Assembly: GCF_001891165.1 (NCBI RefSeq)
Contig: NZ_LKKW01000016.1
Location: 1 to 32,270 of the forward strand
Direction: 5' to 3'
DNA: 32,270 bases
Origin: Streptobacillus ratti
Lineage (GTDB): Bacteria > Fusobacteriota > Fusobacteriia > Fusobacteriales > Leptotrichiaceae
Positions 1 to 32,270 of this stretch are shown one piece after another. A program made the translations under genes and the position numbers. The notes beneath the pieces were generated by a model. That model did no database searches and was not told the origin of the DNA. It saw only the letters and a list, made by a program, of their open reading frames with translations. Numbering within the stretch: the first letter of the stretch is position 1; every line of letters starts with the position of its first letter.

Positions 1-6
1 TGCCAT
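1..6 (-). CDS. Start of a further gene of the kdu operon, cut by the window edge
   Basis: Reading the minus strand after kduI, AGGAGAG is followed by ATG GCA at the very edge, so a new coding sequence starting Met-Ala begins here, 10 bases after the kduI stop. Nothing else is visible. By context it is the next gene of the uronate operon; a transporter component or an unsaturated glucuronyl hydrolase would fill the obvious gaps, but that is a guess. Confidence 0.5.
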
Positions 7-16
7 TTATTCTCTC

Positions 17-853
17 CTATTTTAAATCGCCCATAGGAACTACATCCATATCGGCATAATTTTGATTTTCTCCGGCCATAGACCAAATAAATGTGTAACT
101 TCCTGTTCCTGCTCCTGCATGTATAGACCATGATGGAGAAATTGTTGCTTGTTCATTTTTCATTACTAAATGTCTAGTTTCATTAGGTTCACCTAAAAGG
201 TGGAATACTCTAGTATTTTCTTCCATATCAAAGTAAAAATATGTTTCCATTCTTCTATCATGTGTATGTGCTGGCATAGTATTCCATATACTTCCTGTTT
301 CAAGTATAGTCATACCCATTAATAACTGACAAGACTGACAAACTGAAGGATCAACATATTTATATATAGTTCTTTCATTAGAAGTTTCTAATGCTCCAAG
401 TTTTACAGGATTTGCCTTATCTATATCTATTTTAACTATAGGGTATTCTTTGTGAGCTGGTGCAGAAACTATATAATATTTAGCAGGATTTTCCTTATTA
501 TCAGAAGTAAATATAAGCTCCTTATTACCCATTCCTATATATAGCCCGTCTTTTTTATTCATTTCATAAGTCATTCCATCTATTATAACTTTTCCTTTAC
601 CACCAACATTAATTAAACCTATTTCTCTTCTTTGTAAAAAGAACTCTGTTCCTAATGCCTTAACTTCTCCTAAAACAACTTCTTTATTCACTGGTTTTAC
701 TCCACCTGTAATCATTCTATCATCATGTGAATAAATTAAATTTACCATATCTTCAACAAATACTTCTTCTATTAAAAAGTTTTCTCTTAATTCCCTAGTA
801 TCATATTTTTTCATATCTCTTGGATGTACTGAATATCTAACATCTAATTTCAT
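17..853 (-). CDS. kduI: 5-dehydro-4-deoxy-D-glucuronate isomerase (KduI)
   Basis: KduI (EC 5.3.1.17) is a cytoplasmic cupin-fold zinc isomerase that turns 4-deoxy-L-threo-5-hexosulose uronate into 3-deoxy-D-glycero-2,5-hexodiulosonate, the KduD substrate. From the start used here the product is 278 residues, the same length as the E. coli protein. The expected metal ligands fall at His196, His198, Glu203 and His245 (motif AHTHDRRMETYFYF, then SIHAGAGTGSY). A longer in-frame start exists at 889, but AGGAGG lies 7 bases before the ATG at 853 and the protein then begins MKLDVRYSVH, as in the family, so 853 is chosen. It follows kduD by 20 bases. Identification is secure. Confidence 0.96.
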   Translation of the reverse strand: MKLDVRYSVHPRDMKKYDTRELRENFLIEEVFVEDMVNLIYSHDDRMITGGVKPVNKEVVLGEVKALGTEFFLQRREIGLINVGGKGKVIIDGMTYEMNKKDGLYIGMGNKELIFTSDNKENPAKYYIVSAPAHKEYPIVKIDIDKANPVKLGALETSNERTIYKYVDPSVCQSCQLLMGMTILETGSIWNTMPAHTHDRRMETYFYFDMEENTRVFHLLGEPNETRHLVMKNEQATISPSWSIHAGAGTGSYTFIWSMAGENQNYADMDVVPMGDLK

Positions 854-873
854 ATTTTTTCCTCCTAAATTTA

Positions 874-1644
874 TTATCTTGATAACCATGCACCATCTAC
901 TGCTAGTACATGTCCATTAATATAGTCTGATGCTTTAGATGATAAAAATACTACAGCACCCATTAAATCTTCTGTTTCTCCCCATCTACCTGCTGGTATC
1001 CTATTTAAAATTTCTTGATTTCTTTTAACATCATCTCTTATAGGTTGTGTGTTTGCTGTTTTAATATACCCTGGTGCAATTGCATTAATTTGTATATTTT
1101 TTTCTGCAAGTTCATTTGCAAATGCTCTTGTAAGTCCCATTACACCATGTTTACTTGCTGTATATGGTGGAACAAATTTTCCTCCTTGGAATGAAAGCAT
1201 TGATGCTATATTAACTATTTTTCCATGACCTTGCTCTACCATAACTTTTGCTACTCTTTGAGATAAGAAGTATAGAGCATTTAAATTAATATCCATTACT
1301 GCATTCCAGTCTTCTTCACTATATTCCAAAAGTGGAGCACGTCTTATAGTTCCTGCATTATTAACAAGTATATCTATTTTCCCAAACTCATTAATAGCTT
1401 TTACTACTATTTCTTCCCTAACTTCTTTTCTAGTTAAATCTCCTTTTACAAATATTACTTTTTTCCCTAATTTATTAGCATATTCCACAACTTCACTTAC
1501 ATTATCATCAAAAGTAGATATCAATAAATCTGCTCCTGCTTCCATTAAAGCCTTTGAATAAGCTAATCCAAGTCCTGTATTTCCACCAGTAACTATTGCT
1601 AATTTTCCATCTAGTGAAAACATTTCAGTTAAAAATTTATTCAA
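874..1644 (-). CDS. kduD: 2-dehydro-3-deoxy-D-gluconate 5-dehydrogenase (KduD), TTG start
   Basis: This short-chain dehydrogenase/reductase (EC 1.1.1.127 type) reduces the KduI product to 2-keto-3-deoxygluconate (KDG). Seen in the 256 residues: the cofactor-binding motif TGGNTGLG near residues 19-26, NNAG near 94, catalytic Ser in NIAS, and YTASK near 161-165 (Tyr and Lys of the active site). The start is TTG: AGAGGTG sits about 6 bases before it, while the in-frame ATG seven codons on has no ribosome site. The start overlaps the last 8 bases of the upstream lyase gene, so translation is probably coupled. Other SDR oxidoreductases look similar, but the pairing with kduI makes KduD the best call. 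Confidence 0.93.
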   Translation of the reverse strand: MNKFLTEMFSLDGKLAIVTGGNTGLGLAYSKALMEAGADLLISTFDDNVSEVVEYANKLGKKVIFVKGDLTRKEVREEIVVKAINEFGKIDILVNNAGTIRRAPLLEYSEEDWNAVMDINLNALYFLSQRVAKVMVEQGHGKIVNIASMLSFQGGKFVPPYTASKHGVMGLTRAFANELAEKNIQINAIAPGYIKTANTQPIRDDVKRNQEILNRIPAGRWGETEDLMGAVVFLSSKASDYINGHVLAVDGAWLSR

Positions 1645-3493
1645 ATCTCAACACCTCTTTCTCTTTTGTATTTATTTCATATTTTACATTAGCGTTTGTT
1701 ATAATAATACTCTCCTTATAATCCTCAACATTTAATGTTTCATTATTATCTTCAAATATTATTTCATAATAAAGATTTTCATTGGATTTATGTTCTATCC
1801 AAACTTTTACAAAATATCCAAATTCATGTTCTTTAATGTCAAAATTAAATTCATGTTCTGTAACTATATTAAATATCAAATCATTAATCAATATTTTTCT
1901 ATTTTCTATTACTATTTTAGGTCTTTCTTTATATAACCTATTTTCAATGGTTGTATATATTTTTTCTTTTGTATTAATATTAGTATTTAAACAAATCATT
2001 TTATTACCAGTGTATATATATGATTTATACATTTTTAAACTTTTATTATGATTTTCAAATTCCATAAAAAACATCATTTTATTGTTTTTCTCTATAGCCT
2101 TTACTATTTTTGCATTACTCATATTAACATTTAAAGTTTGTGATGTATTTATACCATTTAAATCTTCATAAACTTCTGTAGTCCCTAGCATATATCTCAT
2201 ATCAACATTATTCCAATAATTAGTATATGTTATATCACTAGTATAAATGTATAACATTCCATCTCCTGTATACCAACCTTTTGTGTTCTCTCCATTAAAG
2301 CTCTCATAGTTTGAAATATTATTACTATGTCCTGCAATAGCTATAGCTTTTTTTTCATCTTTAATAAAGACCCTATTCATAGTATTACTGACTTTAATTA
2401 AAGGTTTATACTCTTCTTTTTTTCTTCCATGTATATTTTTTTTAGCTAAATTATACATAAAAGGAGATATTTCATTATCAAAATATGAATAATCCTCATA
2501 TCTTAACATTTCACTTGCAACAAAATTTTTTAAATCTTCATCATCTAAACCATAAGATATTAACATTATTGAATTTAATAACATCTGTCCTATAGTCCTG
2601 TCAGATGAATTTTCCCTTGTAATCGCTCTACCATTTAACATATCAGGAAATGAACCCTTATACATAAATGGCTTATAACTATTAAGTATTATTTCCTTTA
2701 ATTTATGTACACCATCAAGATATTTTAAATACTTACTATTACCTATAACATAAAGTATTTCACCTATACCTTGTAATAAGACATTTCCATATGTTCCATT
2801 GTATGCTACACTTCCATGTTGTATAAATGAACCGTCATTATAGAAACCATCTCTTTGTGTAACGGTTTCTATGCCATTTATTTTTTCTTTACATTCCCAA
2901 ACTTCTGGAAGTGATTTAAGTGCAAGTTCTAATTCTTTTTCATTATTTAATAATAAGGCTCTAAAAACCGAAATTTTAACCGTATCAACTCTATTTCCAC
3001 CGGTAGATATCCTAAGAGGTTTATTACTTGGATGTATAGCTACAGGATTATTACCTGAATACCTTGGATCTTTTTGAAAATATATACTAGTTTTTAAATT
3101 TTCTTCTTTTTCAAAATCAAATTCTTTTTCATTCATTAGTATAAATATGTCATTTAATAATAAAGGTATACCTATTTCCCATTGCCACCAATTCATTTTT
3201 TCTACTGATGATAGATTATAGTAAAGTTTTCTTAATATTTTTAAACTTTTAAGTATAATATTTTTAATTTTTTTATCTTTATATCTGACATTTCCCAGTT
3301 GATTATATGCTTTAGCTAGTTCTAATATACTATTATATTTTAACTTCACCTCAGCTATATTCAAATTTTCTAAACATATCAATTTTTCTATATTTTTTTC
3401 TTGTATTTCTTCTATTTGTTCTCGTTTATTTAATGGTAAATCTTTAAAATTCCCTATTAAATATTCTTTTCTTTTTAATAACATTTCATTCAT
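1637..3493 (-). CDS. Polysaccharide lyase family 8 (hyaluronate/chondroitin lyase type), no signal peptide
   Basis: PL8 lyases cleave uronic-acid-containing chains such as hyaluronan or chondroitin by beta-elimination, leaving an unsaturated uronate end. Visible landmarks: the aromatic patch NWWQWEIGIP (residues 101-110), GGNRVD with the catalytic Asn near 167, DGSFIQH with His near 226, a Tyr nine residues later (235) and GRAITR further on; these match the Asn/His/Tyr/Arg set of streptococcal hyaluronate lyases. GWYTGDGMLYIY and a following region near MLGTTEV mark the beta-sheet domains. At 618 residues it is shorter than secreted members, and the N-terminus (MNEMLLKRKEYLIGN) has no hydrophobic leader, so a cytoplasmic enzyme acting on imported oligosaccharides is likely. 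AAGGA precedes the ATG. It lies between eda (35 bases upstream) and kduD (8-base overlap). The exact substrate cannot be read from sequence. Confidence 0.88.
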   Translation of the reverse strand: MNEMLLKRKEYLIGNFKDLPLNKREQIEEIQEKNIEKLICLENLNIAEVKLKYNSILELAKAYNQLGNVRYKDKKIKNIILKSLKILRKLYYNLSSVEKMNWWQWEIGIPLLLNDIFILMNEKEFDFEKEENLKTSIYFQKDPRYSGNNPVAIHPSNKPLRISTGGNRVDTVKISVFRALLLNNEKELELALKSLPEVWECKEKINGIETVTQRDGFYNDGSFIQHGSVAYNGTYGNVLLQGIGEILYVIGNSKYLKYLDGVHKLKEIILNSYKPFMYKGSFPDMLNGRAITRENSSDRTIGQMLLNSIMLISYGLDDEDLKNFVASEMLRYEDYSYFDNEISPFMYNLAKKNIHGRKKEEYKPLIKVSNTMNRVFIKDEKKAIAIAGHSNNISNYESFNGENTKGWYTGDGMLYIYTSDITYTNYWNNVDMRYMLGTTEVYEDLNGINTSQTLNVNMSNAKIVKAIEKNNKMMFFMEFENHNKSLKMYKSYIYTGNKMICLNTNINTKEKIYTTIENRLYKERPKIVIENRKILINDLIFNIVTEHEFNFDIKEHEFGYFVKVWIEHKSNENLYYEIIFEDNNETLNVEDYKESIIITNANVKYEINTKEKEVLRFE

Positions 3494-3528
3494 GATTTTT
3501 CCTTTAGAAATAGTTAATAAATTATACC

Positions 3529-4176
3529 TTATTTTTTTAATGAGTCAATAACTTCTTTATATTTTTTACAAAATTTTTCTGTTTCCTCTTTTACACTCTC
3601 ATATCCTCTTGTTGGTATATGCTTTGTTAAGGCACTACCTATTCCTAAAGCATAAGCTCCTACCTCTAACCACTTATCCATATTCTCTATACTTACTCCT
3701 CCTGAGGGCATCATATTTGCATGTGGCAATGGTCCTTTTGTGTTTTTTATAAATCCTGCTCCTAACATATCTCCCGGAAATAGTTTTACTAAGTCTACTC
3801 CACTTTCTAATGCTTTTACTATCTCTGTTATTGTTGCACACCCAGGTAAATATGGTACTTTATATCTATTACACACTCTTGATATATCTTTATCTAAATG
3901 AGGAGATACTATAAATCTTGCCCCTTTCATTATTGCTATCCTTGCTGTAATATCATCTAGTACTGTTCCTGCTCCTATTAATACTCCAGATATATTCTCT
4001 TTACTTAATCTCTCTATTGTATTTTCTACAAATGGTGTTGAAAAAGTTAATTCTATTATCCTTATTCCACCCTCTATAACTTTCTTTGATATTAAATAAG
4101 CATCTTCTTCATCTTTTCCTCTTATTACTGCTACTAGTTTTTCTTTTTCAATAATTTCTAACACTTTTTCTTTCAT
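3529..4176 (-). CDS. eda: 2-dehydro-3-deoxy-phosphogluconate (KDPG) aldolase
   Basis: This class I aldolase splits KDPG into pyruvate and glyceraldehyde-3-phosphate, the last step of the pathway encoded here. The 215-residue protein has the expected active site: VIRG with Arg19, the IELTFSTP segment with Glu42, and VDLVKLFPG with the Schiff-base lysine at about 131. GAGTV and the C-terminal phosphate-binding MPSGGV are also present. It starts 10 bases after the kdgK stop, so the two are co-transcribed. Length and motifs are typical; no oddities. Confidence 0.96.
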   Translation of the reverse strand: MKEKVLEIIEKEKLVAVIRGKDEEDAYLISKKVIEGGIRIIELTFSTPFVENTIERLSKENISGVLIGAGTVLDDITARIAIMKGARFIVSPHLDKDISRVCNRYKVPYLPGCATITEIVKALESGVDLVKLFPGDMLGAGFIKNTKGPLPHANMMPSGGVSIENMDKWLEVGAYALGIGSALTKHIPTRGYESVKEETEKFCKKYKEVIDSLKK

Positions 4177-4186
4177 AATATTACCT

Positions 4187-5128
4187 CTATTTATTATTTT
4201 TAATGAATCTATCTAATTGTTCTTTATTAGGAAGTCCCTCATTATCACTCCTATATCCTACCTGTATTGCACCTATTGCATTTGCTCTTTTAAGCATTTC
4301 TTCATAAGATAGTCCATCTAATATACTTGATATTATACCAACTGCAAATCCATCTCCTGCACCTACAGTATCTACAACTTTTTCTACTTTGAAACTTGGC
4401 ATAAAATAGTGTTTATCTTTAATGTAATAATGAGAACCTTTTTCTCCCTCTTTTAATACTATATTACTTATTCCCATCTTATTATATTCTCTAACTATTT
4501 CATCAATATTATGTTTTTTCAATAATATTTCAGCTTCATTTATACCAGGTAATATCAAATCAGCTTTTTTAGAAACATCATTAATTACCCTTATCATAGT
4601 TTCTTCATTTTCCCATATAGATGGTCTTAAATTAGGATCAAATGTAATATATTTCCCTTTTGCTTTAGCTTTATCCATTAAATATATTATAGCTTCTCTT
4701 AAATTATCATTTAATGCTAAAGGTATCCCAGTTATATGTATTAAATCAAATTCATCTATATTTATTTTTTCAATATCTTTTTTAGATATCTTACTTGCAG
4801 CCGAACCTTTTCTAAAGTAGTATGTTAAAGGATCTCCATTTTCTACTTTAGATTTTAATTGTAAGCCCGTCTTATTTTCATTATCTATTTCAATATATTT
4901 CATTCCTATATTTTCCTTTTTAAGAAAATCTTGTATTTTCTCACCAAAAGGATCATTACCTATTCTAGTTAAGTATTCACAAAAAAAACCAAGTCTTGTT
5001 AAACCTACACATACATTTAATTCTGCACCTGCTATGCCTGTTAAATATTTTTTAACAGAAGATAGATTTTCTCCATCTTCAGCCATAAGAAGCATCATAG
5101 CTTCTCCAACTAATAATACCTTTTTCAT
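4187..5128 (-). CDS. kdgK: 2-dehydro-3-deoxygluconate (KDG) kinase, PfkB/ribokinase family
   Basis: KdgK phosphorylates KDG to KDPG with ATP. The 313-residue protein shows the PfkB features: N-terminal GEAMMLLM and the sugar-binding GIAGAELNVCVGLTRLG, FDPNLRPSIW near residues 163-172, and the C-terminal DTVGAGDGFAVG with the catalytic Asp at about 259. FDPNLRPSIW is characteristic of the KDG-kinase branch. Its ATG overlaps the repressor stop by four bases (ATGA), showing tight coupling to the regulator gene. Neighbours on both sides belong to the same pathway, which supports KDG rather than another sugar acid. Confidence 0.94.
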   Translation of the reverse strand: MKKVLLVGEAMMLLMAEDGENLSSVKKYLTGIAGAELNVCVGLTRLGFFCEYLTRIGNDPFGEKIQDFLKKENIGMKYIEIDNENKTGLQLKSKVENGDPLTYYFRKGSAASKISKKDIEKINIDEFDLIHITGIPLALNDNLREAIIYLMDKAKAKGKYITFDPNLRPSIWENEETMIRVINDVSKKADLILPGINEAEILLKKHNIDEIVREYNKMGISNIVLKEGEKGSHYYIKDKHYFMPSFKVEKVVDTVGAGDGFAVGIISSILDGLSYEEMLKRANAIGAIQVGYRSDNEGLPNKEQLDRFIKNNK

Positions 5129-6150
5129 TTTTTACTCCTATTCCTTGTTGAACCTCTTTGTATTAATTTAGCTGATAATTCTATATATTCTATAGGTTTG
5201 TCCAAATTCTTTATTCTTTCTAGCATTACTTCTGCACACTTAACTCCACATTCATATGATTCTTGACTTATGGTTGTAACACCCTCTTTATTTACGAGTT
5301 CTGCCCAGCCCCAATCATCAAAGCTACATATCCCTATATCATCTTCTTCTATATCAAAACCTAATTTTTTAATGCTTTGTAATACCTCTAATAATACTTT
5401 TCCATTCATACAAAAGATTGATTTTCTTTTATCATTTCTTCCAAAAAATTCAAGGATTTTCTTATTTAAATTTTTGTCATCTTTTTCCTCATAAATATAT
5501 GTAATATCATCTTTTATACCAAAAAATTTTTCTAGTGATTCTACATATGCACTATGTCTTAATTCCCGTATGTTATTACTCAATTCATAACTGAAAAAGG
5601 CAACTTCTTCATACCCATTATCATATATATGTTTCATAGCTTCACATGTAATATCATGATTATTTATTGTAACTGTATCTATCACATTTTTTTTATGTAT
5701 ACTTCTATCAGCTAATACTACAGGAATTTTTTTATCCTTAACTAAATTTATTAAATAATCATCATTACTTCCTGATGTATTAATTATTAATCCATCTATA
5801 TTATATGATATTAAAGATTCTATAGCTTCTATTTCATCTTCTTCATTGTTACTTATTTCTGTAACTAAAACTCTATAACCATTTTTTTGACATATTTCAG
5901 ATATACCTTTGAAAATATAGCTTGAAAACTGATTACCTATATCAGCTATCATACAGCCTATTATTTTACTTTGCTTATTTTTCAAACTTCTTGCCATTCC
6001 ATTAGGAACATAATCAAGTTCTTTAATACTTCTAGCTATTTTTTCTCTAGTTTCTACTGACATAAATTCATATTTACCATTTAAGTATCTTGATATAGTT
6101 GTTTTAGATACTCCAGCATGTTTAGCAACTTCTATTATTGTTTTCTTCAT
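5125..6150 (-). CDS. LacI-family repressor of the uronate operon (KdgR-like role)
   Basis: This 341-residue regulator has an N-terminal helix-turn-helix (IIEVAKHAGVSKTTISRYLNG, residues about 4-24), the hinge region (YVPNGMARSLK), and a periplasmic-binding-protein-type effector domain from about residue 60 (KIIGCMIADIGNQF, the typical start). It is the first gene of the operon, preceded by AGAGGG and by a promoter whose downstream flank is a 20-base operator, so it very likely represses itself together with kdgK-eda-lyase-kduD-kduI. The inducer is probably KDG or a related intermediate (inference). It is not the IclR-type KdgR of enterobacteria. Confidence 0.9.
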   Translation of the reverse strand: MKKTIIEVAKHAGVSKTTISRYLNGKYEFMSVETREKIARSIKELDYVPNGMARSLKNKQSKIIGCMIADIGNQFSSYIFKGISEICQKNGYRVLVTEISNNEEDEIEAIESLISYNIDGLIINTSGSNDDYLINLVKDKKIPVVLADRSIHKKNVIDTVTINNHDITCEAMKHIYDNGYEEVAFFSYELSNNIRELRHSAYVESLEKFFGIKDDITYIYEEKDDKNLNKKILEFFGRNDKRKSIFCMNGKVLLEVLQSIKKLGFDIEEDDIGICSFDDWGWAELVNKEGVTTISQESYECGVKCAEVMLERIKNLDKPIEYIELSAKLIQRGSTRNRSKK

Positions 6151-6161
6151 AATTCGCCCTC

Positions 6162-6181
6162 TTTAGAAACCGTTTTCTAAA
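6162..6181. promoter_or_regulatory. Putative LacI-family operator of the uronate operon
   Basis: TTTAGAAACCGTTTTCTAAA matches its own reverse complement at 18 of 20 positions and has the central CG usual in LacI-family operators. It lies between the -10 box and the start codon of the lacI-type gene, where binding would block initiation. A similar half site, TTTAGAAAA, lies between the -35 and -10 boxes. Confidence 0.75.
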
Positions 6182-6192
6182 CTTTTCAGTAT

Positions 6193-6220
6193 ATTATATC
6201 TCCATTTTTCTAAAAGTCAA
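6193..6220 (-). promoter_or_regulatory. Promoter of the uronate operon
   Basis: On the minus strand TTGACT (6220-6215) and TATAAT (6198-6193) are separated by 16 bases, upstream of the repressor gene, with the operator directly downstream. Close to sigma-70 consensus. Confidence 0.8.
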
Positions 6221-6288
6221 TAGTGTAAAATAAGAATGAAAATGTGATACAAAAAATGTTAATATTTTTTCATTAATTAAAAAATTAA

Positions 6289-6323
6289 AAGGATTAATTC
6301 CTAATTATACAGAATTAATCCTT
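6289..6323 (-). terminator. Intrinsic terminator after the XRE regulator
   Basis: A perfect 12-bp inverted repeat (AAGGATTAATTC / GAATTAATCCTT, 11-base loop) starts 12 bases after the stop codon of the XRE gene and is followed on the minus strand by TTTTAATTTTTT. It also separates this unit from the divergent uronate promoter region. Confidence 0.75.
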
Positions 6324-6334
6324 GAAATTATTTT

Positions 6335-6529
6335 TTAATTTTCCCAAAATAGTTCATCTAAAGTTTTATCTAATGCTTTACATATTGAAATACATAAATT
6401 TATTGTTGGATTATAGTCCCCTTTTTCTATGGCATTTATAGTCTGTCTTGAAACATTTACAATATCTGCTAGTTGTTGTTGTGATAAATCTTTTAAAGCT
6501 CTAGCTGATTTCAATTTTAAATTTTTCAT
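6335..6529 (-). CDS. Small XRE-family transcriptional regulator
   Basis: This 64-residue protein is a single Cro/CI-type helix-turn-helix: LKSARALKDLSQQQLADIVN, then VSRQTINAIEKGDYNPTI as recognition helix and turn, and ALDKTLDELFWEN at the end. This compact type commonly accompanies a small membrane protein, as here: its ATG overlaps the stop of the upstream membrane-protein gene by four bases. It probably regulates its own operon. Target and signal are unknown. Confidence 0.9.
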   Translation of the reverse strand: MKNLKLKSARALKDLSQQQLADIVNVSRQTINAIEKGDYNPTINLCISICKALDKTLDELFWEN

Positions 6530-7017
6530 TCTTCTTCCTCTTTATATAACAGATTTTTAATAAATACAGCCCCTATAATTAAAAATAGTATTATCATTAA
6601 AATAATATAGATATATGAACCATATTTTAAAAACATCAATAAACAAAGTATTCCTAGAAAGATATTCAATAAATAGAGTATTTTCATATTAGTTTTTGGA
6701 TGTATATATGAATCTTTAATTATACTAAATAATGCAACTATTGTAATCCCTATAAACATAGATAGTATACTAAACGTATATAAATCTAATGATTTTATAT
6801 TAAATAATACAATTAATATTTTTTCTTGAATATATGAGTATACTACCATAAATATTACCATGCCCCAAAAACCATATCTATATCCTAAATTAACATTTAT
6901 ATTTTGTCTTTCATCATATTTCTTAGGTTTTAATTTTTTTGCAAGTATTGCTATAATAATAAAGCATATAAGCATAATAGCTAAAAAAACATTTTCATTT
7001 ACAATATTATATTTCAT
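6526..7017 (-). CDS. Small integral membrane protein of unknown function, partner of an XRE regulator
   Basis: The 163-residue product has four to five hydrophobic segments (about residues 8-26, 48-72, 80-100, 110-128 and 135-155) and a short charged tail ending EEEE. Between the first two segments is a soluble patch with KPKKYDERQ, a motif seen in small DUF2178-like membrane proteins paired with this regulator type (recollection, not verified). AAGGAGATG precedes the ATG, and a strong promoter lies upstream. No catalytic motif is visible, and I do not assign a function. Confidence 0.75.
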   Translation of the reverse strand: MKYNIVNENVFLAIMLICFIIIAILAKKLKPKKYDERQNINVNLGYRYGFWGMVIFMVVYSYIQEKILIVLFNIKSLDLYTFSILSMFIGITIVALFSIIKDSYIHPKTNMKILYLLNIFLGILCLLMFLKYGSYIYIILMIILFLIIGAVFIKNLLYKEEEE

Positions 7018-7046
7018 AAAATCATCTCCTTTTCTTGCTTAATCCA

Positions 7047-7075
7047 AGTATACAATATATTTTTAATTATGTCAA
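7047..7075 (-). promoter_or_regulatory. Promoter of the membrane protein/XRE unit
   Basis: Minus strand TTGACA (7075-7070), 17-base spacer, TATACT (7052-7047), about 30 bases before the ATG at 7017. Confidence 0.75.
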
Positions 7076-7175
7076 CTATATTTTATATTATTTTATTTAT
7101 ACTTTACAAAAAGATTGTTTATTTTTAATATATCCATTATAAAATATTTATGATATTAATTTTCTTTATTAAATG

Positions 7176-7184
7176 TGATATAAT
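7176..7184 (+). promoter_or_regulatory. Extended -10 element for the antiporter gene
   Basis: TGATATAAT is a consensus extended -10 about 40 bases before the GTG start. The -35 region 17 bases upstream (TTAATT) is poor, which fits an extended -10 promoter. Confidence 0.5.
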
Positions 7185-7223
7185 TTACAAAATATATAAT
7201 AAAAATTTTAAAGAGGTGATATA

Positions 7224-8804
7224 GTGATTCATATTTTACTTTTTTTCTCTGTTGTACTTATTGCATGTGTATTTGTATATAAATATTTAAGTAAATTTGG
7301 TGTCCCTATGCTTCTAATTTTCATTGGGCTAGGAATCATATTTGGAGAAAATGGTATTTTTAAAATAAATTTTAGCGATTTTGAACTATCTAAAGATATT
7401 TGTTCCTTAGCACTAGTTTTTATAATCTTTTTCGGAGGATTTAATACAAAATTATCTATGGCTCGTCCAGTATTGAAAAAATCATTAATTTTATCAAGTT
7501 TAGGAGTTTTGTTTACTGCATTTTTAACTGCTACTTTTACTTATTTTGTTTTAAAATTAGAATGGAAAACAGCCCTTTTAACTGGAGCCGTTTTAAGCTC
7601 AACTGATGCAGCCTCAGTATTTTCTATACTAAAGTCATATAAGCTAAACTTAAAAGAAAATACAGCCTCATTATTGGAGATAGAAAGTGGATCTAATGAC
7701 CCTTTTGCTTATGTTTTAACAATGGCATTCATATCTTCATCTAGTAGTTTAAGTCTACCTCTATTACTTTTAAAACAAATAATTTATGGTATTGCTATTG
7801 GTTTTATTGTTGCAAAATTAACAATTTTTTTACTAAAAAAGATAAAGGCTTTAGATATAGGTTTCACAATGGCATTTTTAATGGGTACAACTCTTCTAAC
7901 ATATGCTTTTTCTGAAACTTTGGGTGGTAATGGATATATTGCAATATACTTATTTGGTATTATAGTAGGTAATTCAAAATTTAAAGGAAAATCTGAAATA
8001 ATTTCATTCTTTGATGGAATAACTAGTATTATGCAAATGGTAATTTTCTTCCTACTTGGTTTACTAGTGAGTCCAGCAATAGCACTAAAATATATAATAC
8101 CATCAATTATTTTAATGTTAGCTATAACTTTTATAATAAGACCTATAGTTATAAGTTGTCTTTTAATGCCTTTAAAATCTAGTAAAGAGCAAATAATGCT
8201 TGTTTCTTGGGCTGGGCTTAGAGGAGCTGCTTCTGTTGTATTTTCAATTTTAGTCGTAGTTTCAAACAAAGAAACAGGACATTTGATATTTAATATAAGC
8301 TTCATAATAGTCTTATTATCTATAGCATTCCAAGGTTCATTAATCCCATATGTTTCTAAAAAATTAAATATGATAGATGAAACTGAAAACGTTTTAAAAA
8401 CATTCAATGATTATTCAGATGAAGAAAATGTTGATTTTATTAGTTTTGAAATAGATAAATATCATAAATGGGTAGGATTAACTATAAAAAATATTGAATT
8501 TACTCCGGGAGTTCTGTTAGTTTTAATTATAAGAGATGGTGAAAATATTATTCCTGACGGAAATACTAAAATTAAAAATGGGGATAAAATGGTTTTATGT
8601 GGTTCAACTTTTGAAGATAAAAATACAAGAATAAATCTTTATGAAAAATTTATTGATAAAAATTCTTCACTTTACCATAAATATATATATGAATTAGATA
8701 AAAAAATGTTTGTTGTTATGATAAAAAGAAATGAAAAATCTATGATACCTAACGGAAATACAATTATTCAAGAAAATGATATTCTAGTTATAGTTGATAG
8801 GTGA
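7224..8804 (+). CDS. Monovalent cation/proton antiporter, CPA1/NhaP2(CvrA)-like with TrkA-C tail
   Basis: This is an inner-membrane exchanger of K+ or Na+ for protons. Residues 1 to about 390 form a dozen hydrophobic segments with family motifs: GLGIIFGENG near 35-44, STDAASVFS near 126-134, ESGSNDPFAY near 154-163 (essential Asp) and SWAGLRGAASVVF in a late helix. Residues about 400-526 form a cytoplasmic tail with RCK_C/TrkA-C-like repeats (IIPDGNTKIKNGDKMVLCG and SMIPNGNTIIQENDILVIVD), the layout of NhaP2-type antiporters regulated by a ligand or ions. The start is GTG with AGAGGTGAT just upstream. It is a single-gene unit, divergent from the XRE unit and convergent with fruA. Ion preference is not readable from sequence. 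Confidence 0.9.
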   Translation: MIHILLFFSVVLIACVFVYKYLSKFGVPMLLIFIGLGIIFGENGIFKINFSDFELSKDICSLALVFIIFFGGFNTKLSMARPVLKKSLILSSLGVLFTAFLTATFTYFVLKLEWKTALLTGAVLSSTDAASVFSILKSYKLNLKENTASLLEIESGSNDPFAYVLTMAFISSSSSLSLPLLLLKQIIYGIAIGFIVAKLTIFLLKKIKALDIGFTMAFLMGTTLLTYAFSETLGGNGYIAIYLFGIIVGNSKFKGKSEIISFFDGITSIMQMVIFFLLGLLVSPAIALKYIIPSIILMLAITFIIRPIVISCLLMPLKSSKEQIMLVSWAGLRGAASVVFSILVVVSNKETGHLIFNISFIIVLLSIAFQGSLIPYVSKKLNMIDETENVLKTFNDYSDEENVDFISFEIDKYHKWVGLTIKNIEFTPGVLLVLIIRDGENIIPDGNTKIKNGDKMVLCGSTFEDKNTRINLYEKFIDKNSSLYHKYIYELDKKMFVVMIKRNEKSMIPNGNTIIQENDILVIVDR

Positions 8805-8817
8805 AAATATTAAAAAT

Positions 8818-8847
8818 GAGGGTTAAAGCTTTTTTGATAAAACCCTC
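8818..8847. terminator. Bidirectional terminator between the antiporter gene and fruA
   Basis: GAGGGTT (8818-8824) pairs with AACCCTC (8841-8847). T-rich sequence follows on both strands (TTTATATTT on plus, ATTTTTAATATTTT on minus), suiting the two convergent genes. Confidence 0.75.
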
Positions 8848-8856
8848 TTTATATTT

Positions 8857-10722
8857 CTAATTTTCAGTTCCTTTTTTTAAAAATCCTAAAATTAAAGCTC
8901 CTACTATTGAACCTATAACTATTGAAATTAAGTATAAGAAGAAGTTAGAACTTAAGAACATTACAAGTATTCCACCATGAGGAGCTGGAATTTTTATGTT
9001 AAATAACATAGTTAATGCTCCTGAAATTGATGCTCCTATTATTGCTCCAGGTAAAACTCTTAAAGGATTTGCTGCTGCAAATGGTATTGCTCCCTCAGTA
9101 ATGAATGAAATACCCATGATATAGTTTGAAATTCCTGCTTCTCTTTCATCTTTACTATACTTATTCTTAAATATTGTAGTTGCAAGTGCTATTGCAAGTG
9201 GTGGAACCATACCTCCAGCCATAACTGCTGCCATAGCTGATGAACCACCAGTTGAAACTGTAGCTGCTAATGTTCCAGTACCAAATACATATGCTGCCTT
9301 ATTAACTGGTCCACCCATATCTACAGCCATCATACCTCCAAGTAATGCACCTAAAAGTATTCTTGAACTTGCATTCATACTTTCAAGGAAGTTAGTTATT
9401 CCAGTATTAATACCACTAACTATAGGATTTAACATAAATAACATAACAAGTCCTGTAAGTAAAACTGTTATAACCGGTGTAAATAGTATAAGGTTAATAC
9501 CTTGTAATTGTTTTTTTATATTTGAAGTAATTTTAGAGTAGTATTTAGTAACATATCCTGCAAATAATCCACCAATTAATGCTCCTAAAAATCCTGAACC
9601 TCCACTTGATGCAAGAGATCCAGCTACAAGCCCTGCTGCAAGAGCTGATTTTTCACCTATACTATATGCAACATATCCTGCAAGTATAGGAACAAATAAT
9701 CCAAATGCTGCTCCACCTATTTGCATAAATGTAGATGCAAGTTTAGAAGTAGATCCGAATCCTCCACCAACATTAGAATTTCCTGCTAAACTATCAAATA
9801 AGAAAGCAAGAGCTATTAATATTCCACCACTTATTACTAATGGTAACATGTATGAAACACCTGACATTAAGTGATTATACATACCTTTTTTCTCACTAGT
9901 ACCTAAATTAGAATTTCCTGATTTTTCAAAATTAGCAACATTTCCTTTTCCAGCTAAAGTATCTAAAATTAGTTCTTTTGCTTTATTAATACCATCTTTT
10001 GCCCCAACCTTTATTACCTTATATCCATTAAATCTTTCCTCATTAACACTCTTATTTATAGCAAGTATTACTCCACTTGCTTTTTCTAAATCTTCTTTAG
10101 TAATTTCATTTTTTCTTCCATCTGTTCCATTAGTTTCAACCTTAATATTTACCCCTAATTCTTTAGCTGCTTTAATTAAAGCATCTTTTGCCATAAATGT
10201 ATGAGCTATACCTGTAGGACATGCTGTTACTGCTACTACAAACTTGTCATTTTTATTTTCTTTATTTTCCATAATTTCTTCCTTATCTATGATATCTATA
10301 ACTTCATTATAACTTGTAGCATTTACTAAAGCATTAACTTTATTAGCATCTAACATTACATCTGCAAGTTTAGTTAATATATCTATATGTAAATTCCCCT
10401 CATTTTCAGGAACAGCTATCATAAAGAATAATTTTGATTTATCTTCTTCACCCTCACTAAAATCTATTCCCTCTTTTTTTGTAGCTATAACTAATGCTGG
10501 TTTACTTACTGCACGAGATTTAGCATGTGGTGTTGCAACTCCCTCTTCAAGAGCAGTATGTGATAATGATTCTCTTGCAAATAAATCTTCAATAAATTTT
10601 TCTTGGTCATTAATTACATCTGGTTTAAATGCCTTTGCCATTTCAATTATCGCATCTTTTTTATTATCTGCACTTAAATTAAAGATAACTTGGTTTTCTC
10701 TTAATAATTCTCTTAATTTCAT
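8857..10722 (-). CDS. fruA: PTS fructose transporter, fused EIIA-EIIB-EIIC
   Basis: This single 621-residue protein imports fructose across the inner membrane while phosphorylating it to fructose-1-phosphate. Domain order: EIIA (1-150) with the phospho-accepting His66 in GVATPHAKS; EIIB (155-260) with Cys168 in AVTACPTGIAHTF; EIIC (280-621), a multi-span channel domain with GGPVNKAAYVFG, ISFITEGAIPFAAANP and APHGG motifs. The A-B-C order is common in Firmicutes and Fusobacteria. Its start overlaps fruK by four bases. The PRK-like pairing with 1-phosphofructokinase supports fructose rather than mannitol as substrate. Confidence 0.95.
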   Translation of the reverse strand: MKLRELLRENQVIFNLSADNKKDAIIEMAKAFKPDVINDQEKFIEDLFARESLSHTALEEGVATPHAKSRAVSKPALVIATKKEGIDFSEGEEDKSKLFFMIAVPENEGNLHIDILTKLADVMLDANKVNALVNATSYNEVIDIIDKEEIMENKENKNDKFVVAVTACPTGIAHTFMAKDALIKAAKELGVNIKVETNGTDGRKNEITKEDLEKASGVILAINKSVNEERFNGYKVIKVGAKDGINKAKELILDTLAGKGNVANFEKSGNSNLGTSEKKGMYNHLMSGVSYMLPLVISGGILIALAFLFDSLAGNSNVGGGFGSTSKLASTFMQIGGAAFGLFVPILAGYVAYSIGEKSALAAGLVAGSLASSGGSGFLGALIGGLFAGYVTKYYSKITSNIKKQLQGINLILFTPVITVLLTGLVMLFMLNPIVSGINTGITNFLESMNASSRILLGALLGGMMAVDMGGPVNKAAYVFGTGTLAATVSTGGSSAMAAVMAGGMVPPLAIALATTIFKNKYSKDEREAGISNYIMGISFITEGAIPFAAANPLRVLPGAIIGASISGALTMLFNIKIPAPHGGILVMFLSSNFFLYLISIVIGSIVGALILGFLKKGTEN

Positions 10723-11627
10723 AATTTTACCTCCTCTATTTTGATATCTAATAATAATTTATCTATTAATTCTTTTTCCCCTATATTATATGAATAAGCT
10801 GTTGATGAGCCACAAGCTATAGCAAGCCTTAAAATATCTTCATCACTATATTTATTTACATAAGCATAAGCAAATCCTGCAACCATAGAATCTCCTGCTC
10901 CTATGGAATTAATATATTTACCACTAGGTATGTTTCCCTTATAGTATCTACCTTTTTTTACAAGTATTGCTCCTTTACTTCCCATAGAAACTAAAACATT
11001 TTCTATACCTTGCTCTATAAATTTCTGAGCATACTCATATATCATCTCATCACTATTAAGACTAACATTAAATACATCTTCAAGTTCTTTAATATTAGGT
11101 TTAATCAATATGTTGTTATAAACATTATCGCTTAATTTATCTCCCCTAGTATCAAGTATTACTTTAGCTTCTGTTTCCATAGATAAAGTTTTGTAAATAT
11201 CTCTTTGTAAGCTTTCTGGAATAGATCCTGAAAGTATTAATATATCATCACATTTCAATGTTTTTATAAACTCTGCAAGCTTATCCACATCAGTTTTAGA
11301 TATTTTAGGAGAAATTCCTGCGATTTCAGTTTCATTATCACCATCATTAATTATGATATTAATTCTTGTAATACCATCTATTTCTATAAAATTATTTGAT
11401 ATATTCATTTCATCTAAGCTTTTTTTAATAAATTCTCCAGTAAATCCTGAAATATATCCTAAAGCCATAGAATTCATACCTAAATTTTTAAGCATAATTG
11501 AAACATTTATTCCTTTTCCACCTGCTCTAAAATTTACATCTTTAGATAAATTTAATTTTCCTAATTCCGTTTTATTTAAATAAATGTCATAATCCAATGC
11601 TGGATTTAGTGTTAAAGTATAAATCAT
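10719..11627 (-). CDS. fruK: 1-phosphofructokinase
   Basis: FruK phosphorylates fructose-1-phosphate, delivered by the adjacent PTS, to fructose-1,6-bisphosphate. The 302-residue PfkB-family protein begins MIYTLTLNPALDYDIYL, has FRAGGKGINVS near 38-48 (sugar binding), ILSGSIPES near 150-158 and the catalytic INSIGAGDSMVAGF near 242-255. TLNPALD with GGKGINV is typical of the 1-PFK/LacC branch. Four-base overlaps on both sides (with fruR and fruA) show one operon. Tagatose-6-phosphate kinase is the alternative, unlikely beside a fructose PTS. Confidence 0.94.
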   Translation of the reverse strand: MIYTLTLNPALDYDIYLNKTELGKLNLSKDVNFRAGGKGINVSIMLKNLGMNSMALGYISGFTGEFIKKSLDEMNISNNFIEIDGITRINIIINDGDNETEIAGISPKISKTDVDKLAEFIKTLKCDDILILSGSIPESLQRDIYKTLSMETEAKVILDTRGDKLSDNVYNNILIKPNIKELEDVFNVSLNSDEMIYEYAQKFIEQGIENVLVSMGSKGAILVKKGRYYKGNIPSGKYINSIGAGDSMVAGFAYAYVNKYSDEDILRLAIACGSSTAYSYNIGEKELIDKLLLDIKIEEVKL

Positions 11628-12334
11628 TTTTCCTCTTTCTTTTCAGTAATTAAAATAGCATCTTTAAAATTAGCAAATTTAACTCTTGAAATATTATTTA
11701 ATTTAGTACTATCTGCAAGAACTATTGATTTTTGAGATTTACTAATTGCTTTTTCTTTAATTATAGCTTCCTCAATATCTGGAGTAGAAAATCCAAATTC
11801 TTCATTTACTGCATTAGTTCCCATAAATGCTAAATCAAAATTATATTGCTCTAACTGTTTCATTGCAGTTACTCCTATTATAGCTTTAGTTTTAGGTTTT
11901 ACTTCTCCACCAAGCAATATAAATGAAATTTCATTTTTAATAAGTTCATTAATATGTTCTACACCATTAGTTACTACAATTACATTCATATTTTTTAAAT
12001 AGGGTATAATTTCAAAAACAGTAGTCCCTGCATCTAAATATATCAGACTATTAGGCTTAATATATTTTGAAGCTTTTTTTGCAACCATTCTCTTTTTCTC
12101 AGAATATTTAACACTTCTAATATGATAATCTTCATCTAAATTAGTATTCCTATATTCTATCCCCCCTGAAATCCTATTTAATTTACCTTGGGTTTCAAGT
12201 TTTAAAACATCTCTTCTTATTGTAGCTATTGAAATATTTAATTTTTTTTCTAAATCCGTATACTTAACATAATCATTTTCTTTTACCATTTTCAAGATTA
12301 AATCAAATCTTTCTTTTTGTAAATTTTTACTCAT
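11624..12334 (-). CDS. fruR: DeoR-family repressor of the fructose operon
   Basis: This 236-residue regulator has an N-terminal DeoR winged helix (KERFDLILKMVKENDYVKYTD, then ISIATIRRDVLKLETQGKL) and a C-terminal sugar-phosphate-sensing domain (YLDAGTTVFEIIPYL, VTNGVEHI, LLGGEVK, FMGTNAV, LADSTKL). It leads the fruR-fruK-fruA operon; fructose-1-phosphate is the usual effector in this arrangement (family knowledge). The upstream in-frame ATG at 12340 lies only two bases from AGGAGG, whereas the ATG at 12334 is eight bases away, so 12334 is chosen. A run of six G in the coding strand (12161-12166) encodes a conserved Gly-Gly pair. Confidence 0.92.
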   Translation of the reverse strand: MSKNLQKERFDLILKMVKENDYVKYTDLEKKLNISIATIRRDVLKLETQGKLNRISGGIEYRNTNLDEDYHIRSVKYSEKKRMVAKKASKYIKPNSLIYLDAGTTVFEIIPYLKNMNVIVVTNGVEHINELIKNEISFILLGGEVKPKTKAIIGVTAMKQLEQYNFDLAFMGTNAVNEEFGFSTPDIEEAIIKEKAISKSQKSIVLADSTKLNNISRVKFANFKDAILITEKKEEK

Positions 12335-12354
12335 AATCATGTCCTCCTCGGTAC

Positions 12355-12382
12355 ATTATACCTCTATATTTGATTTTGTCAA
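12355..12382 (-). promoter_or_regulatory. Promoter of the fruR-fruK-fruA operon
   Basis: Minus strand TTGACA (12382-12377), 16-base spacer, TATAAT (12360-12355). Only 20 bases separate the -10 box from the ATG, so the leader is very short and any operator must overlap or lie upstream of the promoter. Confidence 0.85.
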
Positions 12383-12439
12383 TGATAAAAAATGAAAAAA
12401 ATGATTTTTTTTGAAAGTTTTTCAATTTTATATTACAAT

Positions 12440-12479
12440 AAAAAAACTGATTCTTCAAATACAACCTTTTAGAATCAGT
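12440..12479 (-). terminator. Strong intrinsic terminator of the ATPase/TOPRIM pair
   Basis: Minus strand ACTGATTCT and AGAATCAGT form a perfect 9-bp stem (12471-12479 and 12446-12454) with a 16-base loop, followed directly by a run of T. It sits 31 bases after the stop of the restored reading frame of the TOPRIM-like gene. Confidence 0.85.
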
Positions 12480-12509
12480 ATTAAATAGTTATTATTATAT
12501 ATCAAAATA

Positions 12510-12952
12510 TTATTTTTCAAATAATTCTTTTAAAACTTCAATAAAATTAGTTTTATTTACATTTTTTATATTTTTACTAATTTTATCTATTTTAAACCTT
12601 GAACTTTCTATTTTTTATCAGATTTACAAACAACTTTGTCGATAAATACATCTTCTATAGTTTTATAAAAGAAAATATATTTATATCCTTTTGATTTACA
12701 TTCTTTTTTTATTTTTTCAGTTTTACTCCTATCATTTATATCATTTTTAGAATCCACATCAAAAACAACTATTACTGTGTCTTTTCTATACTCATATGCT
12801 TCTTTTAATAAATTTCCTTTTCCATTGGATACTACATATTTAAGTTGTATTTTGGAACTATTTTTTATATGTTTATAATGATGACTTATATACTTATCAA
12901 TATATTCTTTATCACATTTACCCTCAACTATAAAAGCAATTAAACTATTCAT
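12510..12952 (-). pseudogene. TOPRIM/RloB-like small protein, frameshifted at an A6 tract
   Basis: The uninterrupted frame (ATG at 12952 to TAG at 12608, 114 residues) starts SLIAFIVEGKCDKEYI and later has KDTVIVVFDVDSKND and YKTIEDVFIDK. The early Glu in VEG and the DxD pair recall the TOPRIM fold of RloB/DUF4276/DUF4435 nuclease subunits (tentative). The stop directly follows AAA AAA. Moving one base back at that A6 run (plus-strand T at 12611-12616) opens 33 more codons beginning IESSRFKIDK and ending FIEVLKELFEK, stopping at 12510 just before the terminator. That frame is closed immediately upstream of the A run, so the lesion must be in it. The ATG overlaps the ATPase stop by eight bases; TTG at 12964 is an alternative start. 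The full form would be about 147 residues. Phase-variable, slippage-expressed or simply decayed are all possible. Confidence 0.6.
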
Positions 12953-14210
12953 GCTCCTCACCAAATACTTCTAAAAATTCGTAGGCTTCTATATTAAAAG
13001 CCATATTTTCTATTCTACCCTCTTTATATGATTTTATAGGATTTAATGTTCCTTTTTGAACCCATTTTTGTAAGTTATTATTTGCATCTATAAAGTTAAT
13101 TGAATTTTTATAATTATTCAAAACATTCAATAATCCTATATTATGTGCAGTAAATATTAATTGTCCCTTAGAAAATTCTGCAACACTTTCTATTAATTTT
13201 TCTAAATATACCTCATGTATACTTAAATCTATTTCATCAATAAAAACAATTCTACCATAAAATGGTGCTTTTATAATTCTATACATTTTAAATAAATTTT
13301 TTATTCCCATGCTTTCATAATCTAAACTTATATCATAGTCATCATATTCTATTACATAATTTAGATAATATCTATCTTCATCTTGTGAATGATGTCTATA
13401 ATTTACTTTTTTTATCTTTGAAGAAAAAAGTTTTAAAAATTTAGTTATACTATCTAATTCTTTTTCAAATTCTCCCATTGAATTCTTCTCTACAGATATA
13501 TCGTATGATAATTTATTGTCATTTTCTAATTTTTCTATATCTCTAATATTTTCTTTTATTTGTTCTAAATTTAAATTATTAAAATATTTATCTTCATCAT
13601 GAAATGATGTTAATATATAATAATATGCAAATATTAATTTATTAATATATTCTTTTAAATCATTGTATTTATGTTTTCCATTTAAAATATAATTAAAAAT
13701 TCCTATAAATGAATTAGATGATAATATATTTGACAGATATATATTGTCATCTTCAAATTCAACACCTTTTATTGTAAATACACCATTTTCTTGCACTATT
13801 TCCTTTGAAACAGTATTTTTTAAAGTTTTAACTTTTAAGTGTTCATATTTTATTTTCAATCCATCATTTTCAATAGCTATTACCATTTTATGGTTTAATA
13901 TTTTTAATTTATTATTGTCATTTATATAGAATTCCATTTCTACTTCCATTTGTTTAGAAACTTTATTAATTAATTCTGCTATATTTCTTTCATTTTTAAT
14001 TAAATATTTTCTATTTAAAACTACATTTTTAACTATTTCAACAGATTTTATTATGGCTGTTTTTCCAACTCCATTTTTACCAAAAATACCTTTAACTCTA
14101 TAGTTATCAAAATCAGGATTAGAAATATTTTTTTTATAAAAATCAATAGAAATCGTTTTTTCAATATTTTTTACACCATTAATTGTCAAATTTAATAAAT
14201 ATATTTCCAT
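12945..14210 (-). CDS. AAA (AAA_15/OLD-like) ATPase, probable defence-system subunit
   Basis: The 421-residue protein is an SMC/OLD-type ATPase: it opens EIYLLNLTINGVKNI, has Walker A GIFGKNGVGKTA (residues 41-52), Walker B RIVFIDEIDLSIHEVY with Asp325 and Glu326, and a switch His at about 356 in LIFTAHN. The middle (about 120-300) is a charged helical insertion. ATPases of this kind, followed by a small TOPRIM-like protein, make up RloAB, AbiL and PARIS-type anti-phage systems (family knowledge). The downstream TOPRIM-like gene overlaps by eight bases, which supports a two-gene module. AGAGG precedes the ATG. Which system it belongs to cannot be decided by eye. Confidence 0.8.
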   Translation of the reverse strand: MEIYLLNLTINGVKNIEKTISIDFYKKNISNPDFDNYRVKGIFGKNGVGKTAIIKSVEIVKNVVLNRKYLIKNERNIAELINKVSKQMEVEMEFYINDNNKLKILNHKMVIAIENDGLKIKYEHLKVKTLKNTVSKEIVQENGVFTIKGVEFEDDNIYLSNILSSNSFIGIFNYILNGKHKYNDLKEYINKLIFAYYYILTSFHDEDKYFNNLNLEQIKENIRDIEKLENDNKLSYDISVEKNSMGEFEKELDSITKFLKLFSSKIKKVNYRHHSQDEDRYYLNYVIEYDDYDISLDYESMGIKNLFKMYRIIKAPFYGRIVFIDEIDLSIHEVYLEKLIESVAEFSKGQLIFTAHNIGLLNVLNNYKNSINFIDANNNLQKWVQKGTLNPIKSYKEGRIENMAFNIEAYEFLEVFGEEHE

Positions 14211-14310
14211 ATCAAGACCTCTTTTTTTATATTTTATAATTTATTACACCACAATTATCCTCATATTGCAAAACTTTTAATAAGTAATACATATTATATT
14301 ACATTAAAAT

Positions 14311-14330
14311 AGAGTGGTTATTCCCACTCT
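14311..14330 (-). terminator. Terminator overlapping the end of the Imm51-like gene
   Basis: Minus strand AGAGTGG (14330-14324) and CCACTCT (14317-14311) form a 7-bp stem around a six-base loop that contains the TAA stop; ATTTTAATG follows. The U-run is weak. Confidence 0.55.
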
Positions 14331-14677
14331 ATCTCACTTGCTTTTTCTCTAATTATTGTATATATCTTTTCTTCATTTTCTAATAATTCTCTTATCATTT
14401 CCATATATTTTTTAGCTCTTGGAACATTTTCTGGTATAGTTATATAAAAGCCTACATATATTCCATCATCAAAATCATGCTGAAGATCTAATAAAAGTTC
14501 TGGTCTATATGTTTTAACATAATAGTCAAAAAAAGCTGCCCAATTTTTCCCATTCATATATGCTCTTTTATCTATAGATTCCATTTTTTCACCTATTTCA
14601 TAAGGCTTATCTTCTGTTAAATACAAACAAATGTCTATAAAATCTTCATTATTAATTAATTCTAAATATTCATTCAT
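14318..14677 (-). CDS. Small acidic protein, possibly Imm51-family immunity protein
   Basis: The 119-residue protein is acidic and soluble, without signal or membrane segment. The central stretch AYMNGKNWAAFFDYYVKTYRPELL, followed by a YVGFYI strand and an amphipathic C-terminal helix, resembles the Imm51 immunity-protein family as I recall it (NG.NW.A...YY pattern). Imm proteins bind and neutralise contact-dependent or secreted toxins; no toxin gene is nearby, so this would be an orphan immunity gene or a housekeeping homolog. Its ATG overlaps the LOG-family stop by four bases, so the two are translated together. The function call is tentative; the gene itself is well supported. Confidence 0.7.
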   Translation of the reverse strand: MNEYLELINNEDFIDICLYLTEDKPYEIGEKMESIDKRAYMNGKNWAAFFDYYVKTYRPELLLDLQHDFDDGIYVGFYITIPENVPRAKKYMEMIRELLENEEKIYTIIREKASEIEWE

Positions 14678-15198
14678 AAGTTTTTCTCCAGTTCTTCAAC
14701 ACTATTATATACTTCAACTATATTTCTATCTTTTTGTGTTAAAAATCCATTTTCTACCATTTTATCTAAATACATAATAAACTCGTTATAATATCCATCT
14801 ATATTTAAAATCACACATCTTGAATTACTTAATCCCAATCTAACACCAGAATAAGCTTCACTAATTTCTTCTAGTGTTCCTGGTCCACCTGGAAGTGCTA
14901 TATACATATCACTTTCAAATAATATCTTTTTTCTTTCAGCCATAGTTTCAACTATAATTAATTTAGAAAGTTCATTACTTACTCTTTCTTTACTAGCTAA
15001 AAATCCAGGCATAACACCTATTACTTCTCCCCCCAAAGATAAAGATGCTTTAGCTAAAATTCCCATAAGTCCAATTTTTCCAGCACCATATACTAAAACA
15101 TTTTTAGTTTTTGCTATCAATTCCCCTAATTTATTTGCTGATAAAGCAAATTCTTCATTATTTCCAACACTTGCTCCACAATAAACAGAAATTTTCAT
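14674..15198 (-). CDS. LOG-family nucleoside 5'-monophosphate phosphoribohydrolase
   Basis: LOG (TIGR00730) proteins hydrolyse the N-glycosidic bond of nucleoside or cytokinin monophosphates in the cytoplasm. The 174-residue product shows the Rossmann start ISVYCGASVG, LVYGAGKIGLMG near 36-47 and the diagnostic PGGPGTLEEI near 103-112, which carries catalytic residues. GGAGGTC precedes the ATG. It begins 32 bases after the tRNA-Cys gene on the same strand and overlaps the next gene by four bases. The physiological substrate in bacteria is usually unclear. Confidence 0.9.
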   Translation of the reverse strand: MKISVYCGASVGNNEEFALSANKLGELIAKTKNVLVYGAGKIGLMGILAKASLSLGGEVIGVMPGFLASKERVSNELSKLIIVETMAERKKILFESDMYIALPGGPGTLEEISEAYSGVRLGLSNSRCVILNIDGYYNEFIMYLDKMVENGFLTQKDRNIVEVYNSVEELEKNL

Positions 15199-15230
15199 AT
15201 GACCTCCAAAAAATGTAGATATAAAAAAAA

Positions 15231-15305
15231 TGGAGGCGATAATCAGACTCGAACTGATGTAAAAGGTTTTGCAGACCTCTGCCTAAGCCCCTCGACCATA
15301 TCGCC
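15231..15305 (-). tRNA. tRNA-Cys (GCA)
   Basis: Minus strand GGCGATA (15305-15299) pairs with TATCGCC (15241-15235), with discriminator T and encoded CCA (15233-15231). The anticodon loop reads CTGCAAA (anticodon GCA) and the T arm contains GTTCGAGTC. A run of eight T directly follows CCA on the minus strand. Confidence 0.96.
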
Positions 15306-15316
15306 ACACTAAAGTA

Positions 15317-15346
15317 AATATATCATAATTCAAGCATATTTGTCAA
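15317..15346 (-). promoter_or_regulatory. Promoter of tRNA-Cys
   Basis: Minus strand TTGACA (15346-15341), 18-base spacer, TATATT (15322-15317), 11 bases before the tRNA 5' end. Confidence 0.75.
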
Positions 15347-15383
15347 GTCGTTTTACAATACATGGTCATTGTAAAGATAAATA

Positions 15384-15405
15384 GACAGTACCCTTTCATA
15401 CTGCC
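15384..15405 (-). terminator. Possible terminator after the outer-membrane protein pair
   Basis: Minus strand GGCAGTA (15405-15399) and TACTGTC (15390-15384) form a 7-bp stem with one G-T pair and an 8-base loop right at the stop codon; TATTTATCTTT follows. Modest. Confidence 0.45.
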
Positions 15406-16034
15406 TAAAATGTATATCCTGATTCTATTCCTATTACTCCTTTAGTACCATAACCACCAAATAATGCTACGTTATATTTATCTGATATTTTAGTTCCTAA
15501 TGCTACTTTAATTAATGGCATAAAACTAGGAGAAGAAAAACTATATTTAAATCTTAAACCTCCACCTAATTCTGTCCCAGCATAAATTTTAATTCCCTTA
15601 TTAACTAATTGATTAACCTCTCCTACAAATGCTAAATTAATTGAACCTTGCTAAGTAATATCGGTATGATATTCTGTCATTAATGATATTTTAGGTCCAA
15701 ATGTAATATCAAATTTAGGGTTAATCTGTTTTTTCCATTCAGGTAAAAATGAAACAGATTTATAAGCATAATATCCAAATTTTTTAGTTGTTGTATTATA
15801 TATAGGTAATGTACTAATGCTACCCTCTACCCTATATTTTGGTCCACTTATTTTTGTATTTGTTTTATTTATTGTTTCTTTTTTTATATCTTTTTCTGTT
15901 GTTGTTTTAACTTTAGTGGATTTTACTTTTTTAGTTTCATAATCTCCTCTATTTGTAGGTTTTTGTCTATTTACTTTTGCTGAAAATGAAGTTAAACCTA
16001 CAATTAATAATATTGATAATAATAATTTTTTCAT
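15405..16034 (-). pseudogene. Outer-membrane beta-barrel protein interrupted by an in-frame TAG
   Basis: The first 127 codons encode a signal peptide (MKKLLLSILLIVGLTSFSA), a Lys/Thr-rich linker to about residue 62, then GPKYRVEG and a barrel strand FLPEWKKQINPKFDITFGPKI shared almost word for word with the neighbouring gene. Codon 128 is TAG (15651-15653). The same frame then stays open for 81 more codons of amphipathic strands (AGTELGGGLRFKYSF, KYNVALFGGYG) and ends GIESGYTF, the terminal aromatic residue typical of outer-membrane proteins, matching GLEVGYTF of the paralog. The intact form would be about 209 residues. A single nonsense change therefore removes the C-terminal barrel; the truncated product lacks the terminal targeting strand and is unlikely to fold in the membrane. 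A 32-base gap separates it from the upstream paralog; the SD (AAAGGAAAGGA) is set rather far from the ATG. Confidence 0.85.
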
Positions 16035-16066
16035 TTTATATTTTAATGTCCTTTCCTTTAGTAAAA

Positions 16067-16648
16067 TTAAAAAGTATATCCTACTTCTAATCCACCAACT
16101 AGCTCCTTATTAAGTCCAAATTCTGTATAAAGTCCCACATTATATTTCTTTATTTTAGTCCCAATTGAAAATTTCCCAAGTATTGTTGGGTGAACTAATA
16201 ATTCTATATTTGAACCACCAATCATTATTTTTGAAACATGTATATCTGGTCTAACAGTTGCTAGTGTTTCTATTCCTGTATATAGCTTAATGTTATTTGT
16301 AACTGTATAATTAAAATCTACTCTAATCCCTGTACCAATACCCCAAAATATTCTTCTCTCATATTCATCGTATAGTTTATAAGAAGAAGTAAAAATACTT
16401 GTTGTAATTTTTGGTCCAAATGTAATATCAAACTTATCATTAATTTTAAGCATCCACTCAGGTGAAAATCCTAAAGATACATCTACATTTATATAATTTC
16501 CCTTAAAGTTCTTATCGTTCTCATCATGTGGGTCTGGTTTATACCCTGCACCTAAAATTCCCTCAATTCTATACCTAGGTCCTGTTAATTCAATCGGCAA
16601 TGAAACTAGACCAATTAATAGTCCTGTTATTAATATTAATTTCTTCAC
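16067..16648 (-). CDS. Small outer-membrane beta-barrel protein
   Basis: The 193-residue protein has a signal peptide (MKKLILITGLLIGLVSLPIE), then GPRYRIEG and alternating amphipathic strands (FSPEWMLKINDKFDITFGPKI, IKLYTGIETLA, YNVGLYTEFGL), ending GGLEVGYTF with a C-terminal Phe, as expected for an eight-strand-type outer-membrane barrel. The start is GTG: AGGAGGAAT lies just upstream, while the overlapping ATG runs into TGA at once. It is the first of two tandem paralogs. Its promoter contains a G7(TG)4 repeat in the spacer, suggesting switchable expression. The role is unknown; surface exposure and adhesion or permeability are guesses. Confidence 0.85.
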   Translation of the reverse strand: MKKLILITGLLIGLVSLPIELTGPRYRIEGILGAGYKPDPHDENDKNFKGNYINVDVSLGFSPEWMLKINDKFDITFGPKITTSIFTSSYKLYDEYERRIFWGIGTGIRVDFNYTVTNNIKLYTGIETLATVRPDIHVSKIMIGGSNIELLVHPTILGKFSIGTKIKKYNVGLYTEFGLNKELVGGLEVGYTF

Positions 16649-16680
16649 ATATTCCTCCTGATTTTATTTTTTCCCCATTA

Positions 16681-16712
16681 ATTATACCCCCCCACACACA
16701 CTATTTTGTCAA
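16681..16712 (-). promoter_or_regulatory. Promoter with repeat-filled spacer (candidate phase-variable) for the outer-membrane protein pair
   Basis: Minus strand TTGACA (16712-16707) and TATAAT (16686-16681) are both perfect consensus but sit 20 bases apart. The spacer contains GTGTGTGT followed by seven G (plus strand C7 at 16687-16693, then ACACACAC-like repeat to about 16701). Slippage in either tract would change the spacing toward or away from the optimal 17. Confidence 0.8.
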
Positions 16713-16757
16713 TGGTAAAATAACATCATGTTTACAATTAATAATTTTAATAATATC

Positions 16758-16787
16758 TTGCTATCACTTCTTATTTTATGGTATAGT
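16758..16787 (+). promoter_or_regulatory. Promoter of the acyltransferase gene
   Basis: TTGCTA (16758-16763), 18-base spacer ending TGG, TATAGT (16782-16787). AAGGAG follows before the ATG at 16815. Confidence 0.55.
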
Positions 16788-16814
16788 TATCTATATTAAA
16801 TAAGGAGTTTTCAA

Positions 16815-18575
16815 ATGAAAGAATTAAAAGGACTTAATGGATTACGTGCAGTTGCTGTAATTCTAGTTATTATTTATCATTTCTTCCCTAATATACTTTC
16901 TGGTGGATTTTTAGGAGTTGACTTATTTTTTGTATTATCAGGATACTTAATTACTTCAATATTAATAGAAAAAAATAATTTAAATATAAAAGAGTTTTAT
17001 TATAAGCGGTTTAAAAGATTATTTCCAGTATCTTTTTCTATGTTACTTATTTTAACTGTAATATTAGCATTAACTAATAAAGACTGGTTAATTAAAGAAA
17101 AAATGAATATATTAAATGGTTATATATATAATTCTAATTTACATTCTGTGCTTAGTAAATCTAATTATTTTGATAATTTTTCTATAGCATCGCCCGTTAA
17201 ACATTTATGGTCGCTTGCAATAGAAATGAAATTTTATATCTTATTTCCACTAATATTTCTAACTAATTTTGGGAAAAAATATATTAGACAAATACTAATA
17301 ACTCTATCCGTTATATCTTTAGTTTGTATAAATATATTGTATATAAAGGACAGTAAGAATTTATCAATTATATATTATCTATTAATTACTAGAATTTATG
17401 CTTTATGTATAGGTGGAATTTTTGCTACATTTATACCTTTATCAAAACTAGCTAAAAAAAATATTCCTACTTTAACAAAAATTTTAGGATTTATACTTTT
17501 AGGAATATCAATATATACTATGACTATAATAGATGAGCAATCTATATTTCTATATAAATACCTAGGTGTATTAATTTATTCAATTATATTTGGATTTATT
17601 ATACTATTTCTTTCAAATTCAAAAATACTTGGATTTTTTAACTATATAGGTAAATTATCATATAGTATATATATCTGGCATTATACTATATTTGTATTAA
17701 CGACACCTTATGAGGAATATTTAAATCCAAACTTTACTAATGTAATGATTAGAATATCAGTTACATTCTTTATCTCTATTTTATCATTCCATTTTATTGA
17801 AGAACCTATAAGAAAAAATGGATTTAAAAAATATTTTGAAAATCAACTTATAGCTGTAATTACTCTTTTGTTGTCAGTATTTTCTATTCTTTCTATTTCT
17901 GGAATGGACTTAGAATTATGGAGTTATAGGCTAATTGATGAAAAGGAAGTTGGTGTTAAATCACTTGATTTAAATGTTAATAAAATAAATGTTGATATTA
18001 AAAAAGAAGTTTCTAAAGAAATTTTAGTAGAAAAGAAAAAAATAAATAAAGTGTTAATGTTAGGAGATTCACTAGGGATAAATATTGCATATGCTTGGGC
18101 AAAAGTTCTTCCAATACTTGAAGTAGATGCACAAACTGGAAGATTTCTACATGATGCTATAGAAATATCAAAAAAATATACAAAATACAATAGTCCTGAT
18201 TCAAATGTTGTAATTATGCTTGGAACTAATGGACCTATAACATTAAAAGAAATAGAAAAAATCAGAAAAATATTTAATAAAGCAAATCTTTTTTTCATAA
18301 ATGTTAATGTCCCTAGAAAATGGACTAAAGGTGTAAATATGACATTAAAAGAAGCAAAGGAACTCTATGAAGATATTAAAATAATAGATTGGTATTCTTT
18401 ATCTAAAGATCATCCTGAATATTTTAGAAAAGACAGAGTCCATGTTAATGAAAATGGTGCTGAAGTATTAATAAAAGAGATAATGAGGGTTATGGATTCT
18501 GAATATGATATAGATGAAAATGCAAAACCTAAATTACATATAGTTCATGAATTAAGAAGCAAGGATAAAAAATAG
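16815..18575 (+). CDS. OatA-like membrane O-acetyltransferase (acyltransferase 3 + SGNH domain)
   Basis: The 586-residue protein has an N-terminal Acyl_transf_3 membrane domain (residues 1 to about 360, some ten hydrophobic spans) opening ELKGLNGLRAVAVILVIIYH and GFLGVDLFFVLSGYLI, with the conserved His and the R-K-R-like FYYKRFKRLFP loop. After a last span near 345-362 and a linker comes an extracytoplasmic SGNH esterase-like domain (about 410-575): LGDSLG with nucleophile Ser, LGTNGP, and DRVHVN near 540 with the catalytic Asp and His. Such proteins move acetyl groups across the membrane onto peptidoglycan, lipopolysaccharide or exopolysaccharide. The layout matches OatA and lipopolysaccharide O-acetylases; the acceptor is not known. 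It is a single gene. Confidence 0.9.
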   Translation: MKELKGLNGLRAVAVILVIIYHFFPNILSGGFLGVDLFFVLSGYLITSILIEKNNLNIKEFYYKRFKRLFPVSFSMLLILTVILALTNKDWLIKEKMNILNGYIYNSNLHSVLSKSNYFDNFSIASPVKHLWSLAIEMKFYILFPLIFLTNFGKKYIRQILITLSVISLVCINILYIKDSKNLSIIYYLLITRIYALCIGGIFATFIPLSKLAKKNIPTLTKILGFILLGISIYTMTIIDEQSIFLYKYLGVLIYSIIFGFIILFLSNSKILGFFNYIGKLSYSIYIWHYTIFVLTTPYEEYLNPNFTNVMIRISVTFFISILSFHFIEEPIRKNGFKKYFENQLIAVITLLLSVFSILSISGMDLELWSYRLIDEKEVGVKSLDLNVNKINVDIKKEVSKEILVEKKKINKVLMLGDSLGINIAYAWAKVLPILEVDAQTGRFLHDAIEISKKYTKYNSPDSNVVIMLGTNGPITLKEIEKIRKIFNKANLFFINVNVPRKWTKGVNMTLKEAKELYEDIKIIDWYSLSKDHPEYFRKDRVHVNENGAEVLIKEIMRVMDSEYDIDENAKPKLHIVHELRSKDKK

Positions 18576-18576
18576 A

Positions 18577-18609
18577 ATAAGGTGAGTGCTGTCGTGGCTC
18601 TCACCTTAT
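18577..18609. terminator. Bidirectional terminator between convergent genes
   Basis: ATAAGGTGAG (18577-18586) and CTCACCTTAT (18600-18609) form a perfect 10-bp stem with a 13-base loop. T-rich sequence follows on both strands (AATTTTAA on plus, TCTATTTTTTATCC on minus). Confidence 0.8.
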
Positions 18610-18621
18610 AATTTTAACTTC

Positions 18622-19980
18622 CTATTTTTCTTCTATTAATACCTCTAAATTACCGTCAATTCCTTTTTCTTTTAAATTTTCATAAAAATAATAATTTAAT
18701 GGGTGTATTATATAATTTTCATTTTCAAATTCTTTATTAATTAATTTTTGTACTAAATCTACCTTTTCTCCTTTAATAACATATATGTATTCATTCTTTA
18801 CAGATTTCACATTAATATATGTCATGTTACCAATTTTTTTAATTTCATCTTCTATTTCAAAATAATATGTCTTACGACTTGTTTCTACATCAGTCCCTTT
18901 ATACTCATTTAATTCTTTAAAGCTAACATCTCTTGAAATTAAATAATTATAATAAGACTTCAAATCTTTCCTTTGATTATGTGTAAGATTTTCTAAATTA
19001 TATAAAATTATAAAATTAGATTTCATTCTTCTTTCAGTTAAAGAAAAAGCATTAAAATATGGTATAAAGAATACTATTAATATGAAAAAAGCAAAAACTT
19101 TAGCATATTTTGATGTATCTATATATCTAAATAACTGTAAAATTAATATAACTAATAAAAATAGTCCAAATGTTAAAATAAAATATCTATTTTCTGTAAT
19201 ATCATATATTCTTATCTGTTTTATAACTATAAATATCATGTATAAAACTAAAGGTAAGGTAAATATAGGTACATATTTTTTCTTAACTACAGTATTAAGA
19301 GCTACCATAATATATCCAAGCCATAATATTAAATGTATCATAATACTTTGTTGTTTTGAAAATAACCCTAAATAAAGTATGATTATAAACGATATTAAAA
19401 ATATAGAAAATATATTATTTAAAATAATATATTCAACCTTATTTCTTGATGTATAATAAAGTATAAATATGACAGTAAATATTACTATCCATAAAGATAA
19501 TATAATTTTAAATTCAATATTTAATTTAAATAATTCAGATACAATCAATACTAAAAATGAATATAGTAATGTTGATAAAAATCCTAATCCTAAATGTATT
19601 ACAAGATTAATAGCTATCTGGTTAAAATTCATTCCCTCTGATAATAATTTTGAAAAATAAAGAAATAGTAATATTCCAATTAATGCTACTATCATCTTTT
19701 GATTTCTTTCATTTAACATTCCATTTCCTATTAATAAATATGATGCAAATGAATACATTGATGACATTACTAATATTTTAACTTGTTTATATCTTTGATT
19801 CTCAAATACTTTATAAAATAACCCTGTAGATATTAAACCAACTACAATAAATCCTAACATATTTGTATTATTTTCAAATACATCTTTTGTAAAATTAATA
19901 TATACAATCAATAATAATGACCAAATTATAGTAATAGGGTAATTCATTACTTCCTCTAATTTATATAATATTTTTTTCAT
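18622..19980 (-). CDS. Multi-span membrane protein, DUF4153-like
   Basis: The 452-residue protein has about ten hydrophobic segments in its first 325 residues and then a soluble C-terminal domain of about 125 residues rich in charged and aromatic residues. The segment QIRIYDITENRYFIL near residues 255-270 resembles the RI..YGLTE.RY signature of DUF4153 membrane proteins (recollection), and the ordering of spans fits. No enzymatic motif is seen. AAGGAGAATT precedes the ATG. It stands alone between the ftsZ terminator and the convergent acyltransferase; function unknown. Confidence 0.7.
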   Translation of the reverse strand: MKKILYKLEEVMNYPITIIWSLLLIVYINFTKDVFENNTNMLGFIVVGLISTGLFYKVFENQRYKQVKILVMSSMYSFASYLLIGNGMLNERNQKMIVALIGILLFLYFSKLLSEGMNFNQIAINLVIHLGLGFLSTLLYSFLVLIVSELFKLNIEFKIILSLWIVIFTVIFILYYTSRNKVEYIILNNIFSIFLISFIIILYLGLFSKQQSIMIHLILWLGYIMVALNTVVKKKYVPIFTLPLVLYMIFIVIKQIRIYDITENRYFILTFGLFLLVILILQLFRYIDTSKYAKVFAFFILIVFFIPYFNAFSLTERRMKSNFIILYNLENLTHNQRKDLKSYYNYLISRDVSFKELNEYKGTDVETSRKTYYFEIEDEIKKIGNMTYINVKSVKNEYIYVIKGEKVDLVQKLINKEFENENYIIHPLNYYFYENLKEKGIDGNLEVLIEEK

Positions 19981-20020
19981 AATTCTCCTTTTATTTTATA
20001 ATCTATTTTTATATATGAAA

Positions 20021-20050
20021 AGAAAACCTTTAGTTTCCTAAAAGTTTTCT
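20021..20050 (-). terminator. Strong terminator after ftsZ
   Basis: On the minus strand AGAAAACTTTTAG pairs with CTAAAGGTTTTCT (13 bp with one G-T pair) around a GAAA tetraloop, then TTTCATAT. It lies 18 bases after the ftsZ stop. Confidence 0.85.
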
Positions 20051-20067
20051 ATAAAAATTGTCTTTTA

Positions 20068-21180
20068 TTAATCATCAAATCTTGGATAAACAAATGGTTG
20101 TTCTCCTAGATTATTTTCTTCATTATTATTTTCTTCTACATCTCTTTTAACTTCAACATCAGAGTTTATTGTAGATGCAATAGATTTAACTTCTGTATCA
20201 AATCCTGTAGCAACTATAGTTACTCTTGTATCAGTTATACCATCTTCTGTCATTACACCAAGCATTACATCTATATTTGGATTTTCTGAATAAGCTATTA
20301 CTTCTTCTATTATATTATGGAAATCTTCAAATGAACCATCTGGTGAGATAGTAATATTTAATAATATCTTTTTAGCCCCTTTAATATTTCTATCAAGTAA
20401 TGGACTTTCAATAGCTTCTTTAACTGCTGTTAATACATCTTTACCTTGTTCTGCAATTCCAAATCCTACAACTGTTTCTCCAGCATCTTTCATTATCTGT
20501 TTAACATCAGCAAAATCTATATTAATTAATCCCTCTTTAGTTATTATTTCAGCTATACCCTTAACTGATCTATATAATACATCATTTGGAGCTAAGAACA
20601 TGCTCTTAACTTTATTAATAGATGTCTTATATGTTAATAAATTATCGTTAGGTATTACTATTAAAGTGTCTACATTTTTCTTAAGTTCATTTATTCCATT
20701 TTCTGCGTTAGTTTTTCTTATAGGTCCCTCAAATTTAAAAGGAGTTGTAACTACTGCTATAGTTAATATATCTAATTCTCTAGCAATTTCAGCAACTATT
20801 GGAGATGCTCCAGTTCCTGTTCCACCACCCATACCAGCAGTAATGAAAATCATGTCTTGACCTTGAATTATTTTTTTAATTTCACTTCTCATATCATCTG
20901 CTGCTGCTCTTGCTACAGCTGGAACTCCACCTGCTCCTAAAGTACCTATAGATATTTTAATATCTGCTGCCTTTTTTTCTAAATCTTGATGGTCAGTATT
21001 TATTGCTATATATTGAACACCCTCAATATTATATTCTTTCATGTAGTCAACAGCGTTACCACCGCCACCACCTACTCCTATAATACTAATTTTAGCTCCT
21101 TGAACATTAGCATTCACTGCTTGATTTTTGTTATTATTAATATATACTTGTTGTTGATATCCATTATAATTATTCTCCAT
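20068..21180 (-). CDS. ftsZ: Cell division protein FtsZ
   Basis: FtsZ is the tubulin-like GTPase that forms the division ring. The 370-residue protein has an unusual Gln/Asn-rich N-terminal 27 residues, then KISIIGVGGGGGNAV (31-44), NTDHQDL (61-67), the tubulin signature GGGTGTGASP (118-127), KKNVDTLIVIPNDNLL, and NIDFADVK (the T7 catalytic loop). The C-terminal linker is short and acidic; the tail ends PFVYPRFDD rather than the canonical DIPxFL peptide that binds FtsA. The ATG at 21186 touches GGAGGA, so the ATG at 21180, about six bases away, is chosen. It starts about 20 bases after ftsQ with no ftsA between. Confidence 0.97.
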   Translation of the reverse strand: MENNYNGYQQQVYINNNKNQAVNANVQGAKISIIGVGGGGGNAVDYMKEYNIEGVQYIAINTDHQDLEKKAADIKISIGTLGAGGVPAVARAAADDMRSEIKKIIQGQDMIFITAGMGGGTGTGASPIVAEIARELDILTIAVVTTPFKFEGPIRKTNAENGINELKKNVDTLIVIPNDNLLTYKTSINKVKSMFLAPNDVLYRSVKGIAEIITKEGLINIDFADVKQIMKDAGETVVGFGIAEQGKDVLTAVKEAIESPLLDRNIKGAKKILLNITISPDGSFEDFHNIIEEVIAYSENPNIDVMLGVMTEDGITDTRVTIVATGFDTEVKSIASTINSDVEVKRDVEENNNEENNLGEQPFVYPRFDD

Positions 21181-21199
21181 TACCATTCCTCCATTTTTA

Positions 21200-21853
21200 T
21201 TATTTTACCACTATATCTTTAAATCTTACATCTATATACTCTAATTCATTTTCCTTAATTTCTTCAGAATACACTTTATATGCTAATTCATATTTTTTAC
21301 TATTAATGTCTTTATTTGTGTATACATTAGTTCCATCAAGTAAGGTTAAAACAAACATTTCATTATTACTATATATCTCTGAAATTAGATGATACAATTT
21401 TGTATTTAAAACATTTAATAATAATTCTTTTAAATCATCAATTTTTTCTTCATTTATTTCTATTATAGGCAAATTATCATCTTTTATTTCTTTATAATAT
21501 GCAAAAATATTCATTTTTTTATCTATATAGTAATATTTATGATTTTTACTTATTATTCCTATAGGAACTCTTTCTTTTACATTAATATTTATAGTATCTG
21601 GAAATTTTCTTGAAATATCTATATTATCAATTCTAACATCTTCTTCTATTTTATTTCTCATTTCTGATAAATCTAGTAAAAATAACGATTGTCCTTTTAA
21701 TTTATCGAATTTAGATGAAATATCTTCTTTAACTAAATAGATATTACCTTTAACATTTACATTTTTAACTAAAAAGAAATCGCTTTCAATAAATAAAAAC
21801 ACAACATATACAAAAGCTATTAATAATAGTAATTTAATAATATATCCCTTCAT
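21200..21853 (-). CDS. ftsQ: Cell division protein FtsQ/DivIB
   Basis: FtsQ/DivIB is a bitopic membrane protein of the divisome that links FtsB/FtsL and septal synthases. The 217-residue protein has a short cytoplasmic start, one transmembrane segment (IIKLLLLIAFVYVVFLFI, about 5-22), a POTRA domain (FLVKNVNVKGNIYLV through FPDTININVKERVPIGII, about 27-105) and a beta domain after it. AGAGGA lies just before the ATG. The neighbour ftsZ follows after about 19 bases. The overall match is to family architecture rather than to a short signature, but POTRA features and context make the call firm. Confidence 0.88.
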   Translation of the reverse strand: MKGYIIKLLLLIAFVYVVFLFIESDFFLVKNVNVKGNIYLVKEDISSKFDKLKGQSLFLLDLSEMRNKIEEDVRIDNIDISRKFPDTININVKERVPIGIISKNHKYYYIDKKMNIFAYYKEIKDDNLPIIEINEEKIDDLKELLLNVLNTKLYHLISEIYSNNEMFVLTLLDGTNVYTNKDINSKKYELAYKVYSEEIKENELEYIDVRFKDIVVK

Positions 21854-21889
21854 TTTTCCTCTTTCATATTATGTATAGTTATTTAATTA

Positions 21890-21919
21890 ATTATACAACA
21901 TTATAGTTCTATTTGTCTA
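21890..21919 (-). promoter_or_regulatory. Promoter of ftsQ-ftsZ
   Basis: Minus strand TAGACA (21919-21914), 18-base spacer, TATAAT (21895-21890), about 36 bases before the ftsQ ATG. This suggests ftsQ-ftsZ can be transcribed apart from mnmE. Confidence 0.65.
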
Positions 21920-21984
21920 CCCTATTTTATTAATTGAAAAGACTTTGTTATAAAATTATCAATATAATTTTATCCATGATAATC

Positions 21985-23352
21985 TTATTTACCAACACAA
22001 AATTTAGCAAAAATATGATCTAATACATCTTCAGATGTAATTTCTCCTGTAATCTCTGATAATGAATCAAGCCCCTCTTTTAAATCTACTGATATTAAAT
22101 CTAAAGGCATACCCATATCTATAGTTTCAAATATATTTTTTATAGATTCTTTAGTTTTTTCTAAAGCTGTTTTGTGTCTAATATTTGTTAAAATTAATTT
22201 TTCTGAACTATCATCTATTTCATTGTCTGTAATAAATTCATAAATTTCATTTTCCATTTTATCCATATTTATATTATTTTGTGCTGAAATTTCAACTATA
22301 TTATTTAAACCATATTTAGATATATCTAATTTTCTTTCTAAATCTATTTTATTTAATAATACTATGTATTGTTTTTTTAGTTCTAATATTTTTTCTATTA
22401 CCCTAATATCTTCTTCTTCAATTTCCTTAGAACTATCTAAAACTAATAATACTAAATCAGCCATTTCTATAAATTCTAAACTTTTTTTAACTCCTATATT
22501 CTCAACTATATCATCAGTTTCTCTAATACCTGCTGTATCAACTAAAACTAAAGGTATTCCCTTGATATTTATTATTTCTTCTATAACGTCTCTTGTTGTC
22601 CCAGGAACAGATGTAACTATTGCTCTTTCTTCTTGAAGTAAAGTATTTAATAGAGTTGATTTACCTACATTAGGCTTACCTACTATTACTGTTTTAATTC
22701 CCTCTTTTATCTTTTTACCTTTATCATATGAGGAAATTAAAATATCAGCTTTTCTATAAACTTCTTCAAGTTTTCTTCTTAATTCTAATGGTAATGGATC
22801 ATCTATTCCCTCTTCTGGATAATCCATAACAACATTTACATGTGCTGTAATATCTAAAAATGCTTCCTTAAATTCTTTAATTTGATCTCTCAAACTACCT
22901 TTTAATTGATCTAAAGATAAAGAAACAGATTTCTCAGTTTTACCATGTATAATATCTATTACTGCCTCTGCTTGAGATAAATCTATTCTACCATTCATAA
23001 AAGCTCTTTTTGTAAATTCCCCTATTTCTGCCATTCTAGCACCTTTTTTTAGGACTACTTCAAGTATCTTTTTAGTAGTATAGTATCCACCATGACAATT
23101 AATTTCAACAATATCTTCTGTAGTATATGAACGAGGCCCTTTCATTCTGCTTACCAATACCTCATCTACAGTCTTACCCTCATCATATATATATCCATAA
23201 TTCAATTTATAGTTTCCTAAATCCTTATTTTTAGTATAGGGTATGAATATTTCATTTAATATTTCAAATGCTTTATCTCCAGAAATTCTAACTATTCCTA
23301 TCCCTGATTCACCTCTTGCAGTTGATATAGCTGCTATTGTATCAAAAAACAT
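21985..23352 (-). CDS. mnmE: tRNA modification GTPase MnmE
   Basis: MnmE, with MnmG, adds the (carboxymethyl)aminomethyl group to wobble U34 of certain tRNAs. The 455-residue protein has the N-terminal tetrahydrofolate-binding domain ([29 protein letters not shown] near 86-89), helical domain, and the inserted G domain: GKPNVGKST (225-233), the GTT-type switch, DTAG, NKID. It ends FCVGK, keeping the functional C-terminal C-x-GK motif. GGGAGGA precedes the ATG. mnmG, often next, is not in this window. A hairpin separates it from jag upstream. Confidence 0.97.
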
Positions 23353-23373
23353 TTATCCTCCCATACATGTTAA

Positions 23374-23392
23374 AAGCCCTGTTAAAGGGCTT
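23374..23392 (-). terminator. Hairpin between jag and mnmE (weak terminator or attenuator)
   Basis: AAGCCCT and AGGGCTT form a 7-bp GC-rich stem with a 5-base loop just after the jag stop; TTTTAAC follows on the minus strand. The short U-run suggests partial termination. Confidence 0.55.
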
Positions 23393-23395
23393 CAA

Positions 23396-24133
23396 CTATT
23401 TCTTATTTTTCAATTTAACTATTAAACATCTTTTTGGTTCCACACCAACACTAATAGTTTCTAATCCTGCTATCTTACTTATTTCTTCATGTATAATTTT
23501 TCTTTCTCTTGATGGCATAGGATTTAACTTAACTTTTCTTTGTGTTTTTATAACATTCTTAGCCGTTTTTTGTGCTAATTCTCTTAAAATATTTTCTCTT
23601 TTTTCTTTATAATTATTAGAATCAATAAATATTTTTACATTTTTAAATTCTTCTAATGACATTAATAAGTACTCTAAAGAAACTAAAGATATTCCTTTTT
23701 CCCCTATAATATATCTAATTTCATCACCAATTAATTCCACTTTATATATATTATCCTCAACAGTAATATCCTTAATACTAATATTTAAATTAGCTGTAGC
23801 TAAAAATTCTTTTATTACTATATTAAGTTTATCAACTTTTTTATCTTTTTCAACAACTGTTTTTACAACTTGTTTTTTAACAGGTTTTTCTTTTCTTACA
23901 TTTGGTTTTTTCACCTGTTCTTTTTTCACAGGTTTATTAGTTGTTTTTTCTTTCTCCATACCTTTTTTAACTATATTAACTAAATATTTCCCATTTGTGC
24001 TGAAAAATAAGAATTTAAAAGGTTTTTTTAATTCTTTAATAACTATAGTTTCATCATCTGCTAAAGAAATCAATTCTTTAATTTTCTCTCTTAACTCTGC
24101 TTCGCTTTTTGAACGAAATATTTTCCCTGTCAT
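23396..24133 (-). CDS. jag: RNA-binding protein KhpB/Jag
   Basis: Jag/KhpB is a cytoplasmic RNA-binding protein linked to cell elongation and RNA metabolism. The 245-residue protein has a Jag_N domain (about 1-52), a Lys-rich low-complexity linker (about 60-105), a KH-like domain with IRYIIGEKGISLVSLEYLL in place of the usual GxRGxTL motif, and a C-terminal R3H domain with RKVKLNPMPSRERKIIHEEI (Arg...His). Its ATG overlaps the yidC stop by one base (TAATG), giving coupled translation in the rpmH-rnpA-yidD-yidC-jag cluster. Confidence 0.95.
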   Translation of the reverse strand: MTGKIFRSKSEAELREKIKELISLADDETIVIKELKKPFKFLFFSTNGKYLVNIVKKGMEKEKTTNKPVKKEQVKKPNVRKEKPVKKQVVKTVVEKDKKVDKLNIVIKEFLATANLNISIKDITVEDNIYKVELIGDEIRYIIGEKGISLVSLEYLLMSLEEFKNVKIFIDSNNYKEKRENILRELAQKTAKNVIKTQRKVKLNPMPSRERKIIHEEISKIAGLETISVGVEPKRCLIVKLKNKK

Positions 24134-24810
24134 TACATATCTCTCCTATTCATAACATAAACCTGTTGTAATACTGATAATAAAGTATTTACAAAGTAAT
24201 AAAGATTAAGTCCTGATGGCATATTATAGAAAAGTAATAACATTAATATAGGCATTGAATACATCATAGTTTGCATACTACTTGCCGTTGGATCATTACT
24301 ATTTGTTCCCATTTTAGATTGCATTAACTTTTGTTGAAGGAATGTAAATACTCCTGTTAATAATGGTAATAAATTAATTGAAAAGCTTCCTAAAGTAAAT
24401 AATGCGTCTGGCTTACTTAAATTAAACCATAAAAAACTTGCATTTGATGGTAAGGCATTATTAGTAAATGCTTGATAAAGAGCTACAAATACTGGTAATT
24501 GTATAAGTACAGGTAAACATCCTCCTGCTGGATTTACTTTTTCCTCTTTATAAACTTCCATAGTTTTTTGACTTTGCATTTGTTTATCATCTTTATACTT
24601 CTCTTTTATAGCCTCTAACTTCGGCTGAATTTCTCTCATTCTTTTCATTGATTTTTCTTGTTTTAAAGTTAAAGGTAATAATAATAACCTAACTAAAAAT
24701 GTTGTAACAATAATTGCTATACCATAGTTACCAACAAATCCATAAATTAAATTTAATAACTTAACTGCTATATCTACTAGCCATTTTGGTGCTAAAACAA
24801 ATCCTAACAT
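24133..24810 (-). CDS. yidC: Membrane protein insertase YidC/Oxa1, short form
   Basis: YidC inserts and folds inner-membrane proteins with or without SecYEG. At 225 residues it is the short Oxa1/SpoIIIJ-type form, without the large periplasmic domain of proteobacterial YidC; no lipobox is seen. The groove arginine is Arg41 in TTFLVRLLLLPLTL, followed by the coiled cytoplasmic loop (MRE...EKYKDDKQMQ), NPAGGCLPVLIQLPVFVALYQAF, and C-terminal spans SSMQTMMYSMPILMLLLF and LNLYYFVNTLLS. It sits between yidD (11 bases upstream) and jag, the classic order. Confidence 0.96.
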   Translation of the reverse strand: MLGFVLAPKWLVDIAVKLLNLIYGFVGNYGIAIIVTTFLVRLLLLPLTLKQEKSMKRMREIQPKLEAIKEKYKDDKQMQSQKTMEVYKEEKVNPAGGCLPVLIQLPVFVALYQAFTNNALPSNASFLWFNLSKPDALFTLGSFSINLLPLLTGVFTFLQQKLMQSKMGTNSNDPTASSMQTMMYSMPILMLLLFYNMPSGLNLYYFVNTLLSVLQQVYVMNRRDM

Positions 24811-24821
24811 AATATTCCTTT

Positions 24822-25031
24822 CTATTTTAAAGCGTCATTTCCCCCTGGGTGAAAAGGATGGCATTTAAGTATTCTTTTTATAGCTAAAAATAAACCTTTT
24901 AATACTCCATATTTAATTATAGCTTGTTTAGAATACTCTGAACAAGTTGGATAAAATCTGCATACTCTTGGAGTGTGTCTTGAAATATATTTTTGGTAAA
25001 AGTTAATCATGCTAATTAATATTTTTTTCAT
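24822..25031 (-). CDS. yidD: Membrane protein insertion efficiency factor YidD
   Basis: YidD is a small amphipathic inner-membrane-associated protein that helps YidC-dependent insertion. All family features are in the 69 residues: an N-terminal amphipathic helix ([17 protein letters not shown]), the conserved [13 protein letters not shown], and HPFHPGG near the end. Its start overlaps the end of rnpA by 20 bases, as is common in this cluster. Confidence 0.96.
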
Positions 25032-25356
25032 ATTTGTTCTTTCTTTTAAATATATTTTTTAAATCTTGTTCTATATCTTGGTATTTTATTTCTTTCATCT
25101 TATCTTTAAAAATACTCTTTGCTACAAGTACATATTCTTTATCTAATCTAAATAAATCTATATTTAATCTAGTTGCTTCTCTTAATAATCTTTTAGCTCT
25201 TGATCTATATACTGAATTTCCTGTTTTTTTACTCGCAACAAAACCTAATTTTTGTTTTTTTGCATTACATTCAAAAATTAGGACATACTTCCCAGATAAC
25301 TTTTTACCTTTATTATATACCCTATTAAATTCTTTGTTTTTTCTCAACTTTTCCAT
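25012..25356 (-). CDS. rnpA: Ribonuclease P protein component
   Basis: RnpA binds the RNase P RNA and helps 5' maturation of tRNAs. The 114-residue basic protein begins [20 protein letters not shown] and has the RNR-type motif as [14 protein letters not shown] (Ser where Asn is usual), in the helix that contacts the RNA. The C-terminus is Lys-rich. It lies 49 bases after rpmH, but a strong terminator fills that gap, so most rpmH transcripts should not reach it. Confidence 0.95.
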
Positions 25357-25374
25357 ACTTTACTCCACGTTTTT

Positions 25375-25407
25375 AAAAAAAACCGGTGTAATCAAATGTC
25401 ACCGGTT
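25375..25407 (-). terminator. Intrinsic terminator between rpmH and rnpA
   Basis: Minus strand AACCGGTG (25407-25400) and CACCGGTT (25388-25381) form a perfect 8-bp GC-rich stem, followed by a run of eight T. The stem begins within the rpmH stop codon. Confidence 0.85.
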
Positions 25408-25540
25408 ATGCTGATAATTTAGCTCTTCCTTTTGCTCTTCTTCTCTTAAGAACGTTTCTTCCACTCTTAGTTTTCATTCTTAATCTAAATCCGTGATCCA
25501 TTTTTCTTTTTCTTTTATTTGGTTGATATGTTCTTTTCAT
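25406..25540 (-). CDS. rpmH: 50S ribosomal protein L34
   Basis: L34 is a small basic protein of the large ribosomal subunit. Translating the minus strand from ATG at 25540 gives 44 residues beginning [20 protein letters not shown] and ending AKGRAKLSA, with the usual [23 protein letters not shown] pattern. AAAGGAAAGGA lies upstream. It is the first gene of the rpmH-rnpA-yidD-yidC-jag cluster and has its own strong promoter; dnaA is not adjacent in this window. Confidence 0.97.
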
Positions 25541-25587
25541 TATATTATTTTCCTTTCCTTTGTTTAAATCTCAGTGATACATTCCTT

Positions 25588-25616
25588 ATTTTATACTAAA
25601 TAAGGGAAGTTGTCAA
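25588..25616 (-). promoter_or_regulatory. Promoter of rpmH
   Basis: Minus strand TTGACA (25616-25611), 17-base spacer, TAAAAT (25593-25588). An 8-bp inverted repeat, CCTTATTT/AAATAAGG (25584-25591 and 25598-25605), overlaps the -10 box. Confidence 0.8.
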
Positions 25617-25672
25617 GTCTTTTTTCTTTACAAAATGCTGCCTAAAAGTAATAAAAACTAAATAAATTTCTT

Positions 25673-26125
25673 TTATAATTCTACTTTAAAAATAACTTTT
25701 TTAATTTCTTTTTCTTCATCAACTTTTAATAATCCCATATGAGGCTCATTTGGGAATATAATTAAAAACTTTTTATTATCTAAATAAAACTCTGTTTTCA
25801 TATTTCCTTTCATAAAAGCATAATCATTTTCTTCATCAAATTCTTTTGTTTCTACACAATCATCAAAACTTGCATACCCTATAATTTCTTCTCCCTCAAT
25901 AACAACATGAATATCTATGTATCTTTTATGATATTCAACTAAATCATCTTTAGCTTTAGTCATAGGTTTTTCAGGTCTATTAAAATAAATTTTATCCCCC
26001 TCTATTATATTTCCACCAAAATCTGACTTTATATATTTACCATCAAATATGAAATCTATTGCTTTGTCTAAGTTTTTAGATAAACCTTTATACCTTTTTA
26101 TATCTTTAATCTCTCCATAAATCAT
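25673..26125 (-). CDS. YhcH/YjgK/YiaL (EbgC/NanQ) family protein
   Basis: This family has a cupin-like fold; members include the EbgC subunit of beta-galactosidase and the sialic-acid anomerase NanQ. The 150-residue protein shows the family pattern: YHKRYIDIHVVIEGEEIIGYA near 69-89 (metal-binding His/Glu), the acidic loop EENDYAFM, and FLIIFPNEPHMGLL with the second His. It is the last gene of the murC-murB-dusB unit (17 bases after dusB) and no sugar pathway gene adjoins it, so the substrate is unknown. Confidence 0.88.
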   Translation of the reverse strand: MIYGEIKDIKRYKGLSKNLDKAIDFIFDGKYIKSDFGGNIIEGDKIYFNRPEKPMTKAKDDLVEYHKRYIDIHVVIEGEEIIGYASFDDCVETKEFDEENDYAFMKGNMKTEFYLDNKKFLIIFPNEPHMGLLKVDEEKEIKKVIFKVEL

Positions 26126-26142
26126 TTTACTCTCCTATCCTG

Positions 26143-27078
26143 TTACATTTTATTTAAAAAATATTTCATTTTTTCAAGTAATTCTATAATTTCATCATAT
26201 TCAAAACTTTGATTAATTAAATCTTTAAAAGTATCTATACCCTGAATATTTTCAATATACCAAATTATATACTTTCTAATGTCAGGGAAAAATATATATT
26301 CATTGTCTATAGCATATTCTTTTACATGTCTAATTGCCATATTAATTCTATCAATATCCCTAACAACTGTCTTTATTTCTCCAAATTCAATTAATTCTTT
26401 AATTTGTGAAATTAACCATGGATTTCCAAGTATCCCTCTTGCAAGCATTATACCATCTACATTAGAATATTTTATCTTTTCTAAAGCATCTTTTGCATCA
26501 AATATATCTCCATTACCTATAACTTTAATATTTACATTATCTTTAACTTCTTTAATATATTTCCAATCTGCTTCTCCAGTATATTTTTGTTCTCTAGTTC
26601 TACCATGTATAGTAATATGAGAACATTTAAGTTTTTCTGCAATTTTCGCTATTTCTAAATAGTTTTCTGGTTTGTCATATCCTACTCTGATTTTTAAAGA
26701 AAGATTAGTTTCAGGGTTAAGAACTTCTCTTAATGATAGTAATATTTCTTCTATTTTTTTAGGATCTTTAATTAATGCTGAGCCATGCCCTGAATTAACT
26801 ATTTTCTTCATAGGACAGCCACAATTTAAATTAATTTCTTTTACTCCCATACTTTCTATATACTTAGCAGCTTTCTTCATTAAATCTATATCTTTTCCAA
26901 AAATTTGTACCACATTATTTTCCCTAAGCTTTAATATTTTAGGTACTTCTGTATATGATAATTGATTTACACTTACCATTTCTGTAAAAGTAATATCTGG
27001 TTTAAAATCTTCTATTATTTTTCTAAAAGTATAGTCTGTAACTCCTGCCATAGGAGCTGTATATATCTTCACTCCCAT
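26143..27078 (-). CDS. dusB: tRNA-dihydrouridine synthase (DusB type)
   Basis: Dus enzymes are FMN flavoproteins that reduce specific uridines in the tRNA D-loop. The 311-residue protein begins KIYTAPMAGVTDYTFRKI (FMN binding), has VQIFGKD near 58-63, NLNCGCPMKKIV with the catalytic Cys near 88, and SLKIRVG and HGRTREQKYTGEADW in the barrel, then GNGDI and MLARGILGNPWL. GGAG precedes the ATG. It begins 2 bases after murB, which shows co-transcription. DusB is favoured over other subfamilies by length and wording, but subfamily was not tested. Confidence 0.93.
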   Translation of the reverse strand: MGVKIYTAPMAGVTDYTFRKIIEDFKPDITFTEMVSVNQLSYTEVPKILKLRENNVVQIFGKDIDLMKKAAKYIESMGVKEINLNCGCPMKKIVNSGHGSALIKDPKKIEEILLSLREVLNPETNLSLKIRVGYDKPENYLEIAKIAEKLKCSHITIHGRTREQKYTGEADWKYIKEVKDNVNIKVIGNGDIFDAKDALEKIKYSNVDGIMLARGILGNPWLISQIKELIEFGEIKTVVRDIDRINMAIRHVKEYAIDNEYIFFPDIRKYIIWYIENIQGIDTFKDLINQSFEYDEIIELLEKMKYFLNKM

Positions 27079-27080
27079 TT

Positions 27081-27932
27081 TTACTCCACTGTTATTATCT
27101 CTGTTTCAAGCATTATTCCAGTTTTATCATTTACAACTTTTTTTACATGTTTGATTACTTCTTGTATATCACTAAATTTAGCATTTCCTAAATTAGTAAT
27201 AAAATTAGGGTGAACTGGTGAAACTTGAGCATCTCCAACTCTAAATTCTTTTAATCCACAATCTGATATTAATTGTGCTGCAAAATTTCCAGCTGGATTT
27301 TTAAAAGTAGAACCTAAATTTGGATAATCTAATGGGTGCTTAGTTTTTCTTTGATTGTATTTATCTTCACTAGCCTCTTTATTAAATCCATAAGTTAATT
27401 TTAACAAGGTAGATATTACTACCCATTTATTATCTTTAATTTCAGTCCCTCTATATCTAAAATCCATATTTTCTTTTTTAAGTGTTTTAATTCCAACTTT
27501 TTTATCAAATACTTCCACTTCTTCTATTACATCAAATATTTCAGTCCCATAAGCTCCTGCATTCATATTAGTTATACCACCAAAACTTCCAGGTATACCT
27601 GACATATTTTCTATTCCTGATAAATTATTTTCACTCATGAATTTAATAAAATTATTAAAATCTACTCCTGAATACGCTCTTACTAATACATAATCATCAT
27701 TTTTTTCTTCTATTACTATATTATTCATTTCATTTAATGTAACAAAAGATATATCTAAATATCCATCAGCTATTAAAGTGTTAGTCCCATTTCCTATTAA
27801 ATATATTTTATCCCTACTATCATATATTTCTTGTAACTCATTTTTATCATGTATAAATATTAATTCTTTTGCAGTTCCTCCAACTTTCATATTAGAGTAT
27901 TCTTTTATACTTACATCTTTTAATATTTTCAT
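27081..27932 (-). CDS. murB: UDP-N-acetylenolpyruvoylglucosamine reductase
   Basis: MurB, an FAD enzyme, reduces UDP-GlcNAc-enolpyruvate to UDP-MurNAc in peptidoglycan precursor synthesis. The 283-residue protein has SNMKVGGTAKELI, YLIGNGTNTLIADG, MSGIPGSFGGITNMNAGAYG (FAD binding), YRGTEI and LGSTFKNPAGNFAAQLIS with the catalytic Ser; length and pattern fit the type II form. Its start overlaps the murC stop by one base (TAATG). The murC-murB pairing is a remnant of the dcw cluster. Confidence 0.96.
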   Translation of the reverse strand: MKILKDVSIKEYSNMKVGGTAKELIFIHDKNELQEIYDSRDKIYLIGNGTNTLIADGYLDISFVTLNEMNNIVIEEKNDDYVLVRAYSGVDFNNFIKFMSENNLSGIENMSGIPGSFGGITNMNAGAYGTEIFDVIEEVEVFDKKVGIKTLKKENMDFRYRGTEIKDNKWVVISTLLKLTYGFNKEASEDKYNQRKTKHPLDYPNLGSTFKNPAGNFAAQLISDCGLKEFRVGDAQVSPVHPNFITNLGNAKFSDIQEVIKHVKKVVNDKTGIMLETEIITVE

Positions 27933-29269
27933 TATTTTACCATTTCTACAAATTTATGCCCATAACTTGATACACTTCCTGCACCCATAAATATGTAGAC
28001 CTTTCCTTTTTTATCTTCTTCTAATAATAGCTTAGTCAATTCTTCTTTCTCATATACTTTAGAATGTTTACCTATCAATTTAGATAAATCTTCAGAACTT
28101 ACATCGTATATATTTTCTTCACTAGCTGAATATATGGGTAATAACAATACTTTATCAGCTAAAGCTAAACTTTCTGCAAATTCTTCAAGAAAAAATTTAG
28201 TTCTTGAATATCTGTGTGGTTCAAAAATTACTATTATTTCTTTTTTTTCATTCATTTTAGCAGCATTAATAGTAGCCTTAATTTCTGTAGGGTGATGAGC
28301 ATAATCATCTATTATTCTAAAATCTTCATCATATATTACTTGATATCTTCTATTTGCTCCCCTAAAATTTTCTATTCTTTCTTTAACCTTATCCATGTCA
28401 AGTTTTTCTTCGTGAGCTATATATATTACTGCTAGTGCATTAGATACATTATGTATACCAGGTACTGACAATTTAAATGTTCCTAACTCTATTCCATCTT
28501 TTACTACATCAAAGTATGTAATAGAATTTAAAGTATGAATATTTTTAGTATATATACTTACCTTATCACTATTTTTTTCATCAACTGAATAAAATACTAA
28601 TTTATCATTACTATATGTTCTTATTTCATCACAATCAAAACAAGCAAGTACTTTATACTTAGTTTGCTCAATAAATTGTCCAAAAGATTTTTTAATGTTT
28701 TCTAAGCTACCATGAAATTCTAAATGATCTGCCTCTATATTAGTTATTATAGAATAGTATGGATTCATATACAGGAAAGAATTATCACTTTCATCTGCCT
28801 CAGCTATAAAATATTCTGAACTCCCTACCTTAGAATTAGATGCTATTTCTGGAATTATTCCACCAACAGCTACATATGGATCTTTATCTAAAAAAGCTAC
28901 AGTAGTAAGAGATGAGGTAGTAGTTTTACCATGAGTTCCAGCAACTGCTATACCTAAAGGTAATTTATCCATGATTTCTGCAAGTAACTCTCCACGTCTA
29001 ACCATTTTAATATTTTTTTCTACCATATACGTATATTCAGGATTGTCCTTTTTTATAGCCGTAGAGTACACATAAAGATCTATTTCTTTATCTTCAACAT
29101 TTTCTCTTTTTTGACCTATATATACACTAATTTCATTATCTTCCAATTTCTTAGTTATATCCTTATACACTATATCTGAGCCAGATACCTTATACCCTAA
29201 TTCTTTAAGTATTAAAGCTAGTCCACTCATACCTATACCATTAATGCCACTAAAAAAAGCTTTTTTCAT
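27932..29269 (-). CDS. murC: UDP-N-acetylmuramate--L-alanine ligase
   Basis: MurC adds L-alanine to UDP-MurNAc with ATP, in the cytoplasm. The 445-residue protein begins MKKAFFSGINGIGMSGLALI (nucleotide-binding), has the ATP site GTHGKTTTSSL near 108-118, AEADESDNSFL, ITNIEADHLEFHG, GIHNVSNALA, and DDYAHHPTEIKATI. An upstream in-frame start at 29308 is rejected because GGAGG lies about 9 bases before the ATG at 29269 and the family begins there. It leads murC-murB-dusB-yhcH with its own promoter. Confidence 0.96.
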   Translation of the reverse strand: MKKAFFSGINGIGMSGLALILKELGYKVSGSDIVYKDITKKLEDNEISVYIGQKRENVEDKEIDLYVYSTAIKKDNPEYTYMVEKNIKMVRRGELLAEIMDKLPLGIAVAGTHGKTTTSSLTTVAFLDKDPYVAVGGIIPEIASNSKVGSSEYFIAEADESDNSFLYMNPYYSIITNIEADHLEFHGSLENIKKSFGQFIEQTKYKVLACFDCDEIRTYSNDKLVFYSVDEKNSDKVSIYTKNIHTLNSITYFDVVKDGIELGTFKLSVPGIHNVSNALAVIYIAHEEKLDMDKVKERIENFRGANRRYQVIYDEDFRIIDDYAHHPTEIKATINAAKMNEKKEIIVIFEPHRYSRTKFFLEEFAESLALADKVLLLPIYSASEENIYDVSSEDLSKLIGKHSKVYEKEELTKLLLEEDKKGKVYIFMGAGSVSSYGHKFVEMVK

Positions 29270-29299
29270 AATATTTGACCTCCATACTTCTAAAATTAA

Positions 29300-29328
29300 A
29301 TTATACAATTTTTATAATCAAAAATCAA
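29300..29328 (-). promoter_or_regulatory. Promoter of murC-murB-dusB-yhcH
   Basis: Minus strand TTGATT (29328-29323), 17-base spacer, TATAAT (29305-29300), about 30 bases before the murC ATG. Confidence 0.7.
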
Positions 29329-29451
29329 CAAAAGGAAAAAGAATATATGTATGATTATATAAATAACATTGTTAATTCTTTTATTTCTCTATTTTTTTAT
29401 TTTCTGTTATATATTATTTCATAACAAATAAAGTTGAGTAATTAAAAAAAT

Positions 29452-29490
29452 ATAATTAGAAGTCGTAAATTTTTATTGACTACTAATTAT
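29452..29490. promoter_or_regulatory. Inverted repeat overlapping the -35 of the restriction-modification regulator (candidate operator)
   Basis: ATAATTAGAAGTC (29452-29464) and GACTACTAATTAT (29478-29490) are inverted copies at 12 of 13 positions, with a 13-base gap and centres about 26 bases apart (roughly 2.5 turns). The right arm covers the -35 box, as expected for an autoregulatory site of the adjacent XRE/C-type protein. Confidence 0.65.
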
Positions 29491-29504
29491 TTTATTGTTA
29501 ATAT
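29476..29504 (+). promoter_or_regulatory. Promoter of the XRE regulator and methyltransferase genes
   Basis: TTGACT (29476-29481), 17-base spacer, TAATAT (29499-29504), about 18 bases before the TTG start. Confidence 0.7.
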
Positions 29505-29522
29505 ATCTAAGAGGTGATTATA

Positions 29523-29735
29523 TTGTCTGTGAATTATAAGAAATTATGGAAATTGCTTATAGATAAAAATATGAATAAACATGATTTACATGTTATTAGT
29601 GGAATTTCTACAAGCACTATATCAAAAATGAGTAATGAAAAATATGTTTCTTTAGAAGTCCTTGAAAGAATTTGTAATGTATTAGACTGTGAAATTGGAG
29701 ATATATTAGAGTTTGGAAGGAAAAATAAATTATGA
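29523..29735 (+). CDS. XRE-family (C-protein-like) regulator of the restriction-modification locus
   Basis: This 70-residue helix-turn-helix protein (YKKLWKLLIDKNMNKHDLHVIS, then SGISTSTISKMSNEKYVSLEVLERICN and CEIGDILEF) is of the small YozG-like type that often controls adjacent operons. The start is TTG at 29523, with AGAGGTGA six bases before; a GTG at 29514 lies inside that ribosome site and is rejected. Its stop overlaps the methyltransferase ATG by four bases, so the methylase is made together with it. A nearly perfect inverted repeat upstream suggests autoregulation, as with controller proteins of type II systems. Confidence 0.88.
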   Translation: MSVNYKKLWKLLIDKNMNKHDLHVISGISTSTISKMSNEKYVSLEVLERICNVLDCEIGDILEFGRKNKL

Positions 29736-30979
29736 AATCTAAAGAAAAACGAGTATTATCACTTTTTAGTGGCTGTGGTGGAATGGATATTGGATTTGAA
29801 GGTGGTTTCAAATGTTTAAAAAAATCTATTAACACAAATATACATCCTAATTGGATAGCAGAAGAAAATGGAGATTGGGTAACTGTTGATAAAACAGGAT
29901 TTAAAATTGTATTTGCAAATGATATTAGACAAGATGCTAAAGCTGCTTGGGTTTCATATTTCTCTTCAATTTATGATAATGCAAATGAAATATATCATGT
30001 TGATAGTATAGTTAATCTTGTTAAAAGAGCATATAGTGGTGAAAAAGTATTTCCAGATAATATTGATATAGTAATTGGTGGATTTCCATGCCAAGATTTT
30101 TCTATGTCTGGAAAAAGAAAAGGATTTAAATCAGATAAAAATCATAATGGTGAAAAATTTGAAATTGATGAACCAACAGTAGAAAATAGAGGACAGCTAT
30201 ATATATGGATGAAAGAAGTTATAAGCATAGTAAAGCCCTCTGTATTTATAGCTGAAAATGTAAAAGGTTTAGTTTCTCTTGATAATGTAAAAGAGATTAT
30301 TGAAAATGATTTTTCAGATGCTGCAAATGGTGGATATATTGTTATTCCTGCTAAAGTACTTCATTCTGCTAATTATGGAGTTCCTCAATCAAGAGAACGT
30401 ATTTTTTTCTATGGATTTAAAAGATCTTCTTTAAAAAAAGATGCCTTAGAAGCTCTATCAAACATAGTTAAAAATCAAGATTATGACCCTTATCCATTAC
30501 CAACACATACATTTAATATTAAAAAAGATGGACTACAAAAATTTGTAACTTGTAGAGAGGCATTAATTGGTCTAAAAGAACCTGAAAATACAAATGATTT
30601 AGCTCAAACAAAATATTCTAAAGCTAAATACATAAAAAAAGGACAAGGTAATATAGAAATTAAACTAGATTACATTTCTCCAACAATAAGGTCAGAACAT
30701 CATGGTAATATTGAATTTAGAAGACTTAGCCTTGAAAATGGTGGAAGTAATATAGAAGAACTTAAAAATGGACTTAAGGAAAGAAGATTAACAGTGAGAG
30801 AATGTGCAAGAATTCAAACATTCCCAGATAATTATCAATTCATTTTAGAAAAAACTCCTGAAAACAAAGCAGTTAGTGCTAGTAGTGCTTATAAAATAAT
30901 TGGAAATGCCGTACCTTGTGTTCTGGCATATAATATTGCTAAAACTTTAAGTGAAAAATGGAATATATATTTTAAATAA
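29732..30979 (+). CDS. DNA (cytosine-5) methyltransferase of a type II system
   Basis: The enzyme transfers a methyl group from S-adenosylmethionine to C5 of cytosine in its recognition site, protecting the host. All conserved motifs are visible in the 415 residues: I, LSLFSGCGGMDIGFEGGF (9-26); IV, GGFPCQDFSMSG with the catalytic Cys120; VI, FIAENVKG; VIII, QSRERIFF; IX, RRLTVRECARIQTFPDNY; X, KIIGNAVPCVLAYNIA. The stretch between I and IV is longer than in minimal enzymes, and the target recognition region lies between VIII and IX (about 225-335). The recognition site is not readable. The convergent gene downstream is its probable partner endonuclease. Confidence 0.96.
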   Translation: MKSKEKRVLSLFSGCGGMDIGFEGGFKCLKKSINTNIHPNWIAEENGDWVTVDKTGFKIVFANDIRQDAKAAWVSYFSSIYDNANEIYHVDSIVNLVKRAYSGEKVFPDNIDIVIGGFPCQDFSMSGKRKGFKSDKNHNGEKFEIDEPTVENRGQLYIWMKEVISIVKPSVFIAENVKGLVSLDNVKEIIENDFSDAANGGYIVIPAKVLHSANYGVPQSRERIFFYGFKRSSLKKDALEALSNIVKNQDYDPYPLPTHTFNIKKDGLQKFVTCREALIGLKEPENTNDLAQTKYSKAKYIKKGQGNIEIKLDYISPTIRSEHHGNIEFRRLSLENGGSNIEELKNGLKERRLTVRECARIQTFPDNYQFILEKTPENKAVSASSAYKIIGNAVPCVLAYNIAKTLSEKWNIYFK

Positions 30980-31039
30980 AAAAGAAACAGATTAGTAACC
31001 CAATACTTTTTGGAAAATCTTATTAATCTGTTTCTTTTT
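30979..31039. terminator. Bidirectional terminator between methyltransferase and restriction enzyme genes
   Basis: A 16-bp perfect inverted repeat: AAAAAGAAACAGATTA (30979-30994) and TAATCTGTTTCTTTTT (31024-31039), with a 29-base loop containing CCAA/TTGG. T-runs on both strands. It overlaps the stop codon of both convergent genes. Confidence 0.8.
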
Positions 31040-31922
31040 CTATAATAGAACTAATTTTTATTTTAAAATTATTTTTTTCTTCTTCACTTAAATTATCATA
31101 AATTTTAAGAAAATCTAAAATAAATTTCCTCATATTATTATTAAACCAAGATTCTGACTTCCTCATTGAATTATTTTCAAATAATACATCAATCCATCTT
31201 TTAGATAACACACTTTGCCAGTCATATATCAAATCCAATTTATCTTAGAGAGTATCATCATTCCTATATATTAAAACCTTATCATCAATATTTCTATATA
31301 ATGTATTCCATATATTAAGTTCTTTAAATGAAACTTGAGGTCTAGGACTTCTATCTGGAAACTGTATTTTTGAATTTATAGAATTTATATATTGTCCTGT
31401 TACAATTTCAATATTATTTATACTGTGCTTTATAAATATAACCCATTCATTAGGAATTATTTGTTGGATGCTCGAACCATGAATTGAATTATTTTTTGTA
31501 GATTTCAATTCTATAGTTTCATAATACAGCTCACCATTTACATCTATCTCTAAACATATATCTGGATTAGTATATATAGAATTTTGGGTTGCTCTTAATA
31601 TTTGTTTTAACTCATATGTTAATTCATCTGGAAGTAAAACTCTCTTAATCCTGTAATTAAGATATGGCTGTATTGAATATAATTTATCACCAATACATAT
31701 ATTATTTATCCCTGTATTATTTAATACCATATTAAATTCATTTTCTATCAAAAATTTTAAAAATTCTTTTAATGGTCTATCTGTATTAGCTTCATCACTT
31801 TGAAATGATATTTTTAACAAATCCTCCTTTTTAGAATTTAAAAATTTTTCAAGCTCATACATATAAAAATACATAAAGAAAGACTTATTATCTTCTATAG
31901 TAAAATCTCCTTTCTTAAACAT
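31023..31922 (-). pseudogene. Type II restriction endonuclease interrupted by an in-frame TAA
   Basis: Placed convergent with the C5 methyltransferase. The first part (to 31245) has a PD-(D/E)xK-like core: TNPDICLEI, then YYETIELKSTKNN, with PD and ExK about 17 residues apart, and SSIQQIIPNEWVIFIK after it, a pattern of type II restriction enzymes. At 31245-31247 the codon is TAA; the same frame then continues open for 73 codons (DKLDLIYDWQ... to KETD) to 31023. The second part has no ribosome site before its TTG, and the frame is unbroken, so one nonsense change is the simplest reading. The start is uncertain: ATG at 31922 (no clear SD) or TTG at 31937. The specificity is unknown. The active-site region precedes the stop, so residual activity cannot be excluded. 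Confidence 0.75.
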
Positions 31923-31956
31923 AATATATTTATACAAAGTCTACTATTCTTTAAAT

Positions 31957-31983
31957 AAAAAAAAACTTCCTATTAAAGAAGCT
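31957..31983 (-). terminator. Terminator of the tRNA-Val/tRNA-Asp unit
   Basis: Minus strand AGCTTC (31983-31978) and GAAGTT (31969-31964) form a 6-bp stem with one G-T pair, followed by nine T. It separates the tRNAs from the restriction enzyme gene. Confidence 0.6.
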
Positions 31984-31997
31984 TATAAGAAATATAA

Positions 31998-32074
31998 TGG
32001 CGGAAGTGACGAGACTCGAACTCGCGACATCTTGCGTGACAGGCAAGCACTCTAACCAACTGAGCTACACCTCC
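31998..32074 (-). tRNA. tRNA-Asp (GTC)
   Basis: Minus strand GGAGGTG (32074-32068) pairs with CACTTCC (32008-32002), discriminator G, encoded CCA. The D arm is TAGCTCAGTTGGTTAGAG, the anticodon loop TGTCACG (anticodon GTC) and the T arm GCGAGTTCGAGTCTCGT. Confidence 0.97.
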
Positions 32075-32081
32075 ATAAAAA

Positions 32082-32157
32082 TGGTGGTCACAACTGGGCT
32101 CGAACCAGTGACCCCCTGCTTGTAAGGCAGGTGCTCTCCCAACTGAGCTATGCGACC
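32082..32157 (-). tRNA. tRNA-Val (TAC)
   Basis: Minus strand GGTCGCA (32157-32151) pairs with TGTGACC (32092-32086), discriminator A, encoded CCA. The anticodon loop is TTACAAG (anticodon TAC) and the T arm CTGGTTCGAGCCCAG. It is first in a two-tRNA unit with tRNA-Asp seven bases downstream. Confidence 0.97.
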
Positions 32158-32171
32158 ATCTATGTTTAACT

Positions 32172-32200
32172 ATTATACAATAAAACCAAAAAAATTTCAA
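32172..32200 (-). promoter_or_regulatory. Promoter of the tRNA-Val/tRNA-Asp unit
   Basis: Minus strand TTGAAA (32200-32195), 17-base spacer, TATAAT (32177-32172), 14 bases before tRNA-Val. Confidence 0.8.
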
Positions 32201-32270
32201 CTCTTTTTACATAATTTTTTCATTTTTCTAATAAATCACAAGAATTTACACGGATATTTAGAATTAGAGG

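Follow-up and report, generated by a model that had tools for sequence, protein, structure and literature searches.

Promoter and barrel genes at the locus

The window, that is, the whole 32,270-nucleotide stretch of DNA that was analyzed, is contig C16 of the Streptobacillus ratti genome (1.43 Mb in 146 contigs). On the plus strand, positions 16681–16712 read directly as ATTATA CCCCCCC ACACACAC TATTT TGTCAA, which on the minus strand is TTGACA-AAATA-GTGTGTGT-GGGGGGG-TATAAT, GTGTGTGT being (GT)4. A sequence-only reading of the window had placed perfect TTGACA and TATAAT boxes 20 bases apart here and had called the seven G the longest such run in the window; the first claim held exactly, with every coordinate right, and so did the second, G7 being the only run of seven or more G or C. 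Apart from (GT)4, the window has no GT/AC repeat of four units, and the compound motif of both boxes, (GT)4, and G7 has a single occurrence in the whole genome. The end of the −10 box lies 32 nt upstream of the GTG start of the first barrel gene (Table 1).

Table 1. Features of the promoter at 16681–16712 and of the genes downstream
Feature	Position	Strand	Basis or remark
−35 box TTGACA, perfect consensus	16707–16712	−	read directly
Spacer, 20 nt, AAATA-(GT)4-G7	16687–16706	−	read directly
Dinucleotide tract (GT)4, first of two spacer repeats	16694–16701	−	specific to the window's copy
Homopolymer tract G7, abutting the −10 box	16687–16693	−	read directly
−10 box TATAAT, perfect consensus	16681–16686	−	read directly
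Ribosome-binding site AGGAGG, 5 nt upstream of GTG	16654–16659	−	read directly
First barrel gene, 193 aa, GTG start, signal peptide, C-terminal GYTF	16067–16648	−	predicted 8-stranded outer-membrane β-barrel
Second tandem barrel gene, in-frame TAG at 15653–15651	15405–16034	−	reading-frame check

The proposal that the promoter precedes two tandem outer-membrane barrels held in part. The first gene is intact; the second is one continuous frame apart from its TAG, and intact paralogues of it exist. Because this TAG interrupts the second gene, only the first is clearly functional. An AlphaFold model of the first product (pLDDT 83) had eight strands, and its best PDB matches were OmpA, OmpX, and Ail. 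Against Pfam OMP_b-brl (PF13505) the protein scored 17.3 bits, under the gathering cut-off of 28.7, so that membership was not met and the barrel fold, as predicted by the model, rests on structure and not on this family. Matches to the family of the window barrel numbered 22 in the S. ratti genome, 39 in S. moniliformis, and 35 in S. notomytis, and a protein search of outside genome contigs with the window barrel (own and near genomes possibly excluded) gave no match.

An acyltransferase, tRNA-Cys, a Lysine_decarbox-like gene, and Imm51 form a neighborhood common to the window, S. moniliformis (G001:112193), and S. notomytis (G002:23973). In the window the acyltransferase and tRNA-Cys flank the barrel genes, whereas in the other two species barrel genes follow Imm51, and this gene order suggests a possible local move of the barrel module around tRNA-Cys (14318–18575 compared with S. 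moniliformis and S. notomytis). Positions 14318–14677 match Imm51 (PF15595), an immunity-protein family, and adjoin the Lysine_decarbox-like gene (PF03641).

G-tract promoters in four Streptobacillus genomes

Four Streptobacillus genomes, one per species, were compared: that of S. ratti (G000), S. moniliformis DSM 12112 (G001), S. notomytis AHL 370-1 (G002; LJRV01), and a fourth, G003. Those of S. ratti and S. notomytis are many-contig drafts, and the DSM 12112 chromosome (1,662,578 bp) is finished, from Sanger and 454 sequencing (PMC3035246). A search for TTGACA-N-G6+-N-TATAAT gave 14 places in S. ratti, 23 in S. moniliformis, 21 in S. notomytis, and 4 in G003; no Streptobacillus genome had a single match to the reversed pattern used as a control. 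Every tract of at least seven G was listed, each was then read in context, and a promoter was called where an exact TTGACA was accompanied by a −10 box with no more than one mismatch. In S. ratti, all 20 tracts of eight or more G, and 21 of the 24 of seven or more, sit in such promoters, the three exceptions all being G7; around 0.04 promoters would be expected by chance near 24 G tracts, given the base composition. The −10 box of these 21 was TATAAT in 13, TATACT in 7, and TCTAAT in 1. Promoters accounted for 36 of 44 G tracts in S. moniliformis, 23 of 32 in S. notomytis, and 5 of 11 in G003, the S. moniliformis and G003 counts each including one G6 tract found by the promoter pattern. Across the 85 Streptobacillus G-tract promoters, TTGACA is exact in 84, the G tract touches the −10 box in 73, and the spacer begins with AAA in 74. 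A further S. ratti promoter, at G000:C17:21811–21834, combines a tract of only G6 with a 12-bp spacer, which falls far short of the working range.

The proteins encoded downstream fall into few paralogous groups. The largest (n = 29) includes YadA-type trimeric autotransporters, 25 are small barrels, and 10 belong to a group including PF03797 autotransporters; the remainder comprise groups of 7 (~680 aa), 7 (~180 aa), and 3 (~480 aa) and three singletons. For 23 of the 25 genes in the barrel group, the distance from the −10 box to the start codon is 29–39 nt, a uniformity that argues that the boxes are a working promoter; transcription starts are unmapped.

Tract length across these promoters ranged from G6 to G13. 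Spacers of the 85 promoters measured 15 bp in 3 cases, 16 in 5, 17 in 13, 18 in 21, 19 in 26, 20 in 10, and 21 in 4, with single cases of 22, 24, and 25 bp. Between species, spacer length differed in 13 of 18 orthologous pairs (reciprocal-best, ≥70% protein identity), and did so even between orthologues with 97–99% protein identity. A 691-aa protein of the autotransporter group, 99% identical between the two species, has AAATACACT-G11 in S. ratti and AAATACACT-G9 in S. moniliformis; a 226-aa barrel-group protein, also 99% identical, has G11 in S. moniliformis and G10 in S. notomytis; a 177-aa barrel has G10, G11, and G10 across three species; and a protein of ~1,330 aa, again 99% identical, has spacers of 16, 17, and 20. 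Orthologues often share the same flanking bases, and the tract is therefore the fast-changing part. With one genome per species, all observed length differences are between species, and those of a single base could in part reflect assembly error. All four genomes have MutS; by this criterion, loss of mismatch repair was rejected as the driver, and Streptobacillus is not a repair-deficient hypermutator lineage.

Exact TTGACA/TATAAT promoters of Streptobacillus peaked at a spacing of 17 bp where no G tract was present (9 of 17) and at 19 bp where one was (22 of 60). The same was seen in unrelated bacteria, with 17 of 36 at 17 bp without a tract and 37 of 120 at 19 bp with one. The 17-bp peak of ordinary promoters provides an indirect reference for the ON length. 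Two accounts of the offset remain possible: the resting state of most switches may be down, with one or two slips separating them from the optimum, or G-rich spacers may shift the optimum itself.

Occurrence in other bacteria and known counterparts

By the strict pattern, only 9 of 98 Fusobacteriota genomes had a G8+ promoter, and those outside Streptobacillus with any had one to three per genome. A search of 84,980 species genomes yielded at least 118 stretches with the G8+ promoter pattern, a few of them from S. notomytis. The outside stretches were mostly from Clostridia and Bacilli, and also from Spirochaetes, Saccharibacteria, Selenomonadaceae, Streptococcus, and others; across phyla, the modal spacing of TTGACA/poly-G/TATAAT stretches was likewise 18–19 bp. 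Some outside genomes held 5–9 promoter copies, with a control count of 0, and viral contigs scanned for the pattern gave 2 matches. A hydrophobic N terminus was encoded downstream of 80 of 108 outside G-tract promoters compared with 5 of 23 ordinary promoters from the same DNA (p = 4e-6). This enrichment for exported proteins is strong but preliminary, because the ordinary-promoter control was small and genes were picked automatically.

In Neisseria meningitidis porA, poly-G likewise lies between the −35 and −10 boxes of an outer-membrane β-barrel gene, and spacing is the proposed mechanism (PMC7864442). porA is, however, one locus with a poly-G tract, whereas Streptobacillus, of a different phylum, has some 20–36 loci per genome with perfect TTGACA, and the window copy has a compound (GT)4-G7 tract. 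The OmpW homologue tp0126 of Treponema pallidum also carries poly-G between the −35 and −10 boxes of a small barrel gene, again in a different phylum and in an unrelated gene family; for tp0126, transcription has been measured against tract length and is reported to be optimal at a spacing of 17 nt, and a dependence of transcription on spacer length has been measured for porA as well (PMC7864442). A dinucleotide repeat that alters box spacing is known from the promoter spacers of Haemophilus influenzae hif, namely (TA)n. That repeat controls two divergent pilus promoters, whereas the window has a single promoter, in which a GT repeat is followed by a G run. Transcription of surface-protein genes is similarly controlled by the length of a homopolymer at the promoter in N. 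meningitidis opc (poly-C) and in T. pallidum tprL and tprE/G/J (PMC7864442). Simple spacer length is ruled out as the mechanism in opc and tprL because the tract overlies a promoter box, the −35 box in opc and part of the −10 box in tprL (PMC7864442).

In the open-access literature searched, no prior description of phase variation in Streptobacillus or Fusobacteria was found, and two genome papers, one of them PMC3035246, make no mention of homopolymers. The mechanism is already known, being of the porA/tp0126 kind; the novelty lies in the phylum, in the scale of use, in the compound tract, and in an apparent recurrence in several phyla.

A putative spacer-length switch and its rivals

A switch of the porA type has a repeat between recognizable −35 and −10 boxes, a surface-exposed product, and repeat lengths that span the working and non-working range; it would further show frequent, reversible length changes inside a clone and transcription that varies with spacer length and is best near 17–18 bp. 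The repeat is present at 16681–16712. Surface exposure of the product is predicted from the barrel model, the signal peptide, and the C-terminal F, and the range of lengths is met across loci and between species, not within a species. Resting on the anatomy of the element, its genome-wide recurrence, the association with surface genes, and the length differences between orthologues, the reading that we regard as very likely is that the window element acts as a contingency switch of transcription and belongs to a promoter type that varies surface genes; switching itself has not been observed. Slipped-strand events that add or remove bases in the (GT)n and Gn tracts, which are inferred to occur in growing cells, would alter the distance between two perfect σ70 boxes and, by analogy with the measured systems, how well RNA polymerase engages both of them. 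The state of the switch would in turn set expression of the small surface β-barrel. With the promoter type used some 20–36 times per genome (fewer in G003), autotransporters and barrels would be varied independently, and the benefit may be immune evasion or diversity of adhesion in rodent hosts.

Much of this had been anticipated. The sequence-only reading had proposed that an outer-membrane barrel is driven by a promoter with a phase-variable spacer, and this is supported as the best reading, with switching inferred; its mechanism was correct, and its single-site view is now widened to a genome-wide set of promoters. Of the precedents it had cited, porA fits and opc, with its tract over the −35 box, differs. 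Its claim that a 20-base spacing is a low or off state is kept as probable, by inference and without measured transcription, and the loss of about three bases that it had invoked to restore optimal spacing would reach 17 bp through one GT and one G or through three G.

That the motif arose by chance or as an assembly artefact can be all but excluded. Homopolymers are error-prone and two of the genomes are many-contig drafts, but the identical architecture is found in the finished S. moniliformis DSM 12112 genome, the reversed control gave nothing, and the chance expectation is negligible. An artefact is accordingly rejected for the promoter architecture, and tract lengths remain uncertain at the level of single bases. 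Very unlikely, in our judgment, is an alternative in which the G tract is not a length switch but a fixed element whose structure or bound regulator tunes the output of a promoter that is otherwise constant; stiff A-like DNA, a G-quadruplex, and a protein site are candidates. That the tract is placed so strictly next to the −10 box, that spacers share an AAA at their start, and that the mode is 18–19 bp would suit such an element. Against it, tracts vary from G6 to G13 and spacers from 15 to 25 bp, both differ between orthologues whose flanks are nearly identical, almost all targets are surface proteins, and signal-peptide codons in the same family contain G tracts as well.

A narrower rival, which remains possible, accepts the promoter type and holds that the window copy is a retired or locked switch, derived from a working G-tract promoter whose tract, once interrupted to give (GT)4-G7, became too short for frequent slippage, leaving the gene stably low or off. 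Its G7 is the shortest promoter tract in the S. ratti list of seven or more, where the sisters have G8–G12, the 20-bp spacer exceeds the ordinary optimum by 3 bp, the second cistron has an in-frame stop, and a related S. moniliformis promoter is likewise broken. This closest relative (G001:611565, 59–60% identical) has (GGT)3-G6 with a spacer of 24 and no (GT)4; the other closest relative (S. notomytis, G002:23973) has a pure G10 and a spacer of 17. On the other side, the boxes remain perfect, the first barrel gene is intact with a conserved 32-nt leader, and (GT)4 can itself gain or lose 2-bp units. Taking the element as a contingency switch, we think it likely that the promoter, at its present 20-bp spacing, is in a low or off state, which is inferred in the absence of transcription data. 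Loss of one GT unit would bring the spacer to 18 bp, and loss of one GT and one G to 17 bp. Both repeats are shorter than the G9–G12 usual among the sister promoters, however, and for this reason the window copy may slip slowly or be locked.

If the switch reading is true, the genus that causes rat-bite fever relies on transcriptional slippage at 20–36 loci to vary most of its adhesins and barrels, giving roughly 2^20 or more combinations at the surface, which would bear on persistence in rodents, serology, and vaccine targets, and Fusobacteria would join the phyla with spacer-type phase variation. Because the promoter is uniform, the set offers a clean natural series for relating promoter activity to spacer length. 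A bolder reading, toward which we lean only slightly, is that the promoters form a genome-wide randomizer of the surface coat and that this part arose more than once among unrelated bacteria (Clostridia, Bacilli, Spirochaetes, Saccharibacteria, Streptococcus), with a common resting spacing of 18–19 bp that leaves most switches within one or two slips of the 17-bp optimum, so that only a minority of cells would express each gene. The recurrence across phyla suggests that the few textbook cases greatly understate how common this switch is among gut and oral bacteria.

Two minor observations concern other members of the barrel family. Two near-duplicate S. moniliformis barrel loci differ at the tract, with G9 in one and GGGGGTGGGG in the other. 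Some barrel paralogues of S. moniliformis and S. notomytis have G7–G10 tracts within signal-peptide codons, which, as inferred from the sequence, could possibly give translational (frameshift) phase variation of the family.
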